DNA from: Sycon ciliatum
Lineage: Eukaryota; Porifera; Calcarea; Leucosolenida; Sycettidae
Direction of reading: 5' to 3'
DNA: 64,000 nt
Assembly (NCBI RefSeq): GCF_964019385.1
Contig: NC_088643.1
Span: 77,209,126 to 77,273,125, forward strand
A program made the position numbers and the translations under genes. Below, in pieces: positions 1-64,000 of this stretch (positions are counted from its first letter, which is position 1; every line of letters starts with the position of its first letter). The notes below the pieces were generated by a model. The model was not told the origin of the DNA and ran no database searches. It saw only the letters and a program-made list of their open reading frames with translations.

Positions 1-373
1 CTTTTTCTTGTAATGAGAATTCAAACCTGTGGGACAGCTGAAGGGGACGTTATAACGAATTTGGTCTACAAACGAATAATCTCTTATCCGGACTTGCATG
101 TACGACTGCTAATGATTCATGGGATTTTGGATCGTTGTCTACTAATGAGGTTTGTCTTGCAACCGATGTCATACTAACGAGGGTAGGACTGTAAATTAAA
201 TGCTTGAAAGTTGAAACTTCGTTTTTCAGATGAATCAGACTGCAAATCAATAGCATAGCAAAGACCATAGCTATCCCAGGAACACTTGAGTAGTGCCCTC
301 TTTTACCTTTTTCTATGTTGTCCTCTTCAGTTTGAGCAGGTATGGATGTTTCCTAGTGCCTTCTAGAATTTCT

Positions 374-2590
374 AGGTATATCATTGGTCTTGTTCGGATC
401 GGCCATTACGTTTGGAGCTGTTCAAACTTGTATTGTTGTTTATTATTTTATTGATTTATTTATTCTACTTGCCTTTCCTTTCTTCTTGTGTTTTAGCATT
501 AGGCGATTTGATCGCAGGACGAGAGAGGAGCTGATGGACGATCTCTCCAATGTTCCTCTTGGTTCGGAGCGGCGCCGAGTGCTGACGTTGGGACTTGGGT
601 AAGGATGAGTGTTCCCTCATGTTTACAAGTTATCCGTTTTGTCCAACACTAACGGTTATATGCAGAATACTGTTGAGTCAAAAATGTGCAACAATCAGCA
701 CAAAAACTGACTGATGAGATCATGACATTCAACAACCTGATGCTTAGCTGCATCACGTTTATACCCGTTAGTGTTGGAAAAAACGGATAACTCGTAAACT
801 TATGGTCCTCTTTTTTAATTTTAATCCTTGGCTCTCCATCCAAGTTCCCTCATGTGTTGCTATTATTTTTATTTACTTATTTTTTTGCCCAGGGTCTACA
901 TTCTACATTTATTTTACTTAGACTAGGGTTAGCTGTCCGTTTACCAGTACTCATCCACACATATGTGCACATAGGGTCTACACAGAACTCTATCAGTAGG
1001 TATTTTTGTATAGGAGGTTGTCTTTCCTCCGGGATAGCACTATATACTCCCATTCTGTGTGTTCTCTGGTAGCTATGTTCCTTGGAGACCATATGACTGT
1101 GCCAGTGTGGTGACCGAGGTGAGGTGTGTCTGCACTGGCATCGTCAACTTGCCTACTGCTACGTGCTCCCCAGTGCTCCATCTGTGTCCTGTACTTTATT
1201 TGGGGGGGGGGGGAGGGGCAATACCGGTACTTCAGGTGCAGGGGGCAAGGGGGATGGGGTGGGGGACATCATGCCCCCAATGAACCTCTCCAGGCGTTGT
1301 TCTGGAGTAGACTAACCATAGGCGGAGTGTACACATGCAGCACATAGTTTGGGAATTAGAACGCGATCAGACCGGCATATTCAAAGGCAGTCTATTGTGA
1401 TAGTAGTCCTGGACGGATCTCACTATGATGATATAGGTCGTGCCCAGCATCACAATGCCCAACATTATTAAATGAATGTTTTTTTTCCTGAGGGGCTAGA
1501 TGAACATGTGGCTAGACTGCCGATGGCAACCAACAGGCTCAAGGCTGTGTTGAGACTTCGTGTTTGCGACCCGAGTCTTGTTTACTCACCATGACTAGGC
1601 ATCGCATCGGGCATCGTATGACCATTTTATATGTCACTGTTCTTAGTCGCACCGGGGGCGCATGCCCGTTTTCAGGAGACTTATCAAAACACATAAGCCC
1701 TGTGCCCTGAAGGTTAGGCCTATTGTTAGTCTGAATAGTCCTGGCTACTATCCCACTAAGTTCATTGACTTTCTACTGAACCTGTATGTACGTGAGGAAA
1801 GTACTGTTCTGGCCCGAACTACGGATTTCATCAACTTGGTAGAAGGTTTGCCTGTGCGGGACGATCATTTATTTTTGAGTATAGATGTGACCAGCCTCTA
1901 CACCAACATCCCCAACGAGCTCGGTTACGTGGCATTGTCGTGGTATATCACACACAGGTATACAAGGTGGATGCCCCCGGCCCTTCGTACACGGTTAACA
2001 ACAGCAGTGACTTCCTTGATGTCAGTCATTCGGAAGACTAACGGGTTCGTGTACGATAACATTTGTTCGCGCAGATCCAAGGGACTGCCATGGGTTCGCC
2101 TGCAGCAGTGGTCTATGCCGACATTGTTATGCTGTATTTGGAGAATCGGTACATTTTGCCGATCTTAGAGGGGGAGGGTTTAGAGGTTCAGGTTTATAGA
2201 CGCTTTATCAGTGACATTTTTGTTTCATTGCATGGTTGCGAAGGTCAAGTTCAGCGCGCTTTAGACAGGATTAATAAGTGTTCGGCCCTCGAGTTTGCGC
2301 ATGAACTGGCACATGATGGCATTGATTTCCTGGACACCACAGTTTTCCGTAGTAAGGGATACATGGCGGTGAAGCCTCATTTCAAGGTCACCAATCGTTT
2401 CCTGTATCTGCTTGTCGGTAGTAACCACCCCCGTAGTATGGGTAAAGGTGTGATCACTGGGGAGTTGATCCGTATCCGTCGGTCTTCGACCCTTGACCAC
2501 CACTACGAAGCTGCTGCCGAGCAGGCGAAGCAGACTTTCCGGGCCCGTGTATACAAGAGCTCCATCTTTCATCTTTCAGACCGTACACCA
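374..2590 (+). mobile_element. Penelope-like retroelement, copy 1 (decayed)
   Basis: The segment matches, in opposite orientation, the segment at about 24,462-26,735 along its whole length, which defines the repeat unit. The reverse transcriptase part begins near 1,662; the 5' half is non-coding or too decayed to read and contains a small inverted-repeat element at 626-803. The copy stops just upstream of the (GT)n tract and the host CCP exon, so it probably lies in an intron or just upstream of the host gene. Similarity between copies ends shortly after the end of the RT reading frame, and no GIY-YIG domain is attached here. Confidence 0.75.
626..803. repeat. Small inverted-repeat element (MITE-like)
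   Basis: Arms of about 35 bp containing ATCCGTTTTGTCCAACACTA at the left and its near reverse complement at the right enclose about 110 bp. The same element occurs in Penelope copy 2 (about 26,320-26,490). Its interior resembles the insertion inside the repeat at 6,433-6,957. Non-coding. Confidence 0.65.
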
Positions 2591-2722
2591 GGCATGCAAG
2601 GCCGGCACAGCTGGGGTGGCCTCAGCCGCCCCACTTTTTTGGCCGTTTTTTTTTGTTCTTGTTTTTTTAGCACACTGCAACAAAGCGCGATGATCGCAGC
2701 TCAGCTCAAACGTGGCAAATAA
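1662..2722 (+). pseudogene. Penelope-like reverse transcriptase, frameshifted
   Basis: The translation starts with an RT1-type block (KTHKP, then LKVRPIVS and NSPGYY), followed by SIDVTSLYTNIP. After a frame change near 2,060 it continues with QIQGTAMGSP, YRRFISDIF, FLDTTVF and a SNHPRSMGKG block, an order typical of Penelope-like elements. The frame change is most simply a one-base loss: the second copy reads through the same site in one frame. The catalytic Asp-Asp pair reads Ser-Asp, so this RT would be inactive even if in frame. Recognition as Penelope family is from motif order; the exact clade is not known. Confidence 0.75.
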
Positions 2723-2751
2723 TGAAGAATCCTTGTGTATCAAGGTCAAGG

Positions 2752-2798
2752 TGTGTGTGTGTGTGTGTGTGTGCCTGTGTGTGTGTGTGTGTGTGTGT
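2752..2798. repeat. (GT)n microsatellite
   Basis: Interrupted GT dinucleotide tract just upstream of the splice acceptor of the CCP exon at 2,820. Confidence 0.9.
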
Positions 2799-2819
2799 AC
2801 GTGCCTGTGACGTGTACAG

Positions 2820-2993
2820 CCGGTGTGTGCACACCGCTAGCTAAACCGACCAACGGCTACTCCCAGGGCACAAACTATTCTGCTGGAGGCAGCGTCGTCT
2901 TCGGCTGAAATTCCGGATACAACCTGCAGGGAAGCATTGTGCGCATCTGCCAGATTGACGGTTCCTGGAGTGGGGCAGCTGCCTCATGTAATC
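2820..2993 (+). CDS. Host exon: CCP/sushi domain with in-frame TGA
   Basis: After an acceptor TGTACAG, the frame reads a whole CCP module: CTPLAKPTNGYS, a GGSVVFG strand, NSGYNLQGS, RICQIDGSWSG and a closing SC. The donor CGTAAGT follows, and the exon is phase 1 at both ends, as CCP exons usually are. The second of the four disulphide cysteines is replaced by TGA (2,906-2,908), one base from TGC. CCP domains mediate extracellular protein binding in adhesion, complement-like and receptor proteins. The neighbouring exons at 4,066 and 5,669 share phase and strand, so they probably belong to one gene. Either this exon is dead or skipped, or the base is a sequence error. Confidence 0.7.
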
Positions 2994-4065
2994 GTAAGTT
3001 GAATTTCAAGAGAGCCGATATATCCCTCTTGTGTAGAGAAGCTTCAGGCTTGTAGGAAGGCAGATTCTGGTGGCGTTGATCTTTCCTATTTACAGAGCAT
3101 GTAATAGTCTGGGTGTTACCTGCCACTTTTCATCATCACAAATGATAATCGTGCTTATCACAGGACCCAGGACCAGTCGGGCATCACAGCCTGAGTCCTT
3201 AGGATATATGTTATACTTGTAGGTGTATGGTTAGGGTGTTCGCCGGGTAGAGGCGACGGTTTCAAATAGGACACAGGTTGCAAACCGGAACGGACTCAAT
3301 ATTCACTTTCTCTCTTGGTATTTTGATTAGAAAACATATGTCACAGTGAGACTACGATGTGTTATACTCCGAGCCAAAATTTCATGGCTCTGCGATGACC
3401 AGACGCGCCATACCAAGCAGGTGAGTTTTTGATGTGTTGCTTCGCACTGCGACTTGAGTTTTACGACTTTCGAAAAATCAACTTCTTGTCGCAGGTAAAC
3501 AGCGGCTCGCCTCTTGCCAATAAAGCACCGCATACCAATCAAAACTAATGGAAGCACACACAAGGCTTATTGTTACTCTGTACTGGCCGTCGTGGAGCGA
3601 TAGCAATTAGCTAATTTCAGACCCAGAGTGAATTTGACGTTCACTCTAAAACGTGTCCGGTTTGGAGCCACCTCTGATTTGAACTTTTTTGAAGCGAAAA
3701 ATTGGGCAACTTGGAGGCAATGGGTCAACACAAAGGAGTGGCTCAGTTCGATTGACTCTGGCCCCAGAGCAAACTTCAACATGCCAGTTTCCTTCCACAA
3801 ACATATTTCGAGTGAAAAATCAACGCTGATGATCGGTTTGGGTCTATACAAATTTGGCTGTCAAGGCGTTCCGGTATCGAACCGTCTACTCTACCAGAAC
3901 ACTGAGTTGTTGGCATAAGCCGGTAACTTTTGTCGAGCCTGTTTTAGGCTACCACCTCCTCCAAATATGCTAATATCTCTTGACTGTACAAAAGATGTGC
4001 CGAGCAGACACCTTCTTCATCTCTTGACTGCTTTTTGTGTTGTGTGTATGGGTACGTGTATCCAG
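2994..4065. other. Presumed intron between CCP and LDLa exons
   Basis: No domain or conserved repeat was recognised. Several ORFs of 70-110 codons on both strands overlap each other and have no recognisable motif. Confidence 0.5.
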
Positions 4066-4215
4066 CCATTCAACTGCAGTGCCAGTCTGGCTACCTGCCC
4101 TGCCTGCGTTCCAGTGGCTGTATCCTGCCATCACAGCGCTGCGACGGTGTTTGGTACGACTGTGCTGATGGCTCTGATGCACAGTACTGCCCAGGCAAGG
4201 TCACACCAGCTCCAG
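4066..4215 (+). CDS. Host exon: LDL-receptor class A domain
   Basis: The acceptor TATCCAG and donor GGTAAGC bound a phase 1-1 exon. Its translation has six cysteines in LDLa order, with SGCILPSQRCDGVWYDCADG and SDAQYC at the end; the acidic D-x-x-D-x-S-D region is the calcium cage of the family. LDLa modules bind calcium and ligands outside the cell. It lies between two CCP exons on the same strand with matching phase, which supports a mosaic extracellular protein. Neither start nor membrane segment of the full protein can be placed. Confidence 0.85.
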
Positions 4216-5224
4216 GTAAGCACCAGCAGCAGCACTGATAGTAGTACCATGACTTCTATTATTATTACAGGGTGCGACAGAGCTCTCGGCCATTAAAGAA
4301 AATGTTGAGTCACCTCCACCACCACACTGCGCTCTTTAGCCGACTAGACCCTCCTGCACACAACCATTATCATTGCGAGGACACTTCCGTAGACGATATT
4401 AATAAACTCCTTCAGACAGCTGTTTCGCTAATACATAGCTCATCAGTGAAGGTAGATATTGAATGATTAAAAATATAGACCAAACTGCTATTATATAGGG
4501 GGTTTCCACATACAAAACTGGCATAGCTGAGGTGATAACGCGGGAAAAGGAAAGTGTGAAGTACTGTTGACGCGCATTGGACATACATGCAGCGTCGGAT
4601 ATTCGGCGCGGAAAATCAATCACTATTCAATGCAGAAATAACGTGCCAGAATCAGAGTACTATGTAGCTAGTAGTGAGAGTCTGTGTACTAGTATTGCAG
4701 TTGTCCGAGCGCCATGAAGGCCTGCGAACGCACCTCAAGACCCGCCGACGTCGACAGCCACAGCAGCCCCTGGGGCATGACACTGTACTGCTCGCCCGTC
4801 GCGCCAAGACGCTTGGCAGTCACTAGGCTTCATGCCACCGATGTTGTCCGCAAGCCACCTTGTTATCTGCCCATCACCCACTGCCGCTGACACGCTGGGA
4901 GGCCCTGCGGCATTCGCCCAGTATATCGTCAGAGCTGTGTCGACGGTACAATAACGCTGGTAGAAACAAACAGTTGGTCGTATGATATTGCGTCCTCCGG
5001 ATTGTCCCTTGACTCGTCTTGTCCCTCTTCTTGCTCTGACGCTAATGACTTCTATTACAAGCAAAATGTAGAGCTACTGTTGACCGCTATTCACTGCTGT
5101 ATTTATTTTATTACTTTGCATGGCCATGTTGAGGCAGTCTTCGCATCAATTTCCTTTACACAATGCGTGTACTTCAATGTATTCAAAACGAACGTCTGTG
5201 CCACGCACACATACGCAAACGTTT
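4216..5224. other. Presumed intron, left part
   Basis: Nothing recognised. A minus-strand ORF at 4,735-5,064 has no known motif and is probably chance. Confidence 0.4.
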
Positions 5225-5606
5225 TAGGGATGAAACGAGGATATCGAATACTCGAGCGCTTGCTCGAAAATTCGAAAGGAGTGAGGACTCGTTTCGCAAA
5301 ATACTCAAGTATCTTATGCACAGTGTACTGTATGCTTGTACATCAAGCACGTCCGTTACTCTGACCAGTACTGATAACCCATGCAAGTGTGAAATTATTA
5401 CTTGTCCCTACTTACCAACAAAAGACGTAGTTCAGACTATTTCCTGCACTAGGCTGCATGCAAGACTACATGTGTCAGGTGTAATACGTTCAGTGTTACG
5501 AGAGTGTGTGCAGTACATTGTTTTATGTTGTCAGTAAAATACTCGTACTCGCTCGTTTTTTCAAAGAGTACTCGAGTCCTCAATTTTGGCACTCGTTTCA
5601 CCCCTA
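5225..5606. mobile_element. hAT-like non-autonomous element
   Basis: Ends are TAGGGATGAAACGAG at the left and CTCGTTTCACCCCTA at the right, close to the ends of the hAT-like element at 33,879-34,841. The interior is rich in CTCGA and TTCGA motifs and has no transposase. No clean 8-bp duplication is visible here, so the hAT call rests on the shared ends. Confidence 0.55.
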
Positions 5607-5668
5607 GGCCAAACATGCATGCACTGAATGCCTGTGCTCTGTGCTCTGTGCACTCTGTGCTTGTGCAG

Positions 5669-5845
5669 GTCAAACCGACTGCCAGGTCCTGTCACCACCG
5701 GCACTGGGCTCAATGACCGTGAACGGCTTGATGTTCAGCAACACGACCACGTTTGTGTGCACATCTCCCTATGTCCTTATGGGCTCGGCCGTGTGTACTT
5801 GTGAAATCAACGGCCAGTGGAGCGTAGTGCAGCCAACTTGCGTCC
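5669..5845 (+). CDS. Host exon: CCP/sushi domain
   Basis: Between acceptor TTGTGCAG and donor CGTAAGT the frame reads a CCP module with four framework cysteines: DCQVLSPPALGSMTVNG, TTTFVCTSPYVLMGS, CTCEINGQWS and QPTCV. It has the usual proline/alanine after the first cysteine and the G-x-W before the last. Phase 1 at both ends, in register with the exons at 2,820 and 4,066. It is intact, unlike the first CCP exon, so the gene is probably still functional. Confidence 0.88.
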
Positions 5846-6090
5846 GTAAGTACATGTACCAATGCTCGACTGGCTTGTATTATGCATTCCCGTTCATCAC
5901 ACCGCTCATACTGTCAAATGCTGCCTCTTCTCATTCACAATGGCATGGGTCACAGTAGATAGGCCTGGTGCAGGTATTGCCAGTTCCTTGCTTGCTGCAG
6001 TACAGTATGTCATATTAACTTAGCTGGTAAGCAGTGCATGTGTGCATGGCAAGTGTTAATTTTGTCCATTGCTTCCCAACCCATGTGTAG

Positions 6091-6165
6091 TGACGACTGC
6101 TGCTCTGAGTGCGGCCAGTGACGAGCTAGTCAAGGACTCCGTCTCAGAACGCATGACACAAACGT
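6091..6165 (+). CDS. Candidate short linker exon of the CCP/LDLa gene
   Basis: A 75-bp open stretch after acceptor CATGTGTAG and before donor TGTAAGC, again phase 1-1. It encodes about 24 residues rich in Ser, Thr, Ala and acidic residues, ending in SERMTQT. There is no domain; the call rests on splice sites, phase and position after the CCP exon. It could be a stalk between modules or simply chance. Confidence 0.4.
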
Positions 6166-6432
6166 GTAAGCCTAGTATTGCTGCATAATTAAGAGCAATT
6201 TCTCCTACTGCTGACTGCTGAAAATGTTGTGTCCTTCACAACTAGTCTCTTTGTTCTAAGAAGTCTGCCTCTTTCATCGATTTGTGTTTACCTAGCTGCG
6301 TTATGCTATTAGTAGCCTATTACCTGTTGTGCAATGGGGCTGGCCTAAAAGCTGCTCGCTCAACAGTTGTGTTGCATGGCATAGAGGGAGATACGGCAAG
6401 CCGCCTCGGCATATTTGCGGATAGAGCTTTTA

Positions 6433-6957
6433 TTAGAAAGGAAAAGGACATATGGATACGAGTTAAGAGTAACTGTCCACCACTGTAACTAGCTACTACG
6501 GTAAAAAAAATGCAACAACTAGGCACAAAACTGACAGAGTGCTGAGACATTCGACGACCTGACTCCTAGCTTCAACACATCTCCGTAGCGCTAACCAACA
6601 GCCTTCCAACTTGGAAGGTTCAAGGTTAAAAGGAGAGACCAAAGAGGGGAAGGTAAGCGCAACGAAAATGAGCACAAGCTAGTAGTTGAAGCTACAGTCC
6701 CACAAGAACAAGAAATGGTGATTGTTACTGGACGATGACGAAACCAGTATTACCTTTCCCTCTTTGGTCTCTCCTTAACACTACGGAGATGTGTTGAAGC
6801 CAGGAGTCAGGTCGTCAAATGTTTTAGTGCCTGGTTGTTGCACTTTCTGACTGTATTTAGTATATAGTGACAGTTACTCTACACTCATATCCATACGTCC
6901 TTTTCCTTTCTACATTAATTTTATTATTGCCATATTGGCTCAACATCCGAGTTTCAA
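6433..6957 (+). mobile_element. Short retroposon-like repeat with internal insertion
   Basis: Flanked by a perfect 10-bp duplication AGAGCTTTTA (6,423-6,432 and 6,958-6,967). The ends match the 102-bp element at 37,341-37,442, so the 102-bp form is the basic unit. The extra ~420 bp here is an inverted-repeat element whose arms lie near 6,495-6,590 and 6,778-6,880. There are no terminal inverted repeats, and the direct repeats of 10-12 bp suggest target-primed retroposition. Confidence 0.6.
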
Positions 6958-6967
6958 AGAGCTTTTA

Positions 6968-9344
6968 GTGGACGACTTAATCCATTTTCGGCAATACTTA
7001 CAACGATCCAATCAGTCATATTGTAGATCAGGCTATGCTGTGGGTAAGTATACTACTGGCCTTGTATGGCTTATTGTTTGCCAGCGAGTATTTAGCATCA
7101 TCTACTAGTATTCACTCGTTTGACAGCCAAAGAGTATTTGTGTGGGAGGCTGGGAGTCTCGCACCTGACTTGGTCACGTTGCGCCTGAAGGTCACTAAGA
7201 CGCGGCCATATACGGTGGAGCCGTCGCAGTTCCATCTACTGTCGACGAAACATGCCCGGTATTGGCTATTCCGGTACATGACAGCCCATGCCTGTAGCAC
7301 CAAGCCTGTGTTCACTTTTGCCAAAGGGATCCACCTTACTCGGCCTTATTTAAATAAGAATACTCTGTCACGCTCTCAACTGTTATCAGGTTAGCTCCCG
7401 CTCCATGCCCATTGTTGGAGCGACGGTCCTGGAATCCAGAGTTGCAAGTGAGGTGGTGATACGGCAAGCAGACGGTGGCAAAGTACGGCTTAAAAGCTCT
7501 ACATCTGGCAAGTGGCCGGCATACCACCCCAATGGACATCGGAACAGTGCACGTAGAGTAGCATCTCTACGTGACAGGGTATGAGCGCAAGTGAGTTCTT
7601 ATGCTCTACTAATGTGCATTGATTCTGTGACTATAGTTGGTGTACAGATCTCATCACATGAGCCTTAGGCGGGATTTCCTATTGTCACTGGAAAATTCAG
7701 CCCTAACAAACAGTGTGATGGATGAATTTGACTCCAGGTATCTGCTTTTGGGAATGCCATGTATGCATGTCTGGCGTGCTGCTGCTATAATGTTGTGGCA
7801 GCAGCATTTTGGTGCGATGGACTGTTCTTGTAACGGTGTACCTACCCATTTGCTGTTGCCGGATGCCGTGTTTTGTCAGTTGTGCCTGTTTGAAGGTGCC
7901 AGGCCAGCTTGTGTTGGTGCGTTCCCGTTAAGTTGCCAGGGCACCATATTTGTAACGGCGTTCCCGTTTTGCTGTTGTGGGGCTGTGTTTGTATCGGTGT
8001 GTTCCCGTTGAAGTTGACGGGGCACCACGTTAGTGGATTGTGCCTGTTTGAAGTTGCCAGGCCAATCCTGTAACGCACACCCGTTTGCTGATAATTGGGG
8101 ACATGTTTGTCCATTTTGCTCGAGATTCACATGGCTGCGCCAGTTGCCTTGTGCGGATTAGACTGTTATCTGGCACTAGTCTTGATCTGTTTTATTCAGA
8201 TTCAGATCAGCTATTGTTCCTATACGAGAAAATCTGTGGGTGCACATCCAATTCATTTGCAGATTTGCGTGCTTCTCCTGCAACGGGCGTTTACATGGTA
8301 CATGGTGTGTGGGCGTATGTGTGGTGTGTTCATGCTGTACAGGCCAGTATTGCCAAGCACTGGGGACCTTTGGCAATCTGAAGAATGTTTTGTCCGAGAA
8401 TCGATCCTTGGATCTGTGGGGTTGCAGTTGTGGTGCTCCCGACCCTCTTGCGCGATGGCCGCGGAGACTTGGCGAAAAGGTTCGAGACATACGGCATCTC
8501 AATATCTTCCACCACAATCAGTACATCAGCACCACCATCGAGTGTAGCGACATCAGCAATAGAAGACGCACATGATATCATTCACCCTTACGGCCTTAGC
8601 GAAGACCCGGGAAAACCTGAGAAGATGTTAGCCGCAACTTTACTGGAAAAGTCGTCGGTGACAACGGCACTCCATATTTTAGCTGCATGCAGTTAGGTCT
8701 CTCAACAAGTGTACCCAAAGTTTTCAAGCTAATACACAAGCAAATTCACTAGGGGCCGAGTATATTTTCCTACACCTCTCCCTGTTTGTTGTTGTTATTT
8801 CTGCATTCAAATTGTTTGTGTACCTGTACATTTATTACAGTAGAGCCACGCATCCACGGCTGTTGTTTCCAAGGGGTCAGGCTCGTCAGTTATACAAAAC
8901 CTTTCAGCAATCTGGCCTTAGGCTTAGTTCCTTGACTTCTTGTACCACTTTCTTAGATGCACATCCCACTGGATAGTGAGCAACACGTGTGTAGCAGAAT
9001 CTGTATTCCAGAAAAGCAGAGACTCGAATCTATTGACACTGCGTTTCTTTTTTAAACGTTATTGGCTGTGGTGTACCTAGAGGTATACACGTACATTCCT
9101 GGGTCCCACGTTCTGTGACGCCCGACTGTATTCGTGGTGCCTCAACAACTTTTAATTTTGTGCGCTCGGGAAAACCTGCCGGAGGCTGTGAGGCTGCAGA
9201 GTGTTTCTGTGTTTTGCTTTAAAAAACCATCAGGTCTCCCCAGATTTTCTAGTCTGGCCCTGAATTTTGCCACTCTTCGGTTTCAAAACCTTGTGTGGTG
9301 ATGGAAAGCCTAGCAGTGTTGTGTGTGCATGTGTGTATTTTGTA
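6968..9344. other. Mostly unassigned stretch with degenerate tandem repeat
   Basis: From about 7,780 to 8,110 a degenerate repeat of the type GTTCCCGTTGAAGTTGCC plus GGGCACCA recurs at irregular spacing. An open frame at 8,385-8,696 contains a hydrophobic run (ICGVAVVVLPTLL) followed by a polar tail and could be a terminal exon of the host gene, but no splice site fits convincingly. Nothing else was recognised. Confidence 0.4.
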
Positions 9345-9488
9345 CAGTGCTGGCCAGAGAAATCCAACCTCGTTAATGAAGTAGCGCCGCGTTCGAGAGC
9401 ACAGACCGGTCCAGTATGTTTACTACTAGGGCTGCATAACGCCCGGTGCAATTTTATTCATAAGGTTGGATTTCTTTGGCCAGCACTG
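9345..9488. mobile_element. Tc1/mariner-type MITE
   Basis: A 144-bp element with about 30-bp terminal inverted repeats starting CAGTGCTGGCCA and ending TGGCCAGCACTG, flanked on both sides by TA. CAGTG ends with a TA target are the Tc1/mariner hallmark. No coding capacity, so it would have been moved by a transposase elsewhere. Confidence 0.85.
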
Positions 9489-9742
9489 TAGTTAGAAGTA
9501 GGTCCTCTAAGGTCCTCTGTTTGTGCGCAATTGTGGTCACAGTGGCAGTAGTGGGTGAGGGGTAGACTCAGTCACTACGAAGATGGTGTATACATGATGG
9601 TGTATACAGTCATGTAGTTGAATGTTACTTCGGGCTTAGACCCAGAGGTTCTTGAAATGATGACCCCGGGTTTATGTACATGTATCATTCAGCTACCGTT
9701 GTCATAATGGCACTAGTTGATAGAACACCTGTATAAGTACAG

Positions 9743-10113
9743 CAGGGCCGGCGGAACCGGTCAGGCTGGTCCGGCCATGGCCGGACCACTTTCCCAGCTG
9801 GATGGTCCATGTGATTCGTGCAAAACCGGTGTAAAAAATCCAGAGGTACATGACTCGACTGTACTGCCGACGTGTGATGTGCTTCGAAGTAGCTCAGGAC
9901 TCCGTGACCGGCACTGTATGGCTGATATGGATAAAAAGTTGTGTTTGTGTTCTTTTACTTTGAAGTACCATAATTTTCTGCATTTTCTGGAGCCTTAGAG
10001 ATGCCCAAATTCGCTCTATTTCACGTAAATTTTAAATATTTCTCCCGGGGGAGATCCCCGCACCCCCCTCAAAGGTTGGCCGGACCACTCCCCAACTCCT
10101 TCCTCCGGGCCTG
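9743..10113. mobile_element. Non-autonomous TIR element
   Basis: Begins CAGGGCCGGCGGAA and ends TTCCTCCGGGCCTG, with a 5-bp direct repeat TACAG on each side and a second inverted motif GTCCGGCCA/TGGCCGGAC inside. Class uncertain; 5-bp duplications fit several superfamilies. Confidence 0.5.
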
Positions 10114-10570
10114 TACAGGCTGTATATCTAGCATTTTCCAAAATAGCACTCCGTACTTCGAGGCTGCAGCCGTTTTGCATGCAACGTTGTATGTGTTAAG
10201 TTGACAGCATGTCACAAAGCCGAGGACATACTAGTGTATCAGGAGCACTGTTTTTTAACACAGTGCGTCCCCCGCCTTGTCATGTTAATTTATCAAACAA
10301 GGCTTACCTATAGTCTATACCAACATTATACATGTAGGGCTGTGCATGCTTTCAAAATTCTTCCTTGTTGAAGTAGAATACCGTGCTTGTGGGGGCTTTA
10401 GTAGTTCCTTTGCCAGATGTTCTATGCGTATCTCAATGACTTATCAGTTTCAGCACTCGGGCAAGGCACATTCGGGCCTACACATGTAGCCTTGAATTCT
10501 GGCTTGGAGGCATTATTTATCTATTTTCATGGCTGCGAGGTTCGTCCTTAGTTAAGAGTTATTTCTCTGT

Positions 10571-10626
10571 GATTCGCTGATGAGTCCACAAAGGACGAAA
10601 CAGCTAGACAGTACTAGTGCTGTCCC
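10571..10626 (+). ncRNA. Hammerhead-ribozyme-like core (isolated)
   Basis: CTGATGA, a stem GTCC-ACAAA-GGAC, then GAAA are all present in the right order. The following ACAGCTAG...CTAGTGCTGT hairpin forms stem III and ends in TC at the expected cleavage position (after 10,624). Stem I is poor: only the first base pair forms. It is therefore probably a decayed ribozyme. No retroelement was recognised around it. Confidence 0.55.
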
Positions 10627-10639
10627 CAGATCGTGTATT

Positions 10640-12739
10640 CTAAATCCATAATACTGACGCTCAATCTCCAGACAGCTGTTTCAGCCTTTTTTAGGTCCCA
10701 TCAGTGGAGCTCAGAGCGGGAGGTTAAACAAATGGCAATACGGTCTATATGAAATGAACAAAAAAAGCAATTTGAAAATGGCTCAAAGCATCAAAGTCAG
10801 CGAGCTATCTGCAAGACACGCACAAAGAGAGCTTTGCACGAAGGCAGATACATATTACATATACCTTTGACACTAACCAAAAAGAGTGCTCAATCAAGTC
10901 AACGCAAGGCAGCGTAATGCGGTGATCGAGTCTATAAAAAGCTATAGTGACATGTAGCCAGGCCCCCAGCACAATAAGCTGACTTGCATCATGCTAAAAT
11001 CGTTCACACAAATCTCTTATAATAATTATTATATAGATTGCAGGATAGGGTGGTTGCACCCGGAAGTGCTGTCTCTGCGATAGTGGGACCGGCCAAGATT
11101 GCAGTACAGTCGTCCACCATCAATCCAGCACTTCATTGGCCCACGCCCTCGATACACCAGCATGATTTCCGGAGTTATTACCATTCATTGATACATGCCC
11201 CCCCCCCCCCCCCCCCAGTTCTTCGGCACCTGACCCGAGTTCTATTTGGGCCGCACTACTTTGTAGCAGTCATACTATAGTACTAGAACTGGATGCACGT
11301 GATATCCACTGGAGCTGGCGCTGGCCATGAGCTGACCCACCGCCGTGCCTCCCAGTGTCAATTTTGCTTATGTGATCCTACCACAATCTGGAACATTATC
11401 AGTACTCGCCTCTGTTGACTTGCCAGCACTAGTTCTGGTGGATCCGGGCATGTTTCTGCCTTCTCTTAAGCATGTATTCTCCTGCAGGTGCATCTTTCAC
11501 CTCCTAATGCGCGAGCACATTTTCTGTGGAGATTCAACGACACATAGACCAGAAAATACAGAACGGAACAGTGGCTGCCAATGCGACACAAGTACCACAT
11601 AGACCTAAAAACTCATAAGTACCCTGGGAGTTAGATGCATTTACGGGCAGTATGCCAGGATTTGCGCAGCTAATTTAAAATCAGATTAGCAATGCTTTGT
11701 GCTACCTAGGTGGCATCTTGGACTCAAAAACCAACCGATTGTGGTCCAACCCAACCGACAGCGTTGTCGGTGGGTTCCGATTGGCAGGTGTTGGATGGAC
11801 GTATGATCCATGCGTCCCCACAAGCAATGAGAAGTTAACAATGCCACTAAGGATATAATATCGCGGACAGCAGTACAATGAAACTGGGCCATTCATTATC
11901 AGCAATATCAGGGGTATATCCCATCCGATAAGACGTACAGCTCGTGTATGGCGGACTTTACAGCAGGTCCCGACATAGCTTGCCCCGTGCCCTTTACCAC
12001 TCCTGGGCCAAAACTGTTGTACAATACTCGAGAGGGTCTAGCCTAGTGAGTGTGAACAGAACCTGGCAAACCATATCTCCAAGTGATTCACATGTTGGTA
12101 TATTCTCCGTTATCATACATCAATTCCGAGCAATTTGACACCCGAATATTCTCGCACCACTACTGCTGAAGTATTGACCACAAACCATGTTCCATTTGAC
12201 TTACAAACGGAACTTGCAAAAGGCATGAGAGCACTGGAATCTGTAAAGACTCTCGCATTATTTATTAGCCACCATACATACCTTTCGGGAAGTCGTGTTG
12301 GAAGCAGAATGCTCGGAGAGCAGAGCTGAGTGAGATCTGCATACAGTAACACAGCGACAATGAATCACATGAACAGAAGGTATCCGTACACATCTGAATA
12401 TGCGCTTATGGGAGGAAAATCCGTGCGACAAAAGAGGACCGTGTTATGCAGGTGTACGTCTTACCCGGGTACGTACTAAGTGAGTTCCACCGTACGTATA
12501 TAATTGTATTGCAATTGAATCACTTGACTGACTGGAGCCAAAAATATCAATTGGCACTTACTCCGGTTACCCGAATGTTTCGGTACCACTATCATTAGGT
12601 TTGTTGCAATCGAACCAAGTCATAGTTGAGTCATTTTCAATGCGTTAGGTGTTACCTGACGTGCCCACTGCATCAGCCGCTATGTCATATTCCACCAGGC
12701 ATGCACCAAACCAGGCGCAATGCGCACACTGATGATGGT
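10640..12739. other. Unassigned stretch
   Basis: No gene or repeat family recognised. A C18 tract lies at 11,200-11,217. A minus-strand open frame at 12,113-12,352 has no known motif. Confidence 0.5.
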
Positions 12740-12805
12740 GGTTGTCACACAACGAGCAGTAGTAAAAGTGAAAGGACTTTTTGCATGTGATTTTGTTGTA
12801 ATTTG
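12740..12805 (+). repeat. Direct repeat, left copy
   Basis: Matches 20,108-20,173 with a few substitutions (ACGAGCAGTAGT, GTGAAAGGACTT, GCATGTGATTTTGTTG). The two copies lie on either side of the retrozyme/ISL2EU block in the same orientation. Origin unknown; possibly pieces of an LTR. Confidence 0.6.
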
Positions 12806-12844
12806 TGCCAGTCGAATTGTCTCAGTGTAACTAGTTTATCGTTA

Positions 12845-12857
12845 GCTTACTAGTTTG
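12845..12857. repeat. 13-bp target duplication, left
   Basis: GCTTACTAGTTTG here is repeated exactly at 19,413-19,425, bounding the retrozyme array. Confidence 0.75.
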
Positions 12858-13034
12858 AACTTAGACTTGAAGTTGCGACTTCGGTGGTAATAGTCATGAA
12901 GTTGGTTGCTCCAACGAGGAGTACACGCTTCTTGCCGAACTTGACACTTGACTGACTCACGACTGCCATCCGGAGCACACGAGGAGCACGTCGCACCTTC
13001 CGCTCGGCAAACCTGTAAGAAAGCACCACTCCCT

Positions 13035-13080
13035 GCTCAATACACAGTGTTTCGGGGAATTCACCCATCATCAGTTGAGC
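13035..13080 (-). ncRNA. Hammerhead ribozyme (retrozyme unit 1)
   Basis: On the minus strand: stem I GCTCAA/TTGAGC, CTGATGA, stem II around TGAATT, GAAA, a short ACAC/GTGT stem III, and cleavage expected after GTA. The first stem II pair is mismatched (T against C), unlike the plus-strand copies, so activity may be reduced. Confidence 0.75.
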
Positions 13081-13515
13081 TTGAGTAGGCTGAGGAAGAT
13101 TGTGCCTGAAAAGCACCACTTATATACTGCTCTCCAGGCCAAACCATCACCAGGGATACAAACTTACAGAGACGCTTTGTTTCCAGCGCGACAAACACCT
13201 CGTGAGGCCCCAGGTAGCAGCGTGAGTCAGAGTCGCTCATGGAGTTGTGCTAAACAGACGTTGAGAGCCAGTATAGCTATTCACAACGCTGTCACCTCCA
13301 ACAACTGGTCGCACGTCCGCGCGAGGGACAACAATACGAACTTAGACTTGAAGTTGCGACTTCGGCGGTAATAGTCATGAAGTTGGTTGCTCCAACGAGG
13401 AGTTCCCGCTTCTTGCCGAACTTGACACTTGACTGACTCACGACTGCCATCCGGAGCACACGAGGAGCATGTCGCACCTTCCGCTCGGCAAACCTGTAAG
13501 AAAGCACCACTCCCT

Positions 13516-13561
13516 GCTCAATACACAGTGTTTCGGGGAATTCACCCATCATCAGTTGAGC
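13516..13561 (-). ncRNA. Hammerhead ribozyme (retrozyme unit 2)
   Basis: Same structure and the same stem II mismatch as the motif 481 bp to its left; this spacing gives the monomer length. Confidence 0.75.
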
Positions 13562-13604
13562 TTGAGTAGGCTGAGGAAGATTGTGCCTGAAAAGCACCAC
13601 TTAT

Positions 13605-13606
13605 AT
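13605..13606. repeat. AT target duplication of ISL2EU-like element, left
   Basis: AT precedes the transposon and AT follows it (18,490-18,491). The uninterrupted retrozyme copy at 13,111-13,135 shows the empty site with a single AT. Confidence 0.7.
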
Positions 13607-13809
13607 AGAGGTTATGCGAAAGGATCACGTGCAGGCGGTGTGTAGGCGGCCAAAGCGGCCGCGCTCCGCAGGGGTGGCAAAAGAGATGAAAAGTTCAAAA
13701 GAAGTACATGTGCCTGGAATAATTTCACGAAGGAAATTTCCTGTATCGCTGTTACGTTCCTCTTCTGTTCTTTACAAAGGACTATTGTACGAACGCTGAA
13801 TCAGTGGCC

Positions 13810-15651
13810 ATGACTTCTCCCAAGTTTTCAAAAGTGTATGACGAGTTAGATGACTCCAGCAAATGCCGGTACCGTGAAAAGCTCGAGCGCGTTACACCAG
13901 ACTCGAGTGATCCTTACCTGCCCAGAAGTATTTTTTTAGAGGAAGATAAATTTCCACTTGTGGACTATCCCGATATTTACAATTTCTTGGTCAACGCGCC
14001 CAGCCCCTACACCAAGGAGCAGCTCAAGGCCTACAAGAGCTTGGAAGCCTACAAATACCTTGTCAGTGGCTGGGTCGGCGATGTTCGTGCGTTTCCAGCG
14101 TCCGAATCTGACACATGTGACAGCAAGTTTGTCATCGCCAAAGTCCGCCATTCCCAGTCAGTTTCCGGCACCCATCTGCAACCCTGGATTGCTGCGCAAA
14201 ACGACGGTAGCGTGATTTGTGCACACTGCACCTGCATGGCTGGTCTTGGTGAGTCTTGTTCTCACGTTGCTGCACTGTTGTTCAGCCTGTATTCTAGAAC
14301 GCAGCTGATTCAGAACACAGGAAGCACTTCATTGCCGTGCCAATGGTCAACTCCTTCAATGAAGGAGGTGGAGTATGCCAGGATTCGTGACATAAACTTC
14401 ACTGCACCCGACACTAAACAGCATGGGAGCAAGCGCCGTAGGTCGGAGGAGAAGGTCCCTGCTGATATTAAGCAACCCTCCAGTGCTGAGCTGGGTGAAC
14501 TATATGGAAATTTATGTCAAGCCGGTAAACCGTCATTACTCTCCCTTGTTCCCGGGTTCTGCGATAGGTACGTACCTTCCAAGCCCGAGGGATATCCACC
14601 CATTTTGGATTTATTGTACGAACCAGACATGCTGGATGCTAGTTTTGGGGACCTGCTCGTTCGTTGCGAGGCAGTATTTCCAGCGGTCTGTGTTTCAGAG
14701 GAGGAAGCACGCGCTGTGGAACAGGCTACGCGGAACCAGGCAGATTCCAAGGCCTGGTTTGAATTTCGCGCCGGCCGGATCACAGCTTCAAAGTTGAAGT
14801 CTGCTGTTCGCACGGATATTAGCCAGCCCTCTGCGTCCTTAGTCCGCTCTGTGTGTTACCCTGAGGCACACAAGTTCTGTAGCAAAGCCACACAATGGGG
14901 ATGTGATCACGAGCAGAAGGCAATTGACAACTATAGTGAACATGCCAGTGCAACACATCAGAAGGTTGAAGTACTGCCCAGTGGCTTTGTAATTCATCCA
15001 GACTATCCATATCTTGGCGCTACTCCCGACTCCCTTGTGCAGTGCTCCTGCTGTGGCAACGGCGTGGTGGAAGTGAAGTGCCCGTACGGGTGCCGAGACA
15101 GTAGCCTGCATGATGCTGCCGATTCAGGGAAGTTCTGTCTAGTAAAGTCCGGCGGAGCACTCCATCTTAAGCAAGACCACATGTACTACTACCAAGTACA
15201 GCTACAGATGCTGGTGTGTAAGGTGCAGTACTGTGACTTTGTTGTGTGGAATGAAGGTCAGCTGTTTGTGGAGCGTATCTGTGCAGACACAGATTTCATC
15301 CGTGAAGCGGTAGCAGGTGCCAAGAAATTCTTCCAGTGTGCTGTTCTCCCAGAGCTTGTTGGGAAATGGTTCACTAAGACGTTCTCCACTCTTCCTGCCG
15401 ATGCGTCTTCAGCGGCTACATCAGCCTCGGAACCACTTGGTGCTGCCAGTACAACATCTACTGCGGATCAAGAACGCCCTCCGGAGTTTTGCTACTGCAA
15501 GTCTGTGAAGGCTGGCGAGGTACTGCGATGTTCCAACAACGATTGCAGTATTCGTTTGTTCCACATGGCTTGTTTGCAGCTGAAGAGTAAGCCAAAGCGC
15601 AAGAACTGGACCTGCCCGGAGTGTCGCAAGATTAAATCTGCCACTAAATAA
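13810..15651 (+). CDS. SWIM / YqaJ-type nuclease / PHD-finger transposon protein
   Basis: About 613 residues from the first ATG (13,810). Residues ~136-158 hold a SWIM zinc finger (CTCMAGLGESCSH, the CxC...CxH pattern). Residues ~310-470 match the YqaJ viral-recombinase/exonuclease fold: WFEFRAGRITASK, WGCDHEQKAIDNY, GATPDSLV and VVEVKCPYG, whose Asp and Glu-x-Lys are the usual metal-binding residues. A C-terminal PHD-like zinc finger (~560-611) has FCYCKS, FHMACL and WTCPEC. Phage YqaJ relatives are 5'-3' exonucleases; in transposons the role is unproven but probably DNA-end processing, with SWIM and PHD giving DNA or chromatin contact. The gene converges with the transposase gene. No frameshift or missing motif seen. 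Confidence 0.9.
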   Translation: MTSPKFSKVYDELDDSSKCRYREKLERVTPDSSDPYLPRSIFLEEDKFPLVDYPDIYNFLVNAPSPYTKEQLKAYKSLEAYKYLVSGWVGDVRAFPASESDTCDSKFVIAKVRHSQSVSGTHLQPWIAAQNDGSVICAHCTCMAGLGESCSHVAALLFSLYSRTQLIQNTGSTSLPCQWSTPSMKEVEYARIRDINFTAPDTKQHGSKRRRSEEKVPADIKQPSSAELGELYGNLCQAGKPSLLSLVPGFCDRYVPSKPEGYPPILDLLYEPDMLDASFGDLLVRCEAVFPAVCVSEEEARAVEQATRNQADSKAWFEFRAGRITASKLKSAVRTDISQPSASLVRSVCYPEAHKFCSKATQWGCDHEQKAIDNYSEHASATHQKVEVLPSGFVIHPDYPYLGATPDSLVQCSCCGNGVVEVKCPYGCRDSSLHDAADSGKFCLVKSGGALHLKQDHMYYYQVQLQMLVCKVQYCDFVVWNEGQLFVERICADTDFIREAVAGAKKFFQCAVLPELVGKWFTKTFSTLPADASSAATSASEPLGAASTTSTADQERPPEFCYCKSVKAGEVLRCSNNDCSIRLFHMACLQLKSKPKRKNWTCPECRKIKSATK

Positions 15652-15743
15652 TGATATGCATATACAATTACAGTGGTAGCGACTTCGGCGACAAGTTTAT
15701 AGGAATGTTGGTCGCTAAGCACAACGTTCGTCAGCCTACTCAA

Positions 15744-15790
15744 GCTCAACTGCATGAGGGGTGAATTCCCTGAAACACTGTGTATTGAGC
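15744..15790 (+). ncRNA. Decayed hammerhead ribozyme inside the ISL2EU-like element
   Basis: The retrozyme motif recurs with stem I GCTCAA/TTGAGC kept, but one base inserted in the conserved core (CTGCATGA for CTGATGA) and a substitution in stem II. It lies in a retrozyme fragment of about 290 bp between the two transposon genes. Probably inactive. Confidence 0.6.
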
Positions 15791-15959
15791 AGGGAGTGGT
15801 GCTTTCTTGCAGGTTTGCCGGAAGGAGGGCTCGAGGGACTTCTTCTCTGCTCTAGATGGCAGTTGTGAGTCAGTCAAGTGTCTGGATGGAAGTCGTGAGT
15901 TTGTCAAGTTTCTGAATGGCAGTCGTGAGTCAGTCAAATGTCCAGTCAAGGCGGCAGAA

Positions 15960-16826
15960 AAGCTCGACCTCTAGTATGGGGTGCAACCAACTTTCCATGT
16001 ACATAGTCATTTTTGTCGTAGCATTTGTAAATCCAAGTCTCAAGCATTTGAGAAGTGATTATATTCATGGAGCCTGCTATTCTGGTATTTCTAGAGTTGC
16101 ATTTTCAACTTGTTCTGCTGTGCCTTCCACGGTACTTGCTGTTGCACTTGCCACGCGTGTGCATACAATCGGTGGCTGGGCTTTCACAACGATTTCCGTT
16201 ACCTTTCTTGTATTTCTTTGCTTGCATGTATCTCTGAAGGACCATAATGCTGATTCGTACTTGTGGGTCCCAGGACATGCGTGAAGACCACTCACTGCTT
16301 ATGCATGTGAGCAGAGGAACTCCATCATTACACATCAAACACTTCGCTCTTTACGTCTCTTCCGGGTGATGTTGGCATAAGTTGAGTTGTTCTTTGGTGC
16401 TGGGCATACTACATCTGATGGTACATCGCGCACTACCCAGCACCCTAAGTTGGGTTTCAGGGCTATTCATAATTATTATATTGTGTTGTCCCTATTTGGA
16501 CCACGAGTCATTATATTGATGCAACAAGAAACGGAGGCATGTCGTGAGTGATGATAGAAGCCATTATTATTACTATTATTATAAGTCTGTTGGCGTTGCC
16601 ATGACCAAGCAAGCTTGGCTAGCCAGACAAAAGAAACTAGAAACAAGCGAGGTCAATGAGGTGAACACATGCGCATGCAACTGCAGAATAGGTAAAACAG
16701 AAATATAATTGCCGGTATATCCAGACAGTCCAAAAAGCACAAGGGGTTAATAATAAATTTGAATAATAATATAATAATAATAATAATGTAGCAATCATTA
16801 CAGCTGACAAAGCGGCATGATGTAAT
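15960..16826. other. Non-coding spacer inside the ISL2EU-like element
   Basis: Between the stops of the two convergent genes. Contains AT-rich and ATT/AAT repeats and overlapping small ORFs without motifs. Confidence 0.5.
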
Positions 16827-18284
16827 TTACTCGAAAGGTACCACGGACTCACAACAGTTGCACAGAGCACAGCAGACGGTGACAACCTTGTCAATGAATG
16901 CACATGATGTAGCTTTATCGTCATGCATGAGGAAAGCAATGGGCAAAGTGCCAGAGAGGATCGTGTATTTCTGGCGAAGCATTCCAATCACTCGCTCCAC
17001 ATGGATACGGACGCGTGACACTTGTCGAGCACTGTCCAATTTCAGCCTGGAGAGTTGCTTCTTCCCCTTCGTAAATGGGGGCATCACCAACTCTGCGCAG
17101 AACATGCCAACGCTGTCTTCAACAGTGAAACCACGGTCAGCCAGCACCTGGTCACCCGGATTTAGGTGACTAAGCAGACCGCAGTGCTCTGTGATGAACT
17201 TGTCTGAGGCTCTCCCGCCCCATGCATGCGAAATAAATGTAATGACACCCTGTGGCGCTACGCCAATCAAAAACTTTGCAGTGTTATGGCTTTTATAGTG
17301 AGAGTACGTTTGAGCTCTTGCCATCAGATCAGAAGGTCGTTCACAAAAAACTTCAAAGCAGTCAATAATGACAGCACAGCCCGGGAAATGCTTACGAAAT
17401 TCAAGTGGCAGAGTTTTGCGTAGTTCGTCCCTTTCCGGCCATTTGACAAGTGGTCCCAGCATCACATGCATCACCCGGATCCAGCGCTGGAAAATCCGGC
17501 ACACGGTCGACTGGTGAATGCCGAATCTGTACGCCAAGTCTTGGTCCCGACAATTCAGCCGAAGCTTCATGAGAACAATCAAGAACTGCTGGAAGAGAGA
17601 GAGCGTGTGGCGGTGGTGCTGTGGAACTCTCTTCCTCACGTGTTCAAATATGCCCATCATGGTCCCAAAAGACTGCAAACCTGTGTAGAAGAGCACCTTC
17701 GCGTTGTCTTTCTCAAACGACTCGATTGACAAGGTGTCACCTTGTCCTGGAGCGTGTGGCATCCGTTTGCTTTCCAGGACCAAACAGTTGTTTGTCTCCT
17801 CCAGCCGCGTCAAGTGCTCCATATCCATGTCAGTCTGCGATGAGACACTGGAGACTGCTACAGGATCAGACTCTACCTCTGCACCATAGGCACCAGGCAA
17901 ATCTGCCATTGCCTCTGTGAAGTCATTCCCGGAGGCGTCCACTTTCACTGGTGTCTGCGTCTTGCTCTCCTCGAACGTCAGCTTCCGCTTCGCTCGGCGT
18001 TCATATGCCACCAAATCCCTCTCCGCTTTACGCTTTACAGGAGTCCTGACATGTTCAAAAAGTTTCGGAACGTAAGCGGGAGATAGTGGATCGTTGCTCT
18101 TCTCTGCGCCTACGAAATGGTCTGAACAGATCCTGCTACTGTCAGTTGGCTTCCAATTCTCTCGTCTCATAGCCGCAACCCATAGTTTGCGCCGCTCGTC
18201 CGCTACGGGAAACTTGTAAAACTTCACAGCCGTTCCAGGATCGGCACGATTGCTACACCCGACGGCTGCACAACTCTTCGGCAT
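16827..18284 (-). CDS. THAP-domain DDE transposase (HARBI1-like fold)
   Basis: 485 residues from the ATG at 18,284 ([10 protein letters not shown]); the frame stays open a little further but without ATG. Residues 1-80 are a THAP zinc finger: C5, C10, a conserved tryptophan, then C53-x2-H56, the C2CH pattern that binds transposon ends. A Glu/Lys-rich linker and a helical segment ([17 protein letters not shown], a helix-turn-helix-like motif) precede the nuclease. The DDE_Tnp_4 core shows D308 (VIIDCFEVF), D383 (LADRGF) and E430 ([10 protein letters not shown]). It should catalyse excision and insertion of the surrounding element. All catalytic residues are present and the ORF is intact. Confidence 0.92.
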
Positions 18285-18989
18285 GTTGAAGGCTAAAAAC
18301 TTCAGCAAGCGAGACACCAGCGGAAATTAAAATAAAAGTGAGGAACGATATGTCGACAACCAACAACAAATTTTACTTTTCCTCTCAAAGACTAGTAAAA
18401 AATAGTTCAAGCAGAAACGACTTCATTTTGCCACCCCTGCCACTCGCAGCCGCCTTGGCGCTCCTCGTGACGTCATTCGCATAACCTCTATACTGCTCTC
18501 CAGGCCAAACCATCACCAGGGATACAAACTTACAGAGACGCTTTGTTTCCAGCGCGACAAACACCTCGTGAAGCCCCAGGTAGCAGCGTGAGGTGCGACG
18601 TGCTCCTCGCGTGCTCCGGATGGCAGTCGTGAGTCAGTCAAGTGTCAAGTTCGGCAAGAAGCGTGTACTCCTCGTTGGAGCAACCAACTTCATGACTATT
18701 ACCGCCGAAGTCGCAACTTCAAGTCTAAGTTCGTATTGTTGTCCCTCACGCGGACGTGCGACTAGTTGTTGGAGGTGACAGCGTTGTGAATAGCTATACT
18801 GGCTCTCAACGTCTGTTTAGCACAACTCCATGAGCGACTCTGACTCACGCTGCTACCTGGGGCTTCACGAGGTGTTTGTCGCGCTGGAAACAAAGCGTCT
18901 CTGTAAGTTTGTATCCCTGGTGATGGTTTGGCCTGGAGAGCAGTATATAAGTGGTGCTTTTCAGGCACAATCTTCCTCAGCCTACTCAA

Positions 18990-19035
18990 GCTCAACTGAT
19001 GAGGGGTGAATTCCCCGAAACACTGTGTATTGAGC
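18990..19035 (+). ncRNA. Hammerhead ribozyme (retrozyme, plus orientation)
   Basis: Best copy in the array: stem I GCTCAA/TTGAGC (6 bp), CTGATGA, stem II GGGG/CCCC with a TGAATT loop, GAAA, and a very short stem III ACAC-T-GTGT. Expected cleavage is between 19,029 and 19,030 (GTA, then TTGAGC). So short a stem III usually needs dimeric RNA, which tandem units supply. Confidence 0.85.
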
Positions 19036-19227
19036 AGGGAGTGGTGCTTTCTTACAGGTTTGCCGAGCGGAAGGTGCGACGTGCTCCTCGTGTGCTCCGG
19101 ATGGCAGTCGTGAGTCAGTCAAGTGTCAAGTTCGGCAAGAAGCGTGTACTCCTCCTGGTGATGGTTTGGCCTGGAGAGCAGTATATATGTGGTGCTTTTC
19201 AGGCACAATCTTCCTCAGCCTACTCAA

Positions 19228-19273
19228 GCTCAACTGATGAGGGGTGAATTCCCCGAAACACTGGGTATTGAGC
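19228..19273 (+). ncRNA. Hammerhead ribozyme (retrozyme, second plus copy)
   Basis: 238 bp after the previous copy with the same stems I and II. One base in stem III is changed (GGGTA for GTGTA), weakening it. The shorter spacing shows that the intervening monomer lost about half its length. Confidence 0.8.
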
Positions 19274-19412
19274 AGAGAGTGGTGCTTTCTTACAGGTTTG
19301 CCGAGCGGAAGGTGCGACGTGCTCCTCGTGTGCTCCGGATGGCAGTCGTGAGTCAGTCAAGTGTCAAGTTTGGCAAGAAGCGTGTACTCCTCGTTGGAGC
19401 AACCAACTTCAT

Positions 19413-19425
19413 GCTTACTAGTTTG
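19413..19425. repeat. 13-bp target duplication, right
   Basis: Exact match to 12,845-12,857. Confidence 0.75.
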
Positions 19426-20192
19426 TTTTTACAAAAGAGAAAAGACCAAGGAACTACAAGTTACGCTATACTGTCCACTAACACCACCAGTTACTAAACA
19501 ATCAGCTCATGTGATAGCATTGCATGACACTGAACAGCTCTAGTCCAACAGCCTTGTGGACGACGACCGTCACTGGAGAATCGGTCCGTCGCTCCACCAG
19601 CCCGGCGGCACAGTGGACAGTGCCTTGGGGGTGTCAGGCATGGATCAGGCTGATAAGGACGTGGTGGAGACGGAAATGATGTTTGCAAGGAAGAGTGATG
19701 ATACGCGTATGTGCTCTCCGCCAGTTGTTGAAGCAACAGTCCGGCAGTGGAAAGTCGGCAAGGTTAAAATAAGTGACCAACTGGGTGAAAGTACACCAAA
19801 TGTGGCCCATCTCTTGAATGGTGCGGACCACGGCAAGGACCTGAAGTTGAAGGTCGTCAATGGCAACACCGCATGGTCGACGTCAATGGGAACATCAAGC
19901 CATCAAGTTGGTGGAACTATGGAATGTCCGTCGCAGGCTGCAGCGACAGGGTAACGTGCTCAGGGAAGAGTACAGCGACGATGATCAGCTGTGTCTTGCA
20001 CGCAGTTGTGTTGATCGTGGCGTGCAGAACAACAGAGTCAGTTGCGGTATTCGTACATTTGTCCGTTTAGGATTGTGATCCCCAGGAAGTCCTTTGGTGA
20101 GGAGTGATGTCACGCAACGAGCAGTAGTCAAAGTGAAAGGACTTCTTGCATGTGATTTTGTTGTAATTTTGTAAGGTGTGGTGGCAGAACTT
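19426..20192. other. Unassigned spacer between retrozyme array and Gypsy element
   Basis: Contains the right copy (20,108-20,173) of the repeat at 12,740 and an open frame of 132 codons at 19,556-19,954 with no recognised motif. It may include the 3' LTR of the Gypsy element, but no matching 5' copy was found. Confidence 0.4.
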
Positions 20193-21470
20193 TCAGCTGG
20201 TAGTGGGTGATGGGCTGGCTGTGTGACAACAATTACGGGCTTGACGAACGACATAATTATGGCGAGTCGATCTTTGGCCAGTTGCTGAGTTGGAGATCGT
20301 CACCGTAGACCCAGAGATCTGGTCCACGGTCCAGGGGTTGGGATCCCACTGTGGTGAGAGCTTGTGTGCCTGCTCATTGCGGCGTAAGACGCGCTGACCA
20401 GGAGTGAGGATGGGGGCGTTTGACCGGCGGGTGGCATTGGCAGCGTCGCACTGGGATTGGCGGAATTGCTGGTCACGGTGGGCAGCTGAAGGCAAGTCTG
20501 GTGCGGCTGCCGTAATGCAGGGTATGCTGTCGGGGATGGGGCGACCAAACATGAGTGTTGCCGGTGCCTCGTGAGTGGCAGGGTGTGGCGTGGTGCGGTA
20601 CGCTAGGAGCCATTGGTCAAATGCAACATTGATGTCTTCGCCAGCTAGTTTGGCAGTTCGCAGAACTTTGCCAATGGTACGGTTGAGGCACTCGACTGCT
20701 CCGTTTGCTTGTGGCCACAAAGGAGGGGTGTGGCGGTGCTGGATAGCGTGTTGCGCGAGGAAATCAGCAAAAGCCGAAGAACGGAACTGAGGACTGTTGT
20801 CCGAGACTAGCTCTTCGGGCAAGCCGAACATGGATAATGTAGAGCGCAGAGCTTTAACAACACCGGCCGTAGTGGGTGTCGTGCTGAACACGTTGATGAC
20901 CGGGTAGCGAGTCAACTGGTCGATAGTGGCAATCAGGTGCTGACCGTTTGGCATGGGTCCATACAAATCGACGAAGACTCGTTGCCACGGCTTGGTGGAC
21001 GGTGGTGTGGGCACGGACTCCCGGACGTAGCGGTGTCGTTGAGAGAGTTGCTTGGCACGGAATACATTGCCGGCAGAGTGCTTCGGCTTCAGTAGCCATG
21101 TTGGGCCACCCAACATTGCTGTTGAGCCGTTGCTTGGTGCGGACAATATCTTGGTGGCCCGCATGTGTAAGCTGCAGGGTAAGCCGTTGGAGGGCCGTGG
21201 GAATGACGAGACGGTCGTTGCGGAGTAGTAGACCGTCACTCTCAGACAGTTCATGGCGGAGGGCAAAGTACGGGCGGACCGTGGTGTGGCTGGAATCCCA
21301 GCGGCCAGATTGCAGAGAGGAAAGGATGGCTTGCAGTGTGGTGTCTGCGGTGGTGGCGTCCGCAATCTCCTTCAGAGCCAACGCATTCGGCTTAGCTGCT
21401 GTAGCTAGGGCATGTATGTACGCAGTGTCTTCCTGTGCGCCGATGTTTGGCAAGTCGGGATGAGGCTGCG
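20193..21470 (-). pseudogene. Gypsy integrase, one frameshift
   Basis: The N-terminal zinc-binding part (HAGHQDI ... CRQCIPC, reading to about 21,060) and the catalytic core lie in different frames. The core is well kept: FVDLYGP and SDNSPQF supply the two Asp, GAVECLNRTIG the Glu. A C-terminal segment with LTPGQRVLRRN follows. The core ORF alone is open for about 300 codons. It would insert the cDNA copy into the host genome, but as it stands cannot be made as one protein. Confidence 0.85.
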
Positions 21471-21640
21471 GATTGCGACTGACGACGTCGGCCGGGTTTT
21501 CTGGGCCAGGCTTGTACTGGAGCTGGAAGCTGAGATCCTGCAGGCGGAGGACCATGCGCTCAATTCATGGTGGAGGTCTCGATCCGACGGCCTTGAGTTG
21601 CAGGAGCGGCTTGTGGTCGGTGACAACGGTGAACTGTGGA

Positions 21641-22430
21641 TCACCTTGTCAAGTCGTGGTGAAAGCGAAGGCAGCCAAACTTGACACCCAATGCTTCCCG
21701 TTCAGTTTGAGAATATTGCTGCTCGACGCCGGAGAGTGCACGGCTGGCGAATGCTACAGGTGCATCGTGGCCGTTGTCTTGGCGTTGACACAGGATTGCG
21801 CCGAGGCCGGTGGGCGATGCGTCGACATACAGTGATGTGTTGCGGTCAAAGTATTGCAGCATGCAGTCTTCGGCGATGGCCTTCTTCAGTGCATCAAATG
21901 ATTGTTGCTCAACATCAGTTCAACGCCAAACAGTACCTTTCTTAGTGAGAGCAGGGAGTGGCGTGGTGAGATCAGCCATGTTACGAATGTAACGGCGGAG
22001 GAAGTTGGTGAGACCCAGGAAACTCTGTATGTCGCTGACGCAAGATGGCGTAGAGAATGTTGCCACAGACTGCTGGTGGCTGGGAGAGGCGCGGATGCCC
22101 TTGTCGGAGTAGACGCTAGCCATGAACTTGAGCCGAGGCTTGAGGATGTGACATTTGTGACATTTGGCTCGGTTGAGTGTAACGTTGTGATCTTGGAGCC
22201 GCTGGAGGCAGGCGGCGAGTCGTCGGTTGTGCTCTTCGACGCTCTTACCAAAGTTGAAGATGTTGTCGTGGACGTTCTTCACACCGTCGAGGCCAGCGAG
22301 CCATGGCGTCCAGTGTGCGCTGTAGGATCTCGGATGCGGACGATACGCCCATGGGCAGACGTTTACAGTGCAAAACTGCGTAGCGACGTGACTCAGGGTG
22401 GCCTGGCTCTCCACAGCGGTAGCAGAGCGA
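21641..22430 (-). pseudogene. Gypsy reverse transcriptase (C-terminal part) and RNase H
   Basis: Reads RLPMGVSSASEILQRTLDAM, then GVKNVHDNIFNFGKS, HKCHILKPRLKFM, FLGLTNFLRRYIRNMADL, and in another frame LYVDASPTGLGAIL and QYSQTEREALGV. These are the palm, thumb and tether/RNase H motifs of Gypsy pol. The catalytic Asp-Asp reads Asp-Asn, and frames change at least twice, so it is dead. Confidence 0.8.
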
Positions 22431-23092
22431 TGTGCTGGATTCCCGCCGGCCTGGAGCGCGAGTGGCGACTGGGGCAGGTGGCTGGTGGTACGAGTTTGCA
22501 GCTGGATGTGGCGAAGACTGCATCGGTCGACGCGACGGAGTTGAAACAGTAGCAGGAGGCGGCTGTGTCCTTTTGTAGAACGGTGGCTGATGACGGAGGG
22601 CATTGATCGAGTCTTGTGTGCGCCGGAACGCCGTCGTCTGTTTCACTGACGCTTCAAATGCTCTGGCGGCCTTGAGCGCCTTGGCGAGATCAAGGGACGC
22701 AGTCTCCAGCAGTTTTCTGCGGAGTGGATCGGACGTGCATCCTGCCACAATTTGATTACAGAGAGCCACGTTCTTCTGGGCATCGTCGGCGAAGCTGCAG
22801 GTCGTTGCCGATGCCAGCAAACGAGTATAAAACGTGTCTAACGTTTCGCCAGGCTGCTGGGTGACCTGCCGGAAGTGGAAGCGGGCCATGCTGGGGCTCT
22901 GCTTCGACTGAAAGTAGTCGGCGGCGGCGGTTATGAGGCCGTCGAGATCGTTGCCAGTGTTGGCTAACGTAGGGACGAGCTGCTGGATGTCCGTGAGGAC
23001 ACTCCCGGCGAAAGAGAGTAGACAGGCAGTGGAGAGGAGCAATCAGAGGTAGCTGACGATGCTGATGTCGTCAAAGACGCCTGCGAAGCCAT
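22420..23092 (-). pseudogene. Gypsy gag with zinc knuckle, frameshifted and truncated
   Basis: Starts MASQASLTTSASS at 23,092 and changes frame near 23,000. It then shows the capsid-type segment FHFRQVTQQPGETLDTFYTR and a zinc knuckle beginning CYRCGEPGHPESR. The knuckle runs straight into RT sequence (YAVLHCKRLPMG), marking a deletion of protease and N-terminal RT. Confidence 0.8.
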
Positions 23093-23411
23093 GCCAAGAT
23101 AAGAAACCTCTTTGAATAAATCACGCGCTAGCGCTCTTCCACAAGAAAATTCATCCGAAAAATATGTTCGGCAAAGTGAGCTTTTTCCGAACAAACATGC
23201 CGCATCTTCGTGTGCATTTTTCGACCTCGCTCCCGCTTGCCGAATCTTTTGCCGAATTTTGGAATGCAAAACCTCACTAATATGATGCCAACAGAATGTA
23301 ATGGTGTGCGTGCATGCGTACAGAGTCGGTGCGTACCGACTGTCAGCACAGGTGTGGAAAGCAGCATATGTAAATGGATAGGAGCACAAACGGTGCCGCG
23401 TGCATATATGT

Positions 23412-23473
23412 GTCGGTAGAGCATGAGACTCTTAATCTCAGGGTCGTGGGTTTGAGCCCCACGTTGGGCGCCA
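23412..23473 (+). tRNA. tRNA-Lys(CTT) 3' fragment at the Gypsy primer site
   Basis: About 60 nt match the D-stem to 3' end of tRNA-Lys: GTCGGTAGAGC, the anticodon loop with CTT, GGTTTGAGCC (T arm, one change) and GTTGGGCG followed by CCA. The 5' quarter does not pair with the acceptor 3' strand, so this is not a working tRNA gene. On the minus strand it begins TGGCGCCCAACG, a tRNA-Lys primer-binding site placed correctly upstream of gag. Confidence 0.75.
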
Positions 23474-24461
23474 AATGTCGTCTCAGTTGGAGAACGAGCT
23501 GCCTCTACTATACCCTCGCCACGCCACACATCAAACGGACTAGTCAAGTGGTTTTTCTCTAGAGCTAGAGAGAGAGCTATTCATTACTACACTTCAGGAG
23601 ACGACGGGAGAACTGACAACTGACATGGCGAAAGGAAACATGATATCGGAAAGTGGTGCCCTCATCAGCACAAAAAGTGGCGTACTCGATATCATATCAG
23701 CACAAAAAAGGTGCACGTGTCAGCAATACAACAAAGCAGCGCAGCAGCATGTACGGGTCAGCATCACAGAGACACAAATACAGCAGCAGGTACTACAAAG
23801 AGACAACACGTGCAGCCACATGTACAACATATGGGTGTGACAGTCCATATATGTACGTGTGAACACTACACACGATGAGAACATGCAAAGTATGGAGACC
23901 CAGACTGTGTGGTCAGCAGAACACAGCCCGTACAGGATGAAACAGACAACTTAACGTAATATAGCACCACGTACCGGCGGACTAGTCGACGCTGATGGGA
24001 GAAGTGGCACCCCCTGAGGCAGCTACGGATGCTAGAACTCTACAGCCAGACCAACACCAATATAAAACAAAAAGGTACACCACACCAGGAAGCAAGTCAA
24101 ATAAAGATGTGTGAACAACAGCCACACACCACAGAAAAGCATACAGAACAAAGACTCAATTACCGACACCATAGACACTGCAAAATCCAAACAGGAGGAA
24201 AATACTAACTCCCTGAGGACACTGAGCATGAGGCAAACGCGCAAGCAACCTCTTGCCGATGTTCCACCGTGTAACAACAACCGCGCTGGCCACCGGACTG
24301 TATGGTAGGGGTATTACACCTGGACCTCAAGACCAACGGGCGAAGGACAGCAGACCGGGCCCAGGTAAATACAATGAGGAGCACTGTATACAACTACAGA
24401 AATAACCCAAACCCATGCCAATTTGACCAACATACCTTCCCTGCGCATCCATTCCTAGTGT
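23474..24461. other. Probable Gypsy 5' LTR region and unassigned sequence
   Basis: By position the minus-strand 5' LTR should begin here, right after the primer site. Neither its far end nor a matching 3' LTR was found. Overlapping ORFs carry no motif. Confidence 0.4.
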
Positions 24462-25354
24462 ACGGGTCTGAAAGATGAAAGATGGAGCGCTTGTATACAC
24501 GGGCCCGGAAAGCCTGCTTCGGCCGCTCGGCAGCAGCTTCGTAGTGGTGGTCAAGGGTCGAAGACCGACGGATACGGATCAACTCCCCAGTGAACACACC
24601 TTTGCCCATACTACAGGGGTGGTTACTACCGACAAGCAGATACAGGAAACGATTGGTGAACTTGAAATGAGGCCATGTATCTCTTACTACGGAAAACTGT
24701 GGTGTCCAGGAAATCAATGCCATCATGTGCCAGTTCATGAGAAAACTTGAGGGCCGAACACTTATTAATCCTATCTAAAGTGCGCTGAACTTGACCTTCG
24801 CAACCATGCAATGATAAAGCGTCTATAAACCTGAACCTCTAAACCCTCCCCCTCTAAGATCGGCAAAACGTACTGCTTCTCCAAATACAGCATAACAATG
24901 TCGGCATAGACCACTGCTGCAGGCGAACCCATGGCAGTCCCTTGGATCTGCCGAAACACATCGTTACCATACACAAACTCATTTTTCTTCCGAATGACTG
25001 ACATCAAGGAAGTCACTGCTGTTAATAACCATGTACGAAGGGCGAGGGGCATCCACCTTGTACACCTGTGTGTGATATACCACGACAACCGGGCTCGTTG
25101 GGGATATTGGTGTAGTAAAGGCTGGTCACATCTATACTCAATTATAAATGATCGTCCCGCACAGGCAAACCTTCTACCAAGTTGATGAAATCCGCAGTTG
25201 AGGTCAGAACAGTACTTTCCTCACATACATACGGGTTCAGTAGAAAGTCAGTGAACTCAGCAGGATAGTAGCCAGGACTATTTAGATTAACAATAGGCCT
25301 AACCTTCAGGACCCAGGGCTTATGTGTTTTGAGAAGTCTCCTGAAAACGGGCAT
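24462..25354 (-). pseudogene. Penelope-like reverse transcriptase, copy 2
   Basis: Fragments in order: MPVFRRLLKTHKP, LKVRPIVNLNSPGYY, then QIQGTAMGSPAAVVYADI, YRRFI (followed by the deletion), FLDTTVF, SNHPCSMGKG and GELIRIRRSS. It keeps the frame across QIQGTAMGSP, where copy 1 shifted. The deletion removes the catalytic Asp region. Not functional. Confidence 0.75.
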
Positions 25355-26735
25355 GCGCCACCGGTGCGACTAAGAACAGTGACATAATATAATTATTATA
25401 TTAGTGGGCATACGATGCTCAATGCGATGCCTAGTCATGGTGAGTAAACAATTGACTCGGGTCGCTCACACGAAGTCTCAACACAGCCTTGAGCCTGTTG
25501 GTTGCCATCGGCAGTCTAGCCGCATGCTCATCTAGCCCCTCAGGCAAAAAAAACAGTCATTTATAATGTTTGGCATTGTGATGCTGGGCACGACCTATAT
25601 CATCATAGTGAGATCAGTCCAGGACTACTATCACAATAGACTGCCTTTGAATATGCCTGAGTCCGATCGCGTTCTAGCTCCCAAACTATGCGCTGCATGT
25701 GTACACTCCGCCTATGGTTAGTCTACTCCAGAACAACGCCTGGAGAGGTTCATTGGGGGCATGATGTCCCCCCACCCCATTCCCCCCTTGCCCCTGCACC
25801 TGAAGTACCGGTATTGCCCCCCCCCCCCCCCTCCCCAAACAAATTACAGGACACAGATGGAGCACTGGGGAGCACGTAGCAGTAGGCAAAGTTGACGATG
25901 CCAGTGCAGACACGCCTGATCTCGGTCACCACACTGGCACCGTATAGTCTCCAAGGGACATAGCTACCAGAGAACACACAGAATGGGAGTATATAGTGCT
26001 ATCTCGGTGGATAGACAACCCCCTATACACAAAATATCTACTGATAGAGTTCTGTGTAGACTCTATGTGCACATATGTGTGGATGAGTACTGGTAAACGG
26101 GCAGCTAACCCTAGTCTAAGTAAAATAAAGGTAGAATGTAGACCCTGGGCAAAAAAATAAGTAAATAAAAATATTGACTAGTTTGAGGGAAAGACACAAA
26201 CGGGAAAAGTCTGAAGAATTGACTGTCACCAAAAAAATAATAATAGCTACACACACGAGGGAACTCAGATGGAGAGCCAAGGATTAAAATTGAAAAAGAG
26301 GACCATCAGTTTACGAGTTATCCGTTTTGTCCAACACTAACGGATATAAACGTGATGCAGCTAAGCATCAGGTCGTTGAATGCCAGGATCTCATCAGTCA
26401 GTTTTTGTGCTAATTGATGCACATTTTTGACTCAGCAGTATTCTGCATATAACCGTTAGTGTTGGACAAAACGGATAACTTGTAAACATGAGGGAACACT
26501 CATCCTTACCCAAGTCCCAACGTCAGCACTCGGCGCTGCTCCGAACCAAGAGGGACACTGGAGAGATCGTCCATCAGCTCCTCTCTTGTCCTGCGATCAA
26601 ATCGCCTAATGCTAAACACAAGAAGATAGGAAAGGCAAGTAGAATAAATAAATCAATAAAATAATAAACAACAAAACAAGTTTGAACAGCTGCAAACGTA
26701 ATGGACGATTCGAACAAGACCAATGATATACCTAG
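24462..26735 (-). mobile_element. Penelope-like retroelement, copy 2 (decayed, inverted)
   Basis: Reverse-complement copy of 374-2,590, including the nested inverted-repeat element (about 26,320-26,490). It is broken at different places from copy 1: a stop ends the frame after PVRDDHL, and about 18 bp are missing after YRRFI. Confidence 0.75.
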
Positions 26736-26863
26736 CAATAAGTGTGCAGAGTGTGCAGCCCAAGGATAATCATCCCACAGCAAAGTTTATTGTTTAGGGC
26801 ATAGACTCACAGTAACAAGCTCACCTTTGCTGCATCTCACACCGCTTCACACGGTAATCTACT

Positions 26864-26957
26864 GTATCACCATGGTAATTTCTGTTGCACATTGCTGCTT
26901 GTTTAACAAAAGGCAGAAAACACACCGAATTTCCAGGAATTACCATGGTGATACGGT
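26864..26957. repeat. Short inverted repeat
   Basis: GTATCACCATGGTAATT and its reverse complement AATTACCATGGTGATAC lie about 60 bp apart, with TGTTGCAC and AAACACACC between. Probably a small MITE; no duplication identified. Confidence 0.4.
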
Positions 26958-27627
26958 ACTTTAGCTTGAACCTATCGTATGACGGGTTTTCTATGTACAT
27001 GTACATGTATGAACGTACTCGCACTGGGCACTCTGGCCGCACGCATCTGCACGCGTATGCAGCCTGTCAGTGGCGGTATACCCTCGAACGGTATAAAAAA
27101 GTATAGTACTCGACAGGACTTCCGACCGGGTCGCAGGTAACCCAGTGTTCTTTTTCCAAAAGGTCCAAGTACTCACAAACAGGGTCACTGACCTGGCTCT
27201 GGAGCAGACACTGGTAATCTAGGTCCAAGTTTGCTCGATTATGTTCTGATGCTTCATGTGCTTTCATAGCCAAGGTTTCTCACTTTCTTCGCAAGCTCTT
27301 TTAGTCTTGAGAGTTGACAACTGCTTATGGTTGTGTTGGCAGAAAACATATCAGCTAATCTGACAACCGTCCAACCCCATTTTACTGGTAAGTAGTCAGC
27401 GAGTGGCTTTGATGGGGCCATACAGTACTAGAGGGGAAGTTACGCGGCATATTTGTGCTTCCTTTTTGAAAACACGTTCTCGATCGAAGGGTTTCTAAAC
27501 TTTATCCCTGCGCTCATTGATGGAGTTCATCGATGGAGTTGCCAGCGGCACTCTACAGAAGAACAATGTTGTCAAGTTTTTTTATGAAAAATTGTCAAAC
27601 ATTTTCAAATTGCTATAAGTTTGGTTA

Positions 27628-28008
27628 GGGCCGGGTTCCACTGCGGCTCCGCAGCTCCGCTGCTCCACGGTACTTGGCTGCATGCAGCAGAGCGGCGCGG
27701 TTCCAGTGACACTCGCCATTCACGGTACCGCGATCGTGCTCGACGTTTTTTGATGACATTTAGCCTGCCTGCGCGCGCGTGAAATCCAAAAAAATACTCG
27801 TGTTCTGGCCTGTGCAACGAATTAAAATTCCCCCGAATAAAACAATTAAGTGCGGGAAACAATGCAAGCCGTGACCGCGGCTTGCATTTTTTGTATCAAG
27901 CAGCGAAGCGAAAGCTGGTGATGAGCCGCGGCCTCGCTGGACCAGCTCGTAATGATGACGTTTCATGCCGTGGATGATGTGCGGCGGAGCGGCAGTGGAA
28001 CCCAGCCC
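27628..28008. mobile_element. PIF/Harbinger-type MITE
   Basis: 381 bp with inverted ends GGGCCGGGTTCCACTG and CAGTGGAACCCAGCCC, flanked by TTA on both sides (27,625-27,627 and 28,009-28,011). A 3-bp TWA duplication is the PIF/Harbinger signature. The ORF across it has no transposase motif. Confidence 0.75.
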
Positions 28009-28217
28009 TTAGGCAAAGGAAATTTGTCATTAATTTGTTTATGCTGCATAGATGGAGAGCTGCACACTCTGGCTTATGGACTCTCGCCTACAGTGTAGTC
28101 GTACTGCTAGTGTACTGGCATTACAGAAGACACGAAAAACGAGAACATAACTATGGCGAGAAAGTAATTACTGGCTAAGAATTGCCCTAAGACTTACCGC
28201 TTCTCAGTGCTCCATAC

Positions 28218-28245
28218 CAGGAAGTAGTACAATACCTACTCCCTG
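28218..28245. mobile_element. Micro-hAT insertion (28 bp)
   Basis: CAGGAAGTAGTACAATAC plus CTACTCCCTG, flanked by perfect 8-bp duplications CTCCATAC (28,210-28,217 and 28,246-28,253). Same sequence family as the 44-bp palindrome at 56,521, lacking its centre. Confidence 0.7.
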
Positions 28246-29753
28246 CTCCATACGAGTGTTTTCTCCTCATTCTCTGCATCCTTTACCCCAGGAGTCTCGT
28301 CCATTTAGCGGCTCAAATGCTTGAGCTCCGGATAGCGGAAAATAGCTCGTCGTCCATTAGCGGCTCTAATAGTACCTGGTCTGAAGTGTCGCAGTCTAGC
28401 AACTATGATTTTTTCCAGGAGGGTAAGGGTTGCAAATCCAAAGAGACCCTAAGCTTCGTCTATCAAACAAAACAATTGCCCTAAAAAATGGAAGAGGAAA
28501 AGAGTGAGCGAGCTGGTCTGAGCGCGCTACTTTTCAAAAAATAGAAGCTGAAAGCCATCAAAGTCAAAGCATTCTGGCTAGCGCGTTTGTGTATGTCACG
28601 AGCGCTAGTGCGCTAGTCGCAGCAAACGCTCGCAGGCCAGAGTTAGCGCTATTTGGGCTGTTTGCCGCACGCGGCAGCTGGATGGATCACGTGATCCAAG
28701 CTGACAAATAAGGTCCGATGGTTCAGCTACATTGAGCCACAAGCATTAGTATTACCCTAATGTGTTCAGCTCAGTGCAGTCCGCGATCCGCGGATCCGTG
28801 TTCGGATGTGCATGCGTGAGGAACTTCCTTCTTTGGAACTGCTTCTTGCATGAGCTGTTTCGGATATTTCGTCTCCTGGCCTGACTTATTTCGTTTCGGC
28901 GCTGCTGAGACCTCCTTTCGCGGAATATTACTCAATGACAGGTGAGTTGACCAGTTTCCTTTGATTCATTTGCTTGTGTTCACTCTTTCATTTACGAAAA
29001 GTGTGCTGATCGTTTTTTTTTGTTTGGGCGGAATGCAATAAATAATGGAAAAGCTGACAGGATCTCTTTTCTCAATTTAGCTTTTCCGCTGCCGAGGCAT
29101 CCTTTTACGGAATGCTCGATGAAAGGTCATCTCTGAGTTGACCGGTTTCCTTCGATTCATGTGCTTATGCTCGCCCTTTCATTTACGGAAACGTGTGCTG
29201 ATTTTATTCGGATTTAGATCCATTTTATCTCTTTGTCCTTGTCTACAGTGTGTGAAGAATGCGAGTTCACCTTCTTGACGGTAATGCTTATGTTAGATGT
29301 GTTGTCGAAATACTCATGTTCATTGCACATTGGTACGTACAAGTAAGGCACTGGTCAGTCGCATACTATCGTTGGCAGTTCCCAATCTGGCGGGAAAGGT
29401 TCCGAAGGACTCATTGACCGAGTTTGCCAAATAAATTCGCATATCAGGGAAAATCTCCATTGTGGAGAGGTTCAGTAACTTGTTTGCTTCATACGAAACA
29501 AGCCAATGGGTGCAGTCTCGTCTCGTGAAAATCTCGTACTTGTATGATTGGAATTGTTTACTCGGGTCTGGGCTGTTTGATTTGTGAGTACCGCCGAGAT
29601 TGCACTGCCCCAATTAAAGTTTCGTGCCGCCAAAGCAAGAATTACGATCTGCAATCTGTTTGTAGTACCTGTAGCACCTGCAAGAATGTGCAGTACATGT
29701 ATCGTACTTTCTCTGTTGCTGTTTCAGTTGCCGTCATGTTGCTAAAGAAATGT

Positions 29754-30043
29754 TCAGTAGAGAGGTTCTGCAAAACGAAAATTCGAACGAAGTTTCGCGA
29801 CAGTCCTTGCGAAAGTGTGTACCAATGTTTGCACGAACTTTGCGTTCTGCACATTTTGTAGTTTGCGCGGACCAAGTGCACGTACGCCATGACCCGATCT
29901 CACGAAATTTCCTACGACAGTCATCTCGCGTTTCCTGCAAGTTTCGCGTCCAAAGTTGCGAAAGTTCCAGCGAAGTTTCGCACTTCATAATGTAGAGCGA
30001 AAGTTTGTACGCATTTTCGTTTTGCAGAACCTCTCTAGTGACT
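29754..30043. mobile_element. MITE with ISL2EU-like ends
   Basis: Inverted ends AGAGAGGTTCTGCAAAACG, enclosing about 250 bp rich in TTTCGC and GCGAAA. The ends resemble the AGAGGTTATGCG ends of the complete ISL2EU-like element. Repeated at 58,977-59,260 in the sister copy. Flanking duplication is ambiguous. Confidence 0.55.
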
Positions 30044-30333
30044 CATTTGTTTCATACGAGACGAGTCAATGAGTCGGTGTGGCTTAGAATCTTTCGCTGT
30101 AGAAGAAATCTATTCCTATGTCTATTGGAGAAATAATTGTATTCACTGGTTATAAAATAGGTTAAGACAAACTCACAGAATAAATACCATCGGCCCCTTG
30201 GTGTTCGTCCTAAAGAGGTTCGACTGGATATCATTCACACTCACCAAAAAATGTGTAAGATTTTATTATCATGGAGTGCCTTGTTTATCTCTCAGTACCT
30301 CCAACCATAGCCTTGCCCCTTTTAACCTCAGGA

Positions 30334-32491
30334 TAGAAAGAAACCGCTTTCCACCCTGGACTTTGATGATCTGTCTGACAGGATTGGTTCGGCCCTCACT
30401 GAGACAGGACGGCATGTCACTGTTAGCACTGGCGTTGATGAACTCGTGGATAAATGGCACGGTAGCATTGGAGGTCTCCTTGATGACCTCGATCCATATG
30501 TGGTCAAGAACATAAAGCTACACAAGAAATCGCCTAAGCCATGGATCACTCCAGAGCTACGTTTTCTATTGGCACGTCGACAGTACCTCCATCGCCGAGC
30601 ATGTAAGAAAGCGAGTGACCCAGCAGCTTTAGAAGAATATCGTCGAGTTCGGCGCGAGGGAACTTTAATGAGCAGGCGTCTCCGCTCCCAGTACTATCAA
30701 CATCAATTCATGTCCGTCCGTAAACAGCCCAGGGGCCAATGGCAGTTACTCAATGGCCTGCTTCACAGACATACCAAGGACACTTTAGGAGGGACTGATC
30801 ACATTGGTATCTCCCGCACATTTGCACAAACTGTTTCAGACCCCATTCGGACACACCTTCACTGCCCATCTGGTCCCCATCGCCAGACTTCTATGTTGGC
30901 TTTCTCGCAGCCTACGGTCACCGACGTTGTAAAGATCCTTCGTAATCTCAATGCACATAAAGCTCCCGGAGCAGACGGGTTGCCTCCAATCCTTTTCAAG
31001 TGATGGCAGGTTCCCTGTGTGCTCTTCTCAGGGCATCTATTGAGGAGAGTAAGTTTCCTGCGCTTTTCAAGCATGCATCCGTGAGAGCACTTTTCAAGGG
31101 CGGGGACCGCTCTGAACCGCGAAACTACCGACCTGTTTCACTTTTACCGATCGCTAGCAAAGTCCTCGAGAAGCACGTGTACAACCAATTAAGCCTTCTT
31201 CTGAGAGAGAATCCCGACATTATTCCACCCCAGCAATTTGCATACAGACGATATCACTCGTGTGAGGAGGCCCTGGCTGTTGCAATTGATAGCTGGATGA
31301 AAGATTTGGATAATGGGAAAGTTGTTGGCGTAGTGCTCGCTGATGTCAGGAAAGCGTTTGACAGCGTCAATCACCAGTTGCTGTTGAATGAGTTATTTGA
31401 TTGTGGGATTGGTGACTCGGCTCTGGCATGGTTTAAAAGCTACCTGAGTGATCGAACGCAGCAGCTCATTGCACCAGAGGGCCTGCCACGCGTGCCATGT
31501 ACGCAGGGTGTTCCGCAGGGGTCTGTTTTGGGACCTATCCTATTCAGCCTCTATGTCCGTGGTCTTCCCTCATGCGTCAACAGTTCCACAGTTCTGCAGT
31601 TTGCGGATGATGTTAATATGTATGCAGCTGGTGACTCTGCTGAGGAAGTCATCGGAGCTTTGAACGGAGATCTGGCCAAGCTGTCTGTCTACCTGGAAGA
31701 GAAGCGCATGACGCTGAACCCAGCAAAGACGAAGTTCCTCCTCCTTCACAGAAAGACAACAGCAGTGCCTGGTTCCGCCAGTGTCGTCATTGACGGCGTC
31801 CATGTTCTTCGAGCGCAGTCCGCACGCTATCTTGGCATTGTCATTGACGAGCACCTGACTTTTGGGCCACAAATTGACGGTTTGATTGGGTCTGTCAACA
31901 GAAAACTCGGCGCCTGCCGCATGTCAAGACATCTCTTGCCATTCCACGCACGGCGTAGCTTTTACCTTAGTGTTATTCAGTCGTCATTGAAGTATGCAAG
32001 TAGCGCATACGTCCACACCCTCAGTTCTTACTATTTCCGGCTATGTAACAGGTGTCTAAGAATAGTTTTTGGTTTCGATAACTTTACCAGTGCCTCTCAT
32101 ATTCTTAGCCTATACAATCTCTCTCACATTTCTGTCCGAGTCAATTTGAAGCTTTTTATTCTTGTATTTCGCTCTGTCCATAGCGGCACATGTAGCTTCC
32201 TCCTAAAAGAAATTTTCCATACCCGCTCCTCCAGTGCACATACTACTGCCGTCACTAGGTCCCAAATCTCTTTTTCTCTGGCCTTGCCTTCTGCCCACAC
32301 TAAAGCTGGTTTTTCTCGTCTTGGCTATATAGGTTCTGATCGGTGGAATATGCTGCCTTCCACTGTTCGCTCTTGTACAGATTATCGCCCATTTGTTCGT
32401 TCATGCTTAACCTTTCTAGGGGCTCCCGTAAGAAGACCATAGGTCTGTGGGAAACACCCTAGTAAAATAAATAAAATAATAATAATAATAA
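30334..32491 (+). mobile_element. CR1-like non-LTR retrotransposon, 5'-truncated
   Basis: Inserted into the ~2.5-kb repeat (empty site in copy 2 near 59,552). It carries the region before RT, a full RT, and a 3' tail of AATAATAAT type. No endonuclease region, as expected for 5' truncation during target-primed reverse transcription. The A/T tail may be continued near 37,268, split by the next insertion. Confidence 0.85.
30355..32442 (+). pseudogene. CR1/L2-type reverse transcriptase, one frameshift
   Basis: The first part (to 31,003) reads the linker before RT: KKSPKPWITPELRFLLARR through LRNLNAHKAPGADGLPP. A one-base frame change at about 31,000 leads into the long second part: ALFKGGDRSEPRNYRPVSLL, VVLADVRKAFDSVNH, TQGVPQGSVLGPILF, LQFADDVNMY (catalytic FADD), TKFLLLHRK and a conserved C-terminal end (GSDRWNMLPSTVRS). 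These are the ordered RT motifs of the CR1/Jockey group. Apart from the frame change the enzyme is well kept, so the insertion is fairly young. Confidence 0.88.
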
Positions 32492-32639
32492 TTTTAGAAT
32501 TGTGATCAACAGAACGAGCTGAACCGACATTTTCACAAAGGCTTCTATTGTATTCAAAAAACGAGTGGATACGAAGGCAGTGAAGAACATGGAAGAAAGA
32601 AAAAATGTGATATGGAAGAAATGATGAACAAAAAAATGT

Positions 32640-32677
32640 ACTTCGAACTAGTTTTCGCACAACACTCCTCAGGAAGC
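32640..32677 (-). ncRNA. Hammerhead ribozyme in Penelope 3' region
   Basis: Minus strand: stem I GCTTC/GAAGT (5 bp, one G-T), CTGAGGA, a minimal stem II GTG-TTG-TGC, GAAA, stem III AAC-TA-GTT, then C at the cleavage position. Penelope-like elements are known to carry hammerheads. Confidence 0.65.
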
Positions 32678-32892
32678 TACGTTGTACTAATGAAAAACAA
32701 TCCAGAAAGATACTAATAAAGAGAAATGGAGTGAGAAGAAACAACACCTATGAAAATGTTAATCCTAGCACTAAGGTAATAACAGGAAAAACTGCGAAAG
32801 CACTTAACAAACTTGTAAGGACTACTAGTATACTGTGACACAAGATATGACACCATGGCCAACCAGAGCCAAACAGACAGAACAAGTTGCTA

Positions 32893-33483
32893 CTAAAACA
32901 ATTTCAAACGAATAATGCTGTCCTTCTGGACACACAGATTAGGCTTATGAATACGTTGACAAACGGCTTCTAACACACTCAACTGCAACTTATAACCATG
33001 ACGAGCACGGCACAAAACAGAAAAAGAAGAATCAGAATAAACCTTACAGCAATCAGGACGAGATGCAAGATGCTTATACACTGATGACTTCCTACTAGAA
33101 AACACACGCTCGCACCCACTCTTACTCACACGATCATTCTCGCTCTCACACTCACCGGAATCACTGGACTCACTGGCCGAATCCTCCTCAACGACTTCCT
33201 GCCTCGGAGCAATCAGGTCCCGTCTCCTCCCATCCCTCGTCTCACGTTCCTGTTGTGTATTCCGTTGGCTCGGTACTTCCGTTCTGAAATAGGTCAAGGT
33301 GTAATTAGCAGTTGTTCTTCTGGGTCTCGTTGATATTGCGGTAGGTATTGCTGTCGTCTCTGCCGGTGATGCAGCAAGCGATGCTGATGCAAACGTGTCT
33401 GCATGCAACACACGTGGCGTCGCCAAAGCCACATCCACCTCCGCTGGTGGAGGGAGTGACTTGGTCATGGCCACGGGAGCCAA
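32893..33483 (-). pseudogene. Penelope GIY-YIG C-terminal segment
   Basis: The last 75 residues (SSVYKHLASRPDCC, FSVLCRARHGYKLQLSVLE, KPNLCVQKDS) match segments at 40,566-40,880 and 56,450-56,740. The pattern of a F-x-(I/V)-L strand, then a helix with a conserved Glu, then a P-x-L end resembles the C-terminal half of GIY-YIG endonucleases in Penelope elements. Upstream is an acidic Ser/Glu-rich stretch. Assignment by pattern only. Confidence 0.5.
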
Positions 33484-33878
33484 TGGTGGACTTGTCGAGT
33501 GAGACGCTAGGTCCTGTGTTGGCGGAGGTAGTGGTTGTTTACGGGGTCTTCCCCGCGTGGAAAAAAAACTAGTTCAAAGTACAATTTTTTGTTCATCATT
33601 TCTTCCATATCACATTTTTTCTTTCTTCCATGTTCTTCACTGCCTTCGTATCCACTCGTCAGGCGAAGCGCCAGCACCCCAAATCAAGACTTTTTTATTT
33701 TCCGTGGCGGGAAATCGAGCTTTTCCAGGTATCTACAGCCTGTAGAAATTCAACGCTGAGAATTTCCAACTATTGTCCGGCTTTGGTCCTCTGCCACCGA
33801 CCTATCCTTTGAAGGAGAATGCTGAAACCAGTTGGTTGCTCTTCAGTAGTTCTTTCTCTATCGTACACATATTTTTGT

Positions 33879-34841
33879 TAGGGGTGAAACGAACATCGAA
33901 TTTTGAACACGAACGAACTCTCACACTAACGAACGAACTCGAACGAACATTCTCCATTACCGGTATGACTGTATTAATTTTCATGGATGAATATTTTTGA
34001 AGACCATACAGTCTGTCAGTACAGGCGTTCTCTGTACTTGGCTGGCCACAGTTCAGTATTGACGGTGTGTTGCTAAACAAACACTGTGATCATGCATGTA
34101 GATCTACATGTAAGCTAGCTCTAGAACCAGAGGCCAGAATCACTGAGAAAGCGAGAATGCTCAGTGACCGCATGATACACTGCCAGAACAGCAATATTTT
34201 TTATCACGCCCGCCTTCGCTGAATCACAGGGTTTTGCAGCTAGCTTAGCTGCAAAGTCCATCACCATCGTCCGGACGAGAGTTTTTCCTCATCGCTAGCT
34301 CAGGTCGTCAGAGCAGGAGAATGGTACTTCTTGAGGTGGGTACGAAGATTGCTCGTCGTCGCTCTGCTGTGTGATAGAACCTTTTTGAACTTGAGAAAAG
34401 GACTTCGTCTTTCCCGACCACTTTATCAAATTCCGCTCCAACTCCGAACCGCGATGAAAGGCTCGAACGTTTTGACATGATTGCAACGAGTGAACGTTTG
34501 CTTTCAGGAACAGATGTCACAAGCGACTCGAATCCTTTCACTACGAGTACAAATCTACCTCAAACGGACACACAGAAATAATTCAAGAAACTTTGTCCCG
34601 ACGCGACACTCAACTCCTTCAACTTGCTTCAAGTTATCATCAAGGCAGACGCAGTCGATCAGCATGCAAGCTCGCGATCTCCCAACCTCCGCGGCTCCTT
34701 CGTGATCTAGTCTCTCTATCTAGTCACACGCGATCTTTATGCTTGCTTGCTGTGTTCGTTTATCAATCTTGCGAGTTCGTTCGTTCGTTTTCAAATTTTT
34801 CGAACGAATATTCGAACTTTCGTTCGTTCGTTTCACCCCTA
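33879..34841. mobile_element. hAT-type non-autonomous element
   Basis: 963 bp with inverted ends TAGGGGTGAAACGAAC, flanked by perfect 8-bp duplications ATTTTTGT (33,871-33,878 and 34,842-34,849). Subterminal GAACGAAC/GTTCGTTC repeats could be transposase binding sites. No transposase: the ORFs inside have no motif. Confidence 0.88.
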
Positions 34842-34849
34842 ATTTTTGT

Positions 34850-35929
34850 TATTTTTTGTATGTCGACACATGCTGTGTGCGACGACGTAGACACTTCTCA
34901 ACACTTGAGTGACTTGAATTTGGCCATGATGACCGAATGTCATTGGACCGTGGAGTCGAGTAGAGGGCTCAGGCTCGATCGGCACAACGGGTACGTATAG
35001 CACAAGGCCAGGGCTAATGATATATCAAGTTGTTTGCTGTGCACAACCTTGGGGCGGAATTCGGCACGAAATTCTCTGCTCGCCAACTGTTGAGTATACC
35101 ATGCAATACGTAGGTTTAAACTCATGTTGCAGTGCTATCACGGTTGCAACCCTCTTTCAAATGTTGACATAGCCAACAACCACATAATCCATATCAAATC
35201 TTGCCCCTTGTTTTCTTTCTAAGTGTGAAAAATAGAAATAATACCAGTCCTAATCATTGGAAAATGCAAATCACTGTCTATTATCGACACATAGTACTGT
35301 CGCGGACATGGAAATCCAGTCGATTGACCGGGGCCGGCGCCCTCAGCGCGTACAGAACGTTGCATGCAGTGCACATGTTGATCCAATGCGACCATCAGCA
35401 GCGCATGATAAACCGTGCTACGGCTGCATGGCCAGCGCCCTGGGGCCGCTATACGTGCGACCGGATTTCCATGTCCACGACAGTAGTACCATGCAGCCTG
35501 GTAGTGCATTTGGAGCAGGAAAGTGAATGGTAGCACTGCGGTGGTGAACACATGAGCTGATGACAACCATCGTCGTCTTGTTGGTTTGTGTTGTCTCCAG
35601 TTCATTGCAGGTTGAACGAGGAATGAACGTCTACTCTTTCTTTCCAAAACTGGCTGGGCACACGCCAATGAGACGGAAGCTAGTGCCAAACCAGTCCTTG
35701 GAAGTTTTGTTGTGCTGCTGGACTTTCAATCATCATGTAAAGTATATTCCGGTTTCTGAGTCTTCGTATGCGCCTGAAGAGCTACACTGTGTAGAGATGT
35801 TGGAAGTTTTCCTGCTCACGACACTGCACCAAGTACAAGCACTTCCTCGGCACTGCCTGAGCCCTGTTCTGTGTTTACTGTGACCAGTAGAAGCAACTAG
35901 AAATTTGGAGCTTGAGCTGGAACGCTGGT

Positions 35930-35930
<1 letters not shown>
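34850..35930. other. Unassigned stretch with a ~195-bp MITE
   Basis: At 35,296-35,490 inverted ends TACTGTCGCGGACATGG and CCATGTCCACGACAGTA enclose GC-rich sequence. A 24-nt motif beginning TTGGGGCGGAATTC occurs near 35,040 and again near 36,845. Nothing else recognised. Confidence 0.5.

Positions 35931-36007
<77 letters not shown>
35931..36007. repeat. (CT)n microsatellite
   Basis: About 77 bp of nearly perfect CT repeat. Confidence 0.98.
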
Positions 36008-36010
<3 letters not shown>

Positions 36011-36209
36011 CACGTTCTGCCACTGTCCGAAACCGGTGCATGTGCTAGCATGTCAAAGCGCATTGTGTCTGAGTCACGCACTCACTCTCCTGCTCCTCCC
36101 TCATATGCCCAAGACAGTATGACCAACTATGAATGCAGTTCATGCCCACATGTGAACTTGTGTGGTTCTCTTGTAGTAAGCTGCCACGTGTGTACTTGCA
36201 CGTGTTGTG

Positions 36210-36212
<3 letters not shown>

Positions 36213-36272
<60 letters not shown>
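36213..36272. repeat. (GT)n microsatellite
   Basis: About 60 bp of GT repeat, followed by imperfect GTGTGCGCGCG sequence to about 36,470. Cys/Val repeat ORFs here are products of the repeat. Confidence 0.97.
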
Positions 36273-36278
<6 letters not shown>

Positions 36279-36479
36279 GTATCTATGGGACTGCGTTCTC
36301 CTATTCTCTCTCCGGTGCCTTCGAGGCCCATGCAACCCTTGTGGCAGTGGCTCGACAGCACAGGAGTGTGCGCGCGTGCATGTGTATATGTGGGTGGGTG
36401 TGCGCGCGTGTGCATGCGCATGTGTGGGTGTGCGCGCGTGAATGCAGATGTGTGTGTGGGGGTGTGCGCACGCTGATGC

Positions 36480-37145
36480 TCAGCTCTCCAGAATTATGTC
36501 CGTGTGTGTAGCCAGTGTATGGTGGCAACATAGCCTTCCTTCATGTATATGTGTATGCACATACTATTTGGGATGCTTTACTGTTTTGGTGGGATCCAGT
36601 TACATAGTTTTCTGTTCAATTATTTATGTTTATACAGCTGCTGTATTTGTAGTGCAACGTTATGTCTTTCTGCTGGTCAATTTGTCGTCTTGATGGTGTT
36701 CTAATACTGATATACATAGAAAATATTACCCTCAGAAAGTGTGCTCGTTGTGAAATTGTCCTTCTTTGGGCTCAAACCATTGCTCGTGTATAGGTAGATA
36801 CATATCAGTGGGTTCGATTGGTGGCGAGAGGTCAGCCTAAATTGTTTGGGGCGGAATTCGGCACGAAATCCACGCTGAGTACTTTTTGACGACGAGTTGC
36901 GTCGGTCTTGAAAACTCTGGCGAGAAAGCGAGGAAAATGATGTCGCTTGGAGCTTTCCGCGAAACTTAGGGCAGCTAATGCCCGCACCTTCCCAAACATT
37001 GCCTCGGAACAAGACGATACCACCAGGGAAGCTCTTGTGAGCAAGGGATAAAATAGTCTCTTTTTGGCGATATTGAGCTGAGTTTCAAATTTCCCGGGCC
37101 TGGGGTCGGATTTGGAAAATAAAAGTGCAACTTTTAGGGCTCTTT
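36480..37145. other. Unassigned stretch
   Basis: A minus-strand ORF (36,832-37,233) is open for 133 codons but shows no recognised motif and runs into the inverted-repeat arm. Confidence 0.4.
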
Positions 37146-37340
37146 TTCGGTGCTGGCGCTTCGCCTGCTCGTTTTTTGAATACAATAGAAGCCTTTGTGA
37201 AAATGTCGGTTCAGCTCGTTCTGTTGATCGCAATTCTAAAACTATTGTCGCCTCGACGCCTATTTAAATAATAATAATAAATCAGTGTAGTTGTTGGAAC
37301 GAGGTGTCGGACTCAGCAATGTATTTGTTTACATTTTAAT

Positions 37341-37442
37341 GTAGAAAGGAAAATGACATACGGATACGAGTTGAGAGTAACTCTCCATCACTGTAACTTT
37401 CTACATGTACATTTATTTATGGCTCAACATCCGAGCTTCAAA
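37341..37442 (+). mobile_element. 102-bp retroposon-like insertion
   Basis: Flanked by a 12-bp duplication TTACATTTTAAT (37,329-37,340 and 37,443-37,454). The sister repeat copy near 59,601-59,617 has the empty site. Same family as the ends of 6,433-6,957. No terminal inverted repeat and no promoter box that I can recognise. Confidence 0.75.
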
Positions 37443-37920
37443 TTACATTTTAATACATGTTTATTGTTCCTCCTTTGCTGTGTTGTTTTAGAAAATCGTG
37501 GACTAGCAGTTTGAAGTCATTGAACTATTTCCAAAAGTTGTATCGACATCAACAGGATTACGATTTCAGTGCAATATGATGCCGGATGACCTTATCACTA
37601 TAACCCATCATTATAAACCATTATAAACACAGAAACAACAAAAACATCTGCGACACGCACCTGGCGCATGGCTTCATTTCTCAAATAAATCTGATCGAGG
37701 GTGGGGAAATCAGAAAATATCTGAAAGGCAATACAATTTTATGACAGAGTCATGAAATTCTGCAACAGCAACATGCACAGAATGACCTCCGTATAAAAAA
37801 AAGAGTATCACCACCACTACTCACATGTTTCCCCGCAGAAGAACATGTATTATCATTTATGCTAGTGCCATTTCCTGCAAGAAGAGGCTTGCACATCAAT
37901 GCGTATAATACGGTATTGAT

Positions 37921-37960
37921 CAGGGAGCCCTACACATACCTGTATGTGTAGGGCTCCCTG
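37921..37960. mobile_element. Micro-hAT palindrome (40 bp)
   Basis: Perfect palindromic arms of 19 bp (CAGGGAGCCCTACACATAC and its complement) around CT. Flanks GTATTGAT and ATATTGAT match in 7 of 8 bases. The sister repeat copy near 60,056-60,070 has an uninterrupted single copy of the target. Confidence 0.75.
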
Positions 37961-38044
37961 ATATTGATATGATGTGAAGGCCATCATTTACATATTGATA
38001 CAGAGCATTCCACTGATTGGTGACAGAAAAAAAAAAAAAGAAAA

Positions 38045-38455
38045 TTATAGCAATAAAAACTGCTTCATGGCAGTTTTCTAAAAAAAGTTATTGTGTTCTA
38101 GTCCATTGACCCCGTCTAAAAAGTAAGAAAGTAACGAAATGTGATAGCTGAGAATTAAAATTTCACACAAAACCTCGCAATAATCACACACTGAATGAAA
38201 AGCTACATGTAGAAGACTTTTTCCCCTCGTGATCCTCTTTCCTGTGCATGCATGTTGCCAATTGTTGGTGCAGTACAAGTTTAGTGTTGAAAGCAGCATT
38301 TCAAGTGTTGTGATTATTGTTAGGTTTTGTGTGAAATTTTAATTCTCAGCTATCACATTTCGTTAATTTCTTACTTTTTAGACGGGGTCCATGGACTAGA
38401 ACACAATAACATTTTTTAGAAAACTGCCAAAAAGCAGTTTTTATTGCTATAATAA
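38045..38455. mobile_element. Foldback MITE, copy 1
   Basis: Long inverted arms of roughly 150 bp starting TTATAGCAATAAAAACTGC at each end, with a central loop containing TGCATGCATG. Repeated at about 60,139-60,571 in the sister copy. Non-coding. Confidence 0.75.
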
Positions 38456-38456
38456 G

Positions 38457-38755
38457 TTGTGCAGTCCACTACTCTCGACCTGCTTCCTCCCTCGCACTGC
38501 CACTTCACAAACCTCAGCCCGTACACGCTCTCAATCCACTTTGTCACTTAGTCTTCCTTTAGTTTCTCGCCGCTATGGTTTATACTCGCTTAGCTTTCTT
38601 GGTTCTGATCGTTGGAATGCGCTTCCTGCTGATATTCGCACAATCTCCTTGCTCAGAAACTTCCGTTCACCTATTCAACAATTCATAGGGTACCCTGTAA
38701 AAAGGCCCTAGGCCTGTGGGACTGCCCTATTCAAAATTTAATAAAAATAATAATT
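38457..38755 (+). pseudogene. CR1-like LINE 3' end fragment
   Basis: The frame reads LGSDRWNALPADIRT and ends YPVKRP, matching the end of the RT protein at 32,330-32,442. It is followed by the same kind of GCCTGTGGGA...AATAATAAT tail. Only the last 84 codons are present: a strongly 5'-truncated insertion at the end of the ~2.5-kb repeat. Confidence 0.75.
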
Positions 38756-38864
38756 TAAAGAGTCGGCGTGGAGAAAGCAATTTTATTAGTGCAATTAGGA
38801 GTATAATCGATGCAGACATGGCCAGACAACAACGAGTTAATGGAATTTTTAAGGATTTTTATGT

Positions 38865-38904
38865 TATTCAAAATCGATTTTCGTGTTCCGCTCATCAGTG
38901 AATA
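38865..38904 (-). ncRNA. Hammerhead-like motif, left foldback arm
   Basis: Minus strand: stem I TATTCA/TGAATA (6 bp), CTGATGA, GCGGAACAC as stem II with one C-A mismatch, GAAA, stem III AATC/GATT. The mismatch suggests decay from a GTG-GAA-CAC stem. Confidence 0.6.
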
Positions 38905-38984
38905 GTATCGTTGTTCACACTTTTAATTAATTATGCTGTTATAAAATGTTCTATTTTTGTACACAGTACCCTCAGTTCCGATAC

Positions 38985-39024
38985 TATTCACTGATGAGCA
39001 GAACACGAAAATCGATTTTGAATA
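38985..39024 (+). ncRNA. Hammerhead-like motif, right foldback arm
   Basis: Same structure as the left arm on the opposite strand, with GCAGAACAC as stem II, so two mismatches. Expected cleavage is after TTT at 39,018. Confidence 0.55.
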
Positions 39025-39259
39025 ACATAAAAATCCTTAAAAATTCCATGAACTCGTTGCTGTCTGGCCATGTCTGCATCGATTATACTCCTAATTGCAC
39101 TAATAATAATAATAATAATTTTAATATGGCAATAAGTAGGACGAGCTGAAGCGACATGTGGACTACTTTATTAACAATGTAAGCGATGGAGACGATGCAA
39201 GAAACAGCCTAAAGGGTAAGGAAAAATACATGTAAGAAGAAAAAGGGCAATGGAAAAAA

Positions 39260-39304
39260 AGATGATTCGAACAAGTTTTCGTACAACACTCTTCAGGAAT
39301 CACC
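39260..39304 (-). ncRNA. Hammerhead ribozyme in Penelope 3' region
   Basis: Minus strand: stem I GGTGATTC/GAATCATC (8 bp, one G-T), CTGAAGA, minimal stem II GTG-TTG-TAC (one G-T), GAAA, stem III AAC-TT-GTT, cleavage expected after GTTC between 39,268 and 39,267. This is the best-formed of the Penelope-associated motifs. Confidence 0.75.
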
Positions 39305-39342
39305 GTTGTACTAAAGAACAAAATGAGAACAAAGGAAATAAT

Positions 39343-40318
39343 ACGGAGCATCAGCAAATCGAATATTCGAATGAAATTCGAGAATCGTCACGAAAAGCAC
39401 TCAATCAGTCGAAACTAGGGCTTTGTTCGACTGAAAAATGCCCGCAAAGAGAAAATACTTTTCGAATACTTTTCGAATGCTCCGCGCGTGCTCTAGTACA
39501 CCATGTACACGGCGCACTACGAGCACTCATACTTGCGCATGTAGCTACATGTACTAGTTCTTACTGTAGTCGTAGTTGTAAGTGCACATGCACAAGGCAC
39601 AGTCGAACCGGACTTCTTGACGCTTTTTTCTTTCCTCTCTCTCGAACTGTGAAAAGGTTGGTCAAGTGTGCTTTTTGTTTCATTTCAAGATCCTGGAATC
39701 GTGGCTTTTTTCACCAACTACCAGCCCCGCGGTATATGCCTCCTGCTCCCAGTAACCCTGCTGGCGTTGCCTCGGCATCTGCGTCTATGGTGAGTTCCCC
39801 GCAGGGAGAGGGCAACTCAAAGTGTGCCAAATATTTGAGGTTCGACCTCACCATGGATCTCATTCTGCTGAGGCAATGTTGGGCCCACCCTCAGCTATTC
39901 GTCCGCGGGTCTCCTGATATGCAAGGGCAGGGGATAGCGGAGGAGCTCGGCCGAGATCCGCCTTTTCAAGGGGTCTCCAAGAGAGATCCTATCGCCAATA
40001 GCCTGAATCGGATGAAGCATCCGCCGCTTCGCGTCATCCTCAACGGCAATGAGAAACAGCAGCAACTCCGTTCTGTCCAGGTGACCTTCAGTGAACTCAA
40101 GGAAGAGAAGCGAATCCAACAAATCGACTTGCTCTGCAACAAACGCAGCCATTGCACATCTCAAAATCCCAGTCCTCAACTACTCAGACTAGAGAACTCG
40201 ATTCGAAAATACTGGAGTGCGCTACATGCTGAACCTCTTTTTCATTCGAATTTTCGGTCTGATTTTCTCTTTGCCATTCGAATAATCAAATCGAAAATTC
40301 GATTTGCTGATGCTCCGT
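39343..40318. mobile_element. TIR element with a Myb/SANT-like ORF
   Basis: Inverted ends ACGGAGCATCAGCAAATCG, followed on both sides by TTCGAA-rich sequence. Flanks share TAATA, but the exact edge is ambiguous by a base or two. The superfamily is not settled. Confidence 0.7.
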
Positions 40319-40320
40319 AA
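39736..40320 (+). CDS. Myb/SANT-like protein of the TIR element
   Basis: The ORF is open well upstream, but recognisable protein begins at the ATG at 39,736 after a proline/serine-rich start. Residues ~35-105 (RFDLTMDLILLRQCWAHP, IAEELGRDPPFQGVSKRD, NSLNRMKHP) follow the helix pattern of Myb/SANT-like DNA-binding domains found in animal transposons. A Glu/Lys/Gln-rich helix follows (FSELKEEKRIQQIDLL). Some conserved tryptophans appear lost, and the C-terminus runs into the terminal repeat. Probably the DNA-binding partner of an absent transposase, or a decaying copy. Confidence 0.5.
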   Translation: MPPAPSNPAGVASASASMVSSPQGEGNSKCAKYLRFDLTMDLILLRQCWAHPQLFVRGSPDMQGQGIAEELGRDPPFQGVSKRDPIANSLNRMKHPPLRVILNGNEKQQQLRSVQVTFSELKEEKRIQQIDLLCNKRSHCTSQNPSPQLLRLENSIRKYWSALHAEPLFHSNFRSDFLFAIRIIKSKIRFADAP

Positions 40321-40565
40321 TATAGCAATCAAGGTAGGGTGACACGTAACAATGACAGCACTGGAATATCCAGGTGCGATTTCTCACAAAAGTGTGCAGA
40401 AAACAAGGGTATACAAGTAAGAACTAAGCGTGACAAGTGTGTATCAGCAACAAAAACAAAAAAGTGAGAACGAATGATAATAATAATAACAATAATAAAC
40501 AAGAAGGTGACAAAACACATTTAGGCACAAGAGGCAACAACGTTGCCACACTACACAACAGAACA

Positions 40566-40880
40566 CTATTTGAACAATTTTAGGGTAATAACACTATCTT
40601 TCTGGACACACAAATAATTCGGCATATGAATGCGCTGACAAACAGCTTCCAAAACTTGTAACTGCAACAGATAACCATGACGAGCACGGCACAAAACAGA
40701 AAAACAGGAATCAGAATAAGTACGACAACAGTCAGTACTAGAAACCAAATGATTGTATACTGAAGACTTGTTATTACGAGACGGACGCACACAATCTCGA
40801 CTCACGCGCACACCCTCACACTCATTCTCACCCTCACTGAATGACGTTTTTTCAGTCACTTCTAGACAAGCTACGTCCAA
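40566..40880 (-). pseudogene. Penelope GIY-YIG C-terminal segment
   Basis: SSVYNHLVSSTDCCRTY, FSVLCRARHGYLLQLQVLE and the end NYLCVQKDSVITLKLFK parallel the segment at 32,893-33,140. Upstream residues are acidic and Ser/Glu-rich, then stops. A 5' piece of a Penelope ORF without RT. The Polinton lies 41 bp beyond its start. Confidence 0.5.
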
Positions 40881-40915
40881 ATGAATTGTTGCAAGAGGAA
40901 GTGCTATCCTTCATG

Positions 40916-40921
40916 CCCGTT
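40916..40921. repeat. Polinton target duplication, left
   Basis: CCCGTT; identical to 55,750-55,755. Six-base duplications are typical of Polinton integrases. Confidence 0.95.
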
Positions 40922-41062
40922 AGTAGTTAGCTATGTGAGGTTTTTGTCTCATGTCAGGTACATGAAAATGGGGTACTAATAGTACCCCATTTTTGCGTTG
41001 AAAATTATTTTTGGCCCGGTTTTTTTGCGGATGAAAAAAATGTTGGTTTGGGTCTTAGGACC

Positions 41063-41093
<31 letters not shown>

Positions 41094-42157
41094 AGTGAAA
41101 ATTATTTTTGGCCCCTTTTTTTTGCGTATAAAAATAATGTTGCCACTGTTATTTTGTACTCCTTTTTTTTCATGTCATTACAAAGAATAATGGAACGAAC
41201 AGTGAATATCGCAATGGAGTGGAGGAGAAAGGTAGTACAATTCAGTTCTTGTTGTCCTGATTTCATCAAGCTGGTATTGGATGAGAGACCACAAAGTTTA
41301 CTCTTCGAATACGTGTGAGGATGGATTCACCCATGATCTCTTCCGTGACACGCAGTACGAGGTGGAGTTGTCGGACGCTCTGATGTGCACCAATGGTTCC
41401 ACCCAGTCAGCAATGGAACTGTCAGTCGACGACCTCCTTTGCACCGCCATCGTGTAAACAGTCGACTCGGGTAATTTGGAGATGAATCCATCGTCGCCGA
41501 TGTCGATCGTACCAACTCGCACACGAATCCGCGTTACTCTTGTTGCAACGGCACGGAGTTGAACGGCCTTGGTACTACGTCGTACACGCACACGATCAAC
41601 TCGAGAGACTTCATTCTCGTTCACCTCCTTGACAAGTTGCATTACGTCGCTGGAATCCAAATAGGTTGCATCAGCGAAGAGGTCGATGATGTGTTGAGAG
41701 CACGGTTCGTCACGCATGTCACTAAGCTTGTAGAATGAGTGTCTACCATCAGTCCACCTTCGCAGTATGACACCATCATCAGTCTCACTAATAGTTCCGT
41801 AGTCCTCCACACCACCGATGACGATTTTAGGAAGGTGCTGTTTCCTATTCTTCACATTCAAGATCAGACTGGTGACCCTGCAGATAATATACTCAGCAGC
41901 AGTGAGTGGTGACATATCGAATCTTCTGGGATGTGCTATCATCGGGTCAAGATCCCTGGTTGTCTTGCTAGCACTGAGGCGACGGATTGAGAACTCTTCA
42001 TTATCGCATGAAAATAAATACCATTTCTCTGCTCTGCACGTCTCAGAAAATGTCCACGCCATTTTAGCTTCTTCACACTGCAAGAAGGAGTCGATAATGA
42101 AACTGCCGGTTGAGACTACTTCACCTCGAGGTCAAAGTTCACGCCGCGATGACCTTT
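40922..42157. repeat. Left terminal inverted repeat of the Polinton
   Basis: 1,236 bp, matching the right repeat almost perfectly. Differences seen: one A/T-tract base, one coding change (Tyr/Asp in the TIR gene) and one base at about 42,139. It contains a perfect 29-bp palindrome (40,965-40,993, centre TACTAATAGTA) and a T28 tract (41,066-41,093). Confidence 0.95.
41298..42062 (-). CDS. TIR-encoded protein of unknown function, left copy
   Basis: 254 residues from the ATG at 42,062 (context AAAATGG). No family recognised. The N-terminal half has a beta-like pattern (WYLFSCDNEEFSIRRL, PKIVIGGVEDYGTI, GVILRRWTDGRHSFYKLSD). The second half is very rich in Arg and Val (VDRVRVRRSTKAVQLRAVATR), suggesting nucleic-acid contact, with an acidic end. 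It is transcribed outward toward the terminus. Genes inside the inverted repeats recall poxvirus-type duplicated end genes, often host-interaction factors. A terminal or replication role is also possible because the repeat end must be recognised. This copy differs from the right one by a single residue (Tyr for Asp). Confidence 0.75.
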   Translation of the reverse strand: MAWTFSETCRAEKWYLFSCDNEEFSIRRLSASKTTRDLDPMIAHPRRFDMSPLTAAEYIICRVTSLILNVKNRKQHLPKIVIGGVEDYGTISETDDGVILRRWTDGRHSFYKLSDMRDEPCSQHIIDLFADATYLDSSDVMQLVKEVNENEVSRVDRVRVRRSTKAVQLRAVATRVTRIRVRVGTIDIGDDGFISKLPESTVYTMAVQRRSSTDSSIADWVEPLVHIRASDNSTSYCVSRKRSWVNPSSHVFEE

Positions 42158-42437
42158 ATAGGATACACAATGGACCACACAAACTCACCCGCGCGCATCA
42201 CATACACTGTGCAATGACATCACAGTGAACTGCACGATCGGTGGATGTTTTACATGTAAGGAATTCCGGGAATTGGACTTCTCCGTTCCTGATTGGTCAA
42301 TTCTTTCGTTTTTCAGATCAATTCACTTGATCACGTGATCCAGAACATGCACACGTTTGACTGTGATCTTCTTTCCATACTGTATCAATTCGCTAAGGCG
42401 GCGGTATCATGTAAGGAATCTGTATGATGAGTTATGA
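42158..42437. promoter_or_regulatory. Left regulatory region, TIR-gene side
   Basis: Carries one inverted copy of the 18-bp motif CTGTGATGTCATTGCACA (42,208-42,225) found twice at the right end. The stretch to about 42,270 is an imperfect continuation of the inverted repeat (matching about 54,040-54,100). It probably drives the leftward TIR gene. Confidence 0.5.
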
Positions 42438-42607
42438 TTTTGGCGGGCACGATGCTGATTGGTCAAATGTTTTGGCGGGCTTAATGCTGATTGGTGAAAT
42501 GTTTTTGGCGGGCTTGATGCTGATTGGTCAAATGTTTTTGGCGGGCTTGATTGGTTGACACATATCTTATCATTTCAATCCGCCTCCCTCTCTGACTCGT
42601 ATAAATA
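42438..42607 (+). promoter_or_regulatory. E2F-like/CCAAT array and TATA box of the first left-end gene
   Basis: TTTTGGCGGG occurs four times at 42,438, 42,470, 42,503 and 42,536. Each is followed by ATTGG (inverted CCAAT) at 42,458, 42,490, 42,523 and 42,550: a 32-33-bp tandem unit. TATAAATA at 42,600 lies 87 bp before the ATG, with GCAGTTGAGTCATTC just downstream as a likely start site. TTTGGCGGG fits E2F/DP sites and CCAAT binds NF-Y. Confidence 0.7.
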
Positions 42608-42686
42608 CGAATGATTGTCCTGCAGTTGAGTCATTCATTCATCGAGTACAGTGCTGACGAGTTGTCCTGAATTCACTTCCTAGAAG

Positions 42687-43427
42687 ATGGCTTCCCTATG
42701 CGAGCGAAGGATGAGGAAGAATTCCGCTCTTCCTGCTGACCCTCCTCGAGTTGTGCTCTCTTCGAAGCCAGTACCGGCTAAGCGTCGCTATGCATCACCT
42801 GCTCCTACCAAGCTCCACAAAGAGATTGTGGTGGATGGGTTTCAGGAGGACATGCAGCTGTCCTACAAGTTATCGGGTAAATCCTTCTACAAGCCTGGAT
42901 ATAAGATGTACTTCCCTTCGGGAGCTCTGCCAGCCTGTGGTAGTACGGCAACAGCTCGCAAAGATGCTCAAGGACAAGTTTACATTGAACTGAACGAGTC
43001 CACTGAGTTCATCATTACGAACTTGATCAAGACTTGTCCATCGCTCCGTGACACTCTTCGAAGCGGACGTGTGGAGAAGATCAAAACCAACTTCTATACA
43101 TCACGTTCGTCCGACGGTCAATGTCGGGTGTACATCAACGGTGAAAACAAGCTAGTCCCGACCAGCTCGTTTGAACTGGATGTGGAACAAGATGTATTCA
43201 TCTACCCCGGGGCAGTCTCCCTCGACACTGACGAGCAAGTGATGAAGGTACGTCTTGCTGTTGCTCCAATCATCTGCATCAACGTGGAACCCAGATGTTT
43301 TCATCGTGCTCTGGACGCACACATGACACTTTCTATCACGGAACTGAAACAGCTGACTGAGAGCTTCACATCATTATGCAGTGTAGTCGTCCAACAAGAC
43401 GATCAGCTGGTAGAGACCTTCCAATAA
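42687..43427 (+). CDS. Left-end Polinton protein of unknown function (246 aa)
   Basis: ATG at 42,687 in context GAAGATGG. A basic N-terminus (residues 1-50, RRMRKNSALPADPP and PAKRRYASPAPTK) could be a nuclear localisation signal. The rest is globular with alternating strands (MQLSYKLSGKSFYKPGYKMY, TEFIITNLIKTCPSLRDTL, RVYINGENKLVPTSSFELDV, MKVRLAVAPIICINVEP). No family recognised. Its separate E2F-like/CCAAT promoter, matched only by the next gene, suggests expression apart from the virion genes and perhaps linked to the host cell cycle. Candidates are a regulatory protein or a replication factor replacing the missing polymerase module; neither is shown by the sequence. Confidence 0.8.
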   Translation: MASLCERRMRKNSALPADPPRVVLSSKPVPAKRRYASPAPTKLHKEIVVDGFQEDMQLSYKLSGKSFYKPGYKMYFPSGALPACGSTATARKDAQGQVYIELNESTEFIITNLIKTCPSLRDTLRSGRVEKIKTNFYTSRSSDGQCRVYINGENKLVPTSSFELDVEQDVFIYPGAVSLDTDEQVMKVRLAVAPIICINVEPRCFHRALDAHMTLSITELKQLTESFTSLCSVVVQQDDQLVETFQ

Positions 43428-43775
43428 GTCTTTAATGAACTGCCTTCTTTATCACACAGCTGATCATTCATTCTTATTCTATCCTATACTACTTTCTACG
43501 GCAATACCTCATGATACTCCTTAAAAAAAAAAAAAAAAAAAAAAAAAAATTCTAAAGAACAAGTATGGGTGGCGTTGTGTCGAGTAGTACGTCCACGGAA
43601 GAGTGCTGCCTTGCCTCTTCGGACTCTAGTATTCCCACTGCTACTAGTGGAGAATGGGTTGCAGGATGTGAAAAGAATGGAATTGGGAAAGATGAACCAG
43701 GGTGATCTCATGTGAACACCATCAAGGAATGCGTCATTCATGACAAGATCAATCATATCAAGGTTCCATCATCTG
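43428..43775. other. Spacer between left-end Polinton genes
   Basis: Holds an A27 tract (about 43,523-43,549) and no gene-like ORF. Confidence 0.6.
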
Positions 43776-43849
43776 TTTTTGGCGGGCTTGATGGTGATTG
43801 GTTGACAACTTTGCATTTTCAACCCAACCCATTCTGACTTGTATAAATA
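43776..43849 (+). promoter_or_regulatory. E2F-like/CCAAT/TATA promoter of the second left-end gene
   Basis: One unit TTTTTGGCGGGCTTGAT followed by ATTGG (43,797), then TATAAATA at 43,842, 89 bp before the ATG. The start region GCAGTCGAGTCATTC nearly matches that of the first left-end gene, so the two promoters are paralogous. Confidence 0.7.
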
Positions 43850-43930
43850 CGCATGCTTGGCATGCAGTCGAGTCATTCCTTAACCCGATACAGTACTGAT
43901 CAGTTGCCTCGTGTCTTCACAAACTAGGAA

Positions 43931-44515
43931 ATGAATTCCCTTTACGAGAGATGGTTTCACGTTGCAAAGAGTCTTAACGGAGCGGTTGATAACAAGACTC
44001 ATGAATGTCAGGTGTGTCATCTGCTAGTACGAGTTGCTGACCATCTTCTTGCATCATACGCAAAGGATGAAGGTGAATGTTCGGAGACTCGTCATGCCTT
44101 TGCCATTGACCATTTGTTCGTTCGTGATTCGACATTATTTCACGCGTGGACATCTGCTAAATATATCACTATGAAGAGACCTGACATTCTCAGGTATGCT
44201 GCGAGCTTTACTGTTGGTGATGGTGATCGTGAACAAGCTGAACGACTTGAAAGTTGCATATGCGGCATCATGGAAGGTTTATGGAGTCATGCATCAAACG
44301 ATGTCGTTGCCCTGGAGATGACCTTGGCATATTCAGTCACTCTGTTGGACATGCTGGCACGGAAAGGCGATCGTGCGAAGGTGTTGTTAGCACGAGATTT
44401 CCTCATGAAACACATTCATGATCAATCGAGAAGGAGGATGAACGTTCGACTCATCAACACGATGACTGTGGCCCTTGTTTGTTGTGCATTGCCTGTTGTT
44501 TACCTGTTCTTATGA
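43931..44515 (+). CDS. Tail-anchored helical Polinton protein (Bcl-2-like?)
   Basis: 194 residues, mostly predicted helical, ending in a hydrophobic segment MTVALVCCALPVVYLFL right at the C-terminus: a tail anchor for a mitochondrial, ER or similar membrane. The segment before it contains GIMEGLWSHASNDVVALEMT and a basic stretch (HDQSRRRMNVR). Size, helicity and the C-terminal anchor are those of Bcl-2-type apoptosis inhibitors, and many DNA viruses carry such proteins, but I see no firm BH motif, so this is only a hypothesis. It shares its promoter type with the preceding gene, suggesting joint control. Confidence 0.75.
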   Translation: MNSLYERWFHVAKSLNGAVDNKTHECQVCHLLVRVADHLLASYAKDEGECSETRHAFAIDHLFVRDSTLFHAWTSAKYITMKRPDILRYAASFTVGDGDREQAERLESCICGIMEGLWSHASNDVVALEMTLAYSVTLLDMLARKGDRAKVLLARDFLMKHIHDQSRRRMNVRLINTMTVALVCCALPVVYLFL

Positions 44516-44594
44516 GCATCATAAAGATTTATTTGAGAAAGAAAATATTTCCTATCATAATTAGTACAGTGTGTGTGTGTGTGTGTGTGTGAAG

Positions 44595-46364
44595 ATGGCG
44601 TACTGGGCTACGCATTTCCATAGGAGTGATGGTGATGAGGCCTCCCTCAAACACATGCAAAGCATGCGGAATGACATTATCGAGATGCAATCGGTTGTGG
44701 GGAACGATGACACCGAAAACACCTTGGTTCATGATGTGGAGAAACTGAAAGAGGAGAAAGCCGATGAGAGTAAAGTGGAAGATGTGGAAAGCAGATCTAC
44801 GCGCTACACAGATCAAGCCATAGCAGCTGATGAGCTGCACGTGAAAACAGATGGATCCGTGTCCATGGATGCTAACCTCGACATGAACGAGCATTCCATC
44901 TGTAATTTGGCGTACGATGATAGTTCTTTGACATGTGCTGTCCCTGCCGGTTGGGTCAAGAATGAAATCCGTCAATCCTCATCGAGATTGCAACACGACA
45001 TCGACGCTGTGCGCAAGATGAAAGGACCTCGTGGTGATCGGGGATTGGGATGGCTTAGTGGAGGTGGCATGCCACTGAACTCGGTAGGGAGAAATGGTGA
45101 CTTCTACCTCGATGCAACCACGCTGATCGTGTACAAGAAATTCAGCTCGAAATGGATGGCTTTCGGTCGGCTTCATGGATCAAGAGGTGAAGCTGGTCCA
45201 CATGGAGAACGCGGATTGATCGGTCCTGAAGGCGAGACTGGACCTAGAGGAGCTGATGGGCAAGGGGGTGAACGCGGTCAAAAAGGTGATCAAGGAATAC
45301 CTGGTCCAGAAGGTCCCAGAGGTGAAGTTGGACCACGTGGAGAACGTGGATTGGTCGGTCCTGAAGGCGAGATTGGGCCTAGAGGAGAAGATGGACAAGA
45401 CGGCCCACAAGGTGAACGTGGTGTGCAAGGTGATCAAGGAACCACAGGTCCCGTGGGTCCCCAAGGAACCATCGGTGCAACCGGTCCTCCAGGAAACAGA
45501 GGTCCTGTGGGCCCCCAAGGAATCGTCGGCCCCATAGGTCCTCCAGGAACCAGAGGCCCCATGGGTCCGCAATCAAATCAGAACCTATCCGATCCGTTTC
45601 ATCTACTACCTCACATTCGGAGAAACGCCTACCTCTACATATACTCTCATCCTAGCAGATTTGAATCCGTCACCAGGGTGAGCAGAAACAGATACAGAGG
45701 GATAAATCTCGTTGACATGAAGGACAAGAGAATCAACGTGAACAACATCGACATGTTCCGAGACGATCACTTCTACCTCAACATTACACAACACCAGCAA
45801 GTTTCCATTAGAGAACGATTCGTCAATCTGTTTCACGACAACATGTCTTTTGCAATGTTCCAAGTAATTCAAGTGGACGCACCTGACCCTAGAAACATGG
45901 CATTGAAGGCATTCGACATCGATACTGTCGGAAATTTCAGCTTGGATAGTTTGTACGTGTTGTTCACTGCCACCCACATAAGTGGCAACTACTTCACGGG
46001 TTCCGGCCATTCATCATTCAACCTACCCGTTTCGTCTTTAGTCAGCCAATTATCGGCGGCTTTGGATAAGCCTGTGTCGAGCATGACGGATCTCTTGGGT
46101 ACAAAGTGTGTCATAAGTTACGCTCGGAATTCAGAAGGCCTATTCACTCTATACGTAAACTCCTTTTTGATACATTCCAACTTAGCCACTGACCCATTTT
46201 CCAGGACCAATGGAATCGAAGATTGCAATTATAGCATTGGTGGTACTCAATTCTTCAACGGCACTTCATCAAAGTTGTTCTGTCATTTGCACTTTGCAGA
46301 GAGTTTATCTTCTCATACAATCCAGCGCATACACACAGAACTCATGACACACTACAATATCTAG
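44595..46364 (+). CDS. Collagen-like fibre protein
   Basis: 589 residues from ATG 44,595; the in-frame stretch before it is only (GT)n sequence. Residues ~15-145 are charged and coiled-coil-like. A long Gly-X-Y block of about 43 triplets (nt 45,177-45,570, for example GERGLIGPEGETGPRG) predicts a collagen triple helix. The C-terminal ~260 residues form a head with beta-strand pattern (FSLDSLYVLFTATHISGNYF, YSIGGTQFFNGTSSKLFCHL) resembling a LamG/concanavalin-like lectin fold. Layout of base, shaft and head suggests a trimeric virion fibre for host attachment. It sits directly before the penton-like gene. The head assignment is by pattern only. Confidence 0.85.
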   Translation: MAYWATHFHRSDGDEASLKHMQSMRNDIIEMQSVVGNDDTENTLVHDVEKLKEEKADESKVEDVESRSTRYTDQAIAADELHVKTDGSVSMDANLDMNEHSICNLAYDDSSLTCAVPAGWVKNEIRQSSSRLQHDIDAVRKMKGPRGDRGLGWLSGGGMPLNSVGRNGDFYLDATTLIVYKKFSSKWMAFGRLHGSRGEAGPHGERGLIGPEGETGPRGADGQGGERGQKGDQGIPGPEGPRGEVGPRGERGLVGPEGEIGPRGEDGQDGPQGERGVQGDQGTTGPVGPQGTIGATGPPGNRGPVGPQGIVGPIGPPGTRGPMGPQSNQNLSDPFHLLPHIRRNAYLYIYSHPSRFESVTRVSRNRYRGINLVDMKDKRINVNNIDMFRDDHFYLNITQHQQVSIRERFVNLFHDNMSFAMFQVIQVDAPDPRNMALKAFDIDTVGNFSLDSLYVLFTATHISGNYFTGSGHSSFNLPVSSLVSQLSAALDKPVSSMTDLLGTKCVISYARNSEGLFTLYVNSFLIHSNLATDPFSRTNGIEDCNYSIGGTQFFNGTSSKLFCHLHFAESLSSHTIQRIHTELMTHYNI

Positions 46365-46449
46365 CACACATATATAGCACACATGCTACACTACATTCTT
46401 GAGATGAAAAATAAAACCTATCTATAGTAATCATCATCACATCACCAGA
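46365..46449 (+). promoter_or_regulatory. Fibre poly(A) signal and possible penton-cluster TATA box
   Basis: TATATA at 46,371 lies 79 bp before the penton-like ATG, close to the 87-89 bp of the left-end promoters. AATAAA at 46,410 could end the fibre transcript. No E2F-like motif here. Confidence 0.45.
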
Positions 46450-47205
46450 ATGTCTGTGATATTGACAGTGGCGAACAACACGTCGGGAGTGAGCAGGGGA
46501 TTGCACAAACCGAACTTTACTCTAAATGTGAAGGGCCTCGATACGCGCGATAAAGTCCTGCATGTTGAATCGGCTCAGTTTGAAGTACACTTTGAGAACA
46601 TAGACGAGGCAACGAACAAACTCTATGTGGTACATGGTGTAGAAGAAGAAGAAGAAGAAGAAGAAGAGGATAGACTTTCCATCAAGACGGGAACATACAG
46701 CGATGTAGACGATTTGGCGTCTATTATCAATGCCACTCTGAAACGAGCGGGACACGGAGACATTGTGTTTTCCTACTCTCGTCACACCAGCCGCATAAGT
46801 GTCTCGGTACCCAGGAATAAACGGTGCTTGTTGAAGAAGGACTCACCCGGATTGGTGCTGGGTGTGGGCACTATTCTCAAGCCATACACGATCGAGGGAT
46901 CTCACACGTTCCCGTTCGCTGTGGATCTGACAAAAGGCAGAAGACTTGTCCTGCTCTACACCGACCTCATTGGACCTGCTGTGGAGTACGAAGACAATAC
47001 TGATTCGAGGGTGCTGAAGACTTTTCTTATTCAAACCCTCAACGGTTTGAATAACTACGTGTTCGGGAAAGAAGACAAACGATTGCTGCTTCCACACGAA
47101 AACGTGACTAGCATTTCGTTCTGGTTGAAATTCAACACCGGTGAACACATCACTTCCGGATATCCCGTCTACCTTGATCTTCGGATCACCAACACAACTA
47201 CTTAG
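46450..47205 (+). CDS. Penton-like minor capsid protein
   Basis: 251 residues, with strands typical of a single jelly roll: FTLNVKGLDTRDKVLHVESA, ISVSVPRNKRC, GSHTFPFAVDLTKGRRLVLLY, and a strand-rich end (SISFWLKF, PVYLDLRIT). The segment with YTDLIGPAVEYEDN and VLKTFLIQTL is reminiscent of Polinton minor capsid proteins. Position before the capsid gene agrees. A run of nine Glu (about residues 66-74) forms an acidic loop. It should close the five-fold vertices and hold the fibre. Its stop codon TAG abuts the next ATG with no spacer, implying one transcript. Confidence 0.8.
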   Translation: MSVILTVANNTSGVSRGLHKPNFTLNVKGLDTRDKVLHVESAQFEVHFENIDEATNKLYVVHGVEEEEEEEEEDRLSIKTGTYSDVDDLASIINATLKRAGHGDIVFSYSRHTSRISVSVPRNKRCLLKKDSPGLVLGVGTILKPYTIEGSHTFPFAVDLTKGRRLVLLYTDLIGPAVEYEDNTDSRVLKTFLIQTLNGLNNYVFGKEDKRLLLPHENVTSISFWLKFNTGEHITSGYPVYLDLRITNTTT

Positions 47206-47811
47206 ATGGATCTTCCAGATGTTCGTGTCCGTCACGTACGTGACATGGTGGAGGATATAGCAAAACGAAAGAAATTGGAGAGCGAAAAGGTGCGTTGCCG
47301 GGAGAAGTACGTAATTTACAACACTGCAATCTTGTCCTTTCTCATACTCATTCAAACCATTCTCAATATCCTTCAAGGGAGTGGTGTCGTATCTGGAGAA
47401 CATCGCATTCGAATCATCGCCATCAGTAGCACTATCATAGGTGTGATCATGGCATGCATTGGTAAACACGTTCTCGACACCAAACGTCAGCTTGTCAAGT
47501 GTATTGAACAACTGCAGCAGATGGAGAGAGCTGAAGACTCGTTCATGTTGGAATTGGGCATTACTCTGGAAGATGGGAAGCTCACTAACGAGGAGCATCA
47601 ACGATTGATAGCGATGATGAACGACTTTCGCAAGACACTGGATATTGGATCTTTGAAAAAAATTCACCCCTATTATAATGTGACTCGCAAGAATGGCACA
47701 GGAGATATACTCACCACAAGCTCCGGAGTCCTTCACGGGACTCCTGACCAACACGAAGATCGTTCAGAAGAACATCCTCGACAGGACGGAGAAGAAACTC
47801 TCATTGCTTGA
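47206..47811 (+). CDS. Two-transmembrane Polinton protein, unknown function
   Basis: 201 residues. A basic N-terminal helix (~1-33) is followed by two hydrophobic segments, ~36-56 (VIYNTAILSFLILIQTILNI) and ~68-86 (IRIIAISSTIIGVIMACIG), then a charged helix (QLVKCIEQLQQMERAEDSF). Hairpin topology would put both ends on the same side of a membrane. The ATG directly follows the penton-like stop, and the last 119 bp overlap the capsid gene in another frame. Possible roles are an internal virion membrane protein, entry or exit; no family recognised. Confidence 0.75.
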   Translation: MDLPDVRVRHVRDMVEDIAKRKKLESEKVRCREKYVIYNTAILSFLILIQTILNILQGSGVVSGEHRIRIIAISSTIIGVIMACIGKHVLDTKRQLVKCIEQLQQMERAEDSFMLELGITLEDGKLTNEEHQRLIAMMNDFRKTLDIGSLKKIHPYYNVTRKNGTGDILTTSSGVLHGTPDQHEDRSEEHPRQDGEETLIA

Positions 47812-49294
47812 GGGTAGACGCGGAGTACGACTCTTTTCCACAGCAGATCGATCACCACCATCCCTGAACAATGAACTGGACATCTCGTCACCGAATTTCA
47901 TTGCTCTCGGGGAGAGCTATTTCATCGTGAAAATGCGCTATAGTGTCAAAAACAATCTCGATAATCAACCTGGAGACTACACGCGATGGGTGTGCACCAC
48001 GTCACCAGCCTTTTCGTGGTTCAAGAACATTCGAGTGGAGATCAACGGAACAGAGGTCACGCAATCGAGTAAAGTTGCCGACATGCAGATGGTTCAGCAC
48101 ATCCTCAGTCTAATGGAAAGCAGCAGCGAACGCCTTCAATACGTGGACTCGGATCTCTACGGTCTACAGAAACTGGATCCGCAAAGAGCATTGAGAGGTG
48201 TGGATTTATCGCCCTATCAACTTGGTGTGAAGCGTAAGCATGGCTATGCCTTCGAAACAAACGCTGCAAACGCTAATGCAGCACAAGCACCGGATTTCGT
48301 CGATGATTTCACACTCAGGCGTGCACCCACCGTCGAGCTTGTCACCAACGAAGGCTTCTCCAACACGGTTCAGGAAAATGCACTTCGTGCAGCTGTTGGA
48401 CGGTTTCAGTACAAGCTGAGACCCTTCCTACCATTTTTCAATCAGGACGATGCTTGGTTACCCCCGGGTACACAGGTGAAGCTTCGCTTTGATCTGCCAC
48501 AATCCGAGCTTTCCAGATACATCATGCTTAGCGATCAAGGCGGTGGTGCCAACAGTGCGCTGAGTGTCGGTGATATTGAGATCGATCTACTCCAATTGGA
48601 CTTTGTGTACACTACCTATCGCATGGAACCCAATCTCACCGATCGTGTACGCCTTCCCAAACAACTCTATTTCCACACGTGGTGCCCTCGCCTCATACAA
48701 AAGAGCATTTCAGATGATGCTGGTACACTGGAACTGCTTCACAATGCGGACATTCCACGCAGGATGATCCTGTTCTTCACAGATTTGACTCATGGTACCC
48801 AGCCAGCATTGGCAGGAGGTCAAGCATCGCATTCTTCGAACAGACTGGCCATGATTCATGCAAATCTCAGTCAACTTCGTGTCACTGTCAACGACGAGAC
48901 GCTCTTTGACAACCCGCTCAAGTTCCAGTGGGATGTGAGTCGTAATACTGAAGGGCAATACTTCTACGATTACAACAAATCCTCCTACCTGCGTGGCTAT
49001 AATCTGGTTCAAGACTTTTTCGGCAAGACGTATGGAACGCAAATCCCCATCACCGCTGCAGATTACTGCAATCACTACTTTATGGTGCCTATCAACTTGA
49101 ATCTGGATCGGACCACAGACAATCCAAGATCGAGAGGAAATCTGTCCATCGACTATCAATTTAGCGACGTGACAAACGCCCCCGTGAGGAGACCTAGCGA
49201 AAATGGTGCCTCGATCAAAGTCAACCTTCTCTGCATGGACAAGTACTTGTACACCATGAGCAAAGATGAAGGTATCAAAGCCGAAGTTGTATGA
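47693..49294 (+). CDS. Major capsid protein, double jelly roll
   Basis: 533 residues. The N-terminal part (SLNNELDISSPNFIALGESY) and the first jelly roll (FSWFKNIRVEINGTEVTQSS) precede LRPFLPFFNQDDAWLPPGTQ and VKLRFDLPQSELSRYIM. The second roll covers about residues 290-500 (LLQLDFVYTTYRM, YFHTWCPRLIQKSI, HYFMVPINLNLDR, GNLSIDYQFSDV). Length and strand pattern fit the hexon-like capsid proteins of Polintons and adintoviruses. It would form pseudo-hexameric trimers of an icosahedral shell. The start overlaps the preceding gene by 119 bp, suggesting coupled expression. No interruption seen. Confidence 0.9.
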   Translation: MAQEIYSPQAPESFTGLLTNTKIVQKNILDRTEKKLSLLEGRRGVRLFSTADRSPPSLNNELDISSPNFIALGESYFIVKMRYSVKNNLDNQPGDYTRWVCTTSPAFSWFKNIRVEINGTEVTQSSKVADMQMVQHILSLMESSSERLQYVDSDLYGLQKLDPQRALRGVDLSPYQLGVKRKHGYAFETNAANANAAQAPDFVDDFTLRRAPTVELVTNEGFSNTVQENALRAAVGRFQYKLRPFLPFFNQDDAWLPPGTQVKLRFDLPQSELSRYIMLSDQGGGANSALSVGDIEIDLLQLDFVYTTYRMEPNLTDRVRLPKQLYFHTWCPRLIQKSISDDAGTLELLHNADIPRRMILFFTDLTHGTQPALAGGQASHSSNRLAMIHANLSQLRVTVNDETLFDNPLKFQWDVSRNTEGQYFYDYNKSSYLRGYNLVQDFFGKTYGTQIPITAADYCNHYFMVPINLNLDRTTDNPRSRGNLSIDYQFSDVTNAPVRRPSENGASIKVNLLCMDKYLYTMSKDEGIKAEVV

Positions 49295-49325
49295 ATTAAT
49301 TCCGACCTAGTAGTAAAAGGGCATC

Positions 49326-50108
49326 ATGGAAGGTGGTGACCTGGAGACCAGACATCGTGTCTACGGTGGTGATTTGAAAACATCGAGTCGACAACACGGT
49401 GGATTCTTCTGGAAAAAGAGCTTCTGGAAAAACCTTATTGGTGCTGGACCCGAGGAGCTGGACAAACAGATGGCGGAACCCATGACAAAACAAGATGACA
49501 TGCAACGCGGTGGACTTGGACCCCTGGCTGCCATGGCAGGAATGACACTTCTTCCCATGCTTTTGGGGAGAGGAGAGCCCGGAGACATCGTGGAAGCACA
49601 AATGAAAACGGCTTACAATCCTGCCATGCACCGAGGCGGTCTAGCCATTCCACCAGGATTAGCCGCCAAGGCCATACCACTCCTGACGAATCTGGCTGCT
49701 CCCTTGGCCATGGGTACCATGGCATCACTAGGTGACAACGTAATGGATAAAATATTCGGTAGAGGAGTGAGGAAGGGAAGCTCAACAGGTACCATGAAGC
49801 GCACTAAAAGTCGTCGTCGTCACGCTCCGAAGAAAATTCGACAACGTGCACCTCGAAAAACCAAGAAGCCAGCTCGTCAAATTCGCTCCAAAGGCCGCAG
49901 TGCACGAGGAATAAAGAAACAAGGAAGGACCTTGTTCAAAAAACTAGGACATCGGGCCCTCGACGAAGCCTCATCGTTCCTGTCTGCACCTCGTAGATCA
50001 CTGACCCGTCCTGAAACTCCATTTGCTCAAAAAATTCGACAGAACATTAACAGTGCAGAACCGTCTTCTATGAGTTCCGCTCACATCGGTCCATCCTACA
50101 ACATCTGA
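49326..50108 (+). CDS. pVI/pX-like basic core protein with protease sites
   Basis: 260 residues. The N-terminal third is amphipathic (FFWKKSFWKNLIGAG), as in membrane-active entry proteins. The middle is hydrophobic and Gly/Ala/Met-rich (LAAMAGMTLLPMLLGRG, GLAAKAIPLLTNLAAPLAMG). Residues ~150-215 are strongly basic (KSRRRHAPKKIRQRAPRK) and should bind DNA. Three sites fit the adenain-type pattern (hydrophobic, x, Gly, x, then Gly): LIGA-G at 37-41, LLGR-G at 79-83, IFGR-G at 143-147. Cleavage would release a membrane-active peptide and a DNA-binding core peptide. The protease is encoded in the same element. Confidence 0.8.
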   Translation: MEGGDLETRHRVYGGDLKTSSRQHGGFFWKKSFWKNLIGAGPEELDKQMAEPMTKQDDMQRGGLGPLAAMAGMTLLPMLLGRGEPGDIVEAQMKTAYNPAMHRGGLAIPPGLAAKAIPLLTNLAAPLAMGTMASLGDNVMDKIFGRGVRKGSSTGTMKRTKSRRRHAPKKIRQRAPRKTKKPARQIRSKGRSARGIKKQGRTLFKKLGHRALDEASSFLSAPRRSLTRPETPFAQKIRQNINSAEPSSMSSAHIGPSYNI

Positions 50109-50110
50109 TC

Positions 50111-50863
50111 ATGGACTTTATCTCGCTCCTTGGACAGGAAATCGGGAGGAAGAAAAAGACTAGTCCCGTAAGGAACGACGATGTTCCGAGCACGGCCACT
50201 GCTCGACACAAGCTGCACATTCCTGGTCTTCAGTTCGAGTCTAAGGATTGGTTCACGGAAATCATTCCTGCCCTGAAATCCTGGGGTCAAAACGTATTGT
50301 TTCTGGGACAGAGCAACATGGGTAAATCCTACTTTCTCATCAAGCTCCTGAAACGTGTGCAACCTGAGCGTATAGTAGTCATCTCCAACACGCCGGCCGA
50401 TCAGTATCGTCTCCCAAACCTCAAATCCTTCAAGCATTACAGCACCATGCCCGAGTGCATCGAAGACATGGATCTCCAGCCTAACACCTATGTGATCATT
50501 GATGACATTAGAGTGATGGGTTTGAAGCACGGCAGTCAAAGAGAGTGTCTCTACAAGTTCTTCACCATGTACAGTCATCATCATAAGTTGAACGTGTTCT
50601 TTCTCTCTCAGAGCTTTGATAACATTAAGGACATGAAGATCAATGCAAACTTTATGTATCTATTTCGCTTCACTGATAAAAGCAATATCAAGCGTTATCT
50701 CAATACTCTGTTTGGTGGTCTGTGCACGAAGTCATCCATTATCTTTAGATTGTATGAGAAGTTATTGGCGGTGTGTCGCAGACCTATCCTAACCATTGAT
50801 TGCTCTTCTAATCAGTACTACACGTATTGCGAAGACACTGCATTAAAGGTGACTTTTGAATAA
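50111..50863 (+). CDS. FtsK/HerA-type packaging ATPase
   Basis: 250 residues. Walker A is GQSNMGKS (66-73), Walker B is YVIIDD (127-132), followed by a sensor-like LNVFFLSQSFDNI. This is the A32/FtsK-HerA-like genome-packaging ATPase found in Polintons, adintoviruses and large DNA viruses; it should pump DNA into the capsid using ATP. The start lies 2 bp after the preceding stop, in a tight virion gene cluster. All nucleotide-binding residues are present. Confidence 0.93.
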   Translation: MDFISLLGQEIGRKKKTSPVRNDDVPSTATARHKLHIPGLQFESKDWFTEIIPALKSWGQNVLFLGQSNMGKSYFLIKLLKRVQPERIVVISNTPADQYRLPNLKSFKHYSTMPECIEDMDLQPNTYVIIDDIRVMGLKHGSQRECLYKFFTMYSHHHKLNVFFLSQSFDNIKDMKINANFMYLFRFTDKSNIKRYLNTLFGGLCTKSSIIFRLYEKLLAVCRRPILTIDCSSNQYYTYCEDTALKVTFE

Positions 50864-50904
50864 ACCCCTCGTTGATGTGTGTGTGTGTACGATATTAGTC
50901 GAAG

Positions 50905-51048
50905 AGTTAACCGAAAAATTAGCCGAAAAGTTAGCCGAAAAGTTAGCCGAAAAGTTAGCCGAAAAGTTAGCCGAAAAGTTAGCCAAAAAGTTAGCCGAAA
51001 AGTTAGCCGAAAAGTTAGCCGAAAAGTTAGCCGAAAAGTTAGCCGCAA
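50905..51048 (+). repeat. 12-bp minisatellite encoding (EKLA)n
   Basis: About twelve copies of GTTAGCCGAAAA, nearly identical. The unit is a multiple of three, so all frames stay open: EKLA in one frame and VSRK in another on the plus strand. The EKLA frame starts without ATG, within the ATPase end, and stops at 51,122, overlapping the next gene. Confidence 0.85.
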
Positions 51049-51078
51049 CATTGAAAAAAATTCCAATCATGAATAAGA

Positions 51079-52140
51079 ATGGAGCATCTTACGGTGAAAT
51101 TCTCAAATGGGCTACCGAGTAGTATACAAAGAGTGGGACCCAGAAAGGGATCCTTCTCGATACCCAAGCGTAAAAGGTTGCAAACCTTGCAGTTTATGAC
51201 GAAACATCCTCAACACATCATTAAGAAGAGAGCAAATTCGTGGGAAGTTCTCGGTATACCACCACTCATGCGGCAAAAAGGAGGTAATAACTACAATGCA
51301 TACTTGAAAAGCGTTAAGAAAGTTCTTTCCCAAGTACCAGATCACAGTTTGAGCACCTCCACCCTGTTGGAACTGCAAGCCGATCCGCGAGTAAAGCGTC
51401 TATATGACACCCACTTCAAAAACAATCCCGATCACATCAGTTACCCGTCTGTGAGAAATGTGATTGCATCCAACATACTCAACTATGATTCCACTACCGA
51501 TCAAGTTCGCGATTCCGTTTCAGATGTCAGGAAGAAGAGAAAGGCACCTTTAACATCGGTGCCTTTCAATCTACTACAAGATCATGAATTTGACCGATGG
51601 ATCCTGCAAATCCTGGACAGTTTCCTCCGGCATACAAATATACCGGTGACCTTTTTGAAGAGCAACTATTTCACAAGCCGATCACAACTGCTGCAACTCT
51701 ACGATGAAGATCGCCTGAGGTTCAGGAGTCGGGTGGAAGCGGCTGCGGATGCCCTGAAGACGCAGACGATGAACGACTACACTACTCTGGTCAACGAGAC
51801 GAATCGCATCTACATGTCCAGGTACCCGTTTGCATCCATAGCAGGTGCCATGGGAATCAACAAACACGTCGATGGGTTCCTTCGATCAGAACGAAAGATT
51901 CAGGAACTAACCACCCTTGTGATAGCTATACCGGGATCACAGCTTAAGTTTCAAGATCTCAACGATATGACTTCCACCTATGGTAGAACAACAGAAGCAA
52001 AATTGATCCATCCCGAGCATTTCATGATCAGAGCACAAAAGGTGATGGTGGACGATGCATCATTCATTCAACAGGTGCTGAAGGACAAAAGCAGGATCAC
52101 TCGTATCATCAAGGATATCCTGAGCGGACGCTCCATGTGA
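51079..52140 (+). CDS. Polinton protein of unknown function (353 aa)
   Basis: Starts at ATG 51,079, just after the minisatellite and overlapping the end of its open frame. The protein is basic at the N-terminus (RVGPRKGSFSIPKRKR, IIKKRANSWEVL) and otherwise helical and charged (SRVEAAADALKTQTMND, RSERKIQELTTLVIAIPG, RITRIIKDILSGRSM). No family recognised. Position between packaging ATPase and protease-integrase suggests a virion or packaging component, but this is by neighbourhood only. It cannot be a polymerase B: far too short and without the motifs. Confidence 0.75.
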   Translation: MEHLTVKFSNGLPSSIQRVGPRKGSFSIPKRKRLQTLQFMTKHPQHIIKKRANSWEVLGIPPLMRQKGGNNYNAYLKSVKKVLSQVPDHSLSTSTLLELQADPRVKRLYDTHFKNNPDHISYPSVRNVIASNILNYDSTTDQVRDSVSDVRKKRKAPLTSVPFNLLQDHEFDRWILQILDSFLRHTNIPVTFLKSNYFTSRSQLLQLYDEDRLRFRSRVEAAADALKTQTMNDYTTLVNETNRIYMSRYPFASIAGAMGINKHVDGFLRSERKIQELTTLVIAIPGSQLKFQDLNDMTSTYGRTTEAKLIHPEHFMIRAQKVMVDDASFIQQVLKDKSRITRIIKDILSGRSM

Positions 52141-52174
52141 TCACGTGCCAAATATTTTCAGGCTATGATCAAGA

Positions 52175-53668
52175 ATGGACTATCCTCTCAGCAGTGCCGA
52201 TATCAAAGGAAGATTGAATGGTGTCGGAGGGTTCGTGGGCTGCACGAGTTACGACCTCTTGCCACCCTTGAACAATGGAGACTTTTGTATCGTCAACACC
52301 GACAACGTTCTACCGGTGTACGATGCAACGGAAGGCGGACATCATTGGTTGACGGTGTGTCGCGAGCAAAACGTGATCCTGGTTTTCGACAGTTTCGGAC
52401 GCAGTCTATACACTATGGAGCAAGATTACACTGAACCTGCACTGTGCGATTTCTTTAAAGAAGCCTACGCAGACTGTAAGATCATCACCAACACCCAAGC
52501 CGTTCAAGACAGAAGCACAGCAGTATGTGGATGGTATGCCATATTGATGGGAAAGCTATTTTCCAAATATGGTCTGGATGAAGCACTTCGAATTTTCCGA
52601 AGAGTCTTTGATGATGACGAAAAGCTGGAAAACGATAAACTGGTTCTCATTTCAGGTGCCCTGGAAGGTGCTGGAGCCTTTTGGGACAACAAAGTGCAAA
52701 AGGCAATTCATGATGGAAGACGGAAGAAGAAGACAGAACCCGCACAGTTCCACACGAAACTGGCTAACGAATTGCACAAGCCCAGACGAGTGCATTTCAA
52801 AAGACGCAAGGTGAAGAGCAGAGCAATTGACCATATATGGAGTGCAGATCTCGTGGATATGCAACGGTTTGCCCGAAGCAATAAGAACATCAAATTCCTG
52901 CTAACAGTCATCGACTTATACAGCCGCTATGCCTGGGCAATGCCTTTGAAATCGAAGACGGGTACCGCCGTGAGAGATGCGTTCGATAAGATTGTCAGTA
53001 CATCCGGAAGGACACCGCTAAAACTCTGGGTAGACGAAGGCAAGGAATTCTACAATGCCCCCATGAAACGATGGTTATCACAACACAACGTCATCATGTA
53101 CAGCACCCATAACGAGGGTAAAGCGGTGGTGGTCGAGCGCTTCAATAGAACGTTGAAGGCAAGAATGTGGCGTCACTTTACAGAGAAATCCACGAACACG
53201 TACCTCAACGTCCTACCTCATCTACTAGACCGCTACAACCAGTCAAAGCATAGAAGCATTGGGATGACACCTAACGAAGCATCGAACGGTAGAATACCAA
53301 AAGATGCAAATCAACAAGACCCCCTGCAGTCAAAACCTAAGTTCCAAGTGGGTGACGAGGTGCGCCTAACCGTATCTAAACGTCATTTCGAGAAGGGCTA
53401 CACTGCGAACTGGACGGAGGAAGTATTCGGGGTGGATGAAATCCTATCAACATCACCACACACCTACAGGATTCGTGATCTGATGGGAGAACCCATCATC
53501 GGATCGTTTTACGAAGCAGAACTGCAACACGCCAGAGAGACCGGTTTGAGATTCGACAAGGTGTTAAAATACAACAAGGATCAACGTCTTGTGCAATGGA
53601 AAGGCTACACAGATAATAAATTCAATACCTGGCTCACAAAGAAGGATGTGAACAGTCTTAGATCATGA
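52175..53668 (+). CDS. Adenain-like protease fused to DDE integrase with chromodomain
   Basis: 497 residues in one frame. Residues ~1-150 are a cysteine protease of the adenain/Ulp1 type: H57 (EGGHHWLTV), D72 (LVFDSFG), Q111 and C118 (QDRSTAVCGWY), in family order and spacing. A basic linker (KRRKVKSRAIDHIW) leads to a retroviral-type integrase core: D225 (SADLVDM), D287 (LWVDEGKEF) and E321 (VVVERFNRTLK). It is followed by a beta-rich domain (FQVGDEVRLTVSK) and a C-terminal chromodomain-like segment (~454-497, RLVQWKGYTDNKFNTWL). The protease should mature the virion; the integrase makes the 6-bp duplication. In related elements these are normally separate genes. Confidence 0.92.
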   Translation: MDYPLSSADIKGRLNGVGGFVGCTSYDLLPPLNNGDFCIVNTDNVLPVYDATEGGHHWLTVCREQNVILVFDSFGRSLYTMEQDYTEPALCDFFKEAYADCKIITNTQAVQDRSTAVCGWYAILMGKLFSKYGLDEALRIFRRVFDDDEKLENDKLVLISGALEGAGAFWDNKVQKAIHDGRRKKKTEPAQFHTKLANELHKPRRVHFKRRKVKSRAIDHIWSADLVDMQRFARSNKNIKFLLTVIDLYSRYAWAMPLKSKTGTAVRDAFDKIVSTSGRTPLKLWVDEGKEFYNAPMKRWLSQHNVIMYSTHNEGKAVVVERFNRTLKARMWRHFTEKSTNTYLNVLPHLLDRYNQSKHRSIGMTPNEASNGRIPKDANQQDPLQSKPKFQVGDEVRLTVSKRHFEKGYTANWTEEVFGVDEILSTSPHTYRIRDLMGEPIIGSFYEAELQHARETGLRFDKVLKYNKDQRLVQWKGYTDNKFNTWLTKKDVNSLRS

Positions 53669-54079
53669 TTCACAATGATACTCATATCGAAAAATACAAA
53701 TGAAATGATTGAGTGCTATGTACAAGCTGATGGCGTTCATGAGAATTATCGCATGAGTATGAGGGGTATACTGCTGGACAATTTCACGAGTGCATCAGCA
53801 CAATTGAAAATATAATGGGTACGGTATGCACAGAGTACGAATGGTATAATCCATTTATCCCATGTACTATCCCAAATAGAGCGTGATCAGCACTAACATC
53901 TCCCTTATTTACTCTGCCGCAAGACCCGGGGAATATTCGTGCTCCGAGCGGGGAATATCGCTCTATTGACAGTTGAGTCCTCTTTCCAAGATTCCTTTTG
54001 AATTCCTCTCTACCCTCTCTGTATGAGAAGAGACCACGGAATTCCGTATATGTATAGCATCCACCGATCGTGTAGTTCG
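53669..54079. other. Polinton 3' non-coding region
   Basis: No gene seen. The part at about 53,745-53,855 matches 62,995-63,125 in inverted orientation. The end (from about 54,040) is an imperfect inner continuation of the inverted repeat. Confidence 0.6.
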
Positions 54080-54181
54080 CTGTGATGTCATTGCACAGTG
54101 TATGTATATTATGTGCATGTGTGTGTGTGTGTTTGTGTGGTACATGATGCATCCTACAATCCACTGTGACGTCAATGCACA
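54080..54181 (+). promoter_or_regulatory. CRE-like 18-bp repeats before the right TIR gene
   Basis: CTGTGATGTCATTGCACA (54,080-54,097) and CTGTGACGTCAATGCACA (54,164-54,181) are near copies. The second contains TGACGTCA, a perfect CRE/ATF site. A third copy lies inverted at 42,208-42,225. Possible promoter or initiator-binding repeats. Confidence 0.5.
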
Positions 54182-54512
54182 CTCCATGATGTGCGCATCC
54201 ATGGTCCGTGTGCCTTACGTATTTCCACCCCTGAAAATATGAGAAAATTAAGTACTATGAGAGTAAGAATTATATGAGCAGAAAGCTAGAAAAATCCTCC
54301 GTCTCATCGACCTTTCAATAGAAGAAAGGCATTCACATCTCAATCTGATATCATAGTCGAAAGATTCCAAACCCGAACAAAAAAGACTCACCATGACCGG
54401 GGAGGGGGGCGTCTTTCCGCTTTCGAAACACATCGTGTTCTCCAAGGTCGCCACCTCCCCGTGGCGTGACCCCTTGGTCTTGTTTGAGACGTCTAGACGT
54501 AGCCTTGTTTAC

Positions 54513-55574
54513 AAAGGTCATCGCGGCGTGACCTTTGACCTCGAGGTGAAGTAGTCTCAACCGGCAGTTTCATTATCGACTCCTTCTTGCAGTGTGAAGA
54601 AGCTAAAATGGCGTGGACATTTTCTGAGACGTGCAGAGCAGAGAAATGGTATTTATTTTCATGCGATAATGAAGAGTTCTCAATCCGTCGCCTCAGTGCT
54701 AGCAAGACAACCAGGGATCTTGACCCGATGATAGCACATCCCAGAAGATTCGATATGTCACCACTCACTGCTGCTGAGTATATTATCTGCAGGGTCACCA
54801 GTCTGATCTTGAATGTGAAGAATAGGAAACAGCACCTTCCTAAAATCGTCATCGGTGGTGTGGAGGACTACGGAACTATTAGTGAGACTGATGATGGTGT
54901 CATACTGCGAAGGTGGACTGATGGTAGACACTCATTCTACAAGCTTAGTGACATGCGTGACGAACCGTGCTCTCAACACATCATCGACCTCTTCGCTGAT
55001 GCAACCTATTTGGATTCCAGCGACGTAATGCAACTTGTCAAGGAGGTGAACGAGAATGAAGTCTCTCGAGTTGATCGTGTGCGTGTACGACGTAGTACCA
55101 AGGCCGTTCAACTCCGTGCCGTTGCAACAAGAGTAACGCGGATTCGTGTGCGAGTTGGTACGATCGACATCGGCGACGATGGATTCATCTCCAAATTACC
55201 CGAGTCGACTGTTGACACGATGGCGGTGCAAAGGAGGTCGTCGACTGACAGTTCCATTGCTGACTGGGTGGAACCATTGGTGCACATCAGAGCGTCCGAC
55301 AACTCCACCTCGTACTGCGTGTCACGGAAGAGATCATGGGTGAATCCATCCTCACACGTATTCGAAGAGTAAACTTTGTGGTCTCTCATCCAATACCAGC
55401 TTGATGAAATCAGGACAACAAGAACTGAATTGTACTACCTTTCTCCTCCACTCCATTGCGATATTCACTGTTCGTTCCATTATTCTTTGTAATGACATGA
55501 AAAAAAAGGAGTACAAAATAACAGTGGCAACATTATTTTTATACGCAAAAAAAAGGGGCCAAAAATAATTTTCA

Positions 55575-55608
<34 letters not shown>

Positions 55609-55749
55609 GGTCCTAAGACCCAAACCAACATTTTTTTCATCCGCAAAAAAACCGGGCCAAAAATAATTTTCAACGCAAAAATGGGGTACTATTAGTACCC
55701 CATTTTCATGTACCTGACATGAGACAAAAACCTCACATAGCTAACTACT
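54513..55749. repeat. Right terminal inverted repeat of the Polinton
   Basis: 1,237 bp, the reverse complement of the left repeat apart from a few bases. At its inner edge TGACCTTTGACCT (54,529-54,541) is a perfect DR1-type direct repeat of AGGTCA, with an extra half-site at 54,515. The left copy has one change in this motif. The A29 tract and perfect palindrome are mirrored here. Confidence 0.95.
54608..55372 (+). CDS. TIR-encoded protein of unknown function, right copy
   Basis: 254 residues, identical to the left copy except Asp for Tyr in the ESTVDTMAVQ segment. Both copies are intact, so either may be used. They lie behind different upstream sequence (two CRE-like repeats here, one on the left), so dosage or timing may differ. 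Confidence 0.75.
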   Translation: MAWTFSETCRAEKWYLFSCDNEEFSIRRLSASKTTRDLDPMIAHPRRFDMSPLTAAEYIICRVTSLILNVKNRKQHLPKIVIGGVEDYGTISETDDGVILRRWTDGRHSFYKLSDMRDEPCSQHIIDLFADATYLDSSDVMQLVKEVNENEVSRVDRVRVRRSTKAVQLRAVATRVTRIRVRVGTIDIGDDGFISKLPESTVDTMAVQRRSSTDSSIADWVEPLVHIRASDNSTSYCVSRKRSWVNPSSHVFEE

Positions 55750-55755
55750 CCCGTT
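55750..55755. repeat. Polinton target duplication, right
   Basis: CCCGTT, identical to the left flank. Confidence 0.95.
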
Positions 55756-56440
55756 GTGTCCAAAAATGGGAATGATCCCACTTTGGAAAGTGTCTTGAAT
55801 CGTGTCCTACTTTCATAGTATTCTCAGGATTCGAGTAATTGGTGTGTCATTTTTAACAAATTTGTAAAATGGCATCACAAACTGGGATAGTCGGTCATCA
55901 ATGTTCTGAAGTTGATAGATATCACTTCAAGGATTGCTAGTGGATGAAAAATAATCTGTCAACAGAGGAGTGAACTGCATTGTATGCTGCGAAAGCCGTG
56001 TTTTTGTATTTGTAACTAGTGGCTGTGTAACTGTTATATGGTGGAATTGGATAGGTAGCATAGCATCGCAGCCATGTTTTCGTGCTCACAGAGTGTTTTC
56101 ATTGACCTTCTGTTCTTCATTACTGTCTTTAGTGATGGCAAGACGGCCTGACGTCGTCCAAAGGCCCTGCGGAAGCAATTCACTGCCCTCCTCGTCCATT
56201 CAGGGGCTCATTTTACACTTTTTACACAAAATGGCAAAGCACCCACTACTAGTTATACCGACGTGTCAGGGAGAATTAAATTATATGCACCAAAATATCT
56301 GGTCAATGTTCATCTACGATAAACTGGCTCTCATTTGCCATCACCCATGTTTCGATACAGCCATCCGAAGCAGAGAAACAGCCAGAAGAAAAGCAAATTT
56401 TACACATTTGTTAAAAAATGCCAAATGTTAAAAAAAGCCA
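55756..56440. other. Unassigned stretch right of the Polinton
   Basis: One 153-codon ORF (55,970-56,431) has no recognised motif. Nothing else seen. Confidence 0.4.
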
Positions 56441-56449
56441 AATCACCTC

Positions 56450-56740
56450 GTACTGACTGTTGTCGTACTTATTCTGATTCCTGTTTTTCTGTTTTGTGCC
56501 GTGCTCGTCATGGTTATCTGCAGGGAGTAGTACAATACCATAATATGTATTGTACTACTCCCTGGTTATCTGTTGCAGTTACAAGTTTTGGAAGCTGTTT
56601 GTCAGCGCATTCATAAGCCGAATTTGTGTGTCCAGAAAGATAGTGTTATATTAGGCAACGTCTGTAGGGCCTTCCCTATCAAAATAATAAATTCTACTAC
56701 TACTACTACTACTACTACCCTAAAATTGTTCAAATAGTAG
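56450..56740 (+). pseudogene. Penelope GIY-YIG C-terminal segment, interrupted
   Basis: TDCCRTYSDSCFSVLCRARH reads as at 40,566, then is split by a 44-bp palindromic insertion and resumes with VLEAVCQ-type sequence out of frame. The conserved end is followed by a (TAC)n tract near 56,693-56,716. Plus strand, opposite to the other two copies. Confidence 0.6.
56521..56564. mobile_element. Micro-hAT palindrome (44 bp)
   Basis: Arms of 18 bp (CAGGGAGTAGTACAATAC and its complement) around CATAATAT, flanked by perfect 8-bp duplications GTTATCTG (56,513-56,520 and 56,565-56,572). The interrupted Penelope frame gives the empty site. CAGGG ends and 8-bp duplications are hAT hallmarks. Confidence 0.85.
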
Positions 56741-57324
56741 AGAGGTTCTGCTATACGTGAAACGTAGAGAAATCACGTGCAGGTGTCTGGGTTAGAGTCT
56801 ACGGCTTCGCGTGTTTTGGCTCCAGATTTCTACGCGGAGATCGGGTTCTCTACGTTGTGGCACACGCAGAGAAAATGCGTACGGATTTGCTGGGTATCGA
56901 TCAACTGCATGCAGAAAACGGCCAAATATGGAAGGGGAAATTCCCAGTACACATTCCACGTGACTTCTCTAGGTGAAACGTACAGCAATTCTTTTCGCCC
57001 TGCGCATTCAGTTCGCCATGTCTCCAAAGGCAAAGGCCTAGAGCCTAGTAGAGGGGACGTCTTTGCAGCAATTCTTTTCACCCTACAATTTTTGTAGTAC
57101 CCTGCACATTCACTCCGCCGACACGACAGCGTTTACGGGGCCGTTCCAGGTGCAAAAGGTCCACGTCAGCAGTTCTCAACTATTTCGCGTACGGGATAGT
57201 CGCCGCGACAGCGTTTAAGGGGTCGTTCCAGGTGCAAAAGGTATCCATCAATGGCACTTTGCAGTATGGGGTACGGAAAAGGGGCCTCCTTGTTCGACTT
57301 CGTCGACTTCTGCAGTTCTCCTTC
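56741..57324. other. Unassigned repeat-like stretch
   Basis: Begins AGAGAGGTTCTGCTATACG, like the ends of the MITE at 29,754, and contains two partial copies of a GCGTACGGGATAGTCG motif also found in the inverted arms below. No gene. Confidence 0.4.
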
Positions 57325-57645
57325 CCGTCAGGGGTACCGAAAGGGGCCTCCTCGCAGTTGTCCTTGCCGTCAGGTCCACGTCATGCAATTCTCAACTATT
57401 TCGCGTACGGGATAGTCGTCTTTGTCGTACGCGACATCGGCGTTTACCGAGTGGCATTGGCACAAAGCAGACCGTTGACGGGGTCACGTGTCAAAAAAGT
57501 ATCAACAAAGTGTCGACTAAGTGTCGACCACGTGTATAGCGGTACACTCAGCGGTACACTAATTCTCGTGCCATTCTCGTGTCACAAAACTGGAACATCG
57601 AGTACCAGTATGGAAAGGCTTCAGACAGGAAGCCTTTCCAATACG
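57325..57645 (+). repeat. Long inverted repeat, left arm
   Basis: Reverse complement of about 60,668-60,990 at high identity (CTATTTCGCGTACGGGATAG, GTACACTCAGCGGTACACTA). It ends in a perfect hairpin GGAAAGGCTTC...GAAGCCTTTCC. The arms enclose the second copy of the ~2.5-kb repeat. GGGGTGGCAAAA-type motifs beside both arms resemble the inner ends of the ISL2EU-like element. Confidence 0.7.
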
Positions 57646-58019
57646 GGTCGGTGGTGTATCGCTTGTACTTGTAGTAATACATCGCGTACAGTAATAAATG
57701 TGGCCAATCAAAGACCAACGCGATAACGTCAAATCCGCCATATCATAGGAGCCAGTTGGGGTGGCAAAATGCCCAAAGCGGGTACAGAAACCCCTTATTT
57801 AGAAAAGCGATCCTGTCAGCTTTTCTATTATTGTGTTCACATGGCAGGAAAAACGACATCGCTATGCTACGTAAGTTTCTACGTAAGGTGCTCGGTATTT
57901 CACTTAGGCTACGTAAGTCTCTACGTAAGGTGCTCGGTATTAGATCTACCAACGGGTGGTAGCCGCGTGCTGTGCACGTGCACGGCAGCCGGCAGACATT
58001 GTGTTGCAGTGAATTGAAG

Positions 58020-60573
58020 TCCGTGTTCGGATGTGCATGCGCGAGGAACTTCCTTCTTTGGAACTGCTTCTTGTATGAGCTGTTTCGGATAATTTCGTCT
58101 CCTGGCCTGGCTTATTTCGTTTCGGTGCTGCTGAGACCTCCTTTCGCGGAATATTACTCAATGACAGGTGAGTTGACCAGTTCCCTTTGATTCATTTGCT
58201 TGTGTTGACTCTTTCATTTACGAAAAGTGTGCTGATTTTGGGCGGAATGCAATAAATAATGGAAAAGCTGACAGGATCTCCTTTCTAAATTTAGCTTTTC
58301 CGCTGCCGAGGCCTCCTTTTACGGAATACTCGATGACAGGTGATCTCTGAGTTGACCTGTTTCCTTCGATTCATTTGCTTATGCTCACCCTTTCATTTAC
58401 GGAAACGTGTGCTGATTTTATTCGGATTTAGATCCATTTTTATCTCTTTGCCCTTGTCTACAGTGTGCGAAGAACGCGAGTTCACCTTCTTGACGGTAAG
58501 GCTCATGTTAGATGTGTTGTCGAAATACTCATATTCATTGTACACTGGTACGTTACAAGTAAGGCACTGGTCAGTGGCATACTATCGTTGGCAGTTCCTA
58601 ATCTGGAGGGAAAGATTCAAGGACCCATTGACTGAGTTTGCAAAATATATTCGCATACGGTATCAGGGAAAATCTCCATTGTGGAGAGGTTCAGTAAACT
58701 TGTTTGCTTCATACGAAACAAGCCAATGGGTGCAGTTTCGTCTCGTGGAGATCTCGTACTTGTGTGATTGGATTTGTTTACTCGAGTCTGGGGCTGTTTG
58801 ATTTATTATTTGTGAGTACCGCCGAGATTGCACTGCTCCAAATAAAGTTTCGTGCCGCCAAAGCAAGAAATACGATCTGCAATCTGTTTGTAGTACCTGC
58901 AAGAATGTGCTGTACATGTATCGTACTTTCTCTATTGCTGTTTCAGTTGCCGTCATGTTGCTAAAGAAACGTTCAGTAGAGAGGTTCTGCAAAACGAAAA
59001 TTCGAACGAAGTTTCGCGACAGTCCTTGCGAAAGTGTGTACAAATGTTTGCACGAACTTTGCGTTCTGCACATTTTCGTAGTTTGCGCGGGCCAAGTGCA
59101 CGTACGCCATGACCCGATCTCACGAAATTTCCTACGACAGTTCATTTCGTGTTCCCTGCAAGTTTCGCGTCCAAAGTTCGTGCGAGGTTTCGCACTTCAT
59201 GACGTAGAACGAAAGTTTGTACGCATTTTCGTTTTGCAGAACCTCTCTAGTGACTCATTTGTTTCATACGAGACTAGTCAACGAGTTGGTGTGGCTTAGA
59301 ATCTTTCGCTGTAGAAGAAATCTATTTGTATGTCTATTGGAGAAATAATTGTATTCACTGGTTATATATATAAAATAGGTTAAGACAAACTCACAGAATA
59401 AATACCATCGGTCCCTTGGTGTTCGTCCTAAAGAGGTTCGACTGGATATCATTCATACTCACCAAAATATGTGTAAGATTTTATTATTTATGGAGTGCCT
59501 TGTTTATCTCTCAGTACCTCGAAGCATAGCCTTGCCCCTTTTATCCTCAGGATCAGTGTAGTTGTTGGAATGAGGTGTCGGACTCAGCAATGTATTTGTT
59601 TACATTTTAATACATGTTTATTGTTCCTCCTTTGCTGTGTTGTTTTAGAAAATCGTGGACTAACAGTTTGAAGTCATTGAACTACTTCCAAAAGTTGTAT
59701 CGACATCAACAGGATTACGATTTCAGTGCAATATGATGCAGGATGACCTTATCACGATAACCCATGATTATAAACCATTATAAACACAGAATCAACAAAA
59801 ACATCTGCGACACGCACCTGGTTACATTTCTCAAATAAATCTGATCCAGGGTGTGGAAATCTGAAATATCTGAAAGGCAAGACAATTTTATGACAGAGTC
59901 ATGAAATTCTGCAACAGCAACATGCACAGAATGACCTCCGCATAAAAAAAAGTATCACCACGGTCCATCACTACTCACATGTTTCCCTGCAGAAGAACAT
60001 GCTAGCCTAGTGCCATTTTCTGCAAGAAAAGACTTGCACCTCAATGCGTATAATACGGTATTGATATGATGTGAAGGCCATCATTAACATATTGATATAG
60101 GGCATTCCATTGATTGGTGACAGAAAAAACAAAAGAAATTATAGCAATAAAAACTGCTTTATGGCAGTTTTCTAAAAAAAGTTATTGTGTTCTAGTCCAT
60201 GGACGTCCGGACCCCGTCTAAAAAGTAAGAAATTAACGAAATGTGATAGCCGAAAATTAAAATTTCACACAAAACCTCACAATAATCACACACAGAATGA
60301 AAAGCTACATGTAGAAGACCTTTTCCCCTCGTGATCCTCTTTCCTATGCATACATGACATGCATGTTGCCAATTGTTGGTGCAGTACAAGTTTAGTGTTG
60401 AAAGCAGCATTTCAAGTGTTGTGATTATTGTGAGGTTTTGTGTGAAATTTTAATTTTCGGCTATCACATTTCGTTAATTTCTTACTTTTTAGACGGGGTC
60501 CGGACGTCCATGGACTAGAACACAATAACTTTTTTTAGAAAACTGCCATAAAGCAGTTTTTATTGCTATAATA
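58020..60573 (+). repeat. ~2.5-kb repeat, copy 2 (uninterrupted)
   Basis: Same orientation as 28,797-38,457. Lacks the LINE, the 102-bp retroposon and the 40-bp palindrome, so it preserves their empty sites. Includes the MITE at 58,977-59,260 and the foldback MITE at about 60,139-60,571. No gene recognised. Confidence 0.85.
60139..60571. mobile_element. Foldback MITE, copy 2
   Basis: Counterpart of 38,045-38,455, with an additional GTCCGGACG motif in both arms. The arms still pair along most of their length. Confidence 0.75.
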
Positions 60574-60667
60574 GAGACATTTGGGGTGGCAAACGTACTG
60601 TATGACGTGTATCGCATAACCTCTTGCCGAGTCGAATCTGTACATGACGAATTGACGATGTGTGTAT

Positions 60668-60990
60668 TGGAAAGGCTTCCTGTCTGAAGCCTTTCCATAC
60701 TGGTACTCGATGTTCCAGTTTTGTGACACGAGAATGGCACGAGAATTAGTGTACCGCTGAGTGTACCGCTATACACGTGGTCGACACGTAGTCGACACGT
60801 TGTTGATACTTTTTTGACACGTGACCCCGTCAACGGTCTGCTTTGTGCCAATGCCACTCGGTAAACGCCGATGTCGCGTACGACAAAGACGACTATCCCG
60901 TACGCGAAATAGTTGAGCATGCATGACGTGGACCTGACGGCAAGGACAACTGCGAGGAGGGCCCTTTCGGTACCCCTGACGGGAACAGTC
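60668..60990 (-). repeat. Long inverted repeat, right arm
   Basis: Reverse complement of 57,325-57,645. ORFs in both arms are shared shadows without recognised domains. Confidence 0.7.
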
Positions 60991-62427
60991 CTTCCCCAGA
61001 CGCGCAAAAAAAAGACCTCTCCCACTAATCCCGATATAACAGATTCTTGACTGATTTTTGCCGCGAAAGCGAAAAAATGTTCTCAAATTTGAGAACTGTC
61101 CTAAATTGGTTCTGAGAGATGGAAGCCGTTTTACATGGCCTACGTCGTTTTACTTTGCACCACCTCGTTTTATCTCACACCATGTATTCTTGACGGGACG
61201 CTCTTTCGGCAGATATATTTTTAGTGACGTTTCGTAGAGGAGACGTATATCGAAAATGTTGTGAACGAAGCTGAAATTGGCATTTTTATGCACCTAATTT
61301 CAAGCCGGATTATCGCCAGAGCACACAGCGTTTTCGGCCAGCACGAAGGCGGCAACATATAGAGGTAAGCAATACCTATCACTTACAAGACAAATCTGAT
61401 CTGTTCACGACCTCCAAATACCTAAAATTCAGAACTTGCTGTGCTTGCTTGGCCCTATCTACATGTATGTTACATAGAGGATCACACACATTTGGCAAGT
61501 AGATCTACAATGCACAACATTATAATACCGTCTTCTAAGCTGTAGTCTTCACTGGTTTACAGTTTTGGATCTGTAGAGTAAAGCCTCATTCACACTTCGC
61601 TTTGCGTAAGGGAAACACGTCACAACGGCCGTTTGCGGCGAGAAAGTTGACTTGATCTTGAGTTGAGTTACTTGTTTGGTCCATCGCGCGACCTTCGCCT
61701 GTGCGCATTGCGTTCATGAAGTGAAGTATGAATCAGTTTTACCATGTTCTTGCCTAAGTCTGTTGTGATTTATCTTGAATCCGTAGACATTTCGCCGTAT
61801 TGGTACCATCCGTTCCATAAAAATGCTGGTTCTTGTAATGGCATGCACCATAAACTCGATCCGTTCTATGACCGTAATCGTTTGCCCACCATATCTTCTA
61901 CATTTAGTGAGATGTTGCCTAGGGCTGCTGCACTGTATGCATGCAGTTGTAGTTCCTACTGCCTTGATGCTGGCGGCGTATTCAACATGACATATATGCA
62001 TTGTATGCACGCCTATGGATTCGTCCTTTTCTCGTGTAAGTGTACACTCAAGATTGTTCTGGCTAATTGAGTGGTCTAGACTTGTTCTCACTTTGGACAC
62101 CATTTTCTTTTATGCGAATCGTATATCAGAGTATAACTTCATTTCCTGGCTCTCTGGTGTGTATATTCTCTCTTGCTGTCCAGGGTTGCTGCACTGTATA
62201 TGTAATCATTGATGACTGGCTGTTGGCAGATTATTTGATGCGTGCACGTGTTTGGATCCGTCTCTTCCTCATGTAAGTGCGCCAGTATTTGTGATATGAA
62301 GCTGAGTGATATAGAACTCGTCTCAAATATAACACCATTTGCCAATCAGCGGCCGTTCTAAGCGGAATATATTCAGCGATATACCCCGCTCGGTTCACAT
62401 GGGTCACTTCGAGAATAAGGAAACTTT
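60991..62427. other. Unassigned stretch
   Basis: Mixed sequence; ORFs of about 100 codons on both strands around 61,714-62,103 overlap and carry no motif. Confidence 0.45.
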
Positions 62428-62964
62428 TAAGCCTAGTTCGCATTCGACGTAACGCTGACGGTATGGAACGTAAGGGCCTGTTGGGACGGCCGGGGTGAGC
62501 TGTAAAATCTTGTACGATTCGTAAGACACAACATGTAGTATGACACGACATGCAGCAGCTATTGCGATTTTCAAGAAGTGACACGAAATCTTATCTTCCT
62601 TAATTTGAATCAGTTGTGCTAGCCATTCGGCAAGTTATCATGGGAAGCGTAGTGTTGACCGTGTTCGAAATGTTTAAAAAACCTAAGTGTGCTGTTGTGC
62701 GCATCGGGAGGGGTCAGCGCACGACACATTACCTGTTCACACTAGAATGCAGTTGCTTTGTACGCTTGCGTACCCGTCTACGGTCTGAAAAGCTGAACTG
62801 ATCCAACTCTTCCCCTCGCTTCCCAATCTGTAGGGTAGAACGGTTGCGTTCCCGTTCCTGGTGTTCACATTGGACGCTGTCTGTCGGCGTCATAACCGTT
62901 CTGTCGGTTCCCGTCAATCCTTACGTCGCATCCCGTTGCGCCCCGTCGAATGTGAGCTAAGCTT
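62428..62964. mobile_element. Inverted-repeat element, non-autonomous
   Basis: AAGCCTAGTTCGCATTCGACG at the left start and CGTCGAATGTGAGCTAAGCTT at the right end are imperfect inverted repeats. The inner sequence repeats CGTTCCC- and GACGG-type motifs. Related ends (AAGCCTCATTCACACTTCG) occur near 61,583. No transposase. Confidence 0.45.
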
Positions 62965-62994
62965 TCGTGTTGGTCGGGCTCTGTATTTAGGAAA

Positions 62995-63125
62995 GTACCA
63001 TGCAAATGGATTCTACCATTCGTACTCTGTGTATACCGAGTCCCCCAATTGTCCCTCGTCCTAACGCACTCTCGAAAATATTCGCCGTATACCCCTCATA
63101 CTCATGGTATAATCCATACCTAATA
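62995..63125 (-). repeat. Fragment related to the Polinton 3' region
   Basis: TACCATTCGTACTCTGTG and TATACCCCTCATACTCATG are shared with the reverse complement of about 53,745-53,855 in the same order, with scattered changes and small gaps. No other Polinton sequence was noticed beside it. Confidence 0.55.
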
Positions 63126-63377
63126 TATAATCAGTATCATCTGCTGTTTATTTTCCATTGCAGGTTAACGTCTCAATCAAGCATCGTCATCAAAACTTTG
63201 CACAGAAGAGTGTTTGTCAGCGGTGTCAGTCATCCTCTGGGATCCTCTTTCTGTTATTACTGAAGCTCAATTCCCAATACATGAACTACTTTCCACGATG
63301 CGCAACATGCAACACCTGCGATGAGCTGCAGCCGCGACAGACGATTCAAAATCTGTTTTGTTTCTGCGACATCTAAG

Positions 63378-63589
63378 TGCAGTGCGTAGTACCCTCACGT
63401 GCACCCAGCCTAGTGAACTGCACTCCATTCGTGTACAGCGCGCTTGGCAAGAGTTATGCTTTTGCCAACTTCTGGGACAGTGGCCCTACAACTGCTTGCG
63501 ACAGTGCGCGACAGGCATTTCCTCGCCGCAAGTGTTACATCGCAGAAAGTGATACTGTACATGTAATTGTGAATTGTAAATACTTTTAA
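63378..63589 (+). CDS. Possible terminal exon of an unknown host gene
   Basis: After a possible acceptor ATCTAAG the frame reads about 70 residues to a stop, with evenly spaced cysteines (NCTPFVYSALGKSYAF, TTACDSARQAF, RRKCYIAES). Cysteine content and phase resemble the CCP/LDLa gene exons, but no domain is recognised. May be chance. Confidence 0.25.
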
Positions 63590-64000
63590 TCCAATTCAAC
63601 TTTTAGTATGTGCTTCTCTTTGTTGAACAGCAATGGGTAACCAACTCTTCTCCTATCCATTCATTCTCCTGCTCGTGTTTGTATGATGGTTGTATACTGT
63701 ATACCCATTGAATGATTAATGTACTACAGTATCAGGTTTTGTCTGGTGATATATTCACGTCCAAATATGTTCAATTTTCACTTGAGCACACAAGAGTTGG
63801 AAGCTTAGAAACACTATACATCTATTCTTTAGGGTGTTCTCCATTGATATATTGAAAGATCTCACCTGTTCAAGACGTCCATGTCGACTTTGAGGCCGAC
63901 TTTCGCATCGATGTCGGCTATTTTGTAGCACTTAGAAAAATGATCCCTACCACCCGGGACGCATTCTATCGCGTTGTTTGCATTCTCCTGGCGGCAGGGA
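63590..64000. other. Unassigned right end
   Basis: No gene, repeat or motif recognised. Confidence 0.5.

What the first reader, a model, noticed from the sequence alone, without database searches (positions are those of the whole stretch)
40922..55749. Complete Polinton/adintovirus-like element with no DNA polymerase B
Ends, 6-bp target duplications and every ORF are intact, and it encodes a full particle (capsid, penton-like, ATPase, protease, core, fibre) plus integrase. Yet all 14.8 kb are accounted for and there is no room for the ~1,000-residue protein-primed polymerase that normally defines Polintons, nor any helicase. Either replication relies on the host or a helper element, or one of the unknown proteins (254, 246 or 353 aa) is a new replication factor.
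Basis: partly seen in the sequence, partly recalled or inferred. Interest (0 to 1): 0.92.

Follow-up and report, generated by a model that had tools for sequence, protein, structure and literature searches.

The report
Polymerase-less Polinton with polymerase-bearing sisters
A virus-like mobile element in an animal (probably sponge) genome keeps the other usual genes of its kind but lacks the DNA polymerase; near-identical sister elements in the same genome still carry that gene, so this one probably spreads by borrowing it.

Summary
Window 40922-55749 is an intact 14,828-bp Polinton-type element (1.24-kb inverted repeats, 6-bp target duplication, rve integrase, protease, ATPase, putative virion genes) with no detectable polymerase B (PolB).

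Of 81 capsid copies scored in the same genome, 51 carry PolB downstream; in the two read, it lies between integrase and right end, apparently split by about four introns. Another 27 resemble the window, and 0 of 27 have PolB within 30 kb; three are unclear.

PolB was lost by a lineage, not by one copy. The 27 form two classes, A (4, incl. the window) and B (23). Seven of nine insertions tested have perfect target duplications. The element is a mosaic: its virion module is 95-98% identical to the PolB-bearing sisters (dS 0.03-0.15), while integrase (dS 1.28) and end genes are near saturation. Class B also has the sisters' outermost ends.

A new replication factor is not supported: all three unknown proteins have relatives in PolB-bearing elements, and one is frameshifted in class B. 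Best reading: a helper-dependent satellite Polinton replicated in trans by PolB-bearing sisters. Trans use is inferred, not shown.

The parts
40916..40921 (.). left target-site duplication CCCGTT
   Evidence: matches 55750-55755
40922..42160 (+). left terminal inverted repeat, starts AGTAGTTAGCTATG
40965..41036 (+). 72-bp subterminal core, 97% identical to the PolB-bearing sisters; holds palindrome 40970-40988
41298..42062 (-). 254-aa unknown protein, left copy inside the repeat
42687..43427 (+). 246-aa unknown protein; 25% to the 335-aa protein of class C, 25% to family 2
43931..44515 (+). 194-aa unknown protein
   Evidence: no family
44512..52735 (+). virion module shared with PolB-bearing sisters at 95-98% DNA identity; abrupt edges on both sides
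44595..46364 (+). 589-aa collagen-like fibre protein
   Evidence: PF01391 E 2.7e-18
46450..47205 (+). 251-aa penton-like protein (label by position)
   Evidence: 45% relative in family 2
47206..47811 (+). 201-aa unknown protein overlapping the capsid gene
47693..49294 (+). 533-aa putative major capsid protein; dN/dS 0.03 against four copies of other classes
49326..50108 (+). 260-aa basic, glycine-rich core-like protein (label by composition)
50111..50863 (+). 250-aa P-loop packaging-type ATPase
   Evidence: PF13173 E 0.0014; terminase E 0.0028; 69% relative in family 2
51079..52140 (+). 353-aa unknown protein conserved in other elements, a PolB-bearing one included
52175..53668 (+). 497-aa fused protease-integrase; adenain-like site LEGAG at residue 163 near the junction (consensus recalled)
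   Evidence: separate ORFs in family 2
53653..54162 (.). about 0.5 kb where the sister has 4.9 kb with PolB
   Evidence: window 53652/54163 against L034 1468/6346
54163..54472 (+). 68% match to the sister's sequence just beyond PolB
54510..55749 (-). right terminal inverted repeat; core 55635-55706, palindrome 55683-55701
54608..55372 (+). 254-aa unknown protein, right copy
55750..55755 (.). right target-site duplication CCCGTT

Best explanation
The window holds a helper-dependent (satellite) Polinton. Its lineage lost PolB from the place where relatives keep it, between integrase and right end, but kept integrase, protease and ends. By recombination it shares the virion module of a co-resident PolB-bearing family; class B also has that family's outermost ends. 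When a PolB-bearing copy is active in the same cell, its protein-primed polymerase copies the satellite from the shared ends. The satellite DNA is packed in practically the same particle and reinserted by integrase, giving 6-bp duplications. Shown: no PolB beside 27 copies, PolB beside 51 sisters, mosaic structure, shared subterminal core, target duplications, purifying selection on the capsid. Inferred: the direction of the exchange, trans replication, particle formation, present activity.
For: 81 full-length capsid copies at 98-100%. Of these, 27 have the 254 gene on both sides and 0 of 27 have PolB within 30 kb, checked against all 146 PolB exon hits and, within 40 kb, against the 52 PF03175 places. 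51 have PolB downstream, 50 of them at about 6 kb and one at 16 kb; 2 have one 254 gene and no PolB; 1 has neither. All 53 last-exon hits of this PolB type (>=98%) are free of stops. The two PolB regions read (L033, L034) match residues 66-1188 of an intact 1189-aa PolB at 36-61%, query residues running on across the gaps. Seven of nine PolB-less insertions tested have identical 6-bp duplications. dS against one class C copy: ATPase 0.026, penton 0.044, fibre 0.09, protease 0.15, integrase 1.28; capsid 0.052 against another. One class B and one class C capsid differ by dS 0.006. Class B termini (one copy at length) are 97% identical to the PolB-bearing ones over 144 bp and the protease-integrase of that copy is 98% class A type with no PolB beside it; five of five B copies whose termini were found have that type of end. 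The four class A copies are 99.93-100% identical over 4.6 kb.
Against: No expression, particle or replication data. Class A, the window's class, shares only the 72-bp core and the leading AGTAG with the helper; its first 43 bp differ, so recognition by the helper's PolB is unproven. The shared core could also be a recent exchange without function. Several other PolB families live in the genome and could be the helper. Host replication or integrase-only movement is not excluded. Two of nine PolB-less insertions lack the duplication. Introns in the sister PolB are a reading: GT-AG pairs as close as those seen also arise in 17-54% of shuffles per gap; if the gaps were disruptions, the helper PolB would be dead.
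Confidence: 0.7

Rival explanations
1. The element is copied by the host's own replication machinery, or moves only by its integrase (excision, reinsertion, repair-driven gain), and needs no PolB from anywhere.
For: Integrase frame open and perfect target duplications in 7 of 9 insertions. Bellas et al. (PMC10120064, passages seen) say many protist elements lack a detectable polymerase and may use another mode of replication.
Against: PolB-bearing sisters co-reside in at least 51 copies. The satellite shares a subterminal core with them and class B has their ends, which is easiest to explain if the ends are read by their machinery.
Confidence: 0.15
2. PolB is borrowed, but from another Polinton family in the genome rather than from the near-identical sisters.
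For: At least three further PolB types are present, some as open frames of 1,186-1,269 aa; these need no splicing.
Against: The subterminal palindrome was seen in the window and in class B/C/D loci and not in the other PolB loci fetched, though I did not establish that those loci reach their elements' ends. Near-identical virion modules were seen only with classes C/D; family 2 is at 58%.
Confidence: 0.09
3. One of the 254-, 246- or 353-aa proteins is a new replication factor that replaces PolB.
Against: All three have relatives in elements that do carry PolB. The 254 gene is frameshifted in class B, although the remaining 173-aa frame might still work, and it is missing from the class D region read (L034).
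Confidence: 0.04
4. Dead deletion copies multiplied by segmental duplication.
For: Two class B copies on C12 lie 93 kb apart; one A and one B insertion lack target duplications.
Against: Seven of nine insertions tested sit at different sites with their own duplications; frames open, capsid dN/dS 0.03 between classes.
Confidence: 0.02

Closest known systems
Polintons / Mavericks (elements with pPolB and rve integrase)
   Same: 6-bp duplications, inverted repeats, rve integrase, adenovirus-type protease, ATPase, virion gene set; in the sisters integrase and PolB lie tail to tail
   Different: window class has no PolB; protease and integrase are fused; one gene sits inside the repeats; sister PolB appears split by introns, whereas intact vertebrate Mavericks are reported intronless (PMC8097293, passages seen)
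Adintoviruses (definition in PMC11071296, section 16)
   Same: adenovirus-like virion genes with rve integrase; the C-terminal tail of the integrase looks chromodomain-like (my reading, not tested)
   Different: PolB with OTU-like domain is part of the definition and is missing; capsid similarity to adintovirus hexon not tested
PolB-less meldviruses (Buck et al. 2024, PMC11071296)
   Same: adenovirus-class virion genes without recognisable PolB are already reported
   Different: those reported also lack a recognisable integrase; no co-resident PolB-bearing sister is described in the passages read
PolB-less endogenous elements of protists (Bellas et al. 2023, PMC10120064)
   Same: capsid-bearing integrated elements without detectable polymerase
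   Different: there the authors allow that the absence may be a detection limit; here a PolB-bearing sister with the same capsid fixes what is missing
Helper-dependent DNA satellites and non-autonomous transposons (general knowledge)
   Same: keeps ends, borrows enzymes
   Different: keeps virion and integration genes; lacks the polymerase

Membership tests
Polinton / Maverick | protein-primed DNA polymerase B | tested here: not met
   for the window; present beside 51 of 81 sister capsid copies
Polinton / Maverick | rve-type integrase | tested here: met
   PF00665 E 1.3e-10 above cut-off
[quoted passage not shown]
Polinton / Maverick | adenovirus-type cysteine protease | tested here: inconclusive
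   PF00770 20.6 bits against cut-off 21.3 (just under); its 38% family-2 relative passes at 25.2
Polinton / Maverick | double jelly-roll major capsid protein | tested here: inconclusive
   no convincing Pfam match; fold not predicted
Polinton / Maverick | packaging ATPase | tested here: inconclusive
   weak matches only; 69% relative in family 2
Adintovirus | PolB with N-terminal OTU-like domain | tested here: not met
   as above; definition read
Adintovirus | integrase with C-terminal chromodomain | tested here: inconclusive
   Pfam found rve only
Helper-dependent satellite | own amplification without the missing gene | tested here: met
   27 copies without PolB within 30 kb, 7 of 9 tested with own target duplications
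Helper-dependent satellite | replication in trans by the helper's enzyme | not testable with these tools
   needs experiment

The most novel reading that the evidence does not exclude
A helper-satellite pair at the Polinton level in an animal genome. A long-lived lineage gave up its polymerase and lives on PolB-bearing relatives, repeatedly renewing its virion module and, in class B, its ends from the helper. The helper family in turn carries an intron-split, spliced PolB, which would tie its replication to nuclear splicing and hide it from intronless gene searches.
Probability: 0.6. Interest if true: 0.75.

Novelty: new variant of a known kind. Interest (0 to 1): 0.62.

Why it matters
Elements with capsids but no polymerase keep turning up, and it is open whether they are degraded, miss an undetected replicase or replicate otherwise. 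Here one genome holds both partners with near-identical virion genes, so what was lost, kept and exchanged can be read off. It makes virus-satellite parasitism among Polintons testable, shows that replication and virion modules recombine at a sharp edge inside the protease-integrase gene, and warns that a split PolB is missed by family scans (the PolB family search did not list the PolB of these 51 sisters).
Full report
OBSERVATION. Window 40922-55749 is bounded by inverted repeats of about 1.24 kb that differ by three substitutions and one gap, and by the 6-bp duplication CCCGTT. Its frames are open. Pfam supports an rve integrase (E 1.3e-10), an adenovirus-type protease (E 3.8e-4, just below cut-off), a collagen-like fibre (E 2.7e-18) and, weakly, a P-loop ATPase. 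Capsid, penton-like and core labels rest on position and on similarity to other elements. Protease and integrase form one 497-aa ORF, and the 254-aa gene lies in both repeats. No PolB is detectable: none of the 52 listed PF03175 places is in the window, a full-length PolB does not match the element, and five separate PolB exon pieces do not match the whole window, although all five match a known PolB.

THE SAME GENOME. The window lies in a 538-Mb genome in which 81 capsid copies at 98-100% were scored, 80 of them without a stop (81 of 231 candidates scored, so counts are lower bounds). Searches with the 254-aa protein (149 of 267 candidates scored) and with the last exon of the sister PolB (146 of 466 scored) divide them: 27 copies have the 254 gene on both sides and 0 of 27 have PolB within 30 kb; 51 have PolB downstream (50 at about 6 kb, one at 16 kb), 15 of these with a single, about 42% relative of the 254 gene beyond PolB; 2 have one 254 gene and no PolB; 1 has neither. 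Two further PolB exons of this type had no capsid in the list.

THE SISTER CARRIES PolB. Two PolB-bearing regions were read (L033 and L034). In both, a polymerase on the opposite strand lies between the integrase and the right end. Its pieces match residues 66-1188 of an intact 1189-aa PolB of a second family at 36-61% identity; that PolB is itself found by PF03175 at E about 1e-20. Query residues run on across each gap (358/358, 533/534, 640/638; 931/931 in L033). Gaps of 148-244 bp each have a phase-consistent GT-AG pair within 0-2 residues, but shuffled flanks give one that close in 17-54% of trials per gap, so the splice sites alone are modest evidence. I read the gaps as spliceosomal introns; no transcript was seen. 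Pfam found no PolB family in the exon pieces, and one search did not list them. All 53 last-exon copies of this type lack stops. In the second family (L024) integrase and PolB also lie tail to tail, so PolB in this place is probably the older state. The window has about 0.5 kb (53653-54162) where L034 has 4.9 kb, and then a 310-bp stretch 68% similar to what lies beyond PolB. I read this as a loss.

A MOSAIC. Against the class C copy on C8, the window is 95.0-96.4% identical in the stretches read from 44512 to about 52735 (fibre to protease; the capsid itself was compared in other copies, 97.7-97.9% over 4.6 kb), then drops to 76% in the integrase and has no DNA match left of the fibre except the subterminal core. 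Synonymous divergence: ATPase 0.026, penton 0.044, capsid 0.052, fibre 0.09, protease 0.15, integrase 1.28; for the 254 and 246 genes it is beyond measure. The virion module was exchanged recently between lineages whose integration genes and ends are old. Capsid dN/dS is 0.03 between the window and four copies of other classes.

TWO PolB-LESS CLASSES. Class A (4 copies, about 14.8 kb, the window included) has 99.93-100% identity over 4.6 kb. Class B (23 copies; about 16.2 kb in eight of nine estimated, 16.7 in one) has a 254 gene frameshifted near codon 150. In the class B copy read, the protease-integrase is 98% class A type and the outermost ends are class C/D type (97% over 144 bp); five of five B copies whose termini were found show that end type. 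The one class B capsid compared with class C differs by dS 0.006. A class A and a class D terminus share the leading AGTAG and a 68-72-bp subterminal core with palindrome GGGGTACTAWTAGTACCCC at 97-98.5%; the outer 43 bp of class A are different. Target duplications are perfect in 7 of 9 PolB-less insertions tested (window, two other A, four B) and in the one class D element tested. The two failures are an A copy on C11, whose left flank equals the window's right flank reversed, and a B copy on C12 with inverted flanks. The class C copy on C8 also lacks a matching duplication.

THE UNKNOWN PROTEINS. The 353-aa protein has nine database matches, six of them at 45-51% identity, and a 43% relative in PolB-bearing family 2. 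The 246-aa protein has 25% relatives in class C (E 5e-16) and in family 2. The 254-aa protein has a 42% relative in class C, was not listed for 36 of the 51 PolB-bearing copies (capped list), is missing from the one of these read (L034) and is frameshifted in class B. None looks like a substitute for PolB. Structure models gave no usable match.

MECHANISM. Most likely the element is a helper-dependent Polinton: PolB from the sisters replicates it in trans from shared ends, the particle is practically theirs, and its own integrase inserts it. The mosaic, the class B ends, the copy numbers without PolB and the target duplications are shown; direction of exchange and trans replication are inferred. 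Host-only replication (0.15) is the main rival.

LITERATURE. PolB-less capsid-bearing elements are known (Buck et al., PMC11071296, section 16 and passages; Bellas et al., PMC10120064, passages). Replacement of polymerase genes against virion genes is described for Polinton-like viruses (PMC12220804, passages). Intact vertebrate Mavericks are reported without introns (PMC8097293, passages). I found no description of a PolB-less element with a PolB-bearing sister of near-identical capsid, nor of an intron-split Polinton PolB, in searches, which cover open-access papers only and of which I read listings and a few passages.

Noticed in passing
L033:1060-5524, L034:1608-6066: PolB of the sister classes is split by about four predicted introns; a family search without regard to introns did not list it.
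   Followed up: yes
window 52175-53668: Protease and integrase are fused; adenain-like motif LEGAG (LRGGG in class D) near the junction; separate ORFs in family 2. The motif consensus is recalled.
   Followed up: partly
G000 C2:9349260 (+) and 9372360 (-); C3:2883515 and 2889830; C9:13212874 and 13215665: In other Polinton families PolB occurs as inverted pairs about 3-23 kb apart, as if PolB itself lay in the terminal repeats.
   Followed up: no
G000 C9:18472121-18476239: Element of about 4.1 kb with class A ends and both 254 genes, too short for the virion genes, probably an internally deleted derivative.
   Followed up: partly
G000 C11:8569494: Left flank of this class A copy equals the reversed right flank of the window copy; the copy lacks a target duplication (recombination, duplication or assembly).
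   Followed up: no
G000 C12:15053884-15070123: A class B copy whose two flanks are inverted copies of each other (GTTCAACCCT / AGGGTTGAAC).
   Followed up: no
L035:1556-2368: Class C has a left-end 270-aa protein with a weak TFIIB-type zinc ribbon (E 0.0026, below cut-off), not seen in the window element.
   Followed up: no
L035:1-1280, L033:7910-8001: The class C copy on C8 is flanked by a capsid fragment and a PolB fragment and lacks a matching target duplication: nested in or recombined with another copy.
   Followed up: no
window 50895-51050: Run of 12-bp tandem repeats (GTTAGCCGAAAA) just before the 353-aa gene.
   Followed up: no
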